A stretch of DNA of 64,000 bases from positions 124,001 to 188,000 of the forward strand of contig CANKYF010000006.1 of the NCBI GenBank assembly GCA_947487895.1. The letters run 5' to 3'. Positions 1 through 64,000 of this stretch are shown here, piece by piece. Positions within the stretch are counted from its first letter, which is position 1. Each line of letters begins with the position of its first letter. The translations under genes were made by a program, and so were the position numbers. The stretch comes from an uncultured Flavobacteriaceae bacterium. GTDB lineage: Bacteria; Bacteroidota; Bacteroidia; Flavobacteriales; Flavobacteriaceae. Below the pieces are notes generated by a model. It ran no database searches. It had not been told where the DNA came from and saw only the letters and a list, made by a program, of their open reading frames with translations.

Positions 1-1
1 A

Positions 2-694
2 ATGCTCCTTATTCTAGTAGTATTATATATACCATTTTTTATAGTCTTATATATTCCAATTTATCAAGAAATGATGGAGCAAATTCAAAGTGGGGGCTAT
101 GATCCAAATAACGTTAATGGATTGGCTTATACGCAGTCTAATAATATGAAATTAATGACCCTAGGAATTACATTTGTAATTAGTTTATTTTCAACATTTT
201 TAATAGCGGGTTTTTACAGGTTAATAAAAAAGATAGATTTTGATGAATCGTATAGTATAAAGGATTTGTTCTTTTTTTTAAAAGGACAGTATATTCCAAA
301 AGTAATTACAATAGCTGCGTTTTCTTTAATGGTGGCTATGCTTAATTTATTTCTAGAGAAGGTTTTGCCAAATGGTTTAGCTACTACGCTAAGTTTATTT
401 GTAACTATAGTTTCTAGCGTTTATACTACTTTATTTGTTGTTTTTTTAGCATTTAATCCAGATTTAGATGTGTCTAGTATTTTTAGTTTAAGCTTTAACT
501 TAGGTACTAAAAAATGGTTGCTTATTTTTGGCTTAGCAGTTGTTACTGGTATTTTAGGGTTTTTAGGTGTAGTAGCTTGTGGTTTCGGAATTCTCTTTAC
601 AATATCAATCGTTTATCTACCTCCTTATTTAATATATAAGCAGATAGTTGGTTTTGATACTGTAGATAGTATAGATTTAATTGGTAAAGAATAA
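2..694 (+). CDS. Integral membrane protein, 5'-truncated by window edge
   Basis: The frame is open from the first base of the window. The protein is mostly hydrophobic, with about five membrane segments, and no catalytic motif is visible. It aligns end to end with the next gene: both have a Phe-Asn-Pro-Asp-Leu stretch, a (G/N)KKWL(L/I) motif, and a C-terminus reading GF-(D/N)-x-x-x-x-I-D-x-I-G. The paralogue has about 35 more N-terminal residues before the first membrane segment, so the Met at position 2 is probably internal and the true start lies outside the window. Similar flavobacterial proteins are sometimes given enzyme names without support. I assign no function. The pair may be co-transcribed (90 bp gap). 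Confidence 0.75.
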   Translation: MLLILVVLYIPFFIVLYIPIYQEMMEQIQSGGYDPNNVNGLAYTQSNNMKLMTLGITFVISLFSTFLIAGFYRLIKKIDFDESYSIKDLFFFLKGQYIPKVITIAAFSLMVAMLNLFLEKVLPNGLATTLSLFVTIVSSVYTTLFVVFLAFNPDLDVSSIFSLSFNLGTKKWLLIFGLAVVTGILGFLGVVACGFGILFTISIVYLPPYLIYKQIVGFDTVDSIDLIGKE

Positions 695-784
695 TATTTA
701 ATTCAGTTTTAAGAAAAAGGCATCAGATTTTAACTAAATCGTTTACTTTTATCATAAAAATAACACACGAAATATATTTAAAAA

Positions 785-1552
785 ATGAATAATACGAATA
801 CTTTATTAGAAAAAATAGCTAGAGCAAAAGATTTAGACTTCGGAACAATATTTAGTGATTCTATAGAGCTTTTTAAAAAAGTTTGGGTACAAGGACTTGT
901 AATTTTATTGCTTACTATGGCTTTTATGTTGCCTTTTTATTTAATAATGTATGTGCCTTTAATCGCTATGGGGGTTATGGATCCTGATTCATTTAATAAT
1001 GGAGGAGAACCAAACTTTGTTATGTTACTACCTTTTTATGGTTTAATGATTGTTTTTGCATTTTTTGCTTCAATAATTAGTGTTGGTCTTAAGGCAGCTT
1101 TTTTTAGAATTTGTAAACAAAAAGATTTAAACGAAGGGAAAAGCGATGATTACTTATATTTTTTTAAAAAACCATATTTAGGGAAAACGTGTAAAGTTGG
1201 TGCTGTATCTTTCTTAATAATAATAGCATCTTATTTATTATGTTTTTTTCCTGTTATATATGCAATGGTACCAGTAACATTAATTAATGTTATATATGCT
1301 TTTAATCCAGATTTGTCTGTTTCAGACTTGGTGAAAACAGGATTTAAATTAGGAAATAAAAAATGGTTAATAACATTTGGATTGATGTTTGTTGCGGGTA
1401 TACTAGCAAGTATAGTAGGTATGTTAATGTGTTTTATAGGTGTTTTTGCCACGTCAGCATTTGCTTATATTCCATTGTATTATATCTATAAAGAATCTAT
1501 TGGTTTTAATGAAACAACCGCAATAGATCAAATAGGCTTAATAGAAGAGTAG
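785..1552 (+). CDS. Integral membrane protein, paralogue of the preceding gene
   Basis: This is a complete 255-residue copy of the family. It has a soluble N-terminus of about 35 residues (rich in Lys, Asp and Phe), then about five to six hydrophobic segments. The shared motifs with the upstream gene are the Phe-Asn-Pro-Asp stretch, NKKWLI and the C-terminal GFNETTAIDQIG. There is no signal peptide and no recognisable enzymatic signature. The tandem arrangement points to duplication. A strong hairpin terminator directly downstream separates the pair from topA. The function is unknown; a role in the inner membrane is an inference from composition only. Confidence 0.8.
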   Translation: MNNTNTLLEKIARAKDLDFGTIFSDSIELFKKVWVQGLVILLLTMAFMLPFYLIMYVPLIAMGVMDPDSFNNGGEPNFVMLLPFYGLMIVFAFFASIISVGLKAAFFRICKQKDLNEGKSDDYLYFFKKPYLGKTCKVGAVSFLIIIASYLLCFFPVIYAMVPVTLINVIYAFNPDLSVSDLVKTGFKLGNKKWLITFGLMFVAGILASIVGMLMCFIGVFATSAFAYIPLYYIYKESIGFNETTAIDQIGLIEE

Positions 1553-1570
1553 AATCTTAAAATAAGATCG

Positions 1571-1609
1571 AAAAGCCTGTATTTATTGACTTAAATACAG
1601 GCTTTTTTT
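1571..1609 (+). terminator. Rho-independent terminator
   Basis: The arm AAAAGCCTGTATTTA and its complement TAAATACAGGCTTTT enclose a six-base loop, and a run of T follows. It ends the membrane-protein pair before topA. Confidence 0.9.
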
Positions 1610-1663
1610 AAAAAATATTATACACTTAATCTGCAAAATGCAGCAGATAAACTTTTTTTCATA

Positions 1664-1671
1664 TACATTTG
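1664..1671 (+). promoter_or_regulatory. Putative Bacteroidota -7 element (TACATTTG) of topA
   Basis: TACATTTG matches the TAnnTTTG consensus and lies 19 bases before the topA ATG. No clear TTG is seen at the -33 spacing, so the assignment is moderate. The resulting leader would be very short. Confidence 0.5.
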
Positions 1672-1690
1672 TAGCTCCAAAAAAGGAAGT

Positions 1691-4180
1691 ATGGCGAAGA
1701 ATTTAGTGATTGTAGAGTCACCAGCAAAAGCAAAAACTATAGAAAAATTTTTAGGAAAAGATTTTAAAGTGGAGTCTAGTTTCGGACACATTTCAGATCT
1801 TCCTTCAAAAGAATTAGGTGTAGACGTAGATGGTGATTTCAAACCCAAATACGAAGTTTCAAAAGATAAAAAAGCAGTAGTTAAAAAACTTAAGGAACTT
1901 GCAAAAAAAGCTGAAATGGTTTGGTTGGCAAGTGATGAAGACCGAGAGGGAGAAGCTATTGCGTGGCATTTAGCCGAAGCGTTAAAATTAGATAAAGAAA
2001 AAACAAAACGTATTGTTTTTCATGAGATTACTAAAACAGCCATTCAAAAGGCTATTGAGAATCCGCGTGGAATTGATTACGATTTAGTAGACGCTCAACA
2101 AGCCCGTAGAGTTTTAGATAGAATTGTTGGTTATGAGTTATCACCAGTACTTTGGAGAAAAGTAAAAGGAGGACTATCGGCAGGTAGAGTACAATCTGTT
2201 TCTGTAAGGTTGATTGTAGAAAAAGAAAGAGAAATTAAAGATTTTAAACCTGTAGCTTCTTATAGAATTGTAGCTGAGTTTTCAAATGAAAATGGGCAAG
2301 CATTTAAAGCTAAATTACCAAAGAACTTTTCATCTAAAGAAGAGGCAAAAGCGTTTTTAGAAAAAAATGCTTCAGCAGATTTTAAAGTAGCAGATTTACA
2401 GAAAAAGCCAGCAAAAAAATCGCCGGCAGCACCATTTACAACATCAACATTACAACAGGAGGCAGCACGTAAATTATATTTTTCAGTAAGCAAAACCATG
2501 ACAATGGCACAACGCCTTTATGAAGCTGGTTTAATCACTTACATGAGAACAGATAGTACAAACCTATCTAATGAAGCGCGTCAGGGAGCCCAAGCAGAAA
2601 TTGAAAAAGCATACGGAGACAATTATAGTAACCCTAGAAATTATACAGGAAAATCTAAAGGAGCCCAAGAGGCGCATGAGGCTATCAGACCTACAGACTT
2701 TTCTAGACATTCAGTAGAGATAGATAGAGATCAAGCACGTTTGTATGAATTAATTTGGAAACGAGCTATTGCATCTCAAATGAGTGATGCGCAGTTAGAA
2801 CGTACTAATGTTAAAATAAATGCATCAACACATAATGAAACATTTACCGCAAATGGAGAGGTAATTACTTTTGATGGTTTTTTAAAAGTGTATTTAGAAG
2901 GTACAGATGATGAAAATGTAGAGCAAGAAGGTATGTTACCAGCAATGAAAGTAAATGAAACATTGTTGAATAACTTTATTACTGCTACAGAACGTTATAC
3001 ACGTCCGCCAGCAAGATTTACAGAGGCTGCTTTAGTTAAAAAATTAGAAGAGTTAGGTATCGGGCGTCCATCTACATACGCACCAACAATTTCTACTATT
3101 CAAAATAGAAATTATGTTGAAAAAGGAACTGTAGAAGGTGTAGAAAGAAGCTATTCGCAACTCACTTTAAAAAATGGTAGTGTTACAGATAAGGCATTAA
3201 CAGAAAAAGTAGGTTCAGATAAAGGGAAATTAGTACCTACAGATATAGGTATGATTGTAACAGACTTTTTAGTAAATCATTTTGATCAAATTCTAGATTA
3301 CAATTTTACAGCAAAAGTTGAAGAAGATTTTGATAGTATAGCAGATGGGGATGAAGATTGGACTAAGATGATGAAGTCGTTTTGGAAAGATTTCCATCCA
3401 AAAGTAGAGGATGTAAAAGAAAATGCAGAAAGAGAGTCTGGTGAACGCATTTTAGGTAAAGATCCTAAAACAGGTAGGCAAGTAAGTGTGCGTTTAGGAA
3501 GATTTGGTCCTATGGTGCAGATAGGAACAGTAGATGAAGAAGAAAAACCACAATTTGCAAGTTTAAGTCCAGACCAGCAATTAACAACTATTACTTTTGA
3601 AGAAGCAATGGATTTATTTCAGCTTCCAAAAAGTTTAGGGGAATATGAAGGCGAAGATATTCAAGTAAATAATGGTCGTTTTGGTCCTTATGTTAAATTT
3701 GGTAGTCAGTTTGTGTCTTTACCAAAAGGAACAGACCCATTAAGTGTAGATTTAGATGATGCTATTGTTTTAATTAAAGAAAAACAAAAAGCAGATGCGC
3801 CTATATATGTTTACAAAGATTTACCAGTGCAAAAAGGAAAAGGGCGTTTTGGGCCATTTATAAAATGGAACAACATGTTCATTAATGTGAACAAAAAATA
3901 CGATTGGGATAATCTTTCAGATGAGGATATAGTGGAATTAATAGAAGCTAAAATTCAAAAGGAAATAGAAAAGGTTATTCACAATTGGGAAGAAGAAGGA
4001 GTGAGAGTAGAAAAGGCACGTTGGGGAAGACATAATGTAATTCAAGGAAAAGTGAAAGTTGAATTAGCAAAAACTGTTGATGTTTCTGAAATGACACTTG
4101 AAGAAGCAAAAGCAATTATAGAAGCCAACGCACCAAAGAAAAAAACGACTAGAAAAAAATCAACCGCAAAAAAGAAGTAA
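1691..4180 (+). CDS. topA: DNA topoisomerase I (type IA)
   Basis: TopA relaxes negatively supercoiled DNA through a transient 5'-phosphotyrosine link. The TOPRIM domain spans residues 3-120, with the N-terminal ESPAKAKTIEKF motif and the acidic cluster DEDREGE at 82-88 that binds Mg. The catalytic tyrosine is Y284 in GLITYMRTDS. The C-terminal part (from about residue 600) carries repeated GRFGP-type topoisomerase C-terminal repeats (for example GRFGPMVQIG, GRFGPYVKFG) instead of cysteine zinc fingers. It ends in a Lys/Arg-rich tail that may bind DNA. Length 829 is usual for the phylum. The arginase-fold gene follows after 5 bp and is probably co-transcribed. Confidence 0.97.
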   Translation: MAKNLVIVESPAKAKTIEKFLGKDFKVESSFGHISDLPSKELGVDVDGDFKPKYEVSKDKKAVVKKLKELAKKAEMVWLASDEDREGEAIAWHLAEALKLDKEKTKRIVFHEITKTAIQKAIENPRGIDYDLVDAQQARRVLDRIVGYELSPVLWRKVKGGLSAGRVQSVSVRLIVEKEREIKDFKPVASYRIVAEFSNENGQAFKAKLPKNFSSKEEAKAFLEKNASADFKVADLQKKPAKKSPAAPFTTSTLQQEAARKLYFSVSKTMTMAQRLYEAGLITYMRTDSTNLSNEARQGAQAEIEKAYGDNYSNPRNYTGKSKGAQEAHEAIRPTDFSRHSVEIDRDQARLYELIWKRAIASQMSDAQLERTNVKINASTHNETFTANGEVITFDGFLKVYLEGTDDENVEQEGMLPAMKVNETLLNNFITATERYTRPPARFTEAALVKKLEELGIGRPSTYAPTISTIQNRNYVEKGTVEGVERSYSQLTLKNGSVTDKALTEKVGSDKGKLVPTDIGMIVTDFLVNHFDQILDYNFTAKVEEDFDSIADGDEDWTKMMKSFWKDFHPKVEDVKENAERESGERILGKDPKTGRQVSVRLGRFGPMVQIGTVDEEEKPQFASLSPDQQLTTITFEEAMDLFQLPKSLGEYEGEDIQVNNGRFGPYVKFGSQFVSLPKGTDPLSVDLDDAIVLIKEKQKADAPIYVYKDLPVQKGKGRFGPFIKWNNMFINVNKKYDWDNLSDEDIVELIEAKIQKEIEKVIHNWEEEGVRVEKARWGRHNVIQGKVKVELAKTVDVSEMTLEEAKAIIEANAPKKKTTRKKSTAKKK

Positions 4181-4185
4181 TATAA

Positions 4186-5352
4186 ATGAATTTTAATTTT
4201 TTATCCCCAGTTTCAGATTTAGTCTTAGCTCATAATGAGTTGCTATCTACACAAAGCTTAGGGAAAAAAATTAAAATTCATACTGAGCAACAAGGTATTC
4301 CAGATTTAGATGATGTTAATATTGTAATAATTGGTGTTCTTGAAAACCGTAATGATATTAATTACATAGGAGAAGAGTTTAGTTTAGATGAAATTAGAAA
4401 GTCTTTCTACAGCCTTTTTCCAGGAACATGGAATGCATCGGTAGCCGATTTAGGAGATATCAATAAAGGAGAAAGTATAGAAGACACCTACTTTGCCTTA
4501 AAAACGGCGATTAATATTTTAGTTAAAAAAAATATCACTCCAATTATTTTGGGGGGTACTCAAGATTTAACATATGCTAACTATAGGGCGTATGATAACT
4601 TAATACCTATGGTTAATGTTGTAAATGTTGATAGTAAGTTTGATCTTGGTGATTCAGCAAAACCTATGAAGAATAATAGTTTTGTTGGAAAGATAATTCT
4701 AGATCAACCTTATAATTTGTTCAATTACGCTACCATTGGTTATCAAACCTATTTTAACTCTCAAGAAGAAATAGATTTAATGGATCAATTATATTTTGAA
4801 TCCTATAGATTAGGTCAAGTGTCTAATAATATTTCACTAGTAGAGCCTGTATTAAGAGATGCTAATATTGTTAGCGTAGATTTAACTTCTATAAAAAGTT
4901 CAGAAGTGAGTTTAAAACAGAAGTTTTCTCCTAATGGTTTAGATGGAAAAGAAATTTGTGCCATTGCTAGATATGCAGGTATAAGTAATAAGGTGTCCTC
5001 TTTTGGTATTTATGAATATAAACCATCTAAAGATGATGAGATAACGGCTATGCTAGTGTCTCAAATGATGTGGTATTTCATAGAGGGTTATAACTATAGG
5101 GTAAAAGATGATGATTTTTCAAATGATAATAATTTTCAAAAGTTTATTGCGCTAGTAGAAGATGAAGAACTCATTTTTTATAAAAGTAATAAAACAGGCA
5201 GATGGTGGATTGAGATACCTTTTTTAACAGAAGTCAATAATAAATTGAAAAGACATACGTTATTACCTTGCATGCATGAAGATTACTTGGAGGCTTGCAA
5301 TAATAAGGTTCCTGAACGTTGGTATAAAGCGTTCAGAAAGAACTGTGTTTAA
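4186..5352 (+). CDS. Arginase/formiminoglutamase-fold protein with degenerate metal site
   Basis: This 388-residue protein has the ureohydrolase pattern of strands ending in metal-binding loops. The usual GGDHS loop appears as GGTQD (about residues 123-127), the DAHxD loop as DSKFD, and the SxDxD loop as SVDLTS. So the first His, the His of DAHxD and one Asp of the last pair are replaced. Family members with intact loops hydrolyse guanidino compounds using two Mn ions. Here that chemistry is doubtful, although the fold looks preserved. The 5 bp gap to topA and the following gld operon suggest a conserved neighbourhood. A non-enzymatic role is inference. Confidence 0.75.
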   Translation: MNFNFLSPVSDLVLAHNELLSTQSLGKKIKIHTEQQGIPDLDDVNIVIIGVLENRNDINYIGEEFSLDEIRKSFYSLFPGTWNASVADLGDINKGESIEDTYFALKTAINILVKKNITPIILGGTQDLTYANYRAYDNLIPMVNVVNVDSKFDLGDSAKPMKNNSFVGKIILDQPYNLFNYATIGYQTYFNSQEEIDLMDQLYFESYRLGQVSNNISLVEPVLRDANIVSVDLTSIKSSEVSLKQKFSPNGLDGKEICAIARYAGISNKVSSFGIYEYKPSKDDEITAMLVSQMMWYFIEGYNYRVKDDDFSNDNNFQKFIALVEDEELIFYKSNKTGRWWIEIPFLTEVNNKLKRHTLLPCMHEDYLEACNNKVPERWYKAFRKNCV

Positions 5353-5375
5353 ACCACTTACAGGAGATGATAAGT

Positions 5376-5425
5376 AAAATACATCGTTGAACGGCTAATT
5401 TTCCACGATGAAATGTATTTTTTTT
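5376..5425 (+). terminator. Probable terminator after the topA operon
   Basis: AAAATACAT pairs with ATGTATTTT around an inner CGT/ACG helix, followed by a T run. It lies 24 bases after the upstream stop codon and before gldK. Confidence 0.7.
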
Positions 5426-5516
5426 AGAGAAAAAGTTGTTTTTTAGAAATTATATAAATATGTTTACACCACAAAAATTAAAAGCTTAATTAATTAACCT
5501 CGAGTTTACTATAGAC

Positions 5517-6887
5517 ATGAAGAAATTTATTTTATTAACCGCAGTAATAACAATACTAACTAGTTGTGGCTCTCAAGATAGAGGTGAACTAGTGGGTGCC
5601 AAGGGTAAAAAATGGCATCCTGAGAAGCCTTATGGGATGGAGCTTATCCCAGGAGGAGCGTACATCATGGGTAAAGCAGATGATGATTTGGCAGGAGTAC
5701 AGGATGCACCAGCAAAAACTGTTACCGTTAGAGCATTCTACATGGACGCAACCGAGATAACTAATAGTGAATACAGACAATTTGTTCATTGGGTTAGAGA
5801 CTCAATAGTAAGAATGAAATTAGCAATTCTTGCAGATGAGGTTGGTTTAACTCAAGAAGATGAAGGAACTATTGGGGAATTTGCATTTAAAGATGCAGAT
5901 ACTACAGACATGACTGTTTATGAAAAATATATGTTTGAAAACTACACTGGTTTGGGACCTACAGGACTAGAAGGTAGAAAAATTAACCATGACGTAGATT
6001 TAGTTTATGATACATCTGAATATATAGATGAATATTATGCTGAAGTTATGGATACCATGTATTTACCAATGGAAGAGTCTTATAATGGTCAACGTACTTG
6101 GGATGTAAAGAAATTTAAGTTCCAGTATAACTATATGGATATTAAAGAAGCAGCAAGAAACAGAGGTGTAGATCGTAAAGATGTTATTATAAAAGAAGAA
6201 GTTGAAATTTATCCAGATACTACAGTTTGGATTAGAGATTTTGCTTATTCTTATAATGAGCCAATGCACAATGACTATTTCTGGCATGATGCATATAGTA
6301 GTTATCCTGTAGTTGGCGTTACTTGGCAACAAGCAAAAGCGTTTTGCGAGTGGAGAACTATTAACAAAAACTCTTACCAAAAATCTAAAAAAGGAGCATC
6401 TTTAGTAAACAGATTTAGATTACCATCTGAGGCAGAATGGGAGTATGCAGCTAGAGGAGGTCTTCAAGCGGCAACATATCCATGGGGTGGTCCTTATACA
6501 AAAAGTGATAGAGGATGTTTTATGGCAAACTTTAAGCCTGTAAGGGGTGATTATGCCGCAGATCAAGCATTATATACTGTAGAAGCTAAGTCTTACGAAC
6601 CTAATGATTATAATTTATATAATATGGCAGGAAATGTAGCTGAATGGGTAAATGCTTCTTATGATCCAGCATCTTATGAGTATACTTCAACAATCAATCC
6701 AAATGTTAATGATGATGATAATACACGTAAAGTAATTAGAGGAGGTTCTTGGAAAGATGTTGCTTACTTTTTACAAGTAAGTTCAAGAGATTATGAATAT
6801 GCAGATTCAGCAAGAAGTTATATAGGTTTTAGAACAGTACAAGATTACTTAGGAACTAAAACTACTGGTAACGGGAAAAAGCAATAA
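5517..6887 (+). CDS. gldK: Gliding motility/T9SS lipoprotein GldK
   Basis: GldK is an outer-membrane lipoprotein that forms, with GldN, the periplasmic ring of the type IX secretion system. The start gives a short signal peptide ending in the lipobox LTSC. The rest is a formylglycine-generating-enzyme-like (FGE-sulfatase) fold: GMELIPGGAYIMG near the N-terminus, EITNSEYRQFV, GVTWQQAKAFCEWR, RLPSEAEWEYAARGG, YNLYNMAGNVAEWV and VIRGGSWKD. An insertion of roughly 150 residues sits between the first and second blocks, as is usual for GldK. It is the first gene of gldKLMN and is followed by gldL after 81 bp. No enzymatic activity is expected for this family. Confidence 0.95.
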   Translation: MKKFILLTAVITILTSCGSQDRGELVGAKGKKWHPEKPYGMELIPGGAYIMGKADDDLAGVQDAPAKTVTVRAFYMDATEITNSEYRQFVHWVRDSIVRMKLAILADEVGLTQEDEGTIGEFAFKDADTTDMTVYEKYMFENYTGLGPTGLEGRKINHDVDLVYDTSEYIDEYYAEVMDTMYLPMEESYNGQRTWDVKKFKFQYNYMDIKEAARNRGVDRKDVIIKEEVEIYPDTTVWIRDFAYSYNEPMHNDYFWHDAYSSYPVVGVTWQQAKAFCEWRTINKNSYQKSKKGASLVNRFRLPSEAEWEYAARGGLQAATYPWGGPYTKSDRGCFMANFKPVRGDYAADQALYTVEAKSYEPNDYNLYNMAGNVAEWVNASYDPASYEYTSTINPNVNDDDNTRKVIRGGSWKDVAYFLQVSSRDYEYADSARSYIGFRTVQDYLGTKTTGNGKKQ

Positions 6888-6968
6888 AAATTTTATCTAA
6901 TCAAATTTAAATACTATTAATTAACCTACTTAAGTACAACCTACTTAAATTAAAAAAACCGAGAAATT

Positions 6969-7610
6969 ATGGCACAGTCAAAAGCAAGTAAAAAATTTAT
7001 GAATTTAGCTTACGGATTAGGAGCATCAATCGTAATCGTTGGAGCATTATTCAAAATTATTCACTTTGAAATTGGACCTTTAACAGGTAACGTAATGTTA
7101 ACTATTGGTCTTGTAACAGAAGCACTTATTTTTGCAATTTCAGCATTCGAACCTGTAGAAGACGATTTAGATTGGTCTTTAGTGTACCCAGAATTAGCAG
7201 GAGGAGCTAGAACAGAAAGAGGAGCTGCAGATGAAAACCCACAAGGGTTATTATCTAAGAAATTAGATAGTTTATTAAAAGAAGCTAAAATTGATGGAGA
7301 ATTAATCTCTAGCCTAGGAGAAAGTATTAAAAACTTTGAAGGTGCCGCTAAAAACATGTCATCTACTGTAGATTCTATTGAAGCTACTAAGAAATATGGT
7401 GAAGAATTATCTTTAGCAGCTGCTCAAATGGAGTCTTTAAATACTATGTATAAAGTACAAATGGAAAGTATTAATAAACAAACAAGTATTAATGAAGAGT
7501 CTGTAGAAAATGCAGCTAAATTAAAAGAGCAAATGCAATCTTTAGCATCTAACTTATCTTCATTAAACGGTGTATATGGTGGAATGTTATCAGCAATGAA
7601 CAAAGACTAA
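6969..7610 (+). CDS. gldL: T9SS inner-membrane motor protein GldL
   Basis: GldL and GldM form the proton-driven rotary motor of the type IX secretion system. Residues 1-60 contain two transmembrane helices: the first covers LAYGLGASIVIVGALFKIIHF and the second VMLTIGLVTEALIFAISAF, with a conserved glutamate (TEAL) inside the second. The cytoplasmic remainder is a helical, coiled-coil-like region rich in Ser, Ala, Glu and Lys. The length of 213 is typical. The upstream gap holds the TAATTAACCT motif that also precedes gldK and, as TAATTAACC, gldM. Confidence 0.95.
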   Translation: MAQSKASKKFMNLAYGLGASIVIVGALFKIIHFEIGPLTGNVMLTIGLVTEALIFAISAFEPVEDDLDWSLVYPELAGGARTERGAADENPQGLLSKKLDSLLKEAKIDGELISSLGESIKNFEGAAKNMSSTVDSIEATKKYGEELSLAAAQMESLNTMYKVQMESINKQTSINEESVENAAKLKEQMQSLASNLSSLNGVYGGMLSAMNKD

Positions 7611-7659
7611 TTAGGGGGTTCCCAAATTAATTATTAATTAACCAAAACCTAATTAGAAA

Positions 7660-9219
7660 ATGGCAGGAAATAATTTATCACCAAGACAGAAGATGATTAA
7701 TCTGATGTATTTAATCTTCATTGCGATGTTAGCATTAAATATGTCTAAAGAAGTGCTTTCAGCCTTCGGATTAATGAACGAAAAGCTTTCACAGTCTAAC
7801 GAAGCTGCATCACTACGTAATGAAGCGTTTGTAGCAAGTTTAGATGTAAAAGCTGAAGATCAACCAGAAAAATATGAGCCTTTAAAAGCTAAAGCGCATC
7901 AAATTGATGAGTTAGCAACTAATTTTAATAGTTATCTTGATGAACTAAAAGGCAAAATGGTAGCAACAGTAGATGATCCTACAGAATATGAAATTATGGA
8001 TAAAGGAGATTACCTTGACCAAAATTTCTTTAAAGGAGATATCATCAAACCTGAAGGGCAAAGATTCTTAGATGAAATAGCTAAATTTAGAGAAGGTGTT
8101 GCTAAAATACTTGAAGGAGAAAAGGGTATGGAGAACATCGTTAAAGATGTGCAAAAGAACTTTAGTACAGAGAATAAAGATGGTGTTGGAACTCAAACAT
8201 GGTTAGACAGAAACTATAAAGGTTTTCCTTTAGTAGCGTCTTTAACAAAAATGACTCAAATGCAAGCAGATATTAAGACTACTGAGTCTCAAGTGTTATC
8301 TGCAATGTTAGAAGGAACACTTTCTAGTGAAGTTTCTATGACCAACTATTCTACTTTAATGGAAACATCAAAAGCTGCTTACTTTAACGGTGAGAAGTTT
8401 GATGGAGAAATTGTGTTAGGTAGAACAGATGCTTCTACAAAACCAGCAAGAGTAGAATTAACTTTAGATGGTAGAAAATTAGAAGAAGGAAAGCATTTTA
8501 CTTTAGAAGGTGGGAAGGTTAAATTAAACGTTAACTCTGGAGCCGCTGGAGAACATAAAATTGAAGGTAAACTAATCTTTGCTCAAGATGGTGAAGAAGT
8601 AGAAGTTCCAGTAAGTCAAAAATTTGCTACTGTGCCAAAACCTAATGCAGCTACTATTTCTGCTGATAAAATGAATGTGGTTTATCGTGGTGTAAAAAAC
8701 CCTATGACTATATCATTTGCAGGTGTTGCTAATAATAAAATTAGCGCTAATGCTCCTGGTTTATCAAGAGTTTCTGGTAGTAAATATATTATGAATGCTA
8801 CTACAGTAAAAGGTAGAGAAGTTACAATTAATGTAACAGGTACTTTACCAGATGGTCAAAGGGTATCAGATAATGCTAAGTTTAGAATTAAAGATTTACC
8901 AAAACCAACAGGAACAGTAAGAGGAGAAGATGGTTCATTAAAAATGGCTAAAAACTCTCTTGAAATTTCTACAGTTGGAGCTAAGTTTGATGATTTTGAT
9001 TTTGAATTACCATTAAAGGTGACAGGATTTAAATTTAAAGTTCCAGGTCAACCAACAATTACTGTTAGTGGTAGTAAGTTAAATAGTAGAGCAAAAGCAG
9101 CTTTACGTAAAGCTAAAAGAGGTTCTGGTGTTCAGATATTTGATATTCAAGCAAAAGCTAGCGGAGTTAGTGTAAGGCTTAAGAAAGTATCTCCAGTATT
9201 TGTTGAGCTTACAAACTAG
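7660..9219 (+). CDS. gldM: T9SS inner-membrane/periplasmic motor protein GldM
   Basis: GldM spans the periplasm from the GldL motor to the GldKN ring. Residues 8-28 form the single N-terminal transmembrane helix (RQKMINLMYLIFIAMLALN). The first periplasmic domain follows, with FGLMNEKL at 36-43 and the signature KGFPLVASLTKMTQMQADI at 187-205, then the beta-rich domains to residue 519. All domains are present. A second, shortened homologue covering only the first domain lies at 59.9 kb in this window. The gene is in the gldKLMN operon, with gldN 40 bp downstream. Confidence 0.96.
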   Translation: MAGNNLSPRQKMINLMYLIFIAMLALNMSKEVLSAFGLMNEKLSQSNEAASLRNEAFVASLDVKAEDQPEKYEPLKAKAHQIDELATNFNSYLDELKGKMVATVDDPTEYEIMDKGDYLDQNFFKGDIIKPEGQRFLDEIAKFREGVAKILEGEKGMENIVKDVQKNFSTENKDGVGTQTWLDRNYKGFPLVASLTKMTQMQADIKTTESQVLSAMLEGTLSSEVSMTNYSTLMETSKAAYFNGEKFDGEIVLGRTDASTKPARVELTLDGRKLEEGKHFTLEGGKVKLNVNSGAAGEHKIEGKLIFAQDGEEVEVPVSQKFATVPKPNAATISADKMNVVYRGVKNPMTISFAGVANNKISANAPGLSRVSGSKYIMNATTVKGREVTINVTGTLPDGQRVSDNAKFRIKDLPKPTGTVRGEDGSLKMAKNSLEISTVGAKFDDFDFELPLKVTGFKFKVPGQPTITVSGSKLNSRAKAALRKAKRGSGVQIFDIQAKASGVSVRLKKVSPVFVELTN

Positions 9220-9259
9220 AAATTAAGGGAAATTACCCTAAAAATAAAAAGTAAAGAAA

Positions 9260-10150
9260 ATGAATTTAAGAAGTTTTTTATTAACCGTAGTAACTGTTTG
9301 TTCTGTAACAACAATGTTTGCGCAAGCAAATATATTAAATGCTAAAAGTCCTGATCAAATTGGGATAAGAACAGATGAACAAAAGACAGTAGATAATGAC
9401 AAGCCTTTAGAGTATGGTTATGTTGACGACAGAGATGTTCTGTTTGCTAAAATGACCTGGGAACGTGTGGTGCTAGATGAGCGTTCAAACTTCCCGTTAT
9501 ACTATCCAATAGATACTAATAATATTGGGAAGGATAGACGTTGTTTATATGATGTTTTAATGAAAAACATTAAAAACGGAAGAATAAAAAACATCTATGA
9601 TGATTCATATTTCTCAACAAAACGTACTTTAAAAGATATTGAAGCAGCTTTAGTAAGAGTAGATACTACAGAATTAGGTATCGAGCAATTAAACGCTGGT
9701 GAAATGTTATCTCCTGAGTATATTAATAAAAGAGAAATTACGGCTGCTGATATTATTGAATACCGTATGAAAGGCTTATGGTATTTTGATAAGCGTCAGT
9801 CTGAAATGAAGTATAGACTATTAGCAATTGCTCCTGTAGCACCAGACGTAAACTTTATTGATTCAGATAGTCCTGATTTAGTGCCATTATTCTGGGTGTT
9901 TTTCCCAGATGCTAGAGAGGTGCTGCATGAAGCGAAGTCTTTTAATAGTGAAAATAGTTCATTACCGTATTCTTATGATCATGTACTTAATTCAAGACGT
10001 TTCCATGGATTCATCTACAAAGAAGAAAATGTGCATGGAGATAGAATGATTAGCGAGTATGTTTCAGATAATTCTTTAATGCAACTTTTAGAGTCAGAAA
10101 GAATTAAAGACAAGATTAGAGATTTTGAATTAGATATGTGGACATATTAA
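9260..10150 (+). CDS. gldN: T9SS periplasmic ring protein GldN
   Basis: GldN partners GldK in the periplasmic ring of the T9SS. A cleavable signal peptide is clear (RSFLLTVVTVCSVTTMFAQA). The family core follows: YGYVDDRDVLFAKMTWERVVLDERSNFPLYYP near residues 53-84, then FWVFFPDAREVL and the C-terminal RFHGFIYKEENVHGDRMI region. The length of 296 is usual. It is the last gene of the operon, closed by a strong terminator 20 bases downstream. Confidence 0.95.
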   Translation: MNLRSFLLTVVTVCSVTTMFAQANILNAKSPDQIGIRTDEQKTVDNDKPLEYGYVDDRDVLFAKMTWERVVLDERSNFPLYYPIDTNNIGKDRRCLYDVLMKNIKNGRIKNIYDDSYFSTKRTLKDIEAALVRVDTTELGIEQLNAGEMLSPEYINKREITAADIIEYRMKGLWYFDKRQSEMKYRLLAIAPVAPDVNFIDSDSPDLVPLFWVFFPDAREVLHEAKSFNSENSSLPYSYDHVLNSRRFHGFIYKEENVHGDRMISEYVSDNSLMQLLESERIKDKIRDFELDMWTY

Positions 10151-10170
10151 TTCAAACTAGTCATAAAATT

Positions 10171-10203
10171 AAAAAACGCTCACTTTTAAGTGAGCGTTTT
10201 TTG
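10171..10203 (+). terminator. Rho-independent terminator of gldKLMN
   Basis: AAAAAACGCTCACTT and AAGTGAGCGTTTTTT form a long perfect stem ending in a T run. It is symmetrical enough to work in both directions. Confidence 0.92.
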
Positions 10204-10276
10204 TTATTTCATATAGTCTATAAGTGGAGTCGAAGAGAATATATTTACAGGTAGTTTATTTTTTTATCTTCGCAGC

Positions 10277-11317
10277 ATGCAAGTAGATTATATAGTTGTG
10301 GGCATAGGTTTAGCAGGAATTAGTTTCTGTGAGCAGTTAAGGACTAATAATAAAAGTTTTGTTGTTTTTGATAATTCTTCTCAGCAATCTTCTTCGGTGG
10401 CGGGTGGATTATACAACCCCGTTGTTTTAAAACGATTTACGGGCGTTTGGAAAAGTAAAGAGCAATTAGGTTTGGCGTTACCAATGTATGCGAAACTAGA
10501 GGAAGAATTTAACGTTAAGTTAGATTATAAAATTCCAGTTTATAGAAAATTTGCATCTACCGAAGAGCAAAATAATTGGTTTACAGCTTTAGACAAACCT
10601 ACTCTGTCTGAGTATCTTTCAGAAGAAATAGTTAAAAATAGAAATAACGCTATTGAAGCTCAATATGGTTTTGGTGAAGTTTTAAAAGCAGGTAGAATTG
10701 ATGTGAAAATGTTAATAGACACCTATAAAAATTATCTAAAAAAAGAAAAAACGTTATTTACAGAAGGTTTTGATTATAGTCTTTTAAACATCAACGATTC
10801 TAGTATAAAATATAAATCTATAGAAGCAAAACATATTGTATTTGCTGAAGGTTTTGGAGTTACCAAAAATCCGTTTTTTAAAGATTTGCCTTTAGTGCCA
10901 GCAAAAGGTGAATTACTCATTATTCATGCACCAGAATTAAAAATAGATTTCGTGCTAAAATCTGGTGTATTTTTAATTCCATTAGGAAATGATAGGTATG
11001 TAGTTGGAGCTACTTATGAGTGGAAAGATTTAACCAATAATACTTCAGTGAAAGCTAAAGAAGAACTTCTAAAAAAGCTTAAAAAGTTAATTACATGTGA
11101 GTTTGAAATTATTAATCAAGTAGCGGGTATAAGACCAACAGTAAAAGATAGGAGGCCTCTTGTTGGTATACATTCTAATTACAAAAATGTTTTTGTGCTT
11201 AATGGTTTAGGAACAAGAGGGGTTATGATAGGACCTTATGTAGCAAAACAATTGTATGATTATATTGAGAATAACATTCCTTTAGATAAAGAAATTGATA
11301 TTTCTCGCTTTAATTAA
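10277..11317 (+). CDS. FAD-dependent oxidoreductase of the DAO (D-amino-acid oxidase-like) family
   Basis: The N-terminus is a Rossmann dinucleotide-binding motif, VDYIVVGIGLAGISFCEQL (GxGxxG form), at residues 3-21. SSSVAGGLYNPVV follows, as in DadA/glycine oxidase relatives. Near the C-terminus, AGIRPTVKDRRPLVG and NGLGTRGVMIGPYVA are the usual FAD/substrate blocks. It is a soluble protein of 346 residues without signal peptide. The substrate cannot be told from sequence; an amine or amino acid is likely. TATCTTCG, close to the -7 consensus, lies just before the ATG. Its stop is 3 bp from the stop of the opposite-strand gene. Confidence 0.85.
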   Translation: MQVDYIVVGIGLAGISFCEQLRTNNKSFVVFDNSSQQSSSVAGGLYNPVVLKRFTGVWKSKEQLGLALPMYAKLEEEFNVKLDYKIPVYRKFASTEEQNNWFTALDKPTLSEYLSEEIVKNRNNAIEAQYGFGEVLKAGRIDVKMLIDTYKNYLKKEKTLFTEGFDYSLLNINDSSIKYKSIEAKHIVFAEGFGVTKNPFFKDLPLVPAKGELLIIHAPELKIDFVLKSGVFLIPLGNDRYVVGATYEWKDLTNNTSVKAKEELLKKLKKLITCEFEIINQVAGIRPTVKDRRPLVGIHSNYKNVFVLNGLGTRGVMIGPYVAKQLYDYIENNIPLDKEIDISRFN

Positions 11318-11320
11318 AAT

Positions 11321-11785
11321 CTATTTTTTCTTCAATATCTTTTTAATAGCTTTAGAAGGTTTCATATTGTTGTTTTTATCTCCACAATAGTCCACTAGCA
11401 TTTTTTGAGCTGCTGCGTGTATATCTTCATCTTTTAACTTTTCATTAGATTTTTCTAAAACAGTTTTACTCATGGCAGCTAAATATAAGCCTAACAAGTC
11501 ATTATTTCCCTTAATGAAATCCATGGTTGCACTGCTAATTGAAAAAGTGTAATCAGGAGTTCCTTCCATCCAATTCATAATAAACTGTACAGAAGTTAGT
11601 CTATTGAGTTCTGAAGCATCAGAAGGATTCTCGAATAAATAGTTCGCACACTTAATAACGTTATTTTCGTTTGTTTTATAGCTTTCTTTGTTTTTGAATT
11701 TATAATCTTGAAACTCTTGAAAATCCTGTCCAAAAGCACTAAGAGTACATACAGAAAGCGTAAAAAATAATAAGTAGTTTTTCAT
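11321..11785 (-). CDS. Secreted hypothetical protein
   Basis: I start this gene at the internal Met (reverse-strand ATG at 11783-11785), because it begins a proper signal peptide (MKNYLLFFTLSVCTLSAFGQ); a longer frame adds 12 unlikely residues. The mature protein is about 134 residues, helical in composition, with no known motif, and ends in a Lys-rich stretch (KAIKKILKKK). It is convergent with the FAD oxidoreductase and 51 bp downstream of the DUF983 gene on the same strand, so it may share a transcript with it. The function is unknown. Confidence 0.75.
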   Translation of the reverse strand: MKNYLLFFTLSVCTLSAFGQDFQEFQDYKFKNKESYKTNENNVIKCANYLFENPSDASELNRLTSVQFIMNWMEGTPDYTFSISSATMDFIKGNNDLLGLYLAAMSKTVLEKSNEKLKDEDIHAAAQKMLVDYCGDKNNNMKPSKAIKKILKKK

Positions 11786-11836
11786 TTTAGAAATAATTAA
11801 ATGCAAGTTAGTTGAATTCACTTACAATATAGTAAA

Positions 11837-12220
11837 TTATTTCTTAAGAAGTGTTTTGTCGTAACTCATAAAAAAGTTAATCCATATATTTCTTGAAAGC
11901 CTCATGATTACAGGCATAAAAACAACTAAAGTGCCTACAATAGAAATAAAAGTAATTTTTAAATTGGCTTTTAAAATTAAAAAACTAATAACAAAAGCGG
12001 CAACGGCAAATGCAATACCCACTGCATAACTCACGTACATGGCGCCATAGAAAAAGGAAGGTTCTATCTGATATTTCGTGTTACAATGCGAGCATCGCTC
12101 ATTTAATTTTAATGTTTCAGAAATAATATAAGCGTTCTTATTTGTGTACATAGATTCTTGATGGCATTTTGGGCAACTACCAGTTAGAATACTATATAGT
12201 TTTGTTCCTTTTTTAAACAT
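11837..12220 (-). CDS. DUF983 family membrane protein with zinc ribbon
   Basis: The N-terminal 50 residues hold two CxxC pairs, CPKC and CSHC, which is the zinc-ribbon pattern of DUF983 proteins. Two transmembrane helices follow (YVSYAVGIAFAVAAFVISFLI and ITFISIVGTLVVFMPVIM). The length of 127 is normal for the family, whose function is unknown. It is divergent from the ABC-F gene with 85 bp between the starts. Confidence 0.88.
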   Translation of the reverse strand: MFKKGTKLYSILTGSCPKCHQESMYTNKNAYIISETLKLNERCSHCNTKYQIEPSFFYGAMYVSYAVGIAFAVAAFVISFLILKANLKITFISIVGTLVVFMPVIMRLSRNIWINFFMSYDKTLLKK

Positions 12221-12305
12221 TTAATTTAATGTATTTTTGTTCGCGTTTTTAGAGTACAAATTTACTTCTAATACTTTTAATATCTGTAACTAAAGTCACA
12301 TTACT

Positions 12306-14210
12306 ATGCTTAATATACACAATTTGTCTATTTCATTTCAAGGAGAATACCTTTTTGAAGATATAACTTTTAAGCTTGGTAATGGAGATAGAGTGGGACT
12401 TATTGGAAAAAATGGAGCAGGTAAATCTACAATGCTCAAAATTTTGTCTAAAGAATTAGAACCAGATTCGGGGCAAATAGCTACAGATAAAACGCTTAAA
12501 ATTGGATTTTTAAAACAGGATATAGATTTTGTTTTTGGTAGAACGGTATTAGAAGAGTCTTACGAAGCTTTTACAGAAATAAAAGAGCTAGAGGCTAAAA
12601 TGGAAGATATAAACAACCAATTAGCAGAACGTACCGATTATGAAAGTGAAGGCTATAATCAGTTAATGATTGATATTAATGATCTACAGCATCAATACGA
12701 AATTTTAGGAGGCTATAATTATCAAGGTGAAACAGAGAAAATATTACAAGGTCTTGGTTTTAAACGTGAAGATTTTGATAAGTTGACCGATACATTTTCT
12801 GGAGGGTGGCGTATGCGTATAGAGTTGGCTAAATTATTACTTCAAAATAATGATCTCTTATTATTAGATGAGCCTACCAATCACTTAGATATAGAATCTA
12901 TTATTTGGTTAGAAACATTCTTAAAAGGCTATTCTGGAGCGGTAGTTATTGTATCTCATGATAAAATGTTTTTAGATAATGTTACCAATAGAACTATTGA
13001 AATTTCTCTTGGTAGAATCTATGATTACCCTAAACCTTATTCAAAATATTTAGTATTAAGAGAAGAGCTGAGGGAGCAACAGTTAGCATCTCAAAAAAAT
13101 CAGCAAAAGCAAATTGAGCAAACCGAAAAGTTGATTGAAAAGTTTAGGGCTAAGTCTTCAAAAGCGTCTATGGCACAATCACTTATTAAAAAGCTTGATA
13201 AAATTGATAGAATAGAGGTTGATGAAGATGATAATAGTGTCATGACACTTAATTTTCCAGTATCAATTACTCCAGGGAAAGTAGTTGTAGAAGCCGAAGA
13301 AATAACAAAAAACTATGGAGAGAAGCAAGTACTTAAAAATATAGACTTACTTATAGAACGAGATAGTAAAACGGCTTTTGTTGGACAAAACGGACAAGGA
13401 AAATCTACGTTGGCTAAAATTATTGTAGGTGATATTAAATATGAAGGACACCTAAAACTAGGACATAATGTGCAATTAGGGTATTTTGCTCAAAATCAAG
13501 CAGAATATCTAGATGGAAACAAAACAGTTTTAGATACTATGATTGATGCTGCCAATGAAACAAATAGAAGTAAAGTTAGAGATATTCTAGGATCGTTTTT
13601 ATTTAGAGGCGATGAGGTTGAAAAATATGTTCGTGTACTTTCAGGAGGGGAACGTAATCGTTTGGCACTAGCTAAATTAATGTTGCAACCATTTAACGTT
13701 TTAATAATGGATGAGCCCACCAATCATTTAGACATTAAATCTAAAAACGTTTTAAAAGAAGCTTTAAAAAGATATGAAGGTACTTTGCTTTTAGTATCTC
13801 ACGATAGAGATTTTCTACAAGGCTTAACTAATAAAGTATACGAGTTTAAAGACTATAAGATCAAAGAATATCTAGGAGATATTGATTATTATTTAGAGCA
13901 GCGAAAAGTTGAAAATCTTCGCGAAGTAGAAAAGCGCACTGTTATAAAACAAGAGCCTAAAAAAAAGAAGAATCATTCTTATGATGAACAGAAAAAGCTT
14001 AAATCTCTAAATAATAAGTTAAGCAATGTTGAAGCAAAAATTAGTACGCTAGAAAAAGAAATTAAAGCTACTGATTTAGAGCTGGAAATAAATTACGAAG
14101 AAGTGACCTCTAAACAAAATTTCTTTGATAACTACCAAAAGAAAAAGAAAGATTTGGAAGGACTTATGGAGAAATGGGAGGAGATTCAATTAGAAATAGA
14201 TAGTATATAA
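12306..14210 (+). CDS. ABC-F family ATPase (Uup/YdiF-like)
   Basis: This soluble protein has two ABC ATPase domains and no membrane segments, as expected of ABC-F translation or ribosome factors. Domain 1 has Walker A GKNGAGKST, signature FSGGWRMRIELAKLL and Walker B LLLLDEPTNHLD. Domain 2 has GQNGQGKST, LSGGERNRLALAKLM and VLIMDEPTNHLD. A charged linker of about 80 residues lies between them. The last 100 residues form a Lys/Glu-rich coiled coil like the Uup C-terminal domain. The length of 634 fits. The exact ribosomal role, and whether it affects antibiotic tolerance, cannot be decided from sequence. Confidence 0.93.
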   Translation: MLNIHNLSISFQGEYLFEDITFKLGNGDRVGLIGKNGAGKSTMLKILSKELEPDSGQIATDKTLKIGFLKQDIDFVFGRTVLEESYEAFTEIKELEAKMEDINNQLAERTDYESEGYNQLMIDINDLQHQYEILGGYNYQGETEKILQGLGFKREDFDKLTDTFSGGWRMRIELAKLLLQNNDLLLLDEPTNHLDIESIIWLETFLKGYSGAVVIVSHDKMFLDNVTNRTIEISLGRIYDYPKPYSKYLVLREELREQQLASQKNQQKQIEQTEKLIEKFRAKSSKASMAQSLIKKLDKIDRIEVDEDDNSVMTLNFPVSITPGKVVVEAEEITKNYGEKQVLKNIDLLIERDSKTAFVGQNGQGKSTLAKIIVGDIKYEGHLKLGHNVQLGYFAQNQAEYLDGNKTVLDTMIDAANETNRSKVRDILGSFLFRGDEVEKYVRVLSGGERNRLALAKLMLQPFNVLIMDEPTNHLDIKSKNVLKEALKRYEGTLLLVSHDRDFLQGLTNKVYEFKDYKIKEYLGDIDYYLEQRKVENLREVEKRTVIKQEPKKKKNHSYDEQKKLKSLNNKLSNVEAKISTLEKEIKATDLELEINYEEVTSKQNFFDNYQKKKKDLEGLMEKWEEIQLEIDSI

Positions 14211-14240
14211 AGTTAACTATGTTAACTATTTTATGTTTTT
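14211..14240 (+). terminator. Weak terminator-like hairpin after the ABC-F gene
   Basis: AGTTAAC and GTTAACT pair around TAT; a run of T follows about ten bases later. The stem is A+T-rich and the T run is detached, so function is uncertain. Confidence 0.35.
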
Positions 14241-14300
14241 TTTAACTTATTCGCAATCGTGTTTAGGTAATTTTGCGCTGTATAGATTAAAATTATGTAA

Positions 14301-15410
14301 ATGCGTAAAATTATACTTTCCGTAGTAGGAGTTTTACTTGTTGTAGCTTCTGTTTTCTTAGCAAACAAAATAATTGATAGTAAAAACAAACCTAAACCAG
14401 TTAAACCTAAAGTGGTTAAAACAGTGTTTGTAGATACTGTTAAAAATAAAACTGTTCCAATAATAATTTCAGCAAGTGGTAATACCATTGCTAAACGTAG
14501 AGTTGAATTGTATTCTGAGGTACAAGGCGTTTTCAAGCCAATAGGAATACTTTTTAAACCAGGACAGGTTTATAAAAAAGGACAAGCTTTAATTAGAATA
14601 GATGCTTCAGAATATTATGCTAGGGTACAGTCTGCAAAAAGCACGTTACATAATGATATCGCAGCTATAATGCCAGATTTAAGGTTAGATTTTTCAGAAG
14701 TATATACCAAATGGCAACAGTATTTGTCAAATTTTGATATAGAAAAGAATACACCAAACTTGCCTAAAATGACTTCAGAGAAGGAGAACTTGTTTATTTC
14801 AGGAAGAGGCATAGTATCTAGTTACTACAATGTGAAAAATTTAGAGCAACATTTGTCTAAATACTACATAAATGCGCCATTTACAGGAGTGCTTACAGAG
14901 GCTTTAGTAACAGAAGGATCATTGGTGAGGAACGGACAAAAATTAGGAGAGTTTATAGATACATCAGAATATGAAATAGAGGTTTCAATAAGTAAATCTT
15001 ATGCATCATTTTTAAAAGTAGGTAAAAGTGTTAAACTTTTAGATGGAAATAGCTCATATATAGGTAAGGTTTCAAGAATAAATGGTAATGTAGATTTAAC
15101 AACGCAAACAGTTACAGTTTACATAGAAGTTAAACATAAAGATTTAAGAGAAGGCGTTTACTTAGAAGCAGAATTAGAAGCTAAGGAAGAAGAAAATGCT
15201 ATAGAAATTGATAGGGCACTATTATCAAATAATAACGAAATATTTATTGTAAAAGATAGTGTTTTAGATGTTGTACCTGTTACTCCCATTTATTTTACAG
15301 ATACTAAAGTGGTAGTGAAAGATATAAAAGACGGAACTGTTATAGTGAGCGAACCTGTTTCGGGAGCATTCAAAGGCATGTTAGTAAAACTAGCTAAACC
15401 ATCTAAATAA
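14301..15410 (+). CDS. RND efflux periplasmic adaptor (HlyD/MFP family)
   Basis: Membrane fusion proteins link an inner-membrane RND pump to an outer-membrane channel. The N-terminus is a single membrane anchor (MRKIILSVVGVLLVVASVFLA). A barrel-sandwich hybrid half-motif follows (VELYSEVQGVFKPIGILFKPGQVYKKGQALIRID), then a helical hairpin, the second lipoyl half (INAPFTGVLTEALVTEGSLVRNGQKLGEFID) and beta-barrel domains. There is no lipobox Cys. The RND gene starts 3 bp after the stop and the TolC gene overlaps the RND gene, giving a complete tripartite operon. TAATTTTG at 14268-14275 is a plausible -7 element. The substrate is unknown. Confidence 0.93.
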   Translation: MRKIILSVVGVLLVVASVFLANKIIDSKNKPKPVKPKVVKTVFVDTVKNKTVPIIISASGNTIAKRRVELYSEVQGVFKPIGILFKPGQVYKKGQALIRIDASEYYARVQSAKSTLHNDIAAIMPDLRLDFSEVYTKWQQYLSNFDIEKNTPNLPKMTSEKENLFISGRGIVSSYYNVKNLEQHLSKYYINAPFTGVLTEALVTEGSLVRNGQKLGEFIDTSEYEIEVSISKSYASFLKVGKSVKLLDGNSSYIGKVSRINGNVDLTTQTVTVYIEVKHKDLREGVYLEAELEAKEEENAIEIDRALLSNNNEIFIVKDSVLDVVPVTPIYFTDTKVVVKDIKDGTVIVSEPVSGAFKGMLVKLAKPSK

Positions 15411-15413
15411 AAA

Positions 15414-18400
15414 ATGAGAAAAATAATAGAATATTTTATACGCTATCATGTTGCAGTAAATGTTTTAATTATAGCGTTTTTTGTATTTGGGATTTTAGGC
15501 ATCTTATCTTTAAAATCGTCATATTTTCCTTTAACAGAATCTAAAATTATTAGTGTTGCCATTGTATATCCTGGAGCATCTCCTCAAGAAATTGAGGAGG
15601 GAATAGTTTTAAAGATTGAAGATAATTTAAAAGGTTTAAAAGGAGTAGATAGAGTAACATCTGTTTCAAGAGAAAATAGCGGAACTATTACTGTTGAAAT
15701 TGAAAAGGGTGAAAATCTAGATTTCATGTTGCTCGAAGTAAAAAATGCTGTAGATAGAGTCCCTTCTTTCCCTAATGGTATGGAGCCATTAGTTGTAGCT
15801 AAACAAGAAGCCATAAGAGAAACCATTTCGTTTGTAGTAAGTGGAGAAGACATCCCGTTAGTAACACTTAAACAAGTTGCAAGACAAATTGAAACCGATT
15901 TAAGGACGATGGAAGGAATTTCTCAAATAGAAATTACAGGTTTTCCAGATGAAGAAATTGAAATAGCAGTTAATGAAACTAATTTGCTGGCATACAATTT
16001 AACGTTTAATGATGTTGCTCAAGCAGTTAGTAAAGCCAATATTTTAGTAACAGGAGGTAATGTAAAAACTAGTGAAGAAGAATATTTAATTAGAGCGAAT
16101 AACAAACAATATTACAGCAGAGAGTTGTCTAGTATTATAGTTAAAGCAGAATCTGATGGAAAAATAATTAGATTAAAAGATGTTGCGAGTATAAAAGATC
16201 GTTTTTCTGAAACACCAAACGCTACATATTTTAATCAAGAATTAGCCGTAAATATTTCAATTACTAGTACAAACAATGAAGATTTAATTTCATCTGCAGA
16301 AAAGGTTAAAGAGTATATTAAAGAATACAATCAAAAGCATAATAACCTAAGTCTTAATGTAGTTAGAGATAGATCTATAACACTAGAGCAACGAACACAA
16401 TTGTTAACTGAGAATGCCATTATAGGGATGATTTTAGTGTTGGTATTTCTATCTATATTTTTAAATACAAGATTAGCTTTATGGGTGGCATTTGGATTGC
16501 CTATTTCCTTTTTAGGCATGTTTATTTTTGCAGGACAATTTGATGTCACCATAAACGTATTATCTCTTTTTGGAATGATAATAGTGATTGGTATTTTAGT
16601 AGATGATGGTATTGTAATTGCCGAAAATATTTATCAGCATTATGAAAAAGGAAAAACACCAGTTCAAGCTGCTATTGATGGTACTTTAGAGGTCATACCG
16701 CCAGTTGTATCAGCAATTGTCACTACTCTTTTAGCGTTTTCAGTTTTTCTCTTTTTAGATGGTAGAATAGGAGAGTTTTTTGGTGAAGTTTCTGTAGTTG
16801 TTATTCTAACTCTAGTAGTATCATTACTTGAAGCATTAGTAATTTTACCAGCACACTTAGCACATTCAAAAGCTTTAAGGGTTAAAAAGGAAGAGTTACA
16901 TAGCAAGAAATCTTCTAATGGTTTTTTTGCTTTTATGAGAGGGTTGAACAGAACAGGAGACAAGTTTATGTCTTTTTTAAGAGATCGAGTTTACACCCCA
17001 GTATTAAATTTTGTGTTAGAGTTTAAGGTTTTATCCCTTAGTGTTTTTATTGCTTTACTAGTTTTAACTATAGGAAGTCTTGGAGGAGGTATCATAAAGC
17101 AATCTTTTTTCCCAAGAATAGCAAGTGATTTTGCAAATATAGAATTAGTGATGCCTGCTGGTACCAATGAGAGAGTAACCGACTCTATTATTTCTATGAT
17201 TGAAGAAAAATCGTTTATTGTTAATAAAGAACTCACCGAAAAATATTTAAAAGACTCCGACTGGGAATTATTTGAAAATACTATTGTGACCATAAGAAGC
17301 AGTTCTAGCGCCACCTTGCGAATAAATCTTATACCAGGAGAAGATCGTCCTGATAACCTTCCGTCGTTTTTAGTAACTAAAAGATTAGAAGAATTAGTGG
17401 GACCGGTTGTTGGGGTAGAACGTTTAATTTATGGTTCTGGAGGTAATTTTGGAGGCAATCCCGTTTCAGTATCTCTATTAAGTAATAATATTGAAGAACT
17501 CAAAGCATCAAAAGAAGCATTAAAAAAACATCTTCAAACAAATCCGTTATTAAAAGATATAGGCGATAATGATCCTTCGGGAATAAAAGAGATTAGGCTA
17601 GAGTTAAAAGAGAGTGCTTATTTATTAGGGCTAGATTTAAGGGCTGTTATGTCTCAAATTCGTTCAGGCTTTTTTGGGGTGCAAGCACAACGTTTTCAGC
17701 GTGGACAAGATGAAATAAAAGTTTGGGTGAGGTACGAAAAAGAAAATCGTAGTTCAATAAATAACTTAGACCAAATGCGTATTGTAACACCAACGGGGGA
17801 ACGTGTAACGCTTAAAGATATAGCCAATTATAGCATAGTAAGAGGCGATGTAGCGATAAATCATTTAGAAGGGAAACGTGAAATTCAAGTGTATGCAGAT
17901 TTAAAAGATCCAAGTAATAGCCCAACAGATATTTTAGATGAAATAAAAGATGATTTTTTCCCTCAATTACAATTAAAATACCCAACATTAAGTGCCTCTT
18001 TTGAAGGTCAGAATAGGCAAGCAAAAAAACTTACAGACTCACTAGGTGTTGTAGCGCCAGTAATTTTATTACTTATATACATAACTATAGCCTTTACTTT
18101 TAGAAGCTATTCACAGCCATTTTTACTCATTTTGTTAATTCCGTTTAGTCTAACGGCTGTAGGTTGGGGGCATTGGTTATCTGGTTTTCCAGTGAATATA
18201 TTGTCTCTTCTAGGAATTATTGCGTTGATAGGTATTATGGTCAATGATGGTCTAGTGCTAATAGGTAAATTTAATACAAACCTAAAAGGAGGAATGAAGT
18301 TTGAAGAAGCGCTGTCTGAAGCTGGTAGATCACGTTTTAGAGCTATTTTCTTAACATCTTTAACTACTATAGCTGGATTAGCACCGTTATTATTAGAGAA

Positions 18401-18620
18401 AAGCAGACAAGCACAATTTTTAAAACCTATGGCTATTTCTATATCTTATGGTATTGGGTATGCAACAATACTCACTTTATTAGTGTTACCATTGTTTTTG
18501 TCTTTTAGTAATAGTATAAAGCAAAATGTAAAATGGTTGATAACAGGTAATAAAGTGACTAAAGAAGAAGTTGAACGCGCTATTTTAGAACAAAAAGAAG
18601 AAGATGAAAGTAAAAATTAG
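15414..18620 (+). CDS. RND efflux transporter (AcrB/HAE1-like)
   Basis: This is an inner-membrane proton/substrate antiporter of 1068 residues with the usual duplicated 12-helix plan. Helix 1 lies near residues 12-30 and is followed by a large periplasmic porter loop. The paired aspartates of the proton relay are seen in helix 4 (GILVDDGIVIAENIY). Helix 10 has GIMVNDGLVLIGKFN. The acidic/Lys C-terminal tail is cytoplasmic. The gene is flanked by the adaptor (3 bp gap) and TolC (17 bp overlap). The sequence resembles hydrophobe/amphiphile pumps more than metal pumps, but the substrate is not determinable. Confidence 0.95.
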   Translation: MRKIIEYFIRYHVAVNVLIIAFFVFGILGILSLKSSYFPLTESKIISVAIVYPGASPQEIEEGIVLKIEDNLKGLKGVDRVTSVSRENSGTITVEIEKGENLDFMLLEVKNAVDRVPSFPNGMEPLVVAKQEAIRETISFVVSGEDIPLVTLKQVARQIETDLRTMEGISQIEITGFPDEEIEIAVNETNLLAYNLTFNDVAQAVSKANILVTGGNVKTSEEEYLIRANNKQYYSRELSSIIVKAESDGKIIRLKDVASIKDRFSETPNATYFNQELAVNISITSTNNEDLISSAEKVKEYIKEYNQKHNNLSLNVVRDRSITLEQRTQLLTENAIIGMILVLVFLSIFLNTRLALWVAFGLPISFLGMFIFAGQFDVTINVLSLFGMIIVIGILVDDGIVIAENIYQHYEKGKTPVQAAIDGTLEVIPPVVSAIVTTLLAFSVFLFLDGRIGEFFGEVSVVVILTLVVSLLEALVILPAHLAHSKALRVKKEELHSKKSSNGFFAFMRGLNRTGDKFMSFLRDRVYTPVLNFVLEFKVLSLSVFIALLVLTIGSLGGGIIKQSFFPRIASDFANIELVMPAGTNERVTDSIISMIEEKSFIVNKELTEKYLKDSDWELFENTIVTIRSSSSATLRINLIPGEDRPDNLPSFLVTKRLEELVGPVVGVERLIYGSGGNFGGNPVSVSLLSNNIEELKASKEALKKHLQTNPLLKDIGDNDPSGIKEIRLELKESAYLLGLDLRAVMSQIRSGFFGVQAQRFQRGQDEIKVWVRYEKENRSSINNLDQMRIVTPTGERVTLKDIANYSIVRGDVAINHLEGKREIQVYADLKDPSNSPTDILDEIKDDFFPQLQLKYPTLSASFEGQNRQAKKLTDSLGVVAPVILLLIYITIAFTFRSYSQPFLLILLIPFSLTAVGWGHWLSGFPVNILSLLGIIALIGIMVNDGLVLIGKFNTNLKGGMKFEEALSEAGRSRFRAIFLTSLTTIAGLAPLLLEKSRQAQFLKPMAISISYGIGYATILTLLVLPLFLSFSNSIKQNVKWLITGNKVTKEEVERAILEQKEEDESKN

Positions 18621-19917
18621 TGTATTGAGTTTTTTGTTAATGTCTAGTGCTTTATTAGCACAGCAACTAATAACTCCTAAACAAGCTGTTGCTCTAGCTT
18701 TAGAAAATAACTATGGAATAAAAGTAGCTAACAATCAAGTTGAAGTTGCTAAAAATAATGCCAGTGTTTTAAACTCTGGGTATTTACCAACTTTAGTTGG
18801 TAATGCTGGCGCTAGTGTAAATATTAGTAATACTGAAGCCGAATTTTCAAATGGAAATGTGACTGTTTTGAATAGTGCAGAAAGTTCCAGATATAATGCA
18901 TCGTTAGATTTAAGTTATACAATTTTTGATGGCTTAGGTAGATCTTACAATTATAAGCAACTTAAAGAATCACAACAACTAACAGAGTTAGAAGCTAGAG
19001 AAACAATAGAAAACACCATATTACAATTGTTTACGGTATATTATTCTGTTGCAGAGTCAAAAGAAAACGCTAAAACAATTACTGAGACTTTAGAAATTTC
19101 AAAAGAAAGACTAATCCGTGCAGAATACCAATTTGATTACGGACAATCAACAAAATTAGAAGTGCTTAATGCTGAAGTTGACATCAATAATGATAGCATT
19201 AGCTTGATGAATGCTAAGCAACAACTCAAAAATTTTAAAAGAGATTTAAATCTGGTTTTAGGTAATGTAATTATTGATGATTTTGAAGTTGATACTGAAG
19301 TAGTATTAGAAACCTTATTAAATAAAAGTGATCTTTGGGAAAAAGCAATAGCCTACAATACTAATTTATTACAAATTGATAAGAATATTGAAATAAACAA
19401 ATTGATTTCAAAGTCTGAGAAATCCGTCTTTTTACCAGTAGTAGGTTTAACAGGTAGTTATGGCTGGAACAAAAACAACAACAATGAAGCATCATTTTTG
19501 TTAGTATCTAAAAATACTGGACTAACAGGAGGCTTAAATTTAAGATGGAACTTGTTTGATGGAGGGAATACTATAACAAGGGTTAAAAACGCCAAGGTCA
19601 ATCTAGAAACACAACAACTTCAAAAAGAAGAGTTTTTATTGAGTTTAGAGCGCGATTTTAATAACGCATGGGATGACTATCAAAATAAAAAGAATATATA
19701 TAACCTTCAACAAGATAACATAAAGACATTTAAGAACAATTTTTCCAGAACTAAAGAAAAATTTAAATTGGGGCAGTTAAACTCTATAGAATTCAGACAA
19801 GCACAAGTAAACTTGTTAAATGCAGAAATTATAAGAAATCAGGCAAAATATTCAGCTAAATTGGCTGAACTACAACTGTTGAAAATAAGTGGCGAAATTC
19901 TAAATATCAATTTTTAA
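18604..19917 (+). CDS. TolC-family outer-membrane efflux protein
   Basis: The 437-residue protein has a signal peptide (KVKISVLSFLLMSSALLAQQ) and two OEP repeats, each of amphipathic helices with coiled-coil heptads. The first runs from LITPKQAVALALENNYGI, the second from about residue 240. The motif GQLNSIEFRQAQVNLLNAEI near the C-terminus is typical of TolC repeats. Its start lies inside the end of the RND gene, so translation is probably coupled. It forms the outer-membrane exit of the efflux system. No terminator is clear downstream. Confidence 0.94.
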   Translation: MKVKISVLSFLLMSSALLAQQLITPKQAVALALENNYGIKVANNQVEVAKNNASVLNSGYLPTLVGNAGASVNISNTEAEFSNGNVTVLNSAESSRYNASLDLSYTIFDGLGRSYNYKQLKESQQLTELEARETIENTILQLFTVYYSVAESKENAKTITETLEISKERLIRAEYQFDYGQSTKLEVLNAEVDINNDSISLMNAKQQLKNFKRDLNLVLGNVIIDDFEVDTEVVLETLLNKSDLWEKAIAYNTNLLQIDKNIEINKLISKSEKSVFLPVVGLTGSYGWNKNNNNEASFLLVSKNTGLTGGLNLRWNLFDGGNTITRVKNAKVNLETQQLQKEEFLLSLERDFNNAWDDYQNKKNIYNLQQDNIKTFKNNFSRTKEKFKLGQLNSIEFRQAQVNLLNAEIIRNQAKYSAKLAELQLLKISGEILNINF

Positions 19918-20056
19918 ATATCATTTCTAAATATAGATGAACTACCTATTATTATAATTTAATTGTTAAAAAAATATGCATTTTATCGAATAAATAGGTT
20001 TTTAATCTATTTTTAATTTAAATTCGTTCTAGAATTAATCCCAAATCTATTCTAAA

Positions 20057-20878
20057 ATGAAAACATTAAAGCTACTTGCAGTTTGTTTATTAACAACCGT
20101 TTATTCTTTTGCAAATGTATCTCCTTCTGAAAAAGATGCATTAATCACATTTTATAATGCAACTAATGGAGATCAATGGAACTCAAGTTGGGACTTGAGC
20201 GCAGAAGTTAGTACATGGTATGGAGTTACTATAGAAAATAATTCTGTAGTAGAATTAAATCTGCCGTTCAATAACCTTCAAGGGGAATTACCAGAAGCTT
20301 TAGGTACTTTAACCAATCTTAGAAAATTAAATCTTGGGTTTAACAAAATTTCAGGAACAATTCCTGCTGAATTAAGTAAATTAAAAGAATTAACATCTTT
20401 GGCGTTATTTATGAATGCGCTAGAAGGTGCTATTCCTTCTGAACTAGCAGAATTAAAGAAATTACAATCACTTAAACTTTATAGTAATAAATTAACGGGA
20501 GATATTCCAGCTGAATTAATGACTCTAACTAATTTAGAAGAGTTGTTAATAGGAAGTAACTTTTTAACAGGAACAATCCCAACAGATATTTATGCTTTAT
20601 CTAAACTTAAGAAATTAAGTTTAATGGATAACAAGTTAGAAGGCGAAATTCCTAATAGTATTGGAGAGTTAAAAAACCTAGAAGAGTTATTATTATCAAC
20701 TAATAATTTAACGGGAAGTTTGCCAATAGAAATTGTAAACTTAACTAAGTTAAATACTATTATGGTAAGTGATAATAACTTAACCGAAGAATATATTAGT
20801 GTTTCAGGTAAAAATCCTCCAGGGTTAATGACAATTAACACAAACGCTACAGCAGTTTTAGATATTGAAAAAGAATAA
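20057..20878 (+). CDS. Secreted leucine-rich-repeat protein
   Basis: A signal peptide (MKTLKLLAVCLLTTVYSFA) is followed by an N-terminal cap like that of plant-type LRR proteins (DALITFYNATNGDQWNSSWDL). About seven repeats of 23-24 residues then follow the pattern LxxLxLxxNxLxGxIPxEL (for example NLRKLNLGFNKISGTIP and LEELLIGSNFLTGTIP). It has no lipobox and no T9SS C-terminal domain is evident, so it is probably periplasmic or released. The ligand is unknown; LRR surfaces usually bind protein or carbohydrate. A perfect palindromic terminator follows. Confidence 0.88.
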   Translation: MKTLKLLAVCLLTTVYSFANVSPSEKDALITFYNATNGDQWNSSWDLSAEVSTWYGVTIENNSVVELNLPFNNLQGELPEALGTLTNLRKLNLGFNKISGTIPAELSKLKELTSLALFMNALEGAIPSELAELKKLQSLKLYSNKLTGDIPAELMTLTNLEELLIGSNFLTGTIPTDIYALSKLKKLSLMDNKLEGEIPNSIGELKNLEELLLSTNNLTGSLPIEIVNLTKLNTIMVSDNNLTEEYISVSGKNPPGLMTINTNATAVLDIEKE

Positions 20879-20904
20879 ATTTTATACATTATTTATTTAG
20901 TCTG

Positions 20905-20933
20905 AAAAGTGGTTGATATCAACCACTTTTTTT
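20905..20933 (+). terminator. Rho-independent terminator after the LRR gene
   Basis: AAAAGTGGTTGAT and ATCAACCACTTTT form a perfect palindrome continued by a T run. Confidence 0.92.
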
Positions 20934-21023
20934 GTTTTAATAAGTCATTAAATATATTTTAATTAATAATTTATTGATTTTAAGATCATAAAGATTTAGA
21001 AGAAATTTTTTTGCAGATAATAG

Positions 21024-21053
21024 TTGCTAAATCTAAAAAGGATTGTATATTTG
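21024..21053 (+). promoter_or_regulatory. Promoter of tRNA-fMet (TTG-N19-TATATTTG)
   Basis: TTG at 21024-21026 and TATATTTG at 21046-21053 with a 19-base spacer match the Bacteroidota housekeeping promoter exactly. Transcription would begin near 21059, leaving a precursor leader of about 65 bases before the tRNA. Confidence 0.85.
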
Positions 21054-21124
21054 CAGTCCGAAATGATTTGGTCGGCATTATGAACCGAAAGTTAAAAGCT
21101 AAGTAAATTGTTTCAAGATTATAT

Positions 21125-21197
<73 letters not shown>

Positions 21198-21201
21198 CTA
21201 G

Positions 21202-21236
21202 AAAAGCTTTTTGAGAAATCAAAAGGCTTTTTTTTT
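21202..21236 (+). terminator. Rho-independent terminator of tRNA-fMet
   Basis: AAAAGCTTTTTGA pairs with TCAAAAGGCTTTT around GAAA and is followed by a run of T. It starts five bases after the tRNA. Confidence 0.88.
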
Positions 21237-21270
21237 GAGCTTTTATTCTACGCTTATTAATATAAATCCA

Positions 21271-21305
21271 AAGTCTCAAACACAAAAGTGTTTGAGACTT
21301 TTCTT
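21271..21305. terminator. Second perfect hairpin with T-rich tail
   Basis: AAGTCTCAAACAC and GTGTTTGAGACTT pair perfectly around AAAA, with TTCTTTTT after it. It is probably a back-up or bidirectional terminator insulating the alginate locus. The rest of 20879-21633 holds the tRNA unit and the PL6 promoter/operator; no other gene is seen. Confidence 0.7.
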
Positions 21306-21440
21306 TTTATTATTGGATTGTTTTAAAAATGAACGTTTTAATTTAATCAATTAGTTCATTTTACTGATTTAGTATTCTTTATTTTTTATTGAAAACCTAA
21401 ATTCTTAAGAGCTAATTCTTAGACTATTATGTTAAAAAAT

Positions 21441-21470
21441 TTGGCTACTTAAAAAATATCCATATATTTG
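21441..21470 (+). promoter_or_regulatory. Promoter of the PL6-PL17-kdgF operon
   Basis: TTG at 21441-21443 and TATATTTG at 21463-21470 with exactly 19 bases between. The last G of the -7 element is also part of the palindromic operator, so a bound regulator would block the start site. The susC promoter has the same -7 sequence, spacer and operator register. Confidence 0.88.
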
Positions 21471-21504
21471 GCAAACCAAACTGGTTAACCAGTTTGGTTT
21501 GCCA
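21469..21504. promoter_or_regulatory. Perfect 36-bp palindromic operator (probable GntR/FadR-type site)
   Basis: The left half begins TGGCAAACCAAAC and the right half is its exact complement; the centre is CTGGTTAACCAG. The core TGGTTAACCA fits the GT-N-AC pattern bound by FadR-subfamily GntR proteins, and such a regulator is encoded at 36.5 kb. The site covers the transcription start of the PL6 operon. The link to that regulator is inference from motif and co-location. Confidence 0.8.
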
Positions 21505-21633
21505 GAAAGTTATGCTGAATAAAACACTATGAAAAAAACTACTTTTTCTGTTTATATTTTTGTGAAATCAATTATTGTGCAAAACTTTCTTTTATTTAAT
21601 ATCTTAAGTTATCAATTTAAAGTATTTACGCAT

Positions 21634-23952
21634 ATGAGGTTTCTTTATTTGTTTCTTTTAATAGTTTTTTCTTGTAATAATCAAAACGAAAAAGGTAAGT
21701 TGGTTAATAATATTTCTGAGTATAATACAGCTGTATCAAATGCTAAATCAGGAGATGTTATTGTACTTGCAAATGGTACTTGGAAAGATGTCGAACTAGT
21801 CTTTGAAGGCAAAGGCACAAAAGAAAACCCTATTACACTCACTGTTGAAGAAAAAGGAAAGGTAACACTTGAAGGTGAATCCAGTCTTCAACTTGCTGGA
21901 GAGTATTTAGTGGTAGATGGTTTGGTATTCAAAAACGGATATTCTCCAACAAAAGCAGTTATCTCCTTTAGAAAAAATAAAAATGCGTTAGCCAATAATA
22001 GTAGGTTAACACAATGTGTTATTGATAATTTCAATAAAACCGATAGGTACGAACAAGATTATTGGCTAGCCATTTACGGAAAGAATAACAGAATAGACCA
22101 TAATCATATTTCAGGTAAAAAGAACTTAGGCGTAACTGTGGCGGTTAGATTAGATACCAAAAATAGTAGAGAGAATAACCACAAAATAGACCATAATTAT
22201 TTTGGACCCAGACCAACCTTTGGGAATAATGGTGGTGAAACTTTAAGAATAGGTACAAGTCATTATTCTCTTGAAAATTCAAAAACTTTAGTAGAATCGA
22301 ATTATTTTGATAAATGTAATGGTGAGCACGAAATTATTTCAAATAAATCATGTCAAAATACCTTTAAATACAATACATTTTTTGAATGTACAGGAACTTT
22401 AACTATGCGCCATGGAAATGAAACTTTGGTTGAAAGCAATGTATTTCTAGGCAATGGAAAACCAAGTACAGGAGGTATTCGTGTAATAAATGAATCGCAA
22501 ACAGTTGTCAATAATTATCATTACGGTTTAACTGGCTACAGATTTAGAGGTGCTTTTGTAATGATGAATGGGGTGCCAAATTCGCCTGCTAACAGGTATG
22601 TTCAAGTAACAAATTCTACAGTAAAAAACAATGCATTTGTAAACTGTGACCACATACAGTTGTGTGCCGGTAGTGATGCAGAACGTAGTGCAGTACCAGT
22701 GAATTCTGAAATTTCAGATAATGTTTTTTATCATAACTCTAAAAAGAATTTATTCACAGTTTATGATGATATAAGCGGAGTTAAATTTCAAGGAAATATA
22801 GTTGGTACAGAAATGGAAACCGATATTAAAGACGGTTTTGAAAAATCAGATATTCAATTAGTAAAAAATAAATACGGATTTTTAATTCCGAAGTCAGAAA
22901 AGCTAGAGTCAGAGATAGCCATTCACCCAAACATTGCAACTAAGGAGAATACGGGTGTTTCATGGTATTCAAAAGATGAAGCATTAGCGGTATTAAACAG
23001 CGGAAATACTATTCATGTAAAAGCGAAATTGAATAGTTTGTTTGATGCCGTTAATAATTCCCAATCAGGTGATATTATAGAGTTACAATCTGGTGAATCG
23101 TATTTATTAACCAAAGCCACTAAGATAAAACACCCGTTAACATTTAAGTCTTCAGGAAAAGAAAAAGCAACCATCTTATTTGAAAGAATGAAAGCTTTTG
23201 AGATTCTTAATGGTGGAAGTTTATTGCTGGAAAATTTAAAGTTTGACGGAGCTAGCGCTCCAGATTATGCTGGCAATGCAGTAATTAGCACCAGTAAAAT
23301 GTCTATGACCGAAAATTATAAGTTGTTTATAAATAATTGTGATTTTGAAAATTTAGACAAAAACCACTCTTTTGATGTGCTTAGAATTTCAAAAGGCACC
23401 TTTGCAGATACCATCAGCATTACTAATTCTAAATTTAAAAACATTACAGGACATATTACAGCTTTAGATACTGAGATAGATGATATTGGAGCATACAGTG
23501 TAGAGTATCTTATTATGAAAAACAACATTTTTACAGACATTCAAGGTACAGCAATAAGGCTGTATAGAGGCGGTAAAGACGAAAGTACTTTTGGACCATT
23601 TTTAGAGGTTGATCATAATGTGTTTAATAATATTGGTCATGGTAAAAAGAACAAGTATAAATCTGCTGTTTCATTATATGGAGTTCAAGTTAATGATATA
23701 AACAACAATATTTTTTCTAATTCTAAAGGGGTAAATATGCACCTTGTTGTTGGTGAACCTATTGTAAATGTTTTGAATAATAATTTTTATAATTCTGAAG
23801 CAATAACAGTTACAGGAGATCAAAAATATACCATTGATAAGCTATGGAAACTTAATCCAGAATTCAATAAAAACAGCTTTCAGCTTTCATCAAATTCACC
23901 TTTAAAACAAAAAGGGACTGACGGATTAGATTTAGGGGTTATTTCAAAATAA
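21634..23952 (+). CDS. Alginate lyase, polysaccharide lyase family 6 (two-domain), lipoprotein
   Basis: PL6 (chondroitinase-B-like) enzymes cut alginate by beta-elimination. I start at the ATG at 21634 because it begins a lipoprotein signal (MRFLYLFLLIVFSC, lipobox Cys14); the frame upstream adds 35 implausible residues. The first right-handed beta-helix carries the family motifs NGEHEIISNKS (catalytic Lys near 238) and LTMRHGNE (catalytic Arg near 259). GNNGGETLRIG and PSTGGIRVINE are further conserved blocks. A second beta-helix domain begins near residue 430. At about 772 residues it is the long PL6 type. PL17 follows after 5 bp. Confidence 0.93.
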   Translation: MRFLYLFLLIVFSCNNQNEKGKLVNNISEYNTAVSNAKSGDVIVLANGTWKDVELVFEGKGTKENPITLTVEEKGKVTLEGESSLQLAGEYLVVDGLVFKNGYSPTKAVISFRKNKNALANNSRLTQCVIDNFNKTDRYEQDYWLAIYGKNNRIDHNHISGKKNLGVTVAVRLDTKNSRENNHKIDHNYFGPRPTFGNNGGETLRIGTSHYSLENSKTLVESNYFDKCNGEHEIISNKSCQNTFKYNTFFECTGTLTMRHGNETLVESNVFLGNGKPSTGGIRVINESQTVVNNYHYGLTGYRFRGAFVMMNGVPNSPANRYVQVTNSTVKNNAFVNCDHIQLCAGSDAERSAVPVNSEISDNVFYHNSKKNLFTVYDDISGVKFQGNIVGTEMETDIKDGFEKSDIQLVKNKYGFLIPKSEKLESEIAIHPNIATKENTGVSWYSKDEALAVLNSGNTIHVKAKLNSLFDAVNNSQSGDIIELQSGESYLLTKATKIKHPLTFKSSGKEKATILFERMKAFEILNGGSLLLENLKFDGASAPDYAGNAVISTSKMSMTENYKLFINNCDFENLDKNHSFDVLRISKGTFADTISITNSKFKNITGHITALDTEIDDIGAYSVEYLIMKNNIFTDIQGTAIRLYRGGKDESTFGPFLEVDHNVFNNIGHGKKNKYKSAVSLYGVQVNDINNNIFSNSKGVNMHLVVGEPIVNVLNNNFYNSEAITVTGDQKYTIDKLWKLNPEFNKNSFQLSSNSPLKQKGTDGLDLGVISK

Positions 23953-23957
23953 ATAAC

Positions 23958-26231
23958 ATGCATATATCAAACTATATAAAAAAGGGTTTATTTCTATTAG
24001 TCATAATGGTTTTAATGTCTTGTAATAAGGAGATAAAGCCTAACAAACAGGTAGCTTTAGAAGCTAATCATCCTAGTATTATTTTAACGAAAGAAGGCGT
24101 AAAGTCTATCAGAAAACATTTGGGTACTATTCCAATTTTTGATACCACTTTAGAAGCAACAAAGGCTCAAGTAGATGCTGAAATAGAAAAAGGCATTGAT
24201 TTGCCTGTGCCTAAAGATTATTCTGGAGGATACACCCATGAAACACATAAAAAGAACTTTTTAATTGCTCAAAAGGCAGGAGTTTTATATCAAATTTTGG
24301 ATGATAAAAAATATGGCGATTATGTGAAAGACATGTTGTTTGGGTACGCTAAATTATATCCAACCTTATCAAAACATCCGCAACCAAGATCTTATGCTAG
24401 AGGAAAAATATTTTGGCAATGTTTAAATGATTCTAATTGGTTGGTGTACATGAGTCAAGCTTATGATTGTGTGTATAATTTTTTAAGTGATGAAGAAAGA
24501 AATAGGTTAGAAAATGATTTGTTTAAGCCATTTGCAGATTATATTTCTAAAGAAAACCCGCAGTTCTTTAATAGAGTTCATAATCATAGTACTTGGGGTA
24601 ATGTTGCGGTAGGCATGATTGCTTTGGTAATGGAAGATGATAGTTTATTGCAACGAGCTTTATATGGATTAAAAGATGTGAATCTTGATAAAAAGATGAA
24701 GGATAATGATGGAGGTTATATCAATCAAGATGGAAAAGTGGGTTTTTTTGCGAATTTAGATGAACCATTTTCACCAGATGGGTATTACACAGAAGGACCT
24801 TACTATCAGCGTTATGCCTCATATCCATTTTTAATATTTGCACAAGCACTTCAAAATAAAAAACCAGAATTAAAAGCTTTTCAGTATAAAGACAGTGTGC
24901 TTTTAAAAAGCGTGTCTGCTCTAATTAATTTATCAGATGCAGATGGAGATTTCTTTTTATTAAATGATGCCCAAAAAGGGATGTCATATTATGCCAGATC
25001 ATTGGTGTCTGCTGTAGATATTGCTTACCATTTTGGAGGAAATAATCCTGAATTATTAAGTATTGCTGAAAACCAAAATATGGTAACGCTTGATGATGCT
25101 GGTTTAGCAGTAGCTTTAGCAATAAAAGAAGAAAAGACAACACCTTTCAATAAAAAGTCTATAGAACTTTTAGATGGGCCAAACGGAGACCAAGGAGCTG
25201 TTGGTATATTAAGAAGCGGCGATTTAGAAGTTGTTTATAAATATACCACCCATGGTTTAAGTCATGGACATTATGATAAGTTGTCGTATTCTCTTTTTGA
25301 TGAAGGAGATGAGGTGGCTCAAGATTATGGTTTAGCGCGTTTTGTAAATATAGAGCAAAAAGGCGGAGGTAATTACTTAAAGGAAAACAAAACTTGGGCT
25401 AAGCAAACCATTGCACATAATACTATTGTGCAAAATGAAACGTCACATTTTAAAGGTAAATATGATATTGGTAGTAAGCATCATTCAGAAAAATATATTT
25501 TCGATACTCGTAATGAAACTATCCAGTTAGCAAGTGCTAAAGATGTTAATGCTTACCCAGGTACTGAATTACATAGAACGATGGTAACCATTAAAGATAG
25601 TGTCTACAGCAATCCGTATGTTTTAGATATCATGAGAGTTACTTCAGATACATCAAATCAATACGACTTACCATTTTACTATTTAGGTCAAATTATGCAA
25701 ACTAGTTTTGAGTATTCAAAATTAAAAACACCAGAAGTTTTAGGAAGTAAAAATGGATATCAGCATTTATATAGAGAAGCTAGTGCGACTTCAAACGGAG
25801 AAAATATAAAACTGAATTGGTTGAATAAAAATAAGTTTTACTCTTATACAGCAACAACATTAAAAGGAGATGAAATAATTTTTGGAAGAATAGGAGCCAA
25901 TGATCCTGAATTTAATCTTAGAAATGACCCAACTTTAATTTTAAGAAGAAAGAATGCTAAAGATGCATTGTATGTTTCTATAATTGAATCTCATGGTACT
26001 TACAGTCCAGTATCTGAGTTTGCTGTGAATGCTTATAGTAATATAGAGAATGTTCAAGTTTTACTTAATTCTGAAGACTATACTGCTGTAAAAATTGAAA
26101 TAAAAAATGGTATAAAGCAGGTGTTTATTATTTCAAATAAGAACAATAGCCCAAATAAAGAACACAGCATTTCCTTGAAGGGTAAGAATATTAAGTGGAA
26201 AGGGGCCTATACATTAACTAACTTAAATTAA
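23958..26231 (+). CDS. Exo-acting oligoalginate lyase, polysaccharide lyase family 17
   Basis: PL17 releases unsaturated monouronate from alginate oligomers, probably in the periplasm. A lipoprotein signal is present (LFLLVIMVLMSC, Cys22). An alpha-barrel alginate-lyase domain follows with FFNRVHNHSTWGN (Asn209/His210) and DGYYTEGPYYQRYA (Tyr 276-283), matching the known catalytic Asn/His/Tyr set. The heparinase II/III-like beta-sandwich runs from about residue 400 (GLSHGHYDKLSYSLF, TIAHNTIVQNE). The length of 757 is usual. It lies between PL6 and kdgF in one operon. Confidence 0.94.
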   Translation: MHISNYIKKGLFLLVIMVLMSCNKEIKPNKQVALEANHPSIILTKEGVKSIRKHLGTIPIFDTTLEATKAQVDAEIEKGIDLPVPKDYSGGYTHETHKKNFLIAQKAGVLYQILDDKKYGDYVKDMLFGYAKLYPTLSKHPQPRSYARGKIFWQCLNDSNWLVYMSQAYDCVYNFLSDEERNRLENDLFKPFADYISKENPQFFNRVHNHSTWGNVAVGMIALVMEDDSLLQRALYGLKDVNLDKKMKDNDGGYINQDGKVGFFANLDEPFSPDGYYTEGPYYQRYASYPFLIFAQALQNKKPELKAFQYKDSVLLKSVSALINLSDADGDFFLLNDAQKGMSYYARSLVSAVDIAYHFGGNNPELLSIAENQNMVTLDDAGLAVALAIKEEKTTPFNKKSIELLDGPNGDQGAVGILRSGDLEVVYKYTTHGLSHGHYDKLSYSLFDEGDEVAQDYGLARFVNIEQKGGGNYLKENKTWAKQTIAHNTIVQNETSHFKGKYDIGSKHHSEKYIFDTRNETIQLASAKDVNAYPGTELHRTMVTIKDSVYSNPYVLDIMRVTSDTSNQYDLPFYYLGQIMQTSFEYSKLKTPEVLGSKNGYQHLYREASATSNGENIKLNWLNKNKFYSYTATTLKGDEIIFGRIGANDPEFNLRNDPTLILRRKNAKDALYVSIIESHGTYSPVSEFAVNAYSNIENVQVLLNSEDYTAVKIEIKNGIKQVFIISNKNNSPNKEHSISLKGKNIKWKGAYTLTNLN

Positions 26232-26238
26232 AAAATAT

Positions 26239-26586
26239 ATGAAAAGTTTCGGAGCAAGTAAAGAGTTTTTATTAGATGATAATCAAGATTGGGAGCCAGT
26301 AGGAGAAGGTGTTAAGCGTAAAATTATGGGGTATGATGATAAGATAATGCTTGTAAAAGTACATTTTGATGCTGGAGGTATTGGTTATGAGCACAAACAT
26401 TATCATTCTCAAGTAACTTATTGTATAGATGGCGAATGGGAATTTACAATAGGAGGTGTAATGCAAACGGTTAAAGATGGAGATTCAGTATACATTCCAC
26501 CAAATGTACTTCATGGCGCGAAATGTATAAAATCAGGCATTTTAATTGATGTTTTTAGCCCTATTCGAGAAGACTTCATGGAATAG
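26239..26586 (+). CDS. kdgF: Cupin KdgF, converts unsaturated uronate to the open-chain ketouronate
   Basis: KdgF speeds ring opening of 4,5-unsaturated galacturonate/mannuronate to DEH. It is a small single cupin of 115 residues. The metal-binding residues are in EHKHYHSQ (His52, His54, His56, Gln58) and the second motif has His92 in PPNVLHGA. Tyr/Glu in YCIDGEWEFTIGG form the inner barrel. It starts 7 bp after the PL17 stop, so it belongs to operon 1. No terminator is seen before the next promoter. Confidence 0.93.
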   Translation: MKSFGASKEFLLDDNQDWEPVGEGVKRKIMGYDDKIMLVKVHFDAGGIGYEHKHYHSQVTYCIDGEWEFTIGGVMQTVKDGDSVYIPPNVLHGAKCIKSGILIDVFSPIREDFME

Positions 26587-26610
26587 AGGGTGTAAAAATT
26601 CTAATTTAAT

Positions 26611-26640
26611 TTGATTTAACAAAAAAATAACATATATTTG
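26611..26640 (+). promoter_or_regulatory. Promoter of the susC operon
   Basis: TTG at 26611-26613, 19 bases, then TATATTTG at 26633-26640. It is the same arrangement as at the PL6 promoter, with the operator starting on the -7 element. Transcription should start near 26646, leaving a leader of over 300 bases before the SusC start. Confidence 0.88.
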
Positions 26641-26674
26641 GATAACCAATCTGGTTTACCAATTTGGTTATCCA
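26639..26674. promoter_or_regulatory. Imperfect 36-bp palindromic operator at the susC promoter
   Basis: The outer arms TGGATAACCAA and TTGGTTATCCA are exact complements, and the centre is CTGGTTTACCAA. Fifteen of 18 half-site positions are symmetrical. Length, register to the -7 element and the TGGT..ACCA core match the operator of the PL6 operon, so the two operons probably respond to one repressor. Confidence 0.8.
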
Positions 26675-26959
26675 GAAACTAAAACTAAACTAAATGTATA
26701 ACGCTTTAAAAAATCAAATTAATTTATGATAACAAAATAAAAAAGGACAGGTGCACGCCTATCCTTTTTAAACAAATTACTTCTTTTTGGAGGGAAGTAA
26801 AATTTATACACGAATTGCTAAACAAAACATGCATATTCAAAATTACAAAAATTTGTTGGAACATTATGTTTTTATGGTAATTAGTGTTGATTGATTAAAA
26901 AATGAATTGGTGTTGAAATCACCAATCAGACTTAACAATTTAAACTAAAAAGACAAATT
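26675..26959 (+). ncRNA. Structured 5' leader of susC, candidate cis-regulatory RNA
   Basis: This 285-base region has no gene. Hairpin 1 (26740-26769) has the arms AAAAAGGA and TCCTTTTT, an inner AGG/CCT helix and the loop TGCACG. Hairpin 2 pairs TTACTTC (26777-26783) with GAAGTAA (26794-26800), presenting GGAGG in its loop. Hairpin 3 pairs ATTGGTG with CACCAAT (26906-26926). The blocks GTGCACGCC and GGAGGGAAGTAAA recur in the leader of the MFS transporter at 37.2 kb, at a similar distance from the start codon. The class is not one I recognise. Confidence 0.55.
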
Positions 26960-29900
26960 ATGAATTTAAAAATTAAACTAACTCTTATTACAATATTGTT
27001 CTTCAATATTGTATTGATTGCCCAGAGTGGAAATACTGTAAAAGGGTCAGTTGTCTCTGCAACAGATAATATTCCCATTCCTGGTGTAAATGTTATAGTG
27101 GTAAATTCAAAAAAAGGAACCACAACAGATTTTGACGGAAATTATCAAATTCAAGTTAATAAAGGGGATGTGCTACAATTCTCTTATGTTGGTTATAAAA
27201 ACCAAACAGTAATAGTAAGTGATCAAACAACAATAAATGTTTCATTAACAGAAGATTTAGCACAACTTGATGAAGTAGTAGTTGTGGGGTATGGAACACA
27301 GAAAAAATCTCATCTTACTGGAGCTATATCTAAAGTAGTAAATGAAAGTTTAGACCAAATAGCAGTAGCTAGGGTCGATGATGCCCTTATTGGTCAAGTA
27401 TCTGGTGTAAATATTCAATCTACCAATGCAGAAGCGGGTGGAGCACCAACTATTACTATTAGAGGTGTAGGTTCAATAACTGGAACAGCAGGTCCAGCTA
27501 TTGTTGTTGATGGTATAATAGTAGATTCTGATTTCCTTGGTAATTTAGATATGAACGATGTAGAATCTTTCGAGATTTTAAAGGATGCAGCATCTGCTGC
27601 TATTTATGGTAGTGAAGGGGCTAATGGAGTTATTTTAATTACTACTAAGACAGGGAAAGAAGGAAAAGCAAAATTTAATTATGACACATATACGGGGTAT
27701 AAATCAGCTTTTGGGAGTGATGATTATAGGAGAAATGCTACCGAGTGGGCCGCTAAAGAATTGGCTGAAACTGGTTCCATTTCTAATAGTAACTTGTACG
27801 CACTAAAACTAATAGAAGTAACAGGTATTGATAGAGATTGGCAAGATGTTTTCTTTGATGGAGGTTTCATTACAAGTCACTCGCTTTCTGCTAGAGGTGG
27901 CACTAAAGACACAAAATATAGTGTGGCTTTAAGATATCTTCATGATGAAGGTGTTGTGATAACAGATGACTACAAGGTATATTCTGCAAAATTGAAAGTA
28001 GATTCCAAATTAACCGATAAGCTTAAATTTGGATTAAGTGCTACACCTTCTTATTCAAAACAAAGACGCTTACCTACATCTATACATAATCCGATAAGAC
28101 AATCTCCTTGGTTACCTATTTATCATACAGCAGAAACGCTTCAGTTTATAGATAGAGATGCGTATCCAAATGTTGGGATAGGAGATTATTTTAGAGAAGA
28201 TCATTTAGATGAGTTGGATATAAATGGAGATGGTAGTACTAGAACACCTCGTACCTCTGGAGATCAAAATCCATATGCGCAATATGTTGAAAGGGAGCAT
28301 TTTGAGTATAAGACGAAAATAATAGGTTCTACTTATTTGAGTTATAAAATTTTAGATGGTTTAACAGCAAAAACAAGTTTTGGTGTTACTTTAGAAGACG
28401 AAAAAAGAACAAGATGGGATGGTACTAAACACCATCATTCAAACCCAGCAGCTTACGAATTAAGAAATAGATTTAGATCCAGGTTGATTTCAGACAATAC
28501 CTTGTCTTATAATAAACAAATAGATAATCATGAAATTGGTCTTTTAGCGGGGGCTACATTTCAGAAGAGAAATGATGAAATAAATACTGTTAATGGTTCT
28601 GGATATTCTAGTGATTTGCTTAAAAACTTACAAGGGGCAACAACTATTACCAAACCAGCAGATAGTGAGATCAATCTTAAAATTAGAAAGATTGGTTATT
28701 TTGGGAGGTTTACTTATGCTTACGCAGATAAATACTTATTTAATGCTTCAATTAGACGAGATGGAAGTTCGGTTTTTGGTGTAGATTCTAAGTGGGGTAA
28801 TTTTCCATCAGTATCTGTAGGGTGGAATGCACACAATGAAAATTTCTTAAGTGATAGTGATTTTTTAAGTAAATTAAAGTTTAGAGCTAGTTGGGGTCTT
28901 ACAGGTTCAGAAAACTTTAACGTAGGAGATGGTTTAACTAATACCTGGCCTTATTTGGCACTTTTGCAAAGTACCAATGCTGTTACAGATAGTGGTGCTA
29001 TTGCTCCAGGTTTTTCTCCAAGAAATATTGCCAATGCATTATTACAATGGGAAGCTTCAGAACAGTTTAATCCTGGTATAGATTTTGGGTTTTTTAACAA
29101 TAGAATAACAGGGTCATTAGACTACTATGTAAAAACCAGTGATAACTTATTGTTAAATCAAGATGTATCTTATGTTACTGGATTTGGAGCAGGAATTGTA
29201 AATAAAGGAAAAGTAGAAAATAGAGGATGGGAATTGGAGTTAAGAACTAATAATATTTCTACAGAAAAATTTAGATGGTCAACAACATTAATAGCATCGA
29301 CCAATAAAAATGAGTTACTTGATTTTGGTAACGATAATGGGAACTTAGGAGTAGATGGATTTGATAGAAATAGCCAATGGATAAACTTGGTTGGCAATCC
29401 AATTTCCTCTTTTTATGGTTTTGTTGCAGATACTGAAATATCAACTGAATATTGGGATACGCCTTATAACCGAATTAATGGACAACCTGAGGACATTATT
29501 GTTAAAGATTTAAATGGAGATGGTTTAATTACAGATGATGATAAGACCATTTTAGGAGATCCTTATCCAGATATCGTTTGGAGTTTTACCAATGAATTTA
29601 AATTTGGGAATTTAGATTTTTCTTTTATGATTCAAGGAAGCCAAGGAGGGCAAATAAGAAACGTTGGAGATCAATATTTCTATCATTTTAGTGGAGCTAC
29701 TTTAGATGGTGCTCCAGAAGCGTTAGTCGCTAATGGAACAATTCCTGATGTTTCTTTCCTTCAGCCAAAGATTTTTACAGATGATATTGTTCAAAATTCA
29801 GGATATTTTTCATTACGTAATGTAAATATCGGTTATAACTTACCAGAGGATGTTGTCTCAAAATTTGGACTTTCATCATTACGATTATATGCTTCTGGTC

Positions 29901-30049
29901 AGAATTTAATTTATATCACTTCTGATGATTATCATGGTTTTAATCCAGAGTTTATTGATAATAATAATACACCTATAACTTATGGCTCTCAAAGAGCAGG
30001 TACACCTTTATTTAGTACTTACTCAGTTGGTTTGAACCTAAATTTTTAA
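26960..30049 (+). CDS. susC: SusC-family TonB-dependent outer-membrane transporter (alginate oligosaccharides)
   Basis: SusC-type porins import glycans in complex with a SusD lid. The 1029-residue protein has a signal peptide (LTLITILFFNIVLIAQ), a carboxypeptidase-D-like regulatory domain (VKGSVVSATDNIPIPGVNVI), the TonB-box/junction region QLDEVVVVGYGTQKK, a plug (VSGVNIQSTNAEAGGAPTI, GVGSITGTAGPAIVVDG) and a 22-strand barrel ending in a terminal Phe (SVGLNLNF). It has its own regulated promoter. susD follows after 18 bp. Alginate specificity is inferred from the neighbouring lyases. Confidence 0.95.
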   Translation: MNLKIKLTLITILFFNIVLIAQSGNTVKGSVVSATDNIPIPGVNVIVVNSKKGTTTDFDGNYQIQVNKGDVLQFSYVGYKNQTVIVSDQTTINVSLTEDLAQLDEVVVVGYGTQKKSHLTGAISKVVNESLDQIAVARVDDALIGQVSGVNIQSTNAEAGGAPTITIRGVGSITGTAGPAIVVDGIIVDSDFLGNLDMNDVESFEILKDAASAAIYGSEGANGVILITTKTGKEGKAKFNYDTYTGYKSAFGSDDYRRNATEWAAKELAETGSISNSNLYALKLIEVTGIDRDWQDVFFDGGFITSHSLSARGGTKDTKYSVALRYLHDEGVVITDDYKVYSAKLKVDSKLTDKLKFGLSATPSYSKQRRLPTSIHNPIRQSPWLPIYHTAETLQFIDRDAYPNVGIGDYFREDHLDELDINGDGSTRTPRTSGDQNPYAQYVEREHFEYKTKIIGSTYLSYKILDGLTAKTSFGVTLEDEKRTRWDGTKHHHSNPAAYELRNRFRSRLISDNTLSYNKQIDNHEIGLLAGATFQKRNDEINTVNGSGYSSDLLKNLQGATTITKPADSEINLKIRKIGYFGRFTYAYADKYLFNASIRRDGSSVFGVDSKWGNFPSVSVGWNAHNENFLSDSDFLSKLKFRASWGLTGSENFNVGDGLTNTWPYLALLQSTNAVTDSGAIAPGFSPRNIANALLQWEASEQFNPGIDFGFFNNRITGSLDYYVKTSDNLLLNQDVSYVTGFGAGIVNKGKVENRGWELELRTNNISTEKFRWSTTLIASTNKNELLDFGNDNGNLGVDGFDRNSQWINLVGNPISSFYGFVADTEISTEYWDTPYNRINGQPEDIIVKDLNGDGLITDDDKTILGDPYPDIVWSFTNEFKFGNLDFSFMIQGSQGGQIRNVGDQYFYHFSGATLDGAPEALVANGTIPDVSFLQPKIFTDDIVQNSGYFSLRNVNIGYNLPEDVVSKFGLSSLRLYASGQNLIYITSDDYHGFNPEFIDNNNTPITYGSQRAGTPLFSTYSVGLNLNF

Positions 30050-30067
30050 CATAAAAAAGAAGTAATC

Positions 30068-31615
30068 ATGAAATATTTAAAAAATATAAAATATTTAATT
30101 GTTGTATTAACAGGAATGATGCTTATTTCTTGTGATGCAGATGAGTTTTTAAACCCACTGCCAGATACGGCTATTGCTGCTGAAGGTTTCTTTCAATCAG
30201 ACGAAGATGTATTGGCTGGAATTTATGGAATTTATGATGCCATACAAGGGGTTAATGAAAATAGACCAAATTCAACTAATAACTCAACTTTTAATAGAGG
30301 AATACAGTTTGAGTATCTTTTGACTGAGCATCGCTCAGACAATACAAGAAGTGCTACACTAGAAGGCTCAAGAGCTGACTTTCATAGATATGTAACAGAT
30401 GCAAATAACATACAATCAGAAGATTATTATCAATCTATGTATGAGATTATTTTTAGAGCAAATAGTGTTATTAGTTATATAGATGCTGCAGATCCAGCAA
30501 ACATTGCAAAATATACAGCTGAAGCTAAATTTTTAAGAGCCTATGCTTATTTTAATTTAGTTAGACTGTATGGAAGTGATAATGATGCTATAGGTGGAGT
30601 GCCATTGGTAACTGCCGTGGCAGAATCCAATGAAGATGAACTACTCTTTACCAGAGAGACTAAATCTGTAGTGTATGGACAAATAGTAGCAGACTTACAA
30701 GAAGCAGTCAATAATTTAGATAACAGCTATAAAGCTAGAGCTTCAAAAGCGGCAGCACAAGGCATTTTAGCAAAAGTGTATTTATCGCAACCAACACCTA
30801 ACTATACTGGAGCTAAAGATTTATGTGAGGCTATTATAGCAGAAGGGAGTTTTAGTTTACAAACAGATTTTAACGATGTATTTTACAATGAAATGAATAG
30901 CGAAGTTATGTTTGTTATTCGATATGAGTTTGCAGAACCAAATGAAAGTCAAGGGTTTTCATCTGAATTTACCTCTTTTATACGTCAAGGTAGACAAGAT
31001 GGGTTAAACATTGTTAACCCTAATTTGGTAGCTGCTTTTAATGAGAACGGAGGAAACAGAACAGCGGTTTCATATATTGCTTTTGGCGATGATGCAGAAT
31101 TAACTGACCCTGATACAGGATTGCCTGCACCACAAGAGGCCGAAGTGGCAAAGTTTTTACCTCAAGGCACTGATTTTGATAACCCAGATTTCCCTTATGG
31201 TACTAATGCGCGCCTTGCAGGTAACGATTGGATTGTATTACGTTATGCAGATGTGTTGTTGATGCATGTAGAAGCAATTATGGCAGGTACAGGTGCAGCT
31301 AATACTACAGATGCACTAAGCTCATTCAACGCTGTTAGAAATCGTGCTGGTTTAGCTAATGATGCTGATGGTGTGATAACACAAGAGGAATTGTTACTAG
31401 AAAGAAGAGTAGAATTAGCTTTTGAAAATCAGCGATTCTTCGATTTGTTAAGATTTGGAGTTGCTGATGCTGTATTGCAAAATCATTCTGCAGAAGATAA
31501 TGATGAAGATATAACAGTTTACCCTAGCTACAATGCTAGAACCTTATTGTTACCAATTCCATCTAGAGAAATTAATTTAAGCAAGGGTCTTTTAAATCAA
31601 AATCCTGGTTATTAA
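30068..31615 (+). CDS. susD: SusD/RagB-family surface glycan-binding lipoprotein
   Basis: SusD proteins cap the SusC channel and bind the glycan. A lipoprotein signal ends in LISC, followed by acidic residues (DADEF) typical of surface-exported Bacteroidota lipoproteins. TPR-like helices carry AEAKFLRAYAYFNLVRLYG (about residues 153-171), the most conserved block of the family. The C-terminal part has the LEERRVELAFENQRFFDLLR type motif (LLERRVELAFENQRFFDLLR in this protein). The length of 515 is usual. It lies 18 bp after susC and 21 bp before a PKD lipoprotein. Confidence 0.95.
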   Translation: MKYLKNIKYLIVVLTGMMLISCDADEFLNPLPDTAIAAEGFFQSDEDVLAGIYGIYDAIQGVNENRPNSTNNSTFNRGIQFEYLLTEHRSDNTRSATLEGSRADFHRYVTDANNIQSEDYYQSMYEIIFRANSVISYIDAADPANIAKYTAEAKFLRAYAYFNLVRLYGSDNDAIGGVPLVTAVAESNEDELLFTRETKSVVYGQIVADLQEAVNNLDNSYKARASKAAAQGILAKVYLSQPTPNYTGAKDLCEAIIAEGSFSLQTDFNDVFYNEMNSEVMFVIRYEFAEPNESQGFSSEFTSFIRQGRQDGLNIVNPNLVAAFNENGGNRTAVSYIAFGDDAELTDPDTGLPAPQEAEVAKFLPQGTDFDNPDFPYGTNARLAGNDWIVLRYADVLLMHVEAIMAGTGAANTTDALSSFNAVRNRAGLANDADGVITQEELLLERRVELAFENQRFFDLLRFGVADAVLQNHSAEDNDEDITVYPSYNARTLLLPIPSREINLSKGLLNQNPGY

Positions 31616-31636
31616 TAACATAAAAAAATAGAAAAC

Positions 31637-32617
31637 ATGAAACAGCAGAAATTAAATGCTTTAAAAAACACTATGTGTTTAGTGTTAGCTCTATTAGTCA
31701 TAACTTTCGTGGTAAGTTGTGAAGAAGCTTTTGAGTTTGATTTACCAGATACTGGTTCTATACCTGATCTCACTTTGCCAGAAGCGAACTTTAGCTATAC
31801 TCCAAATCCAGAGAATTTTAGAATTGTTTCATTTACCAATGAATCTAATGAATCTACAAAATATTTATGGGATTTTGGCGAAGGCGTAGTATGTGAAGAA
31901 GAGAATGGTGTTATTGTCTGTGGTACAGAATCTACTTCAACAGATAAAGATGTTGCGTTTGTAAGATTTGATGCAGGTGAAGGTGATTACGAGGTAACAT
32001 TAACAGCGCTTGACGCAAATGATGCATCAGGAACTAATACACAAATTGTAGAGATAAGGGATGTATTTGTTCCTATTAATCCAATAATTGAAAATGGTGA
32101 TATGGAAACAGGTTTTACCCCTAGTTGGAATATGGAAAAATTTACAGATGGAAAAACAACCCCTCCTAATACATCTAGTGATGGATCCTTTTTAGATTAT
32201 GATGGTGTTGATACCGGTTCAAAAACAAAAGGTATGAAGTTTGCGGCTGGCACTTCTAACCCTGCAGATCCTGGAAATAGAAGATATGCCTATCAACCAA
32301 TAAGAGTATCTGAGACAACAGCAGATCGTACGGTTAAGTATATTGTTGAGTATGAATATGCTATAAAAGTCGCGGCTGCCCCAGGAAGTAATATAACCGT
32401 GCAAATTTTAGATGGTCATTTTGATGATGGAAAAGATGCTCTAGCAGCAAATGTTTTAACAACATCTGTAGCTGATGAACTTTTAGGTAAAGGGGTGTTT
32501 ACAACGGTAAAAAAAGAGTTTACTTCTAATGCAAGTGGTTTAATTTCTATTTGGATTTCAGGTGAGACAACCCAAGATGCGTATATAGACAATGTTAAAG
32601 TGTATCCAAAACCATAA
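31637..32617 (+). CDS. PKD-domain surface lipoprotein, probable alginate-binding protein
   Basis: A lipoprotein signal (VLALLVITFVVSC, then EEAFEF) precedes a PKD-like Ig domain (residues about 47-145, with TKYLWDFGEG as the family WDFGDG motif). The last 180 residues form a second domain beginning NPIIENGDME and ending AYIDNVKVYPKP. That domain is homologous to the C-terminus of the next gene and resembles a carbohydrate-binding jelly roll. The position after SusD is where surface glycan-binding proteins normally sit. Ligand binding is inferred, not shown. Confidence 0.85.
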   Translation: MKQQKLNALKNTMCLVLALLVITFVVSCEEAFEFDLPDTGSIPDLTLPEANFSYTPNPENFRIVSFTNESNESTKYLWDFGEGVVCEEENGVIVCGTESTSTDKDVAFVRFDAGEGDYEVTLTALDANDASGTNTQIVEIRDVFVPINPIIENGDMETGFTPSWNMEKFTDGKTTPPNTSSDGSFLDYDGVDTGSKTKGMKFAAGTSNPADPGNRRYAYQPIRVSETTADRTVKYIVEYEYAIKVAAAPGSNITVQILDGHFDDGKDALAANVLTTSVADELLGKGVFTTVKKEFTSNASGLISIWISGETTQDAYIDNVKVYPKP

Positions 32618-32635
32618 CTAAACAAAATATAAATT

Positions 32636-34402
32636 ATGAATTTATTAAGAAAAGGAATATTTGCCTTACTACTAATAGGACTTATAGTCTCATCATGTAA
32701 CGATGATGACACGATAGTAGCTCCTGATGAAGGCAACGGAGGTACGGGACTTACAGAGATTACATTTCCAAGTCATGCTATAACTGTCAAAATTGAGGAT
32801 GGAGACGGAACTATAGTTAATGTGCGTCCACAAGGTTTAGGGGTTACTTCTTATGTAGTAGATTTTGGAGACCCAAATAGCACAGATGATGTTATAACGA
32901 TTACAGAAGATGCTGGTACAGCTACTTATGATTATCCTAATAATATTGAAGAAGAGACTTATACAATAACGGTTACTGCAAAATCTGATAAGGGTTTCGC
33001 TGATGTTGTTCAAACTAGAAATGTAATAGTGAAGCATGAACTTACTGCTCTATCTTCGGCACCTTTATCACCAACTATACTTGATGAAAATGTATATGCT
33101 GTTTTTAGTGATGGTATTGAAATTGATGGCGCTTTTACTGCCTATACAAACAAATTGTCAAGCTCTAATTTTGATGATAATGATGCAGAGTATAATGAAG
33201 TAGAAGTTGGGGAAATAAAAAATAAAGTAATTCAATATTCTAGGCTTCACGGTACTACTGCTGCATCTATTACTTTTGACCCTGCTATTGTTATTGCAGA
33301 TGTTTTTGGGACAGATGCTTCTGCTGATTATATGCACTTAGACCTTCATTCTATTCATGAAATAGGTGTTGATAAAGTAAAAATAACAATGGGAGGTAAA
33401 ACTTTTGAGCAAACTTTAGAAAATGATATGTGGACAGGTGTAGATATTGATTTTGCTTCTGAAGGGATTACTCAAATAGATGAAATAACATTAGAATTAG
33501 GTACAGGAGGCACTGCAAATAATGAGGCAACTCTTAATGTAGATAACATTTATCTTTACAGAGAACCACTTTCAGTCCCTGATTTCACTTTTGATGATGT
33601 AGCTAGTGATTATGATGTTACATTTACAGATGCTTCTTTACTCGCAACCAGTTATAGTTGGGATTTTGGAGATGGCATAGGTAGCTCAACAGATGCAAAT
33701 CCAACATATAGTTATACTGATGATGGTGTGGAAAGAACGTATATGGTAACGTTAACAACCACAAATTTTATAAACAAACCAACTTCTATTACAAAAGAAG
33801 TTATCGTTGGTGGACCAGCTGGCCCTCTTAATCCTGAAATTCTTAAAGGTGATTTTGAACGTGAAGGAGGTGCATCTTCTGATGATACTAATATTAGAAA
33901 TGCATGGAAAATATCAACCACAGGGAATAGTAACCCATTTGGCACTAGTTCTGATGGTTCTTGTATAGACTATGAGGGAACTTTAGGTTCTAAAACAAGA
34001 GGAGCAAAATGGTCAGGTAGCCAAAGTGCGAATCCTGATGGTACTGCTGTGCCTGGTGATACTAGATATGCATACCAGGCAGTTACATTAAGCCCTAATG
34101 AGGATTACATTTTTGAATATGAATATGCTATAAAAACAGGAGGGGCTGAAACTAACAGTATAGTTGCGTCAATTTTAAATGGCCATTTTAGTAATAGTGC
34201 AGATGCTGTTGCTAGTAATGCTTTGGTAAAGCATGTTGGTACTGAGGCAAAAGGAAAATTTTCAGACAATTCTTGTTCAGGGGGTACAACAATGAAACTT
34301 CAGTTTAGATCTAATTCTGTAGGTGAAGTTGCTATATTTATATACGCAGTAACTGATGTAGACGCTTGGATAGATAATGTTAAAGTATATCCAGCTCAAT
34401 AA
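32636..34402 (+). CDS. Multidomain PKD surface lipoprotein, probable alginate-binding protein
   Basis: The signal ends in LIVSSC followed by NDDD, a good surface-export signal for lipoproteins. The order is: an Ig/PKD-like domain (about 35-135), a beta-sandwich middle (about 140-310, ending NNEATLNVDNIYLY), a clear PKD domain (SYSWDFGDGIG near residue 342) and a C-terminal domain (NPEILKGDFE to AWIDNVKVYPAQ) shared with the preceding protein. At 588 residues it may extend far from the cell. The 18 bp gap places it in the sus operon. Its role as a binding protein is inferred. Confidence 0.85.
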   Translation: MNLLRKGIFALLLIGLIVSSCNDDDTIVAPDEGNGGTGLTEITFPSHAITVKIEDGDGTIVNVRPQGLGVTSYVVDFGDPNSTDDVITITEDAGTATYDYPNNIEEETYTITVTAKSDKGFADVVQTRNVIVKHELTALSSAPLSPTILDENVYAVFSDGIEIDGAFTAYTNKLSSSNFDDNDAEYNEVEVGEIKNKVIQYSRLHGTTAASITFDPAIVIADVFGTDASADYMHLDLHSIHEIGVDKVKITMGGKTFEQTLENDMWTGVDIDFASEGITQIDEITLELGTGGTANNEATLNVDNIYLYREPLSVPDFTFDDVASDYDVTFTDASLLATSYSWDFGDGIGSSTDANPTYSYTDDGVERTYMVTLTTTNFINKPTSITKEVIVGGPAGPLNPEILKGDFEREGGASSDDTNIRNAWKISTTGNSNPFGTSSDGSCIDYEGTLGSKTRGAKWSGSQSANPDGTAVPGDTRYAYQAVTLSPNEDYIFEYEYAIKTGGAETNSIVASILNGHFSNSADAVASNALVKHVGTEAKGKFSDNSCSGGTTMKLQFRSNSVGEVAIFIYAVTDVDAWIDNVKVYPAQ

Positions 34403-34410
34403 TTATTATT

Positions 34411-35331
34411 ATGAAAAACTTCCGAAGAAAAATATTGTTAATTGGATTAATATTCTTTCTATCTGTTAACGCTACTTCTCAAAACAAGAAAAGTAGCGTT
34501 ACAGAATCGGATGTGAAAATTGAAAAAAAGCATAAAAAGAAAAAAAGGAAGAAAAAAGTTAAGCTGCCTAATATAGATTTAAGCCATTGGAAAGTAACAT
34601 TGCCCATAGCAAATAAAGAAGGTAAACCAATTGAAATTAGCCCGCCTGAAATATTAGATTTCGCAAATAACGAAGTAGCAAAACCCTATATGTATATAGA
34701 TTCTACAAAAGGAGCTATTGTTTTTCATGCAATGCCAACAGATTCTAAAACTAGAAACACAAAATATACTAGGTCTGAGTTAAGAGAGCAAATGGTACCA
34801 GGAGATAATAATACTAATTGGACATTTGCAGATGGAGCCTATATGAAAGGTAAATTAGCTATGGAAGCAACCACTAGAGATTCTGATGGAAAGTATCATA
34901 GAACTATTATTATGCAAATTCACGGGCGTTTAACAAATGAACAGCGCGATTTAATTGGAGAAGATGATAATAATGCACCGCCCATATTAAAAATTTATTG
35001 GGATAAAGGAAAGGTTAGAGTAAAAACCAAAGTGCTTAAAAATTTAAATGCTACTTATGAAGAGATGCTACATGAAGATGCTTGGGGTAACGATGATGGC
35101 TTTAATTTTGAACAGGAAGTGGGCTTTAACAAATTTACTTTAGAAGTAAAAGTGTCTGAAGGTAAAATGGTGATTGTTTTAAATGGTACAGAATTTAAGG
35201 TGTATAAAAGTATTCATATGAAAAAATGGGGCATTTTCGAAAACTATTTTAAAGCTGGTAATTATTTTCAAACCAGAGATAAAGGAGCTTTTTCTAAAGT
35301 AAGATTTTATGAACTAGAAGTAAGTCATTAA
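34411..35331 (+). CDS. Alginate lyase, polysaccharide lyase family 7 (secreted, Lys-rich linker)
   Basis: PL7 endolyases cut alginate by beta-elimination. All three family motifs are present: RSELR at 121-125, QIH at 169-171 and YFKAGNY at 279-285; QIH is usually linked to activity on guluronate-containing blocks. A signal peptide without lipobox (RRKILLIGLIFFLSVNATSQ) suggests a soluble exported enzyme. Residues 36-51 form a very basic linker (KIEKKHKKKKRKKKVK) before the catalytic jelly roll. It is paired with a second PL7 13 bp downstream, which has an acidic linker. Confidence 0.94.
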   Translation: MKNFRRKILLIGLIFFLSVNATSQNKKSSVTESDVKIEKKHKKKKRKKKVKLPNIDLSHWKVTLPIANKEGKPIEISPPEILDFANNEVAKPYMYIDSTKGAIVFHAMPTDSKTRNTKYTRSELREQMVPGDNNTNWTFADGAYMKGKLAMEATTRDSDGKYHRTIIMQIHGRLTNEQRDLIGEDDNNAPPILKIYWDKGKVRVKTKVLKNLNATYEEMLHEDAWGNDDGFNFEQEVGFNKFTLEVKVSEGKMVIVLNGTEFKVYKSIHMKKWGIFENYFKAGNYFQTRDKGAFSKVRFYELEVSH

Positions 35332-35344
35332 TAAATTATTAAGA

Positions 35345-36301
35345 ATGATTTTTTTAAATAAAATAATAGAGTTTCAATTTCAAATAAGAGTGTTAATGTT
35401 ATTCTCGCTATTGTTTGTGCTATCTTGTGGTAGTGATAGTCTCCCAGATAGTCCTGAGCCAAATGAAGATATTTCTATAGATGTTACTGAAGAAGAAGAA
35501 GAAGAAGAAGAAGAAGAGGAAGTCGAGGAAGAGGAATCGAATTATAAGTTGCCAAATATAAATTTAAATAATTGGAAGGTTACTTTACCAATAGGGAAGC
35601 CTACAGAAGTTGAACCACCAGAGATATTAGATTATGCAACTAATAAAACCTTGGAGCCTTTTTTTTATAATGATTCTGTAAACGGAGCATTGGTATTCCA
35701 TACATACCCAGGAGCATCAACAACTAATTCGTCTTATTCTAGAACCGAATTGCGTGAGCAAATGACACCAGGTAGCAATAGTACCAATTGGACTTTTAAA
35801 CAAGGAGGTAATATGAAAGGAAGGTTGCAAATGAGTGAAGTTTCAAAAGACAATAATGGAAAGTACCATAGAGCCATTATCATGCAAATTCATGGAAGGT
35901 TAACAAATGTCCAGAGAGATTTAATAGGTGAAGATGATAACAATGCACCACCAATGTTGAAGATTTATTGGAATTATGGGTATGTTAGGGTAAAAACAAA
36001 AGTATTAAAAGATTTAAATGCTTCAGAAACCGAAATTTTACACACAGATGCATGGGGAGATGATGACGGGCATACTTTTAATGAATATGTAGGTTTCAAT
36101 CCATTTAATTTAGAAGTAAAAGTAGAAGAAGGGAAAATGGAGGTTATTTTAAATGACAATGAAAAAGTAGTTTATAATGATATTCACATTCAAAAATGGG
36201 GTGTTTTTGAAAACTATTTTAAAGCGGGTAATTATTTAATTACTCAAGATGAAGGAGCATACGCAACAGTAAAGTACTATGATTTAGAGGTAACTCATTA
36301 G
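35345..36301 (+). CDS. Alginate lyase, polysaccharide lyase family 7 (lipoprotein, Glu-rich linker)
   Basis: This close paralogue of the preceding enzyme is anchored as a lipoprotein (VLMLFSLLFVLSC, Cys28). A disordered linker with 15 Glu in 16 residues (49-64) precedes the jelly roll. Motifs are RTELR at 133-137, QIH at 181-183 and YFKAGNY near the C-terminus, all intact. The catalytic domains of the two PL7s are very alike from KLPNI onward, pointing to a tandem duplication. I keep the first Met because a start at Met18 would remove the basic residues of the signal. It is the last gene of the sus operon. Confidence 0.93.
   Translation: MIFLNKIIEFQFQIRVLMLFSLLFVLSCGSDSLPDSPEPNEDISIDVTEEEEEEEEEEEVEEEESNYKLPNINLNNWKVTLPIGKPTEVEPPEILDYATNKTLEPFFYNDSVNGALVFHTYPGASTTNSSYSRTELREQMTPGSNSTNWTFKQGGNMKGRLQMSEVSKDNNGKYHRAIIMQIHGRLTNVQRDLIGEDDNNAPPMLKIYWNYGYVRVKTKVLKDLNASETEILHTDAWGDDDGHTFNEYVGFNPFNLEVKVEEGKMEVILNDNEKVVYNDIHIQKWGVFENYFKAGNYLITQDEGAYATVKYYDLEVTH
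35489..35515 (+). repeat. (GAA)9 microsatellite inside the PL7 linker
   Basis: Nine perfect GAA codons followed by GAG GAA encode the poly-Glu linker. A triplet tract can vary in length without breaking the frame. Confidence 0.9.
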
Positions 36302-36343
36302 TAAAGCTGTTAATAAGACCATTAAAAACTAGATTAAAAAGTA

Positions 36344-36394
36344 AAAAATGGTTTAACCATTTTTGTTAATTTTATCAAATTGGTTAGCCAATTT
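36344..36394. promoter_or_regulatory. Two operator-like palindromes upstream of gntR
   Basis: Site 1 (36344-36364) has arms AAAAATGGTT and AACCATTTTT around one base. Site 2 (36377-36394) has AAATTGG and CCAATTT around TTAG. Both hold the TGGT..ACCA or TTGGTT..CCAA core seen at the PL6 and susC promoters. They lie 80-130 bases before the regulator gene, consistent with autoregulation. No convincing -7/-33 pair is visible here. Confidence 0.6.
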
Positions 36395-36475
36395 AGAAAC
36401 AATGAGATTAAATATTAGAATAATAGTATAAAAGTGACTTTTTGAAGTTACTCTTAGTATAAATTTTGTAAGCAT

Positions 36476-37177
36476 ATGAAGTTAGAAGCAACCGTATTAA
36501 ATGATAATCAAGAAATCCAAAACGCAATCATTGCGAAGATTAGAGATTTAATAAATTATAAGAATCTTGAGCCTGGAGATAAATTACCTTCAGAGCGTAT
36601 GTTAGCTGAAAAGTTTGAAGTTACTAGAAGTAACGTTAGAGATGCCATTCAAAAATTAGAATTCTATGGTCTATTAAAATCCATACCACAAAGTGGCACT
36701 TTTGTAGCCAATATAGGTGTAACTGCTTTAAATGGTATGATAGAAGATATTTTGAGACTAGATAAACCAGATTTTAAATCGTTGGTAGAAACAAGAATTC
36801 TTTTAGAGCTAAAAACAGCAAGTTTAGCTGCTACCAGAAGAACAGAAGCTGATTTAGAGCATATGAAAGAAACACTAGATGCTTATAACAAAAAGGTAAT
36901 GAATAATGAAGATGCTGTACAAGAAGATTTGTTGTTTCATTTGGCTATAGCAAAAGCAAGTGGTAATAGTACTATGAATACATTGATGTTAACTATAACG
37001 CCAGAGATTATTACCAATTTTGAAAAGTATCACGTATGTGATGAGGATCAGGCTTTTATAGGTATTCAGGAGCACACTGATATTTTTGAAGCTATAAAAA
37101 ATCAAGAACCAACTTTGGCTAAAGAAAAAATGAAAATTCATTTTAAAGCATTATACCAGTATTGTTATAGTGTTTAA
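36476..37177 (+). CDS. GntR-family regulator, FadR (FCD) subfamily, probable alginate-locus regulator
   Basis: The N-terminal winged helix-turn-helix (residues about 12-80) has the family pattern LEPGDKLPSERMLAEKFEVTRSNVRDAIQKLEFYGLL. The helical FCD ligand-binding domain follows, with likely metal or ligand residues in LLFHLAIAKASGN, EHTDIFEAI and MKIHFKAL. Members of this subfamily often sense sugar acids. The gene sits between the lyase/sus operon and the KDG-forming enzymes, next to palindromes shared with both regulated promoters. Repression relieved by KDG or DEH is the likely mode (inference). Confidence 0.92.
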   Translation: MKLEATVLNDNQEIQNAIIAKIRDLINYKNLEPGDKLPSERMLAEKFEVTRSNVRDAIQKLEFYGLLKSIPQSGTFVANIGVTALNGMIEDILRLDKPDFKSLVETRILLELKTASLAATRRTEADLEHMKETLDAYNKKVMNNEDAVQEDLLFHLAIAKASGNSTMNTLMLTITPEIITNFEKYHVCDEDQAFIGIQEHTDIFEAIKNQEPTLAKEKMKIHFKALYQYCYSV

Positions 37178-37199
37178 TAGATAGATATAGATATAATTG

Positions 37200-37420
37200 A
37201 AGTTAGGAAGTGCACGCCATAACTTTAGTTTAAATAATTAGGAGGGAAGTAAATACCTAAACGTATTTCTTCATAAGATTAATAGAGCTTTTTTTGATGC
37301 TTTGAGCATCCACTCTTAAAGCAATAAGGATAATTAAATAGTTTATTTTAAGTGAATGTTGATTTTTATCAGCAACTAGATACTATTGTCTAATTTTAAG
37401 TGAAACAAAAATATAAGTAT
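37200..37420 (+). ncRNA. Structured leader of the MFS transporter, related to the susC leader
   Basis: A hairpin at 37200-37225 pairs AAGTTAGG with CC-A-TAACTT, and its loop contains GTGCACG. GGAGGGAAGTAAA follows at 37241-37253. Both blocks recur in the susC leader, while the stem sequence differs. Further hairpins are GATGC/GCATC near 37300 and TGTTGAT/ATCAGCA near 37360. The block lies about 168 bases before the ATG, against about 159 at susC. No terminator separates it from gntR. Confidence 0.5.
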
Positions 37421-38713
37421 ATGAAATTAAAAGGTTTAAGGTGGTGGATAATTGGGCTTATTTTCTTGGCAACTGTTATCAATTATATAGATAGAACAGC
37501 ATTTGCACTATTATGGCCAGAAATGGGTAAAGATCTAGGCATGGATAATTCAGATTATGCCATTATGCTAAACATCTTTATGGCAACTTATGCAATAGGT
37601 AAGTTTGCTTCTGGAAAGTTATATGACGTTATAGGTACGCGTTTAGGTTTTACAGTGTCTATCATTGTATGGTCATTAGCATCTGTATTTCATGCATTTG
37701 CAAGAGGGTTAGTGTCACTTTCAGTAGTTAGGGCTCTGTTAGGTTTAGGTGAAGCTGGTAATTGGCCAGGAGCCGTTAAAAGTAATGGAGAGTGGTTCCC
37801 TATAAAAGAAAGAGCCACAGCACAAGGCATTTTTAATGCTGGAGCTTCTATAGGAAATGTAATTGCACCTTTTGTAATTGTGTTTTTGTATTCGCAGTTT
37901 GGATGGAAAACAACCTATATCATTTTAGGACTTGTAGGTATGCTTTGGGTTATTCCTTGGTTGTTTATAAATAAAGCAAAACCAGAAAATCATTCATGGA
38001 TTACAGACAAAGAAAAAGCTCTTATTTTAAATGATAGAATAGAAAGAAATGAAGAAGAAGAAGAAAGGGCAGAAAAGCCTAAAGGTTTAACTATAAAACA
38101 ATTATTAAGCCATAGAGAATCTTGGGGTGTTTTATCCTGTAGGTTTTTTATTGAACCTATTTGGTGGTTTTTTGTTGGATGGATGCCTATTTATCTAGCC
38201 GATAAATTTGGGCTAAATATTAAAGAAACACAAACTATCTGGATTTCATATTTAATGGCAGCTACTGGCAGTATACTTGGAGGTATGTTTACAGGAGCTT
38301 TAATGAAAAGGTTGTCTGTAGATGCCTCAAGAAAAATAGCTATAACAATTGGGGGTATACTAATTTTAGTTGCTTTTGTAGGGATAATAACAATGGTAAG
38401 AGAAGATAACTTTATGACGTTTATCTACCTAGCAGGTCTTGCGTTGTTTGGTTTTCAATTTGCTATTGGTAACATTCAAACTATTTCTAGCGATTTATTT
38501 AGAGGACCATCTGTAGGTACATTAGCAGGTATGGCTGGTACTGTTGCAGCAGTCTCCCCTATGATAATGAATTGGTTTGTTGGTAAAATAACAACAAGTT
38601 CATACACACCAGCATTTATTGCTATATGTGTTTCAGTAGCATTAGGGGTTTTATCAATCTTTTTATTTATAAAAAATATAGGACCAGTTAGAAAGAACGT
38701 AGAAAAATTATAA
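37421..38713 (+). CDS. MFS transporter, hexuronate (ExuT-like) type
   Basis: This is an inner-membrane permease of the anion:cation symporter family with about 12 helices. I start at the ATG 37421 rather than an upstream GTG, because MKLKGLRWWIIGLIFLATVINYIDRTAFALL is the usual N-terminus. Motifs include INYIDRTA in helix 1, GLGEAGNWPGAVKSNGEWFP and RATAQGIFNAGASIGN, all typical of hexuronate and galactonate carriers. In this locus it probably imports unsaturated uronate or DEH from the periplasm. SDR genes follow after 29 bp. Confidence 0.92.
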   Translation: MKLKGLRWWIIGLIFLATVINYIDRTAFALLWPEMGKDLGMDNSDYAIMLNIFMATYAIGKFASGKLYDVIGTRLGFTVSIIVWSLASVFHAFARGLVSLSVVRALLGLGEAGNWPGAVKSNGEWFPIKERATAQGIFNAGASIGNVIAPFVIVFLYSQFGWKTTYIILGLVGMLWVIPWLFINKAKPENHSWITDKEKALILNDRIERNEEEEERAEKPKGLTIKQLLSHRESWGVLSCRFFIEPIWWFFVGWMPIYLADKFGLNIKETQTIWISYLMAATGSILGGMFTGALMKRLSVDASRKIAITIGGILILVAFVGIITMVREDNFMTFIYLAGLALFGFQFAIGNIQTISSDLFRGPSVGTLAGMAGTVAAVSPMIMNWFVGKITTSSYTPAFIAICVSVALGVLSIFLFIKNIGPVRKNVEKL

Positions 38714-38742
38714 TCAATTAAACAAGTAAAAAAATAAAGAAT

Positions 38743-39507
38743 ATGGATAAATCAAATAAAGAAGTAGCGGTAATCACTGGAGCTACTGGAGGTATTGGAT
38801 TTCAAGTAGCTAAGAGGCTTGGAGAAGACGGATATATTGTAGTTTTAAATGGTATTCAAGATGAAATAGGTGCTGAGAGGGTACAAGAGTTAACTTCTGA
38901 AGGAATTCAGGCAGAATACTATGGTTTTGATGTAACAAAAGAAGAAGCGGTAACTTCAAATATCAAAAAAATAGGTGAAAAATATGGTAAAATTGATGTG
39001 CTTATAAACAATGCGGGTGGACTAGGAGGAAGGTCTAGATTTGAAGACATGACCACTGAATTTTATAGGTTTGTTATGGCTTTAAACTTAGATTCAACAT
39101 TTTTTGCGTCTAGAGCAGCCATACCATTTCTTAAAAAGAGTGATAATGCCTCAATAATTAACTACACATCAAATGCAGGATGGAATGCTGGAGGCCCCGG
39201 TGCTGGAATTTATGGGACATCTAAAGCAGCAGTGCATACTATCACCAGAGCATTGGCAAAAGATTTAGCCGAATATGGAATTAGAGTAAACGCTGTATCT
39301 CCAGGTACAATAGATACTGATTTTCATAAGCAAATTAAATCTACTAAACCAGAGGTTTTCGCCTCTTGGAAAAATAACATTATGTTAGGGCGTCTTGGGC
39401 AACCAGAAGAAGTAGCTGGGGTAGTGTCTTTTTTAGCTAGTAAAGACGCTTCTTTTATAACAGCTGAGACTGTTCAAGTTGGAGGTGGACAAGGCTTAGG
39501 AATATAA
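38743..39507 (+). CDS. Short-chain dehydrogenase/reductase, candidate DEH reductase (1)
   Basis: Classical SDR of 254 residues. The cofactor motif TGATGGIG is at 13-20 and NNAGG follows the beta4 strand. The catalytic Ser is in NYTSNAG and the Tyr/Lys pair in YGTSK, with GIRVNAVSPGTIDT after it. The asparagine NG after the second beta strand (VVLNG) leaves NADH or NADPH use open. DEH must be reduced to KDG in alginate catabolism, and one of the two SDRs here should do it. Which one is not decidable from sequence. Confidence 0.85.
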   Translation: MDKSNKEVAVITGATGGIGFQVAKRLGEDGYIVVLNGIQDEIGAERVQELTSEGIQAEYYGFDVTKEEAVTSNIKKIGEKYGKIDVLINNAGGLGGRSRFEDMTTEFYRFVMALNLDSTFFASRAAIPFLKKSDNASIINYTSNAGWNAGGPGAGIYGTSKAAVHTITRALAKDLAEYGIRVNAVSPGTIDTDFHKQIKSTKPEVFASWKNNIMLGRLGQPEEVAGVVSFLASKDASFITAETVQVGGGQGLGI

Positions 39508-39559
39508 TGTTACACATATGAAGTTAAATTTTCAACGATATGTAATTTAGTATAAACTT

Positions 39560-40315
39560 ATGAAAAAATTAATTGGAAAGATTGCGGTTGTTACAGGTGG
39601 TTCTAGAGATATAGGAAGAGCTATCTCTGTAAAACTTGCGATAGAAGGAGCAAAGGTGGTTGTGAATTATTTTAATTCTGAAATTGGTGCTAAAGAAACC
39701 GTTGAAGAAATTAAAGCTTTAGGAGGAGAAGCTGTTGCTATTAAAGCAGATGTTTCAAAACTAACCGATATAGAAAAGTTAAAAACTCAAACCATTGTAG
39801 CTTTTGGTAATAGAATAGATATTTTAGTAAATAATGCGGGAGGTCTTATAGCAAGAAAATCGTTGCAGGAATTAGACGAATCATTTTATGATTTGGTCTT
39901 AGGTGTTAATTTTAAATCTACAGTTTTTGCGACACAAGCTTTTATGCCTTTGCTGAATGATAGAGGAGCAATTATTAATATATCTTCGCAAGCAGCACGT
40001 GATGGAGGTGGAGCTGGCTCTTCTTTATATGCATCATCTAAAGGTGCTGTAACAACTTTTACGAGAGCTATGGCAAAAGAGTTGGGGTCAAAGGGAATAA
40101 GAGTGAATGCCATTTGCCCAGGATTGATTGGTACAAAATTTCATGACGATTTTACTAAAGATGCAATAAGAGAAAAGGTAGCTGGTGCAACACCTTTGCG
40201 TAGAGAAGGGAAAGCTAAAGAAGTGGCAGATCTAGTTGCTTATTTGGCTACAAATGAATCTTCATTTATTACAGGAAATAATATTGATATTAATGGAGGT
40301 TTAGCGTTCTCTTGA
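39560..40315 (+). CDS. Short-chain dehydrogenase/reductase, candidate DEH reductase (2)
   Basis: Second classical SDR, 251 residues, with TGGSRDIGRAIS (cofactor), NNAGG, NISSQAARDGG (Ser) and YASSK (Tyr/Lys). After the second beta strand it reads VVVNYFNSE, the Asn-Tyr type common in FabG-like and DEH reductases. It is only moderately like its neighbour, so the pair is not a recent duplication. It belongs to the same run as the transporter and KdgK. It could reduce DEH, or a related uronate released from other polysaccharides. Confidence 0.85.
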   Translation: MKKLIGKIAVVTGGSRDIGRAISVKLAIEGAKVVVNYFNSEIGAKETVEEIKALGGEAVAIKADVSKLTDIEKLKTQTIVAFGNRIDILVNNAGGLIARKSLQELDESFYDLVLGVNFKSTVFATQAFMPLLNDRGAIINISSQAARDGGGAGSSLYASSKGAVTTFTRAMAKELGSKGIRVNAICPGLIGTKFHDDFTKDAIREKVAGATPLRREGKAKEVADLVAYLATNESSFITGNNIDINGGLAFS

Positions 40316-40419
40316 GTAAAAGAAAACGATTCAAATGATTTGATTATCCCCACGTCTATCGTTAAAAATTTAAATAGTAAAAATGTACTTTTTCGATTTG
40401 AAATTTCAGAAACACATAA

Positions 40420-41433
40420 ATGAAATTTAAAACTAAACGCATTGTCACTTTTGGAGAAGTCATGATGAGGCTTTCTCCTCCAGGATATGCAAAATTCTCA
40501 CAAACTACTTCTTTAGATATAGATTATGGAGGAGGTGAGGCAAATGTAGCAATTGCTTTGGCGTATATGGGAATAGAAGCTTGTCATGTTACTAGACTTC
40601 CTAATAACCTTATTGGTCGGTCTGCTACTCAATACTTAAGGCATCATTGGGTAGATACCAATCATGTTTTATATGGAGATACAAAAATGGGGTTTTACTT
40701 TTTGGAAAAAGGTGCTGTACACCGTTCCAGTGAGGTTGTTTATGAAAGACACGATTCAGCTTTTTCAAAAATAAAGTTAGAAATGCTTTGTTGGGAAGAG
40801 ATTTTAGAGGGTGCTGATTGGTTTCATTGGACAGGCATAACTCCCGCGGTTTCTCAAGGCGCTGCCGAATCTTGTCTAAAAGCCATTCAAGTAGCTAATT
40901 CTTTAGGGATTACGGTATCTGGTGATATCCATTCCAGAAAGAGTCTTTGGAAATATGGTTTGTCACAGCAAGAAGTGATCCCCGATTTAGTTGCTGGTTC
41001 CAACGTAGTTATAGCTAGTACTTATGATATTCATGATATTTTTGAAATTGGAAATCCAGACATGGATTTTGAGGCAAGTGCAAAAGCTCTACAAGAAAAA
41101 TTTCCGTTAGTCCATAAGGTCGCTGATAAAGATAGGGAAGTACTTAGTGCCTCACATAATAGAATAAAAGGTAAAATGTGGAATGGTAAAGAGCTTCTTA
41201 ATTCCCCATCTTATGATGTGACTCATATTGTAGACCGGGTTGGTACTGGAGATGCATATTCTGCTGGATTAATTTATAGCTTAGTTAACCAAAAAACAGA
41301 TGAAGTAGCTTTGAAATATGCTGCTGCCACTTGTGCTTTGAAGCATACAGTAGAAGGAGATGCTAATATGGTGTCTGAAGAAGATGTTGCAGAACTAGTG
41401 AAAGGCATTGGTTCAGGTAAAATAAAAAGATAA
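40420..41433 (+). CDS. PfkB-family sugar kinase, divergent KdgK paralogue
   Basis: 2-keto-3-deoxygluconate kinases make KDPG. The N-terminal half matches the second KdgK of this window closely (GEVMMRLSPPGYAKFSQ, YGGGEANVAIALA, FHWTGITPAVSQGA). The catalytic base is kept (VGTGDAYSAG, Asp278). Several positions differ: the substrate motif DxNxR is DIHSR (169-173), the nucleotide motif GNEED is replaced by ASTYD (199-203), and the TTLRG strand is VADKDRE. It may have altered specificity or low activity. It ends the run of pathway genes before a terminator. Confidence 0.85.
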   Translation: MKFKTKRIVTFGEVMMRLSPPGYAKFSQTTSLDIDYGGGEANVAIALAYMGIEACHVTRLPNNLIGRSATQYLRHHWVDTNHVLYGDTKMGFYFLEKGAVHRSSEVVYERHDSAFSKIKLEMLCWEEILEGADWFHWTGITPAVSQGAAESCLKAIQVANSLGITVSGDIHSRKSLWKYGLSQQEVIPDLVAGSNVVIASTYDIHDIFEIGNPDMDFEASAKALQEKFPLVHKVADKDREVLSASHNRIKGKMWNGKELLNSPSYDVTHIVDRVGTGDAYSAGLIYSLVNQKTDEVALKYAAATCALKHTVEGDANMVSEEDVAELVKGIGSGKIKR

Positions 41434-41533
41434 AAGTATAATAACTTGAAATTTGAGTGATTTTTATTGAAATGCAGATTCGGATTTCTTTAATTCTTCA
41501 ATCAGTGAGTTCGTCATTTTTCTTTACAATTTA

Positions 41534-41566
41534 AAAGTCAAATACTAAAGTATTTGACTTTTTTTA
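41534..41566 (+). terminator. Rho-independent terminator at the end of the alginate locus
   Basis: AAAGTCAAATACT and AGTATTTGACTTT form a perfect stem around AA, followed by a T run. Nothing else convincing lies in 41434-41744, apart from a 17-codon reverse frame judged too short. Confidence 0.88.
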
Positions 41567-41744
41567 TGGACTATTATAATTTAAGATTTGGTCTGTTCCT
41601 CTCTTCATTTTGTTAAATGCGATGAAACTATTCTCAACTATTTAGAAAAAATAGTAAAAAATGTGTCCTTTTTCTAAAAAAGATTGCTTCTGTATGTATA
41701 AGGGGGAAAAGTTCGTCCATTTAATGTCCTAAACAAAAAATACT

Positions 41745-42095
41745 ATGGGATTCTTTAACAATATTTTATATCAGGTTTTTAGAGGGTTTATTTTTTTAAT
41801 TAAAATTTCAACAATCATTTTTGGTGGTTTAGTGGTAATGGTTATTTCTGGTTATTTCGAAATGGAAGTGGTCCAAGCTTTTTATCCAGAATTATATAGA
41901 GTTGATGGACTGTGGTACTTATCAATTCCATTTTGTTTGGTGGCTTGTTTTGAGCTAACTAAAGTCTATTTGATTTTTATTCATAAGTCTTATATAGATG
42001 CTTCTAATTCAAACTATTTAGCAAGTCGAAAAGATTTTTTAAGACTTAGATATTTTTTAATATCACTGTCTTTTATTTATCTATGCTTTGTTTGA
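41745..42095 (+). CDS. Small membrane protein of unknown function
   Basis: The 116-residue protein has three likely membrane segments: LIKISTIIFGGLVVMVISG, LWYLSIPFCLVACFELTKV and FLISLSFIYLCFV. Charged residues lie between them (SRKDFLRLRY). It carries no motif I recognise. It is the first gene beyond the alginate locus terminator and the first of the accessory stretch. The GC-rich structured element starts directly at its stop codon. Confidence 0.65.
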   Translation: MGFFNNILYQVFRGFIFLIKISTIIFGGLVVMVISGYFEMEVVQAFYPELYRVDGLWYLSIPFCLVACFELTKVYLIFIHKSYIDASNSNYLASRKDFLRLRYFLISLSFIYLCFV

Positions 42096-42096
42096 A

Positions 42097-42252
42097 ACAG
42101 TCCTAGCAGGATATGCCCGAAAAGAGCTATCACAGGCGATTGCTGGTCGGTGCGTGAGGGATAGTAGTGGAAAGCCCACAGCGCGCACTGTAATGGAATG
42201 AAAGTGTGCGCGAGGACTTGTAGCGAATAGCCCGACCCTTGTGGTCACGCCA
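42097..42252. ncRNA. GC-rich structured intergenic element
   Basis: About 155 bases of much higher G+C than the surroundings. A 9-bp stem pairs GCGCGCACT (42181-42189) with AGTGTGCGC (42203-42211). The motif TAG-T/C-G-x-A-x-AGCCC occurs twice (TAGTGGAAAGCCC and TAGCGAATAGCCC), and GCCCGA also near the 5' end. It runs from the stop of the membrane protein to the 3' end of the reverse-strand lipoprotein gene. I recall elements of this look in intergenic regions of other flavobacteria; whether it belongs to a named RNA family such as Flavo-1 needs an Rfam search. Confidence 0.55.
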
Positions 42253-42260
42253 AAAAAAAT

Positions 42261-43151
42261 CTAGTAATATGCGATCTCTCTCACTTCAATGGCCGTTACT
42301 TTTCCTTCTCTAAAGTGCTTTTTCTCTATCCAGTTGCCTTGGGTGTCGTAACGATATTCATACTTGAGAATGCTGCCCCTACCTGTGTCATAGGTTATTA
42401 CATCTCTATTCTTGTTGTGGGTGTACTCTTGTTTTGTTTGACCTTCTTGATCTGGCATAGAGGTAATTACTTGGGCGGGAAGACCAGCAGCATCGTAGGT
42501 ATAATTCATTGTAAGGGTATGAACGCCATCTTGTGTGAGCATCTTGCGCTCTAGAGGTTTTCCTTCCTTATTATTCTTGTATTCATTGCGTCTTGTCACT
42601 TTTTCATTAAGGTATTCTGTATCGCTCACGATGTGCCCATTTTTATCAAGTACATTTTCTGTTTTTCCTGTTTCATTCCCATCCTGGTCATATTGCGTGG
42701 CTACAATAAGGGTGTTTTCTTTGTTTACAATATGTACTTCTTTTGTATTATTTGTTTTATAATCAACGGTAACGGTGGTTTGGTCTGGCTGGTCTGAGGT
42801 GTAGCTATAAGCCATATCAATCACGGCTTGTCCTGTTTTTGTAAGGCGCTTTTCTGTGGTGAGAAATCCTGATGTGTTGAAAAGTTTGAGACTTTCTATT
42901 TTGTAATGTTCTGGAATGATCTGTGTGTCTCCTTCTCTATTTGCATAAGACTTTGTGGCTACCGACTTTACGTTTCCTTTTAAATTAAATAGCTCTAGAT
43001 CATTATTTTGGTTTGGGGTGCTAGCGGGCATAGACTGTTCTTGAGAGGTGGGTGCTTCTTGTTTTACTTTGGTTTGGTCTTGTTTATTTGAATCTGCACA
43101 GGCTGTACTCAGGCTGGAGATAATGGTCAGGGATACGATGATTGATTTCAT
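42261..43151 (-). CDS. Lipoprotein with YD/RHS-like repeats (copy 1)
   Basis: The signal ends in LSTAC. After a low-complexity linker, the protein consists of beta strands in short repeats of the type Y-x-x-D-x-x-G-x-x and N-x-x-G (for example YDQDGNETGK, LDKNGHIVSD, YTYDAAGLPAQ, YRYDTQGNWIEKK). It ends GKVTAIEVREIAYY. It shares the start (LKGNVKSV) and the end (NWIEKK to REI-YY) with the next gene, so the two are paralogues. The G+C content is visibly above that of the core genes. The function is unknown; such repeats form wrapped beta structures at the surface. Confidence 0.75.
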   Translation of the reverse strand: MKSIIVSLTIISSLSTACADSNKQDQTKVKQEAPTSQEQSMPASTPNQNNDLELFNLKGNVKSVATKSYANREGDTQIIPEHYKIESLKLFNTSGFLTTEKRLTKTGQAVIDMAYSYTSDQPDQTTVTVDYKTNNTKEVHIVNKENTLIVATQYDQDGNETGKTENVLDKNGHIVSDTEYLNEKVTRRNEYKNNKEGKPLERKMLTQDGVHTLTMNYTYDAAGLPAQVITSMPDQEGQTKQEYTHNKNRDVITYDTGRGSILKYEYRYDTQGNWIEKKHFREGKVTAIEVREIAYY

Positions 43152-43190
43152 AATTATGTATTGTCTTTAAATTTTTAAAATAAGTAGGAT

Positions 43191-44078
43191 TTAGTTATAA
43201 TATGTAATTTCTCTTGTGTCGATAAAGGTGAGTTGTTCTCCGTTGTATTCTTTCTTTTCTATCCAGTTGTTATGGTCGTCATAGCTATATACATAGCGCG
43301 TGGATGTTCTTTGGGGAGGTGCTGGGGTTTCAGTTACAAGGTCTCCTTGTGTGTTGTATATTCTCTGAACGCTAGGGCGGCTAGCATTATCTACAGTGAG
43401 GGTTAGGGTTACGTCTTCCTCTAGACCATCTTGCGAGTAGCTATGTGTTGTGGTTTGAATAAGATTACCACTTGCATCAAAGTCTTTACGAGTGGCTACT
43501 TTACCTGCGGTAATGTAGGTAAATGCATTTGAGTTGCCTTTCACACCGTTTCTAAAAATGGTTGTGTTTTGTATTCGACCGTTACTGTCTAGGGTATTTT
43601 CTTTTACTTGTAATGCTTCTCCTTGCTCATTGAAATACGTCTGAGACCGTAGTATTCCTTTTTTCCAAGTTTGCTTCATCACTAGCATTCCTGCTTTATT
43701 TGTGGTGGTAACGACTGTCTCACTGGGTGTAGCAGTGGTGTATTTATAGTCTAAATAGTAGGTTTCTTCTCCATTTGCATCTAGGTTTTTGACGTTTTGC
43801 ATTGTACCACCCTCGTTATAGGTATATACTGATATATCCTCAAGATTTTCCTCTTGAGGGGTTGAGGAAGTATCACTCGTTGCATAGGTTTTTTGCGTTA
43901 GAGTTTTAACGGGTCCCTTCAAGTTATTTTGCGTTAGGTGATTGATTTTATTATTCATTGATTTTGTATCTTTTTGCGTCGTGTTTAGGGATATGCTCTT
44001 ATCAGATATGTTTTGATTTTGCTGGGAATTTGCTATGGAGAAAGCGATAAGCATTGCATTGACTATTTGAATTTTCAT
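43191..44078 (-). CDS. Secreted YD/RHS-like repeat protein (copy 2)
   Basis: This is a paralogue of the preceding entry, 39 bp upstream of it on the same strand. The N-terminal segment is a signal peptide (QIVNAMLIAFSIANSQQ) without lipobox. The repeats have the same style (YNEGGTMQNVKN, LDSNGRIQNT, YSYDDHNNWIEKK), and the C-terminus is FIDTREITYYN. LKGPVKTLTQKTYA matches LKGNVKSVATKSYA of copy 1. The two probably form one transcript. No enzymatic motif is visible. Confidence 0.7.
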   Translation of the reverse strand: MKIQIVNAMLIAFSIANSQQNQNISDKSISLNTTQKDTKSMNNKINHLTQNNLKGPVKTLTQKTYATSDTSSTPQEENLEDISVYTYNEGGTMQNVKNLDANGEETYYLDYKYTTATPSETVVTTTNKAGMLVMKQTWKKGILRSQTYFNEQGEALQVKENTLDSNGRIQNTTIFRNGVKGNSNAFTYITAGKVATRKDFDASGNLIQTTTHSYSQDGLEEDVTLTLTVDNASRPSVQRIYNTQGDLVTETPAPPQRTSTRYVYSYDDHNNWIEKKEYNGEQLTFIDTREITYYN

Positions 44079-44162
44079 CTTGTAGGTTTATTTTTAATTG
44101 TTTTGAATCTGCATTTAGGTGTTTAAATTATATCTCAAATATACTTTATGAAATATGCGTAA

Positions 44163-44185
44163 AGTCTCAATCTTTTTATGAGACT
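44163..44185. terminator. GTCTCA-type hairpin (1)
   Basis: AGTCTCA and TGAGACT pair around nine bases. On the minus strand it follows the 44247-44759 gene and could terminate it. Similar hairpins lie at 44975-44996 and 47493-47518. Confidence 0.45.
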
Positions 44186-44246
44186 ACATTAGCAAGGTGT
44201 ACATAGATGGTAAGCATTTATTATATAGATATGCCGTACGATTAAA

Positions 44247-44759
44247 TTACATTTTAAATTCTGTCACTTCGTAGTCCACTAGCGTCCAGTTCTTTTTATT
44301 ATAGCGAAATTTGCCATAGCAATTAACATTTTCAGTTTTGAAAAAAAGGTCAAAATTGAGCGTATCTGCCTTGAATTCAAATACATTAAAAACGATTACA
44401 TCATCAATATTTGCTTCTTGTACTTCTGCTGTGGTCATCATCTTTACTTTTTGGTCATATTTTTTCACATTAAGAGTTGCTGGAATTTTTTCTGAAATCT
44501 GAATCTTTGCGGGCACACGCGCTGACACTTCTTGATGGAATATTCCCTGTAATCTGGGCAAATCTATAATGTGTTGTACCACCTGGTCAATAGCTGGCAC
44601 CTCTTGGGTGTGTTTTGAAACTGGAATTTCATATGTGGTGGACAGTGTAGCTTCGGCATTGGATTTTTTGACATTTTCTGCACAAGACAGTATAGCCAAG
44701 AGCGCTATTAATAATAGGCTGGAATATGCTATTTCTGATGTTTTACTTATAGAACTCAT
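44247..44759 (-). CDS. Orphan lipoprotein
   Basis: The signal YSSLLLIALLAILSC gives a lipoprotein of about 140 mature residues. The C-terminal part is a beta-rich domain (DDVIVFNVFEFKADTLNFDLFFKTENVNCYGKF) ending NKKNWTLVDYEVTEFKM. I recognise no family. It is transcribed toward the YD-like pair, separated by 168 bp and a hairpin. Confidence 0.65.
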   Translation of the reverse strand: MSSISKTSEIAYSSLLLIALLAILSCAENVKKSNAEATLSTTYEIPVSKHTQEVPAIDQVVQHIIDLPRLQGIFHQEVSARVPAKIQISEKIPATLNVKKYDQKVKMMTTAEVQEANIDDVIVFNVFEFKADTLNFDLFFKTENVNCYGKFRYNKKNWTLVDYEVTEFKM

Positions 44760-45139
44760 CTTGACTTTTTATTTTTTTGCTATAGGCGAAAGGTAAATCT
44801 TTAAAATTCATAAACTATAGACTGTATTCAAACCCCTATCAGATCTTTCCTAAAAGATACCTGATTGTATGCTATTTTAAGATTTTGGCAACTGTAGGCA
44901 TTTCAGAAAGGAGATACATCAAGGCATCATAAACTTTGATATATCCAAATGTAATGTTCGCTTGATTATAACGTGTCTCATCCCTTTGTATGAGACATCA
45001 TACTCACGCCCACGATCTATCTTAGCTACATAAAGGCAGCCCTGTGTTTCTTAACTATCAATAAATGAGAGCAGTGTGTGGTTTTTTCGCTTAAAGCAAA
45101 AGGACATACAGCCCGCTTTACACTCAAAATGATCCTATA
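44760..45139. other. Intergenic region with one GTCTCA-type hairpin (2)
   Basis: No gene is seen in these 380 bases between divergent genes. A hairpin at 44975-44996 pairs GTCTCAT with ATGAGAC around eight bases. No TAnnTTTG promoter is convincing on either strand. Confidence 0.5.
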
Positions 45140-45634
45140 ATGAAATACCTATTCATCTTTTCCTGTATCTGCCACGTGTTACTGTGTTCGTGCCAAAAAA
45201 TTCCTAACCATCAAAATGTGTTTAGCGAAACCACCAGTGCTGGCAATGCGGCAGTATATTATTTTGATGCCTTGGAAAAACAAATGCAATATGTGGAAAA
45301 TGGATCACTCCCATCCAAATCAAATTTTAATAAAGAGTTTACTGCCTCTCTGGAAGATAAAGAGTTACAACTAGAAATATTAAACAGCCTATCTGTAGAA
45401 AAGCGTGATGAAACGCTATTAAGGACCAGCAAAGCCTATCTTTCGTTGGCGATAGCTTGTATTAAAGACCAAAAAATTAAGGCTTTTATTGAGATGACCC
45501 AGCAAAATGAACCGAATACTGCTATGGATAGCCTGTCATATTACAAGCCTTATTTACAAGACATTCTAACACAAGAAAACGAAAAATACAAAGCACTTGA
45601 TAGCGCAATAAGTAAGTATAAAGCCCGTAATTAA
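45140..45634 (+). CDS. Orphan lipoprotein
   Basis: The signal LFIFSCICHVLLCSC gives a lipoprotein; Cys19 is the likely modified residue. The mature 145 residues are mostly helical and charged (LEKQMQYVENGSLPSKSNFNKEF, KAFIEMTQQNEPNTAMDSL). I recognise no family. It stands alone on the plus strand, with a decayed reading frame directly after it. Confidence 0.65.
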   Translation: MKYLFIFSCICHVLLCSCQKIPNHQNVFSETTSAGNAAVYYFDALEKQMQYVENGSLPSKSNFNKEFTASLEDKELQLEILNSLSVEKRDETLLRTSKAYLSLAIACIKDQKIKAFIEMTQQNEPNTAMDSLSYYKPYLQDILTQENEKYKALDSAISKYKARN

Positions 45635-45640
45635 ATCGCT

Positions 45641-45771
45641 ATGGACACTATTACAGCATTTTTTAATTGTTTACCGCACACCCCAGGTGTTGTATTTATA
45701 TAGAAGATATACCAGCAATGTTAATGGCCTCGCCTGTGGATGAAGATGGCTGGTTTGAGAACAAATCGTAG
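45641..45771 (+). pseudogene. Short frameshifted coding remnant
   Basis: A frame from ATG 45641 reads MDTITAFFNCLPHTPGVVFI and stops. The next frame (plus one shift) continues IEDIPAMLMASPVDEDGWFENKS and stops at 45771. Together they look like one broken small soluble protein. I cannot name the family. Confidence 0.4.
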
Positions 45772-45818
45772 CAAGCAAACTCTCTAAGGAAATCTATAAT
45801 ACGATTGCTCCAAATTCT

Positions 45819-46151
45819 TTAATTTTTATTCGGTTTTGTTCTGTTGTTGTTGATAAATTGAGTTGGGTCTAGGTATCCTTCTGTATGGGTTCCATAACCG
45901 CCTCCTATAGGCATCCCCACCTTACTTCTCATCTCAAAGTGTAAATATGCCAAGTACATCCCGTCATTATTTCCTATGGTTCTTAACAAATTTTTTAGCG
46001 TTGTTAAACTGTTGCGCATCTGGTTTCCCTAGGGGAAATCAAATCCGTCTACCCATTTTATCGTATCTGTTTTCTGCACTTGGACTTTTTCTGAAAAGGC
46101 GATATGGGGTGTTTTCTTTTTTTCTGAAATGCAACCAACTGATAGCGTCAT
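45819..46151 (-). pseudogene. Decayed M23 (LytM-type) peptidase with internal deletion
   Basis: One reverse frame reads a lipoprotein-like start (MTLSVGC) and a DTIKWVDGFDFP segment, then an in-frame TAG at 46029-46031. It then continues with NDGMYLAYLHFEMRSKVG and GYLDPTQF, which is the C-terminal end of M23 metallopeptidases (HLHFE motif). The middle, including the HxxxD zinc motif, is missing. The first His of HLH has become Tyr (YLHFE). The start also lacks a proper signal. I take it as the remains of a peptidase lipoprotein. Confidence 0.7.
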
Positions 46152-46217
46152 TACAAAAAAAGGATGTTTTGTTTTATTACTATATTACTCGTTAGATTAA
46201 AAAAGTGTTGTTAACTA

Positions 46218-46685
46218 TCATCTCTTAGATTCCAAAATAGAAACATCAAGGGTAATGGAATTTCCGTAATCAAAATTTTTCTTAAGTTCAAAAATATACG
46301 CTCCCCAATACACCGTATCGTAACGTTGCTCTTTGGTAAGTCCATCTTCTTCTTCGGGTACGCCCTCAATACCGTGTATAGAAAAGGTTATTTCTTCTGA
46401 AATTTCTTCATTAGTGATTAATACATATGCTGTTGCTTTTGTGGGGCCATTTTTCATTGGGTATTTATGAGAAAAACCTGTAAGGGTAAAAGTTATTCCT
46501 TCATCTATAGAAATAGTTTCATCCATTTTAAGGATTAAATTTTTTCTAAAAGTCATTTTTGATTTTAAGAGAGTTTTCATCGGTTTTTCATTTTGTGCAA
46601 CGCCTTGATAACAGATACAGCATAGTAAAAAGAATAACGTTCCTAAGAGCTTTGTAGCGGTGCTTTGGGGATTTATTTTTTTCAT
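46218..46685 (-). CDS. Secreted hypothetical protein
   Basis: A signal peptide (TKLLGTLFFLLCCICYQGVAQ) leads a mature domain of about 125 residues. It is beta-rich and acidic in the centre (ISIDEGITFTLTGFSHKYPM, VLITNEEISEEITFSIHG), ending FDYGNSITLDVSILESKR. It looks like a single Ig-like or C2-like sandwich. No family is recognised. It lies between the decayed peptidase and a very small secreted frame on the same strand. Confidence 0.65.
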   Translation of the reverse strand: MKKINPQSTATKLLGTLFFLLCCICYQGVAQNEKPMKTLLKSKMTFRKNLILKMDETISIDEGITFTLTGFSHKYPMKNGPTKATAYVLITNEEISEEITFSIHGIEGVPEEEDGLTKEQRYDTVYWGAYIFELKKNFDYGNSITLDVSILESKR

Positions 46686-46732
46686 AATAAGCTATTCATT
46701 CTTTTATAACTGTGGAGATTCTTAACGAGCGG

Positions 46733-46912
46733 TCAATATTTCGGTTTTGATGCATCATTGTTTACCTGAAGATATGCACACAGGTTTAATCCATCATATA
46801 TAATTGGGGTCATTACACCATTGCTCAATGTTATTTTATTCATAGATTCTTGTGAAAAGGCACTCACTAATGTAAAGCACGTTATTAATAAAATATGGAT
46901 TCTTTTTTGCAT
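46733..46912 (-). CDS. Very small secreted protein or gene remnant (59 residues)
   Basis: The reverse frame starts with a convincing signal peptide (MQKRIHILLITCFTLVSAFS) and continues ESMNKITLSNGVMTPIIYDG to a stop after 59 residues. It may be a true small secreted protein or the front end of a gene that lost the rest. The surrounding decay favours the second reading. Confidence 0.45.
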   Translation of the reverse strand: MQKRIHILLITCFTLVSAFSQESMNKITLSNGVMTPIIYDGLNLCAYLQVNNDASKPKY

Positions 46913-46984
46913 TGTTTCATTGTATTTGCGGTATCAAATAATTCGTCGTTTAAGCTTTACGCAACAATATAAGTGTATTCATAT

Positions 46985-47440
46985 TTACTCGTTGATCGAC
47001 GGGGTTATAATTTTCCTAGAAAATAGCAAATAGATACCTGCGGCAAACGCAGCGATTATGATACAATACTCCCAAATTGAAAAGTTTGTAAAGAAAGACC
47101 TCATTTGAACAGAAGACAATTCTTGATGTGATAACTTTTTTGCTTTAAGCAAAATTTTATCCCTCATAATATACGTTATACTACCTATGATTAGGGCGCC
47201 TTGCAATATAGTGCGGCAGAAACTATTTTTTAATTTATATCTATAGCGCGCAAATACCCAAAATATTGCTACAAAAGCTAATACAAATAGTATAGGAGAC
47301 ATAGGGGTGCTTGATGACGTACTGGACACCATTTCCCCTTGTAATAAATACGAGCTGCTCACCGAGAATATATGGTTTATTACTACACTTACTGCCATAA
47401 AAATAACAGCATACAAAATAGGTTTTAAAGCGCTATTCAT
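46985..47440 (-). CDS. Membrane protein of unknown function
   Basis: This 151-residue protein has four probable helices (PILYAVIFMAVSVVINHIF, PILFVLAFVAIFWVFA, ILQGALIIGSITYIM and YCIIIAAFAAGIYLLF) with basic loops (RYRYKLKNS). No motif is recognised. Like its neighbours it is a single gene in the accessory stretch, upstream of the small secreted frame on the same strand. Confidence 0.6.
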   Translation of the reverse strand: MNSALKPILYAVIFMAVSVVINHIFSVSSSYLLQGEMVSSTSSSTPMSPILFVLAFVAIFWVFARYRYKLKNSFCRTILQGALIIGSITYIMRDKILLKAKKLSHQELSSVQMRSFFTNFSIWEYCIIIAAFAAGIYLLFSRKIITPSINE

Positions 47441-47492
47441 CGCATATTTTGAAATAATTTCAACACTAATATACTGTGATAAGCGTAAGGTT

Positions 47493-47518
47493 ATGTCTCA
47501 TTTTCTTGGATGGGACAT
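47493..47518. terminator. GTCTCA-type hairpin (3)
   Basis: ATGTCTCAT and ATGGGACAT pair over nine positions (one G-T) around eight bases. It lies between the TPR-AraC gene and the membrane protein gene. Confidence 0.4.
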
Positions 47519-47588
47519 ACTTTGGGTTGGACTTAACCTCTGGCAAATTGTATAGAATAAAGCCAATTAGGAAGAATGGCAATAAAAT

Positions 47589-49352
47589 TTAATCTTGAAT
47601 TGCCTTTTTTACAAGGGCAACTTCTTTCTTAAAGAAAGTGGGCGTAACTCCTGTTACATTTTTAAATACTCTGTTGAAAGATGCTTTACTATTAAATCCA
47701 GCATCAAAAGCTACAGCGAGCATCGTGAGGTTTTCTGTATCGTTTTTTAAAATTTTTTTTGCTACTTCTACTCTGTAAAGATTCACAAAGCCATAGAAAT
47801 TATTGCTAAGACCCAAGGATAGAACCTCACTCAATTGATAAGGTTTTATGCCTATTTGTTTAGACAAGCTTTGTAAGGAAAGCTCAGTATCGAGATAAGG
47901 GCGTTCTTCCTTCATATATTGTAGCAATTGCTCCATTATTCGTTGGCGCCGGTCTTCTGTCATATTAGACTTTTCGTATTTTTTACTAGCTTTTGGGGTG
48001 GCGGTTTCTGCCAGTTTTTTTGAAACCTTGAGCAGTTTTTCTGAAAGTGCCGTATGGTCATCTTTAAGTGAATGATATAGGTTTTCAAACACTTTTTTCT
48101 CCTGCTGTATTTTCTTTTTACGCTTTTGAAGAAAAGAGATGAGAAAGAAAAAAGAAATAGAAGCTAGAATAATCCCAATTACTAAGTTTCTATTTTTTTC
48201 CTTTTGAACTCGGATTTTATCTTGCTGGTCATTAAAAATTTTTCGCTTTCTATTTTCTTGAAATTGCTCTTCTATATAGTCCACTTCGTATACTTTTTGG
48301 ACGTTTAAAAGGCTATCACGCAGTCTTGCGTAATTTCTTAAATAAGAATCTGCTTTATCTATTTGTTTAATGAAAAAGTAACTTGCGCTGTATAGACTGT
48401 CTAAATCACGTTTTAAATAAGGTATATAACTTTTTTCTAAGAGAGCATCAGCTGAAGCTAGATGAGCAATAGCTTTAGTGGCTTCATTTTTAACCAAATA
48501 GGCTTTAGCAATGTCACAAAGTAATAATACCTCATTTTCAGGTTCTTCCTTAAAACGTTGATGCATCAGTGCTTTCTTAAATAAAATAAGCGCCTCATCA
48601 GTATCACCCTTTAATAATTGTAATCGTCCCTCCAGATTAATAAAAGAATGATTATTTAAGGCGTCGTTAAGATTAGTTCGGTATTTAGAAAGGTAGAAAT
48701 TTGCACTATCTGCTTGTTTGTTTCTAATGTGTAGATTAGCTAAGGCTCCAAGAGTATAGCTTTTCATACTCTTAAAGCCAGTACTATTTGCTTTTTTTAG
48801 AGCCTTATGTAAATAAGTGTTTGCTTTGGAATAGTTTTTCATATGTACGTACACCATCCCAAGATTGTAAGAAACACTTACTTCGGGTTCGCCAGCTTGA
48901 AGCTTTTCTAAAATTTTTAATGCCTTGTGAAAATTAGACACTGCAAGGGTATAATTTCCCTTTATGTTTGCCGCTGCAGCTATACCGTTATAGCTTTTAG
49001 CAAGATTGATTGAATCTTTTTGCTCGTTAAACAAGGTGAGTGCACTTTCAAATGAGATTATTGCGCTGTCCAGTTTCTTTTGATTTAAGTAATAACTACC
49101 CCATAAGTTCAGATTACCAGCGAGTTCTTTTGAGTTTGTGTTATTTGTTTTTCGCTTAGCTAATTCTAAATAATACCGTGTGGAGTCAGGATTTTTAGAT
49201 AAATGATACGAAGCGTTTTTATGTAAAGTTGTTAAGTCAACGTTTTGACAAAGAATAGTTTCCGAAACAAAGAGAGTTGCATATATGAAAAAAAAGAACC
49301 TTTTTATGGAGGTCAGATAGAAAATAGATTTTCTACTCAAACAAAATTTCAT
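47589..49352 (-). CDS. TPR-containing membrane regulator with C-terminal AraC-type HTH
   Basis: The order is: a signal/anchor (RFFFFIYATLFVSETILCQ), about six tetratricopeptide repeats (roughly residues 40-330, for example AKSYNGIAAAANIKGNYTLAVSNFHKAL), one transmembrane helix (LVIGIILASISFFFLISFL, about 392-410), a coiled coil, then an AraC HTH (about 480-580; SLQSLSKQIGIKPYQLSEVL and AVAFDAGFNSKASFNRVFKNVTGVTPTFFKKE). Such proteins sense a periplasmic signal and act directly on DNA. Genes regulated are unknown. A broken sensor kinase lies next to it, 34 bp upstream. Confidence 0.88.
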   Translation of the reverse strand: MKFCLSRKSIFYLTSIKRFFFFIYATLFVSETILCQNVDLTTLHKNASYHLSKNPDSTRYYLELAKRKTNNTNSKELAGNLNLWGSYYLNQKKLDSAIISFESALTLFNEQKDSINLAKSYNGIAAAANIKGNYTLAVSNFHKALKILEKLQAGEPEVSVSYNLGMVYVHMKNYSKANTYLHKALKKANSTGFKSMKSYTLGALANLHIRNKQADSANFYLSKYRTNLNDALNNHSFINLEGRLQLLKGDTDEALILFKKALMHQRFKEEPENEVLLLCDIAKAYLVKNEATKAIAHLASADALLEKSYIPYLKRDLDSLYSASYFFIKQIDKADSYLRNYARLRDSLLNVQKVYEVDYIEEQFQENRKRKIFNDQQDKIRVQKEKNRNLVIGIILASISFFFLISFLQKRKKKIQQEKKVFENLYHSLKDDHTALSEKLLKVSKKLAETATPKASKKYEKSNMTEDRRQRIMEQLLQYMKEERPYLDTELSLQSLSKQIGIKPYQLSEVLSLGLSNNFYGFVNLYRVEVAKKILKNDTENLTMLAVAFDAGFNSKASFNRVFKNVTGVTPTFFKKEVALVKKAIQD

Positions 49353-49386
49353 TGAGATTAAAATTTTTGTACTAAAGATAATGATT

Positions 49387-49893
49387 CTATAATATTATCA
49401 ATATTGGCGGTACCATAAGTTTTTCTGGGTCTATAAAATCGTCAACTTCTATGCTGTAGGTATAGGGTGTGGTCGCTTCTATATTTTGAAGTTCTATGTA
49501 ATTTTCTAGGGCAACAAGTTCTTGGTGCAATGCTACTTTTTTATCACGAGAATTTTCTAGCGTAATGCGCAGTAGTTTTGAAAATTTAGATAGATATTGC
49601 ACCGATTTTTTATCTTCTTTACCCAGTATCATCCCTTGTAAAACGGATAGGGCGTTAAAGATAAAATGAGGCGTCATCTGAGTGTGTAATAGTTTTTGCT
49701 CCGTAAGGATATTTTCATTTTTAGCAGTGATATCATATAATCTCAAACTAAAGATGATACCTCCCGAGACTATCTAAACTAACAGAAAACCTATAATACC
49801 TAGCAGCAAATTGCGTTGCGACTGTTCTAGGTTTTGCGTTGTAAATTGTACGGTTTTTTTATACCCATTTATTTCCTTAGTTTTTTTAAATAC
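49387..49893 (-). pseudogene. Fragment of a LytS/YehU-type sensor histidine kinase
   Basis: The reverse frame reads NLEQSQRNLLLGIIGFLLV (a membrane helix), hits an in-frame TAG at 49774-49776, and resumes IVSGGIIFSLRLYDITAKN. The His-kinase box TQMTPHFIFNALSVLQGMI follows. It stops at MVPPILIIL, where the family normally continues into the ATP-binding domain. The N-terminal sensor part is also missing. With both ends lost and a stop in the middle, it cannot give a working kinase. Confidence 0.75.
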
Positions 49894-49960
49894 CTAACAC
49901 TACAATTTATCAAACTAAAACAGTATTTTTAGCATTACCACAAAAACTTCAATATAAAAT

Positions 49961-51286
49961 ATGAGTGATATAGAGACATCTGGAGCGCAAAAAATTAATT
50001 ATACCATACCAATTGTAATTATAGCTGGGTTATTTTTCATTTTCGGTTTTGTTACATGGATAAACGGAGCGCTTATACCATATATGAAAACCATTAACGA
50101 ATTAACCGATGCCCAATCTTATCTGGTAGCTTCAGCTTCTTATATATCATTTGTAGTTATGGCGTTGCCTGCATCTTATGTTATCGGCAAAATTGGATAC
50201 AAAAAAAGTATGTCTTTAGGGTTAATAGTGATGGGCTTAGGCGCACTAGTTTTTATTCCTGCTGCAAACGCAAGAACCTATTGGCTCTTTTTAACAGGTA
50301 TTTTTATTCAGGGAGCAGGTATGACTTTATTACAAACAGCATCTAATCCATATATAACAATTTTAGGGCCAATTGAAAGTGGTGCAAAACGTATAGCTAT
50401 TATGGGAATTGCAAATAAAGTTGCGGGAGGATTAGGTTCTATTATATTCGGAACAATTCTTTTAACAGGTATTGGAGATGTAAAAGAAAAATTAAAAGTT
50501 TTATCAGGTCAAGAAAAGGCAGACTTACTTGACGCTACAGCAAGCGAAGTAATAATGCCATATATTATTATGGCTATAGTACTTTTTGTACTTGGTTTAT
50601 TAATTAGAAAAGCTTCTTTACCTAATGTTGAAGCTGAATCAATTAGTGACGAAAACTCTACACAAACTAAAAAAACGAGTATTTTTCAGTTTCCACATTT
50701 GTTATTGGGAGTATTAGCGTTGTTTGTTTATGTGGGGGTTGAGGTTATAGCAGGAGATACCATCATTGCTTATGGTATTTCTCTAGGTATTTCACCAGAA
50801 GAGGCTACTTACTTTACGTCATATACTCTTTTAGCAATGGTGTTTACTTATGCTTTGGGGGTTATTTTAATTCCAAAATATATGTCGCAGGCTTTTGCAT
50901 TAAAAGCGAGTGCAATTTTAGGAATTATCTTTTCATTTTGTATTGTATTTACTTCTGGTTTTACCTCTGTACTTTTCGTAGCAGCCTTAGGTATAGCTAA
51001 TGCTTTGGTGTGGCCTGCTGTATGGCCTTTAGCTTTAGATGGTTTAGGTAAATTCACTAAAACAGCATCTGCATTATTAATAATGGCTATTTCTGGTGGA
51101 GCTGTTTTACCACCATTATATGGTGCAATTGTAGATGGTAAAAAGGCACAATTACTAAGTTCTGGTGTAGAGGGAACTGTGGCGGCTGTTCAATCTGCTA
51201 ATAGTGGTTACTGGATATTACTACCTTGCTATATAATAATCTTTTATTATGCCTATTGGGGGTATAAATTAGGAAAGCAACGATAA
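49961..51286 (+). CDS. FucP-type MFS sugar transporter
   Basis: This inner-membrane symporter of 441 residues has 12 helices and the hallmarks of the fucose/glucose-galactose branch: FFIFGFVTWINGALIPYMK, GIFIQGAGMTLLQTASNPYITILGP, and AMVFTYALGVILIPKYM. It is convergent with lacI (5 bp between the stops), next to the kdgK-kdgA operon, so it may carry a sugar or sugar acid feeding the same pathway. The substrate is not determinable. TATTTTTA upstream is close to, but not, a consensus -7 element. Confidence 0.9.
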   Translation: MSDIETSGAQKINYTIPIVIIAGLFFIFGFVTWINGALIPYMKTINELTDAQSYLVASASYISFVVMALPASYVIGKIGYKKSMSLGLIVMGLGALVFIPAANARTYWLFLTGIFIQGAGMTLLQTASNPYITILGPIESGAKRIAIMGIANKVAGGLGSIIFGTILLTGIGDVKEKLKVLSGQEKADLLDATASEVIMPYIIMAIVLFVLGLLIRKASLPNVEAESISDENSTQTKKTSIFQFPHLLLGVLALFVYVGVEVIAGDTIIAYGISLGISPEEATYFTSYTLLAMVFTYALGVILIPKYMSQAFALKASAILGIIFSFCIVFTSGFTSVLFVAALGIANALVWPAVWPLALDGLGKFTKTASALLIMAISGGAVLPPLYGAIVDGKKAQLLSSGVEGTVAAVQSANSGYWILLPCYIIIFYYAYWGYKLGKQR

Positions 51287-51291
51287 GTAAT

Positions 51292-52320
51292 CTATTTTTT
51301 TATTGCCGAAGATGCTCTAACAACTAACTCAGCATCTAGAATTTGCTTATTTAAAGATTGTGTAATAACACTTTTTTTAGCGTGTTCTAAAAAAGTATGA
51401 GCGGCACGTTGCCCTATTTCAGCACTATGTTGGTTGATACTAGAAATAGTAGGAGTAACCATACCAGTAAACGGTTCATCACCAAAACCTACTAGAGCCA
51501 TATCTTCAGGAATCTTAACGTTTTGTTCATTAAGTACCTGTAAAGCACCCAAAGCAGCATAGTCACCAGCTACATATACAGCATCTGGCCTGTTGTTTAA
51601 ATCAAGTAATTGTTGCATTTTTAATCTACCATCTTCAGTGGTTAAACTACTTTCAATAATTAATTCATTATCTAGAGGAAGATTATGTTTCTTAATGGCA
51701 TCAACATAGCCTCTAATACGGTTATTATATATTCTGGTGTGTTTAAAACCACCAATATGAGCAATACGTTTGCAACCTTGATTCACTAAATGCTCAACAA
51801 TCATATGGCTACTATCATAATCATTAATACCAATATAGTCTACATTCAAGTCGTTTTCACCACGGTCAAATAAAATTAAAGGTATGCCTTTAGATTTTAC
51901 TTTCTCGTAATAATCTAAATCTACAGTTTCATTAGCCATAGAAGCAATGATACCATCTACTTGAGTAAACAATAAGGTATCTATATTATTACATTCTTTT
52001 TTATAAGATTCGTTAGACTGTGTAATGATAATATTATATCCTTCTTTATTTAAAACTTCTTCTATATTTTGAATTACCGAAGAGAAAAAATTACTATTCG
52101 TTCTAGGAACAATAACACCTACCAAATGACTTTTTCCTTTACGTAAAGCACTTGCTAAATGATTGGGTTGGTAGTTAAGATTTTTAGCTACTTGCCTAAC
52201 GGCTTTTTTAGTTTTTTCGCTAATTCGGGAATCATCATGAAGTGCCTTAGATACTGCAGCAGGAGAGATGTTTAGTACGTTCGCGATATCTTTTATAGTC
52301 GCTTTTTTTTTATTCCCCAA
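51292..52320 (-). CDS. LacI-family transcriptional regulator
   Basis: The HTH is at the N-terminus (ATIKDIANVLNISPAAVSKALHDDSRIS), with the hinge (YQPNHLASALRKGKSHLVGVIVP) next, then the periplasmic-binding-protein-like sensor domain (ILFDRGENDLNVDYIGINDYDSS, VYVAGDYAALGALQVL, VGFGDEPFTGMVTPTISSI). I choose the TTG at 52318-52320 as start (342 residues). The upstream ATG at 52380 lies before the probable transcription start and would add 20 odd residues. Palindromes with a central CG lie at its own promoter and before kdgK, so it probably controls both. Confidence 0.9.
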   Translation of the reverse strand: MGNKKKATIKDIANVLNISPAAVSKALHDDSRISEKTKKAVRQVAKNLNYQPNHLASALRKGKSHLVGVIVPRTNSNFFSSVIQNIEEVLNKEGYNIIITQSNESYKKECNNIDTLLFTQVDGIIASMANETVDLDYYEKVKSKGIPLILFDRGENDLNVDYIGINDYDSSHMIVEHLVNQGCKRIAHIGGFKHTRIYNNRIRGYVDAIKKHNLPLDNELIIESSLTTEDGRLKMQQLLDLNNRPDAVYVAGDYAALGALQVLNEQNVKIPEDMALVGFGDEPFTGMVTPTISSINQHSAEIGQRAAHTFLEHAKKSVITQSLNKQILDAELVVRASSAIKK

Positions 52321-52330
52321 TTTTATTATA

Positions 52331-52380
52331 TATTTGCTTAATCGTTTAAGCAAATATATTGCTTTCGTAGAATAAATCAA
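52331..52380 (-). promoter_or_regulatory. Promoter and operator of the lacI-family gene
   Basis: On the minus strand, TTG (52380-52378) and TATATTTG (52358-52351) are 19 bases apart. A 26-bp palindrome (52331-52356) with arms TATTTGCTTAA and TTAAGCAAATA, centred on CG, overlaps the -7 element and start site. This is the arrangement for autorepression, and it places the transcript start inside the longer reading frame. Confidence 0.82.
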
Positions 52381-52425
52381 AACATCTTAACCTGTTTAAA
52401 GGAGTTTTGATTTATTTTTTGCGCT

Positions 52426-52445
52426 TTGGTTAAACGTTTAAGCAA
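52426..52445. promoter_or_regulatory. LacI-type operator upstream of kdgK
   Basis: TTGGTTAAACG-TTTAAGCAA has a perfect 12-base core (TTAAACGTTTAA) and matching outer TTG/CAA. It resembles the lacI operator (TTGCTTAATCGTTTAAGCAA) at 17 or 18 of 20 positions. It lies 30 bases before the kdgK ATG; no consensus -7 element is seen next to it. Confidence 0.75.
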
Positions 52446-52474
52446 TCAATTAAATATTAAATAAGAAATTAAAA

Positions 52475-53521
52475 ATGGGTAAAGTAGTAACGTTTGGAGA
52501 AATCATGTTAAGATTAGCTCCACAAGGTTTTTTAAGATTTTCGCAAGCTAACAATTTTGATGTAATCTATGGTGGTGGTGAGTCTAACGTAGCAGTGTCA
52601 TTGGCTAACTATGGTGTAGATGTAGATTTTGTAACACGTTTACCAAAGAACGATATTGGTGAATGCGCTATGATGGAGATGCGTAAAAGAGGTGTTGGTG
52701 TAGATAAGATTGTATGGGGTGGAGACCGCTTAGGTATTTATTTCTTAGAAACTGGAGCAGTATCTAGAGGTAGTAAAGTTGTTTATGATAGAGCACATTC
52801 TGCAATGTCTGAAATAGAGTCTGGTATGATTGACTGGGATGCTGTTTTTGATGGTGTTGAGTGGTTCCACTGGACAGGTATAACACCAGCTATCTCTCAA
52901 GGAGCTGCAGATGTATGTTTAGAGGCTGTTAAAGCTGCTAGTGCTAAAGGAGTTACTATTTCTACAGATTTAAACTATAGAGCAAAACTTTGGAAATATT
53001 GTGATGAAGCTCATAGAGAAAAAATAATGACTGAAATTACATCTTATTGTGATATCATTTTAGGAAATGAAGAAGATGCTGAGAAACATTTTGGAATTCA
53101 CCCTGAAGGTTTAGATGTTCACAAACATGGACACGATGTAAAAGCGGAAGCGTTTTTATCTGTTTGTAAACAAATGATGGAGAAATTCCCAAGAGCTAAA
53201 AAAGTAATTACAACATTAAGAGGGTCTATTTCTGCTTCACATAATACTTGGGCAGGAGTTTTATACGATGGTTCTAAAATGTATGAAACACGTCAATACC
53301 AAATCACTGATATTGTTGATAGAGTAGGTGGTGGAGATTCATTTATGGGAGGTTTAATCTACGGATTGTTAAAATACCCAGAAGATGATCAAAACGCATT
53401 AGACTTTGCTGTTGCAGCTTCTTGTTTAAAACACACAATTAAAGGAGATGCTAACTTAGTAACTGTTGGTGAAGTTGAAAAATTAATGGGAGGTGATGCT
53501 TCAGGTCGTGTAGCTAGATAA
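52475..53521 (+). CDS. kdgK: 2-keto-3-deoxygluconate kinase
   Basis: KdgK phosphorylates KDG to KDPG. This PfkB-fold protein of 348 residues keeps all expected motifs: YGGGESNVAVSLA near the N-terminus, the substrate motif DLNYR at 165-169, the nucleotide/Mg motif GNEED at 197-201, TTLRG at 246-250, and the catalytic base Asp288 in VGGGDSF. It is the first gene of the kdgK-kdgA operon and lies behind a LacI-type operator. A paralogue with several of these motifs altered lies at 40.4 kb. Confidence 0.93.
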   Translation: MGKVVTFGEIMLRLAPQGFLRFSQANNFDVIYGGGESNVAVSLANYGVDVDFVTRLPKNDIGECAMMEMRKRGVGVDKIVWGGDRLGIYFLETGAVSRGSKVVYDRAHSAMSEIESGMIDWDAVFDGVEWFHWTGITPAISQGAADVCLEAVKAASAKGVTISTDLNYRAKLWKYCDEAHREKIMTEITSYCDIILGNEEDAEKHFGIHPEGLDVHKHGHDVKAEAFLSVCKQMMEKFPRAKKVITTLRGSISASHNTWAGVLYDGSKMYETRQYQITDIVDRVGGGDSFMGGLIYGLLKYPEDDQNALDFAVAASCLKHTIKGDANLVTVGEVEKLMGGDASGRVAR

Positions 53522-53538
53522 ATTATTAAATGTTTAGA

Positions 53539-53580
53539 TGTTTAATTGTTGATTTGTATAATCGATTCAACAGTTAAACA
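53539..53580 (+). other. Intercistronic hairpin between kdgK and kdgA
   Basis: TGTTTAATTGTTGA (53539-53552) pairs with TCAACAGTTAAACA (53567-53580) over 14 positions, one of them G-T. There is no T run, so processing or mRNA stabilisation is more likely than termination (inference). Confidence 0.55.
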
Positions 53581-53603
53581 AATAAACGCATAAACATTAA
53601 AAG

Positions 53604-54269
53604 ATGGCACAATTTACAAGATTAGAAGTTGCTCAGGCAATGAAAGACACGGGTATGATTCCTTTGTTCTTTAATAATGATATAGAATTAAGTAAGAAAG
53701 TATTAAAAGCATGCTACGATGGTGGTGCGCGTTTAATGGAATTTACAGCTCGTGGCGATTTTGCTCATGAGGTTTTTGGTGAGTTAACCAAATATGCTGT
53801 TGCTGAATTACCAGGTATGATAATGGGTGTAGGATCAGTTACAGATGCAGGTCAAGCATCTTTGTACATGTCTTTAGGAGCAAACTTTGTGGTGACTCCG
53901 GTTTTAAGAGAAGATATTGCAATTGCATGTAACCGTAAAAAAGTACTTTGGTCTCCTGGTTGTGGTACATTAACTGAGATTACCAGAGCAGAAGAATTAG
54001 GGTGCGAGATAGTAAAATTATTTCCTGGAGACATATACGGACCTCAATTTGTAAAAGGTATTAAAGGACCACAACCTTGGACTAGCGTAATGCCAACAGG
54101 TGGTGTATCTCCAACTGAAGAAAACCTTAAAGGTTGGTTTGATGCTGGTGTTACTTGTGTTGGTATGGGATCTAAGTTGATTTCAAAAGACATTATTGCT
54201 AACAAAGACTATGCAAAGTTAGAGCAAGATGTAAAAAATGCTTTAGCAATTGTTAAATCTGTTAGATAA
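53604..54269 (+). CDS. kdgA: KDPG/KHG aldolase
   Basis: This class I aldolase splits 2-keto-3-deoxy-6-phosphogluconate into pyruvate and glyceraldehyde-3-phosphate, the last specific step of alginate catabolism. Catalytic residues are clear: Glu46 in LMEFTARG and the Schiff-base Lys138 in CEIVKLFPG. Further family blocks are GVGSVTDAGQA, VTPVLRED, SPGCGTLTE and MPTGGVSPT. The length of 221 is usual. It lies 82 bp after kdgK with a hairpin in the gap and is followed by a terminator. Confidence 0.95.
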   Translation: MAQFTRLEVAQAMKDTGMIPLFFNNDIELSKKVLKACYDGGARLMEFTARGDFAHEVFGELTKYAVAELPGMIMGVGSVTDAGQASLYMSLGANFVVTPVLREDIAIACNRKKVLWSPGCGTLTEITRAEELGCEIVKLFPGDIYGPQFVKGIKGPQPWTSVMPTGGVSPTEENLKGWFDAGVTCVGMGSKLISKDIIANKDYAKLEQDVKNALAIVKSVR

Positions 54270-54290
54270 TAATTGTTGTTAATAGATAAT

Positions 54291-54325
54291 AAAGAGCTCC
54301 AATTTATATTGGGGCTCTTTTCTTT
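54291..54325 (+). terminator. Terminator of kdgK-kdgA
   Basis: AAAGAGCTCCAAT pairs with ATTGGGGCTCTTT (one G-T pair) around TTAT, followed by a T-rich tail. Confidence 0.88.
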
Positions 54326-54440
54326 TTATTTTGAGTAGAAATTCGTTAATTCGCAACACAATAAACATATAATAAACTAAATGAATTTCAGAATGAATTC
54401 AAATTCATTGAACATTCAGAAATTAAAAATTTTAAAACAG

Positions 54441-55175
54441 ATGAAAATAGAAAAAATTCTAAGCGTTTTTGCTGTTGCTTTATTAGTGGTATCATGTAAC
54501 CAAAATGGAGCTCAAAACAAACCTTTGAAAACAGCTGCAGATTCCTTAAGTTATGCTATTGGTATGGATGTAGCTAGAAATGTGAAAACTACTTTTCAAG
54601 AAGATGAAAATTTCGATCACGATCTTTTTTACCAAGGCTACAAAAATGTTATTGATTCTGCAGATATAAAGATAGAGCAAGAAAAAGTTCAAAACATTAT
54701 TAGAACTTACATGCAAAACAAGCAGAAAGAAATGGCTGAAAAAAGAGAAGCTGAAGCCGTTAAAAGTGCAGAAGAAAAATTTGCCGATTTAAAAGCTGCA
54801 GGAGAAAAATTAATGGCAGAAAATATTTCTAAAGAAGGCGTGCAAACTACAGAAAGTGGTTTACAGTATATCGTTATGAAAGAAGGAGAAGGAGAAAAAC
54901 CAACCCCTGCAGATAAAGTGAAAGTACATTATCATGGTACTTTATTTGATGGATCAGTATTTGATAGTTCTGTAGATAGAGGAGAGCCTACTAGTTTTGG
55001 TGTAAGTCAAGTAATTAAAGGGTGGACTGAAGGTTTACAGTTAATGTCTGTAGGATCTAAGTATAAATTCTTTATTCCTCAAGAGCTGGCATATGGTTAT
55101 AGAGGTTCAGGAGGAAAAATTAAACCTTTTACACCATTAGTATTTGAAGTAGAGTTATTAGAAGTAGTAAAGTAA
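54441..55175 (+). CDS. FKBP-type peptidyl-prolyl isomerase lipoprotein
   Basis: The start at 54441 begins a lipoprotein signal (MKIEKILSVFAVALLVVSC); the frame from 54381 adds 20 residues that do not fit. An N-terminal helical dimerisation domain (LSYAIGMDVARNVK to about residue 130) precedes a full FKBP domain (VQTTESGLQYIVMKEGEG, DKVKVHYHGTLFDGSVFDSSVDRGEP, GWTEGLQLMSVGSKYKFFIPQELAYG). It resembles Mip/FkpA and assists folding of exported proteins. It stands alone between two terminators. Confidence 0.92.
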   Translation: MKIEKILSVFAVALLVVSCNQNGAQNKPLKTAADSLSYAIGMDVARNVKTTFQEDENFDHDLFYQGYKNVIDSADIKIEQEKVQNIIRTYMQNKQKEMAEKREAEAVKSAEEKFADLKAAGEKLMAENISKEGVQTTESGLQYIVMKEGEGEKPTPADKVKVHYHGTLFDGSVFDSSVDRGEPTSFGVSQVIKGWTEGLQLMSVGSKYKFFIPQELAYGYRGSGGKIKPFTPLVFEVELLEVVK

Positions 55176-55200
55176 TCTCTTAACTATTTTAAAAATATTG

Positions 55201-55230
55201 AAAAGCAGGAAGTTATCTTCCTGCTTTTTT
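55201..55230 (+). terminator. Terminator after the FKBP gene
   Basis: AAAAGCAGGAA and TTCCTGCTTTT pair around a six-base loop, followed by T. Confidence 0.9.
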
Positions 55231-55250
55231 GCTTAAATTAAAAAATAATT

Positions 55251-55321
55251 CCTCAACACAAAGTGTTGAGGTTTCCATTTAAATTGTCATTCTCATGTGT
55301 CACACTGAGCTTGTCGAAGTG
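55251..55321. repeat. Hairpin and short dispersed-type repeat
   Basis: CCTCAACAC and GTGTTGAGG pair at 55251-55271. CACTGAGCTTGTCGAAGTG (55303-55321) has palindromic ends (CACT/AGTG). I recall this short sequence as a common dispersed element of Bacteroidota genomes. The remaining bases of 55176-55460 hold no gene. Confidence 0.5.
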
Positions 55322-55460
55322 AAAACGGGAATCTAAATAAAATAATTTTGATTCCTATAGAGAAGAATAAAACTTGATAAGTATACTTTTTGGGATTCTC
55401 TTATTTGTGACTGGTTTCAAGAAATTCTTTTATTAGCATGGCGGAACTAAAGCAAGGTTG

Positions 55461-55468
55461 TAACTTTG
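55461..55468 (+). promoter_or_regulatory. -7 element (TAACTTTG) of era
   Basis: A perfect TAnnTTTG lies 15 bases before the ATG at 55484. It contains the TTG that would begin a six-residue longer frame, which argues against that longer start. Confidence 0.65.
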
Positions 55469-55483
55469 TCAAAAATTGAAGTT

Positions 55484-56368
55484 ATGTCTCATAGAGCAGG
55501 TTTTGTAAATATTATTGGTAATCCTAATGTGGGTAAATCAACCTTAATGAATGCTTTTGTAGGTGAAAAGTTATCAATAATAACGTCTAAGGCGCAAACA
55601 ACTAGGCATCGTATTTTAGGAATTGTGAATGGTGATGATTTTCAGGTACTATTTAGTGATACACCTGGAATTATAAAACCAGCTTATGAACTTCAAGAAT
55701 CTATGATGGACTTTGTAAAGTCCGCTTTTGAAGATGCAGATATTTTAGTTTACATGGTTGAAATAGGAGAGAAAGCTTTAAAAGATGAAGCTTTCTTTAA
55801 TAAAATCACCAATTCTAAAATTCCTATTTTATTACTCCTAAATAAAATAGATACATCAGATCAAGAACAATTAGAAGAGCAAGTACAGTTATGGACAGAA
55901 AAAGTTCCTAATGCAGAAATATATCCAATTTCAGCATTACAAAGTTTCAATGTAAAAGAAGTATTCCATAGAATTGTTGAGTTATTACCAGAATCTCCAC
56001 CATTTTACCCTAAAGATCAATTAACAGATAAGCCAGAGCGTTTCTTTATAAATGAAAGTATTAGAGAAAAAATATTACTTCATTATAAAAAAGAAATACC
56101 ATATGCTGTTGAGGTAGAAACTGAAGAGTTTTTTGAAGAAGAAAAAATAATTAGAATACGCTCAGTTATAATGGTAGAGCGAGAAACTCAAAAAGGCATT
56201 ATTATAGGTCATAAGGGAAGTGCTTTAAAGCGTGTGGGAGTTGAAGCTAGAAAAGACTTAGAAAAATTCTTTGGCAAACAAATTCATTTAGAACTTTATG
56301 TAAAAGTAAATAAGAATTGGCGTAGTAATCAAAATCAGCTGAAACGTTTTGGTTACAATCAGCGTTAA
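55484..56368 (+). CDS. era: GTPase Era
   Basis: Era is an essential GTPase that binds 16S rRNA and assists 30S maturation. The 294-residue form starting MSHRAGFVNIIGNPNVGKST has G1 (GNPNVGKST), G3 (DTPG) and G4 (NKID). A KH RNA-binding domain with GHKGSALKRVGVEARKDLEKFF is near the C-terminus. I use the ATG at 55484 because the alternative TTG overlaps the promoter. It is transcribed alone. Confidence 0.96.
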   Translation: MSHRAGFVNIIGNPNVGKSTLMNAFVGEKLSIITSKAQTTRHRILGIVNGDDFQVLFSDTPGIIKPAYELQESMMDFVKSAFEDADILVYMVEIGEKALKDEAFFNKITNSKIPILLLLNKIDTSDQEQLEEQVQLWTEKVPNAEIYPISALQSFNVKEVFHRIVELLPESPPFYPKDQLTDKPERFFINESIREKILLHYKKEIPYAVEVETEEFFEEEKIIRIRSVIMVERETQKGIIIGHKGSALKRVGVEARKDLEKFFGKQIHLELYVKVNKNWRSNQNQLKRFGYNQR

Positions 56369-56451
56369 AACCTAACGCTATCTTTCATTTCAATTAACGT
56401 TTTCTTTAATCTGGAGTTTCATATTTGTTGATTAATTAATCAAACAAAAAA

Positions 56452-58062
56452 ATGAAACTTAAAAACGTATTTAAATTATTTAGTGTTGCACTCTTTACAT
56501 GTTTTACTCTTGTATCTTGTGCAGAAGATGGAGTAGACGGTATAAACGGTCAAGATGGAACTAACGGACAGGACGGAGCTGATGGTCAAAATGGCGCAGA
56601 CGGTCAAAACGGAATGGACTTCACTTATTTTGCAACAGTATCTAAAACTGCTTTAGGGGATGGGGTTGCTGAAATTTCAGCTTATGATGCTGCTACTCAA
56701 ACGGTATTCTCTACTAATGCTGAAGCCAAAGAAGTTGAGGTAATTGATATTTCAGATGTGAAAAATCCAGTCATTAAAACAGCTATAGATATTACTGCTT
56801 TTGGAGGTAATGTGAATTCTGTAGCTTGTAAAAATGGGTTTTTAGCAATCGCTGTTGAAGCAGAGGATGCTACTAATGATGGGAAAGTGATTATTTTTAA
56901 AACAGATGATTTAACTGCAACTTATGCAGATATTACAGCCGGCGCATTACCAGATATGATAACGTTTACTCCAGATGGAAAATATGTTTTAGCAGCTAAT
57001 GAAGGTGAACCAAATGATGACTATGATGTTGATCCTAAAGGTTCTGTTACTTTAATTGATGTTGAAACAAAAGCAGCTACTCAAATTTCTTTCGATGCTT
57101 TTAATAGTGAAGAAGCTACTTTAGAAGCAGATGGATTTAGAGTGTTTGGACCTGGAGCAGATTTAAGCACAGATGTAGAGCCAGAATACATTACGGTATC
57201 TTCAGATTCTAAAACAGCATTCATTGCATTACAAGAAAACAATGGAATTGCAAAACTAGACATTGATACTAAAACTATAACAGATATCTATCCTTTAGGA
57301 ACAAAAGATTTCTCAGAAATAGCTTATGATGTAAGTAATAGAGATGACATTATTGGAAATTTACAATACTGGCCTGTATTAAGTTTTTATCAACCTGATG
57401 CCATAGATTATTTTGAAATAGGAGGTGTTGGTTATATTATTACTGCTAACGAAGGTGATGCGAGAGATTACGATGGGTATTCAGAAGAAGAAAGAGGAGA
57501 TGATTTAACAATAAACCCAGATTCACCTTTATTTGGAGAAGATAAGTTAGATATAGACGAAGCAGATAGAGCAGATTATATTACTGAGCTTCAAAAAGAC
57601 GAAAACTTAGGACGTTTAAAAGTAACTACAGCTAATGGTGATACAGATGGAAATGGTGATTTTGAATATATTTACGGTTACGGTGCACGTTCTTTCTCTA
57701 TCTGGAGTACAGAGGGTGAGTTATTATTTGATTCAGGTAATGAATTTACTCTAATGGGCTTATATGATTTTGGTAACTATAATGAAAGTAGATCTGACGA
57801 TAAAGGATCAGAGCCAGAAGCCGTAACTACATTTGTTGAAGGTACTAACACTTATGCGGTTGTTGGATTAGAGAGATCAGGTGATGTATTAATTTATAAC
57901 ATTACAGATATCTACAATCCATTCTTTGTGCAAAGATTAAGAAATACATCTCCTGAAGGTTTATTAATAATAAGTCCAGAAGATAGCCCTAACGGCAAAA
58001 TGTTATTAGTAGTATCTAATGAGTTTCCAGATGATGCTACTTTAAATATCTATTCTAAGTAA
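56452..58062 (+). CDS. Choice-of-anchor I beta-propeller lipoprotein with collagen-like spacer
   Basis: The signal LFTCFTLVSC gives a lipoprotein. Residues 26-50 are collagen-like Gly-x-x triplets (GINGQDGTNGQDG and similar). The rest is a beta-propeller of the choice-of-anchor I type: FTPDGKYVLAANEGEPND, PEYITVSSDSKTAFIALQEN, YIITANEGDARDYDGY and SDDKGSEPEAVTTFV. Related proteins are surface or secreted and often linked to phosphate or metal scavenging, but the function here is open. Several Asp/Asn-rich loops suggest Ca binding. Confidence 0.85.
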   Translation: MKLKNVFKLFSVALFTCFTLVSCAEDGVDGINGQDGTNGQDGADGQNGADGQNGMDFTYFATVSKTALGDGVAEISAYDAATQTVFSTNAEAKEVEVIDISDVKNPVIKTAIDITAFGGNVNSVACKNGFLAIAVEAEDATNDGKVIIFKTDDLTATYADITAGALPDMITFTPDGKYVLAANEGEPNDDYDVDPKGSVTLIDVETKAATQISFDAFNSEEATLEADGFRVFGPGADLSTDVEPEYITVSSDSKTAFIALQENNGIAKLDIDTKTITDIYPLGTKDFSEIAYDVSNRDDIIGNLQYWPVLSFYQPDAIDYFEIGGVGYIITANEGDARDYDGYSEEERGDDLTINPDSPLFGEDKLDIDEADRADYITELQKDENLGRLKVTTANGDTDGNGDFEYIYGYGARSFSIWSTEGELLFDSGNEFTLMGLYDFGNYNESRSDDKGSEPEAVTTFVEGTNTYAVVGLERSGDVLIYNITDIYNPFFVQRLRNTSPEGLLIISPEDSPNGKMLLVVSNEFPDDATLNIYSK

Positions 58063-58086
58063 TACATATAACAGAACACTAGATTT

Positions 58087-58118
58087 AATAAGCCTGAAGT
58101 ATTTACTTCGGGCTTATT
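58087..58118 (+). terminator. Probable terminator after the propeller lipoprotein
   Basis: AATAAGCCTGAAGT pairs with ACTTCGGGCTTATT (one G-T) around ATTT; the T run is short. Confidence 0.65.
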
Positions 58119-58239
58119 GCTTAAATAAAAGTTAGTCAATTTAAATGGCTAAATAATTGTTTAGCAATACATTGATTCTATTAAAACCTAATGTTATGTT
58201 CTTGATTAGGTAACAATTAGGTAATGTATAAGTGCAATA

Positions 58240-58330
58240 TTTGCAATGTCGAAGTTTGTTAAACTTTTGAGTTAGTTAGTTTAGTTATAAAAAGTCTTAA
58301 TTATATCCTAAATTAAGACTTTTTCTTTTT
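58240..58330 (+). ncRNA. Candidate small RNA with its own terminator
   Basis: No frame fits here, yet a strong terminator (AAAAAGTCTTAATT/AATTAAGACTTTTT, 58289-58324, then T-rich) stands 170 bases after the previous terminator. AATATTTG at 58236-58243, one base off the -7 consensus, precedes a small hairpin (AAGTTT-GTT-AAACTT). The rest of 58119-58557 holds only the der promoter region. Confidence 0.4.
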
Positions 58331-58488
58331 AGTAAAACTTAGTTTTTAGAAGCATTGAATGAGCATGAAAACAGAACTTATGTAGTACTTTCTACTAAAA
58401 CACCTTCAATAGTGCTATTCTTTTTACCAGATACTTTATTAAGAACTTAATAGTTTGTAAAAACTTAAGCTAATGGCAGTATATTTTC

Positions 58489-58496
58489 TATTTTTG
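58489..58496 (+). promoter_or_regulatory. -7 element (TATTTTTG) of der
   Basis: It matches TAnnTTTG and lies 61 bases before the der ATG. No TTG at the usual -33 spacing is seen. Confidence 0.5.
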
Positions 58497-58557
58497 CAAA
58501 ATGTTTCAAAATAGAATGGTAAACATTTCATTTTGAATCAAAAACCTTTTCAAGTTT

Positions 58558-59862
58558 ATGAGTAATATAGTAGCCATAGTAGGAAGACCAAATGTAGGTA
58601 AGTCAACGTTTTTTAATAGATTAATTCAAAGACGAGAGGCTATTGTAGATTCCGTTAGTGGGGTAACCAGAGATCGCCATTACGGAAAAAGTGATTGGAA
58701 TGGAAAAGAATTTTCTTTAATAGATACTGGGGGGTATGTAGTTGGTAGTGATGACGTTTTTGAAGCTGAAATAGACAAGCAAGTAGAATTAGCTATTGAT
58801 GAGGCCGATGCCATTATTTTTATGGTTGATGTTGAAACTGGTGTAACAGGAATGGATGAAGATGTTGCCAAATTATTAAGAAAGGTAAATAAACCAGTTT
58901 TTTTGGTAGTCAATAAAGTTGATAACTCAAAAAGAGCAGAGGACGCCGTAGAATTTTACTCGTTAGGATTAGGAGAATATTATACCATTGCAAGTATAAA
59001 TGGTTCAGGAACAGGTGAATTATTAGATGCTCTAGTTGAAGCCTTACCAGAAAAAGAAGAAGTTATAGAAGAAGATTTACCACGTTTTGCTGTTGTAGGA
59101 CGACCAAATGCTGGTAAATCATCATTCATCAATGCTTTAATAGGTGAAGATAGATACATTGTAACTGATATAGCAGGAACTACACGTGATGCTATTGATA
59201 CTAAATACAATCGTTTTGGATTTGAATTTAATTTAGTGGATACAGCGGGAATAAGACGAAAATCTAAAGTAAAAGAAGATTTAGAGTTTTATTCTGTTAT
59301 GCGAAGTGTTAGAGCCATAGAACATGCAGATGTTTGTTTATTAGTTTTAGATGCTAATAGAGGTTTTGACGGACAAGTACAGAATATTTTCTGGCTTGCA
59401 GAACGTAACCGAAAAGGTATCGTGATCTTGGTTAATAAATGGGATTTAGTAGAGAAAGACAACAAATCTGTAAAGGACTATGAAAAAGCCATCAGAAAGC
59501 AAATAGAGCCTTTTACAGATGTACCAATTATATTTATTTCTGCATTAACAAAACAACGTATTTATAAGGCCATAGAAACAGCTGTTGAAGTTTATAAAAG
59601 CAGAAGCAAGCGTATTAAAACTAGTGAGTTAAATGACGTTTTCTTGCCTTTAATAGAACATTATCCGCCACCAGCATATAAAGGTAAATTTGTAAAGATT
59701 AAATACATTATGCAATTGCCAACACCACAACCGCAGTTTGCATTTTTCTGTAATTTACCACAGTATGTAAAAGATCCTTATAAACGCTTTTTAGAAAATA
59801 AATTAAGGGAAAACTTTGGATTTACTGGGGTTCCTGTGAGTGTATATATGAGGAAAAAATAA
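58558..59862 (+). CDS. der: GTPase Der (EngA)
   Basis: Der is an essential ribosome-assembly GTPase with two consecutive G domains. Domain 1 has GRPNVGKST and DTGG. Domain 2 has [13 protein letters not shown] and NKWD. A C-terminal KH-like domain ends the protein ([20 protein letters not shown]). The length of 434 is usual. The next gene begins one base after its stop, so the two are very likely co-transcribed. Confidence 0.97.
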
Positions 59863-59863
59863 G

Positions 59864-60484
59864 ATGTCTAAAAGGACTATTTTATTATTAATTATAGGTC
59901 TGTTTTTTGTTGGTGCTTATTATATATGGACGTTAATGGTTCGTTTGAATAATGAGGTGACTGATGCCTTTAAAATTATGAATGAAAAATTAATAATAGT
60001 TAATACCCAAGCTGAAAATAGGTTAGATTCATTATATGTTATTTCATCACAAACCGATTTTTCTCATAAAACGGATAGCTTAAAAGTAATTTCAACTGAA
60101 CTTGATAATTATTTAGAATCTCTGAAAGAAGAATTACTAAAAACTATAGGAGAGAACAAAGATTATCAAACTATGAGTGGTTCTAAGTCTCTAGATAGTT
60201 TGTTTTTTACTAAAACTGGCTACACTAAAAAAGGACAAGAGTTTTTAGATAAAATAATAACATATGAAAAGACTGTAAAATCATTGTTTGGAGATGATAT
60301 TAAAAACTTAAATAGCAGTATTGAAAATATGTTTTATAGAAACCGAAAAGTTGATGATTGGTTGTCATATCATTTTAAGGGTTTTCCATTGGTTGCTGCT
60401 TTAACAAAACTCACACAGATGCAAGCTGATATTTCAGCTTTACAAGAAAAAGTACTACTTGCTATTCAGAAGGTAGAAGAATAG
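59864..60484 (+). CDS. GldM paralogue reduced to the anchor and first periplasmic domain
   Basis: This 206-residue protein has a single N-terminal transmembrane helix (LLLIIGLFFVGAYYIW). It aligns with GldM from this window: FKIMNEKL at 36-43 matches FGLMNEKL at the same positions, LFFTKTGYTKKGQEFLDKI matches NFFKGDIIKPEGQRFLDEI, and KGFPLVAALTKLTQMQADI (172-190) is nearly identical to the GldM motif. It stops where the GldM first domain ends, so the beta-rich domains are absent. The gene is coupled to der. A role with the GldL motor is possible but unproven. Confidence 0.82.
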   Translation: MSKRTILLLIIGLFFVGAYYIWTLMVRLNNEVTDAFKIMNEKLIIVNTQAENRLDSLYVISSQTDFSHKTDSLKVISTELDNYLESLKEELLKTIGENKDYQTMSGSKSLDSLFFTKTGYTKKGQEFLDKIITYEKTVKSLFGDDIKNLNSSIENMFYRNRKVDDWLSYHFKGFPLVAALTKLTQMQADISALQEKVLLAIQKVEE

Positions 60485-60487
60485 TAT

Positions 60488-61291
60488 TTACCATCCACCA
60501 GAAGCTCCACCACCTCCAAAGCTTCCGCCACCAAAACCACCACCGAAGCCGCCACCTGAGGACCATCCGCCTCCAGAGCTACCCCAGCCACTTCCAGAAG
60601 AACTGCTTCGTCCCATATTGCTTAAAATAATAGTGTCTAATATATCTGCAGCTGTTGAACGTCTTCCGCCACCTCTACCATTATTTCCGCCACCACGTCT
60701 GTTTTTTGAGATAGAAATAAGAATGATAAAGAAGATAAAGAGAAGCATAATAATTAGCCCAATAGGAAATCCATTGTCTTGTTTTCTTGTGCCTTGGTAT
60801 TCGCCATTCAGGACTTCAAAAATAGCATCAGATCCGCGATTTAATCCACCGTAATAATCATTTTGTTTAAAAAAGGGAATGATATCTCTTTCTATAATTC
60901 TTTTAGACATGGCATCGGTTAGCAAATGCTCAACACCATAGCCTGTGTTAATAGCAATTCTGCGATCGTCTTTAGCTAATAGAATTAGAATGCCATTATC
61001 TTTCCCATCTTGCCCAATACCCCATTTTTCACCCCATTGTGCACCTAGATAATTAATGTTTTCTCCTTTTGTAGAACTGATAATAGCCATCACTATTTGA
61101 GTAGAAGTAGTGTCTGAGTATTTTACAAGTTTATGTTCTAAAGTGTTTTTTTGTGAAGGTTGTAGGAGATTAATATAATCATAAATGCTAGTTTGTTCTT
61201 TTGGTATTTCAGGAATTTCAAATTGCGCAAATGACAAGGAACAAGTAAATACAGTTAAACACAGTATGAGTATAAAAGATGATTTTTTCAT
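60488..61291 (-). CDS. TPM-domain protein with membrane helix and Gly/Ser-rich tail
   Basis: I start at the ATG at 61291, which begins a signal peptide (MKKSSFILILCLTVFTCSLSFA). The TPM (DUF477/YgcG) domain covers about residues 30-170, with VMAIISSTKGENINYLGAQWGEKWGIG, DGKDNGILILLAKDDRRIAINTGYG and ERDIIPFFKQNDYYGGL. A transmembrane helix follows (FPIGLIIMLLFIFFIILISI), then a long tail of Gly and Ser. TPM proteins have been linked to phosphatase-like activity and photosystem repair; here the role is unknown. It lies downstream of a second TPM gene and lemA. Confidence 0.9.
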   Translation of the reverse strand: MKKSSFILILCLTVFTCSLSFAQFEIPEIPKEQTSIYDYINLLQPSQKNTLEHKLVKYSDTTSTQIVMAIISSTKGENINYLGAQWGEKWGIGQDGKDNGILILLAKDDRRIAINTGYGVEHLLTDAMSKRIIERDIIPFFKQNDYYGGLNRGSDAIFEVLNGEYQGTRKQDNGFPIGLIIMLLFIFFIILISISKNRRGGGNNGRGGGRRSTAADILDTIILSNMGRSSSSGSGWGSSGGGWSSGGGFGGGFGGGSFGGGGASGGW

Positions 61292-61341
61292 TTTTAAACC
61301 TTTTTTACTGAATACTGAGTCTGAGAATTGCATACTGAATT

Positions 61342-61779
61342 TTATCCTTTAGAAATTTCGTTAGAAAGTTCGTTGGTATCATCATCTTGATATGGAAAGT
61401 GTTTTTTTAATTCTTCTCCTGCCATTAAAATACCATCTACTAACCCTTGTTTAAAGTGGCCTCTTTTAAAATGAGATTGCATAGTGTCTTTAGTGCTATC
61501 CCAAAAATTATCAGCTACAACATCATTAATACCCTTGTCGCCATAAATTGCAAAGTTTTTATCTTCTACAGCAACATAAATAAGCACTCCATTTTGAGCT
61601 TTAGTGTTGTCCATTTTAAGAGTGTAAAAAACTTCTAATGCCCTGTTTTCAATAGAGTCATTAGAAGTTTTTTCTATATGCACACGTATTTCACCTGAAG
61701 TATTTAACTCGGCAGTACGTATGGCTTCAATAATTTCTTGTTCTTCTGTAGTAGAAAGAAAAGCTTCAACTTTAGACAT
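61342..61779 (-). CDS. Soluble TPM-domain protein
   Basis: A 145-residue TPM domain without signal peptide or tail. Motifs are TSGEIRVHIEKTS, NGVLIYVAVEDKNFAIYGDKGIN and FKRGHFKQGLVDGILMAGEELKKHFP. It starts on the last base of the lemA stop codon, so translation is probably coupled. The LemA-TPM-TPM trio is a common arrangement; its biochemical role is not established. Confidence 0.88.
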   Translation of the reverse strand: MSKVEAFLSTTEEQEIIEAIRTAELNTSGEIRVHIEKTSNDSIENRALEVFYTLKMDNTKAQNGVLIYVAVEDKNFAIYGDKGINDVVADNFWDSTKDTMQSHFKRGHFKQGLVDGILMAGEELKKHFPYQDDDTNELSNEISKG

Positions 61780-62366
61780 TAAAATTCAACTTTAGGCGCT
61801 TTTTCACTTCCTGGGTCAGACTTATAAAGAGGCATTCCTTCAAATCCAGCAAAACTTGCGACAATATTAGTAGGAATCTTTTTTATAGTTATATTATAAT
61901 CTCCCGCTAATTTATTAAACTTATTTCGCTCTACGTTTATTCTATTTTCGGTGCCTTCTAATTGAGATTGTAATTCTAAAAAGCTTTTATCCGCTTTTAA
62001 TTCTGGGTAGCGTTCTACTGTAAGTAATAATCTAGATAATGCACCACTTAACCCTTGTTGCGCTTGTTGAAATTGGGCCATAGTTTCTGGAGTTAGATTG
62101 CTAGCGTCAATTGTTGTTTTAGTAGCTTCAGAACGCGCTTTTATAACGCCTTCAAGAGTTTCTTTTTCATGAGCAGCATAGCCTTTTACAGTTGATACTA
62201 AGTTTGGAATTAAATCTGCTCTACGTTGATATGAACTTTCTACATTTGCCCATTGGGCTTCTGCTAGACCTTCTTTTTCAACCAACATATTATTAACTCC
62301 AACACCCCAATTACCCAGTATTAGAATTAAAGCTATAATAATTATTAATGGTAAGAACTTCTTCAT
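61779..62366 (-). CDS. lemA: LemA family protein
   Basis: LemA proteins have one N-terminal membrane helix (FLPLIIIIALILILGNWGVG) and a long helical domain. Conserved blocks are VEKEGLAEAQWANVESSYQRRADLIPNLVSTVKGYA, SEATKTTIDASNLTPETMAQFQQAQ, LSRLLLTVERYPELKAD and ERNKFNKLAGDYNITIKKIP, all typical. The C-terminus faces the periplasm or outside. It is followed, with overlap, by the two TPM genes. The function is unknown. Confidence 0.94.
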   Translation of the reverse strand: MKKFLPLIIIIALILILGNWGVGVNNMLVEKEGLAEAQWANVESSYQRRADLIPNLVSTVKGYAAHEKETLEGVIKARSEATKTTIDASNLTPETMAQFQQAQQGLSGALSRLLLTVERYPELKADKSFLELQSQLEGTENRINVERNKFNKLAGDYNITIKKIPTNIVASFAGFEGMPLYKSDPGSEKAPKVEF

Positions 62367-62436
62367 GATAAGATTAGTTTATATGATTAATAGTTTTTAT
62401 TGTATGACACGGATTTAAGAGAAACGTTACATTAAA

Positions 62437-62766
62437 TTAAAGATGCTCTTTAATCTTTAGTAATTGTACTTTTATATTTTCTAGTTTGCTAACTATTTCA
62501 AAGTTACTTAAGGCTTCCTTTTTTTCTTCTTTTAAATGAATTTTAGCACCTTCTAAAGTGAAACCTCGTTCTTTTACTAAATGGTAAATAAATTTAAGGT
62601 TTTTTATATCTTCAGGAGTAAATTTACGGTTACCCTTTGCATTTTTTTTAGGCTTTAAAATATCAAATTCTTTCTCCCAAAACCGAATTAAAGATGTGTT
62701 TACCCCAAAAGCTTTGGCTACTTCGCCAATGGCATAATAACGTCTTTCAGGTAAATCTATATGCAT
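62437..62766 (-). CDS. MerR-family transcriptional regulator
   Basis: A short MerR-type protein of 109 residues. The winged HTH (YYAIGEVAKAFGVNTSLIRFWEKEFDILKPKKNAKGNRKFTPEDI) covers about residues 10-54, and the dimerisation helix follows. No Cys or other metal site is present, so it is not a metal-sensing MerR. Its start overlaps the stop of the M23 gene by one base, implying coupled translation. Targets are unknown. Confidence 0.9.
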   Translation of the reverse strand: MHIDLPERRYYAIGEVAKAFGVNTSLIRFWEKEFDILKPKKNAKGNRKFTPEDIKNLKFIYHLVKERGFTLEGAKIHLKEEKKEALSNFEIVSKLENIKVQLLKIKEHL

Positions 62767-63737
62767 TAGTCTAAAGATTGATTTTCCATAGAAGCATGTT
62801 CTAGCAATTTACTAAACTCTTTAGCAGTTAAACTTCCGTAGTAAAAGTTAACAGGATTAATATTATTGCCATCTTTACGTATTTCGTAATGCAAATGTGG
62901 TGCTTGAGAACGCCCTGTGCTACCAACAAAACCTATAATATCACCACGCTTAACCTTTTGGTTTTTTCTAACGTTGTATTTGTATAAATGCGCATAAAGG
63001 CTAATATATCCAAATCCATGATCAATTCTTATATGTTTACCATAGCCACTGGAACCAGAGTCAGCTCTAACTACTACGCCGTCACCACTAGCGTAAACAG
63101 GAGTTCCTCTTGGGGCTGTAAAATCCATACCCTTATGCATTTTTCTAACTTTGGTAAACGGGTCTGAACGCATACCATAACCAGAAGCCATTCTGGTTAA
63201 ATCTTCATTGCTTACAGGTTGTATAGCAGGAATAGCCGCTAATAATTTTTCTTTTTCTTCAGCAAGCACTTTAATTTCATCTAAAGACTTAGATTGTACT
63301 ACAATTTGCTTTTGAAGTATATCTAAACGTTTATTACTTTCTATAATTAATTTAGAATTATCAAAGCCTTCAAATTGTTTATATCTGTTAATTCCTCCAA
63401 AACCAGCGCGTCTTTGAGCATCAGGTATTGGATTGGCTTCAAAATATACACGATAAAGATTATTATCTCTGTCTGCTATGTTTTCTAAAACAACTTCAGC
63501 ATCGGTCATTTTTTTATTCAGAATGTCATATTGAAATTCCATGTTTTGAAGTTCCCGTTTTAAAGCCTTTTCTTTCGGAGATTCAATGTACTGCCCCGCT
63601 ATAAAAACAAAACCAAAAGCAAACAATCCAGAAGCTAATAAAAACAACAAAGCATACATAAATGATGTTGATTTTTTGCGCTCAATTTTACGATAAGAAA
63701 GTGATTCTGGATCGTAGTAATATTTTACCTTACTCAT
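62766..63737 (-). CDS. M23 (LytM-type) murein endopeptidase, membrane-anchored
   Basis: I start at the ATG at 63737 (MSKVKYYYDPESLSYRKIERKK), the usual beginning of this family; the longer frame adds 24 poor residues. One transmembrane helix follows (FMYALLFLLASGLFAFGFVFI), then a coiled coil, then the peptidase domain. Zinc ligands are in HKGMDF and HLHYE, with DHGFGYISLYAHL between. Both motifs are intact, unlike in the decayed M23 at 45.8 kb. It probably trims peptidoglycan cross-links or regulates an amidase. It heads the operon with merR. Confidence 0.93.
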   Translation of the reverse strand: MSKVKYYYDPESLSYRKIERKKSTSFMYALLFLLASGLFAFGFVFIAGQYIESPKEKALKRELQNMEFQYDILNKKMTDAEVVLENIADRDNNLYRVYFEANPIPDAQRRAGFGGINRYKQFEGFDNSKLIIESNKRLDILQKQIVVQSKSLDEIKVLAEEKEKLLAAIPAIQPVSNEDLTRMASGYGMRSDPFTKVRKMHKGMDFTAPRGTPVYASGDGVVVRADSGSSGYGKHIRIDHGFGYISLYAHLYKYNVRKNQKVKRGDIIGFVGSTGRSQAPHLHYEIRKDGNNINPVNFYYGSLTAKEFSKLLEHASMENQSLD

Positions 63738-63952
63738 TACGTTATTTATACTATTTTTGCATGGAATAAAATCAAGCTTAAAGCCTGAGTTTTTAATGCT
63801 AACGACCAAACCTGTGCAATATTATTAAAATATTTTGTTGTTAGCCCCATTCACAGGTTTAGAAATTCCGAATACAATAATAACATTCGGTGAGTAAAGA
63901 TAGAAATTGTTTTGCAATTTTAAATATTAATAAAAAGAGGATATCTGTATAA
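63738..63952 (+). promoter_or_regulatory. Structured leader upstream of alaS, pseudoknot-capable
   Basis: TATTTTTG at 63752-63759 is a candidate -7 element on the plus strand. Downstream, helix 1 pairs GCTAAC (63798-63803) with GTTAGC (63840-63845), and helix 2 pairs AAACCTGTG (63808-63816) with CACAGGTTT (63852-63860). The order 1-2-1'-2' is an H-type pseudoknot. A hairpin CCGAAT/ATTCGG follows near 63868-63890. No gene is seen in the 215 bases. Confidence 0.45.
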
Positions 63953-64000
63953 ATGAAGTCACAAGAGGTAAGATCTAAATTTTTAAGTTTTTTTGAAGAT
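63953..64000 (+). CDS. alaS: Alanyl-tRNA synthetase, first 16 codons (cut by window end)
   Basis: The frame reads MKSQEVRSKFLSFFED to the window edge. This is the characteristic start of AlaS, which charges tRNA-Ala. Only the beginning is visible, so the rest cannot be judged. It is divergent from the M23 peptidase gene. Confidence 0.8.
   Translation, partial: MKSQEVRSKFLSFFED

Follow-up and report, generated by a model that had tools for sequence, protein, structure and literature searches.

A predicted small RNA antisense to the susC leader of an alginate locus and its candidate pairing site in the gntR-MFS spacer

The stretch of DNA analyzed here (the window, 64 kb from an uncultured Flavobacteriaceae bacterium) carries, on the plus strand, a susC-like TonB-dependent receptor gene (26960..30049; Pfam Plug, TonB_dep_Rec_b-barrel, CarbopepD_reg_2), a gene for an AusR-like GntR-FCD regulator (36476..37177; Pfam GntR and FCD), and an MFS transporter gene (37421..38713; Pfam MFS_1). 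A sense promoter box for susC (TAnnTTTG, 26633..26640, plus strand) predicts a transcription start near 26645. Three tandem TGGnnnnCCA sites (26639..26674, starting at 26639, 26652, and 26665) are a candidate operator and may be bound by the GntR-FCD regulator. The same type of site also lies before gntR, at 36381, which suggests that the transcript of the gntR-MFS spacer might be inducible.

An earlier note on this DNA described two sequence blocks that recur in the same order before susC (copy 1) and before the MFS gene (copy 2), and this observation holds. Counted on both strands of the window, GTGCACGCC occurs exactly twice, at 26751-26759 and 37210-37218, both on the plus strand (chance mean 0.06; two copies in 0 of 100 shuffles), and GGAGGGAAGTAAA is found free of mismatches at 26789-26801 and 37241-37253, with no third occurrence in the window. 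Across the whole assembly, the ordered pair is confined to these two sites, and the reversed control gives 0. Hairpins can be read from the sequence at both copies (26741-26751 with 26758-26768, and approximately 37200-37225), and the end of GGAGGGAAGTAAA precedes the ATG of susC (26960) by 158 nt and that of the MFS gene (37421) by 167 nt, close to the spacing given before. The comparison with Rfam proposed in the note finds neither copy in a family at gathering score: a tRNA is the sole match of Rfam 15 in the window at this score, and below that score nothing but RefA9 (20.8 bits vs 49 needed, E 0.67) matches in the vicinity of the two copies. A literature search, to which most subscription papers were out of reach, recognized no published account of the two elements.

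The interpretation of the repeat fared less uniformly. The note took the differing stems as compensatory change between two copies of one element, a description that does not fit, because the plus-strand stems on the susC side hardly covary among relatives (both sides changed at 1 of 19 pairs, 36 sequences). Of the proposed undescribed cis-regulatory RNA, the structured and conserved nature and the tie to alginate uptake genes stand, while the assumption of one type of cis leader at both sites does not; a small-RNA target, one of the options then offered, is compatible with copy 2 as a plus-strand site. Although the repeat itself is genuine and conserved, the two sites probably do not represent a single leader RNA in duplicate. 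Rather, the copies would look alike because copy 2 carries letters able to pair with the RNA of copy 1.

The comparative set of copy-1 loci (class A) holds 131 loci, drawn from pattern and model loci with R2 as the search model; R1, with a misplaced second helix, served no search. Left out of it were ten model matches without alginate genes nearby (L183, L187, L188, L190-L196), two chance pattern matches (L054, L084), class B loci, loci with short flanks, and sequence duplicates. From 92 matched genomes 80, the maximum number taken, were carried forward; the omissions were eight that lack an AusR-like protein at E 1e-75, G331, and three that exceeded this maximum (G229, G392, and G396). Cultured hosts of copy 1 include Seonamhaeicola algicola and Kordia periserrulae. 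On long plus-strand leaders, RNAalifold left a third hairpin unresolved, and duplexfold, which chains distant pieces when given whole RNAs, was set aside.

Copy 1 is predicted to encode a small RNA of about 99 nt on the minus strand (26735..26833, 5' end at 26833), antisense to the susC leader, with ends predicted from a -7 box and a U-tract. The box, a sequence motif of the form TAnnTTTG (TAATTTTG, 26838..26845, minus strand), is present in 106 of the 131 loci (shuffled mean 12, maximum 23) and in 0/131 in the other orientation; its exact form is missing in 25/131, and the promoter scan of copy-1 loci revealed no evident -33 box on the minus strand. The predicted RNA folds into three hairpins (-27.7 kcal/mol), and its length, from predicted ends, ranges from 79 to 103 nt in 103 loci. 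Hairpin H2 (26777..26800, minus strand; stem TTACTTC/GAAGTAA) presents a C-rich loop (CCTCC) opposite the purine block, whereas H3 (26741..26768, minus strand) has the loop CGTGCA and would be the terminator of the small RNA, with the U-tract at 26744-26739. Across 36 sequences, the share of alignment cells that form minus-strand pairs is 98.0% in H2 and 98.7% in H3. The 5' hairpin, a part that the minus-strand alignment A6 leaves unaligned, is predicted from folding and mononucleotide shuffles (mean -6.0 kcal/mol for the 5' part vs -2.3 in shuffles, 101 loci).

Several observations indicate that the minus strand is the one that folds. One is the nature of the stem changes: A.C mismatches on the plus strand, which are G.U wobbles on the minus strand, outnumber the reverse by 128 to 9 (P1, 100 to 5 in 124 loci; P2, 28 to 4 in 126 loci), and still by 47 to 5 among the 46 distinct P1 sequences. 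By the same count, a conserved structure on the mRNA strand of copy 1, as a riboswitch or cis leader would have, was not found. In 113/124 loci, the minus-strand U-tract (an A-run on the plus strand) exceeds the plus-strand T-run in length; the two are equal in 6, and the U-tract is the shorter in 5. Moreover, the more stable fold is that of the minus strand in 88 of 103 relatives, and 98.5% of cells are paired there, compared to 94.2% on the plus strand in a different set of 36 rows. With copy 1 taken as a minus-strand element, an earlier idea of a circular permutation of hairpin 2 from one copy to the other was abandoned. Since a plus-strand TAnnTTTG precedes copy 1 at a distance of up to 160 nt in 129/131 loci, copy 1 also belongs to the susC leader; in a few genomes it precedes gntR, not susC (L006/L068, L147, L186), and G236 has a second copy 1 with a loop unlike that of its copy 2. 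Copy 1 is probably a small-RNA gene on the minus strand, opposite the leader of susC.

Copy 2 (37198..37273, plus strand) is the putative partner site in the gntR-MFS spacer and consists of a hairpin that contains the loop block GTGCACGCC (37210-37218), the purine block GGAGGGAAGTAAA after it (37241-37253), and a local hairpin (37246-37256/37263-37272). Its stem (class B) covaries at 11/11 pairs, with a score of 0.70 vs 0.22 in shuffles, in alignment A5, which holds 43 of 53 sites after omission of nine irregular ones (the window's own included) and one duplicate. The stem changes show the opposite trend to those of copy 1, with 13 A.C vs 33 G.U on the plus strand. In 59 loci the purine block lies a median of 55 nt (31-109) after the gntR stop and 164 nt (51-224) before the MFS start. 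Copy 2 is a plus-strand mRNA hairpin, and its loop and purine block remain complementary to the predicted small RNA.

This complementarity can be followed through evolution, with the reservation that loop calls were made partly by eye and that the genomes in the counts are related. The loop hexamer is the same in both copies in 61/61 genomes with copy 2 (at most 45 in 10,000 shuffles), including 16 with rarer loop variants; single-letter changes common to both copies are UACACG (G265), UGUACG (G337), and CGCACA (G388, G165). The purine class agrees in 58/60 genomes (at most 43 in shuffles), the mismatches being G218 and G279; the copy-2 purine block is absent in G165 and broken in G140. Where the purines differ between copy 1 and copy 2, the change is A to G in 15/24, which keeps a U.G pair. 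Predicted pairing is stronger between cognate copies than between those of non-cognate genomes (-19.5 vs -17.9 kcal/mol), a value unmatched in 10,000 permutations. On the tree, where the matching one of the two G236 copies 1 was taken, each loop changes 13 times, and 6/6 independent pairs on well-supported branches are concordant (p 0.031); for the purine class there is just one such pair, and copy-2 presence against loop state gives p 0.25. Among the 19 genomes without a detected copy 2, as judged by eye, 17 have an altered copy-1 loop; the common loop persists in G104 and G026, and the MFS spacer of G026 is unseen because a susC follows gntR there. Hand-entered data comprise the copy-1 loop or purine block at 24 loci, copy-2 data of eight genomes (G000, G213, G248, G165, G099, G388, G265, G140), and the purine blocks of G160, G071, and G323.

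Two other candidates for the trans-acting partner were rejected. Regulation of the GGA motifs by CsrA was dismissed, as PF02599 is unmatched in the window's own genome and present in 3/14 control genomes. A separate small RNA with both complementary blocks has no shared locus beyond copies 1 and 2: in 26 GGAGGG-type genomes, TTCCCTCC followed by CGTGCA within 30 nt yields the two copies and four scattered single matches (one each in G017 and G211, two in G360) that are not shared between genomes.

Overall, the data are best explained, with considerable confidence, by a minus-strand small RNA that would be antisense to the susC leader and pair in trans with a co-evolved copy 2; the comparative support comes from the folding strand, the promoter and terminator signals, and the trans complementarity and its co-evolution. 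The phenomenon appears to span many marine seaweed-degrading bacteria, and an antisense RNA with a docking site is more likely than two RNA switches. Mechanistically, copy 1 would template the RNA of about 99 nt from a promoter facing that of susC, and the first hairpin of the earlier note would be its terminator. Fully complementary to the susC leader, the small RNA would act as a cis antisense RNA, as DonS does in Bacteroides, and its C-rich hairpin loop and terminator loop could pair in trans with the copy-2 loop NUGCAC(G/A)N and the purine block (G/A)(G/A)AGGGAA. When alginate is absent, the small RNA would damp susC; upon release of the repressor, it would be titrated by the gntR-MFS transcript as well as by the leader of susC, which could lead to a joint rise of outer-membrane and inner-membrane uptake. 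From the sequences we infer transcription of the small RNA, the direction in which it affects susC, and the role of copy 2 as a decoy rather than a regulated target.

The complete circuit in the alginate locus of marine Flavobacteriaceae, in which an RNA antisense to the susC leader is checked by a target-mimicking spacer of the regulator-transporter operon and pairs with it via terminator loop and C-rich hairpin loop, has in our estimate somewhat less than an even chance; Bacteroidota would then have reached a decoy like that of ChiX/chb independently and maintained it by compensatory evolution between two RNAs. The possibility that copy 2 is a regulated target of the same small RNA, affecting stability, processing, or translation of the gntR or MFS mRNA, comes close to an even chance. 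Given the distances of the purine block from the gntR stop and the MFS start, pairing might affect the gntR 3' end or intergenic processing; however, the distance to the MFS start disfavors a simple block of ribosome entry there, and it is the sole point that discriminates between target and decoy.

It is improbable that both copies are plus-strand cis leaders, whether they serve as a riboswitch, as an attenuator, or as two binding sites for the same RNA-binding protein. The sense promoter upstream of copy 1 would suit such leaders, R3, a covariance model built from class B only, also detects class A loci (the window's own at E 3.5e-4), and a protein with shifted preference could likewise drive equal changes in both copies. 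However, the A.C/G.U strand test leads us to reject a plus-strand attenuator or riboswitch for copy 1, the minus-strand promoter and U-tract would be left unexplained, and the shared single-letter loop changes are unexpected for a metabolite aptamer. Even less probable is that copy 1 merely terminates the upstream kdgF transcript, or transcripts from both sides, and that there is no small RNA: although P1 resembles an intrinsic terminator, similar hairpins end other genes, and the ten model matches without alginate genes nearby show little likeness beyond P1, copy 1 is located downstream of the susC promoter, its U-tract has minus-strand orientation, and neither H2 nor the minus-strand promoter nor the co-evolution of the loops would be explained. 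Kissing of the copies with each other or themselves via palindromic GUGCAC loops, conceivable in that UGCA and GUGCAC are self-complementary and located in hairpin loops, is barely credible and was set aside because UACACG, the loop of both copies in G265, is incapable of self-pairing, and so is CGCACA in G388 and G165.

If the antisense RNA with its partner site is true, it would link outer-membrane SusCD uptake to the repressor and the inner-membrane transporter of alginate, which is among the major carbon sources in the sea. Gut Bacteroides have so far supplied most of what is known about control of polysaccharide loci by RNA, whereas the predicted RNA and the site it would pair with can be traced by base-pair co-evolution across dozens of marine genera. 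The natural compensatory loop variants (UACACG, UGUACG, CGCACA, UGCACA) are ready-made genetic tests, and the count of A.C vs G.U offers a simple test of the RNA strand for other "leader motifs".

Among known systems, the structured 5' transcripts described as new in Flavobacterium psychrophilum resemble the alginate elements in being conserved at family level and lacking an Rfam match, but the examples in the relevant passages (pheA, hisG, ftsY, acsA, alaS, rimP) precede no alginate genes (PMC9723704). FopS and GibS of Bacteroides thetaiotaomicron act on susC mRNA of polysaccharide loci; according to the sections concerned, FopS has 14 paralogues and pairs near the start codon via a single-stranded 5' seed (PMC11697453). 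The predicted alginate RNA, in contrast, starts with a hairpin where FopS/GibS have the single-stranded R1 seed, carries the shared blocks in two hairpin loops, and its gene is usually single. Closer are DonS and DonS-like RNAs of Bacteroides, described in the pertinent passages as 78-128 nt long, antisense at susC of a polysaccharide locus, and preceded by a sigma-A type promoter box (PMC7366714). The predicted RNA is likewise short, within this range in 103 loci by its predicted ends, and its promoter box, terminator, and fold place it on the strand opposite the susC leader. Its host (Flavobacteriaceae) and substrate (alginate) differ from those of DonS, it is a prediction from sequence, and it has a second, unlinked, co-evolving pairing site in the gntR-MFS spacer. 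For this site, the parallel is ChiX with its decoy in the chbB-chbC spacer, and ChiZ, where, as far as the available passages describe, a small RNA acts against a gene for outer-membrane uptake and finds its pairing site in a spacer of the inner-membrane uptake operon for the same sugar (PMC8383071, PMC7815308). ChiX is unrelated in sequence and, unlike the predicted RNA, is not encoded opposite the leader that it targets; the decoy of ChiX was established experimentally, whereas copy 2 is a spacer complementary to the small RNA and target-like, with a presumed inducibility and decoy role. The best reading is a DonS-like antisense small RNA of susC, whose partner site would be either a decoy like that of ChiX/chb or a second target.

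Both repeated blocks occur exactly twice in the window, where the earlier note had placed them: at 26751 and 26789 ahead of susC (copy 1), and at 37210 and 37241 in the spacer between the genes of a GntR-FCD regulator and an MFS transporter (copy 2). The ordered pair is likewise confined to these two places over the whole assembly. Judged by the gene content of the window, both lie within one alginate locus, comprising susC (26960-30049), gntR (36476-37177), the MFS gene (37421-38713), susD, genes of the Chondroitinase-B/alginate-lyase type (which we take to be PL6 and PL17), a small, presumably kdgF-like gene, and genes for a PKD protein, two Alginate_lyase2 proteins, two SDR proteins and a PfkB kinase. 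Three adjacent ORFs beside them (42261-43151, 43191-44078, 44247-44759, minus) are without Pfam match. TGGnnnnCCA sites, likely operators of the GntR-FCD regulator, form tandem triplets with 13 bp spacing before the PL6-type gene (21469-21504) and susC (26639-26674), and a single site precedes gntR (36381-36390).

The exact block pattern is present in 20 of 249 Flavobacteriaceae genomes, own genome counted (reversed control: 0). Among named genomes, 85 of 87 stretches with this pattern are flavobacterial alginate loci; no alginate gene was found in the other two, from an Owenweeksia and a Lachnospiraceae bin. The loci of relatives fall into two classes: class A, resembling copy 1, usually has kdgF, a PL17 or an SDR gene on one side and the alginate susC on the other, and in a few genomes precedes gntR; class B, resembling copy 2, occupies the gntR-MFS interval. 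At E 0.01, a covariance model of class A (R2) matched 92 of 397 family genomes, and 84 of the 100 family genomes with an AusR-like (GntR-FCD) protein at E 1e-75 had an R2 match, one of them (G331, L187) without alginate gene nearby. Among 345 genomes of the class, searched like the other large sets with strict filters that lose weak matches, four matched at E 0.001, of which three belong to the family and the fourth is a terminator with no alginate genes around it. At L348 (G595, another family of the class), the terminator GGTATAGTGCACGCTATACC shares the loop and lacks both alginate genes and the second hairpin; this likeness is probably due to chance. R3, built from class B alone, also recovers class A loci (the window's own at E 3.5e-4), and its few matches outside the alginate locus in 40 genomes are weak (E at least 0.2). 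Another terminator, AAAAAAAGGATAGATGCCC(CC)AAATCTCTATCCTTTTTT, is conserved in three genomes (L190 in G207, L192 in G019 and L193 in the own genome, G000:C4; L192 and L193 are 72% alike over 3 kb), and possibly ends another conserved transcript.

The two copies had been regarded as similar cis leader RNAs with compensatory change in their stems. For copy 2, this change is borne out: the spacer stem varies between genomes with pairing kept around an 8-nt loop, NUGCAC(G/A)N, and in 43 regular examples, which exclude the window's own, irregular copy 2, each of the 11 pairs has both partners changed in at least one sequence (covariation score 0.70, versus 0.22 in shuffles and at most 0.27 once the helix is slid). 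Since G.U pairs exceed A.C on the plus strand of class B (33 versus 13), copy 2 is, by its sequence pattern, a hairpin of the mRNA strand. Downstream of it comes a purine block, (G/A)(G/A)AGGGAA, at a median of 55 nt past the gntR stop and 164 nt ahead of the MFS start (59 loci).

Class A stems, however, scarcely vary, and their signals point to the minus strand. On the plus strand, A.C mismatches outnumber G.U in both copy-1 stems, P1 (100 versus 5, 124 loci; 47 versus 5 in 46 distinct sequences) and P2 (28 versus 4, 126 loci), and these mismatches become G.U wobbles on the minus strand, where 98.5% of cells are paired (36 rows) versus 94.2% on the plus strand (a different 36 rows). The A-run ahead of P1, a minus-strand U-tract, is longer than the T-run past P1 at 113 of 124 loci (equal at 6, shorter at 5). 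At 106 of 131 loci, TAnnTTTG occurs as a minus-strand box at a median distance of 37 nt from P2 (shuffles: mean 12, maximum 23; other orientation: 0); in Flavobacterium psychrophilum this motif, at -12 to -5, is the sigma-A box (PMC9723704). No -33 element is evident at the copy-1 loci, as has been reported for F. johnsoniae (PMC7366714). The predicted RNA (26833-26735 in the window; 79-103 nt at 103 loci) is made up of three hairpins: one at the 5' end, one whose loop is rich in C, and the terminator, whose loop is CGUGCA. Compared with its complement, it is the strand that folds more stably in 88 of 103 cases. A sense promoter box of susC, with overlapping tandem TGGnnnnCCA sites (26633-26674), lies upstream of copy 1, the box being present there at 129 of 131 loci, so that sense and minus-strand transcripts would converge. 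The prediction of a minus-strand RNA at copy 1 thus rests on several lines, namely wobbles, terminator, promoter and folding; it replaces a single kind of leader by two elements on opposite strands and would account for stems frozen in copy 1 versus free in copy 2.

Pairing of the small RNA with copy 2 would require that, within each genome, both copies carry the same plus-strand letters. Copy 2 was found in 61 of 80 genomes examined. The loop hexamer is the same in both copies in 61 of 61 (shuffled genomes: at most 45), including the rarer UGCACA (11 genomes), CGCACA (2) and UACACG, UGUACG and UGUACC (1 each), and the purine class agrees in 58 of 60 (shuffles: at most 43; exceptions G218 and G279; G165, whose copy 2 lacks the block, drops out of the comparison), related genomes being non-independent points in both counts and loops being scored partly by eye. 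On the gntR protein tree, each copy's loop changes 13 times, and 6 of 6 independent loop pairs on well-supported branches change alike (p 0.031; 12 pairs on all branches). The purine class offers one well-supported pair only, and copy-2 presence versus loop state gives p 0.25; these two links therefore rest on counts. Purine differences from copy 1 to copy 2 are A to G in 15 of 24, retaining a U.G pair. In 17 of the 19 genomes with no copy 2, the copy-1 loop is none of those that accompany a copy 2 elsewhere (exceptions G026 and G104), and 13 of the 19 keep the exact minus-strand box, which suggests that the antisense gene outlives its partner. The loop letters of copy 1 seem to be held by copy 2.

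What these sequence comparisons support is a gene for an RNA that lies opposite the susC leader, together with a site in the gntR-MFS spacer that is complementary to this RNA and co-evolves with it. For excised fragments of the window, own folding ignored, the predicted helices between small RNA and copy 2 are 9 bp at the loop (-19.5 kcal/mol) and 13 bp at the purine block (-22.8 kcal/mol). At L065 and L090 (Jejuia sp. UBA6058), L147 (G236) and L006/L068, both elements lie on one contig or copy 1 now precedes gntR; such relocation would turn the gntR-MFS operon into the cis-antisense partner. If transcribed from the minus strand, the predicted small RNA may lower susC in the manner of DonS, which is said to do so (PMC7366714). 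The spacer might act as a decoy or else as a second target, and the distance of the purine block from the MFS start speaks against a simple block of MFS translation. As a putative decoy, it can be likened to the chbB-chbC spacer, described as the decoy for ChiX (PMC8383071, PMC7815308).
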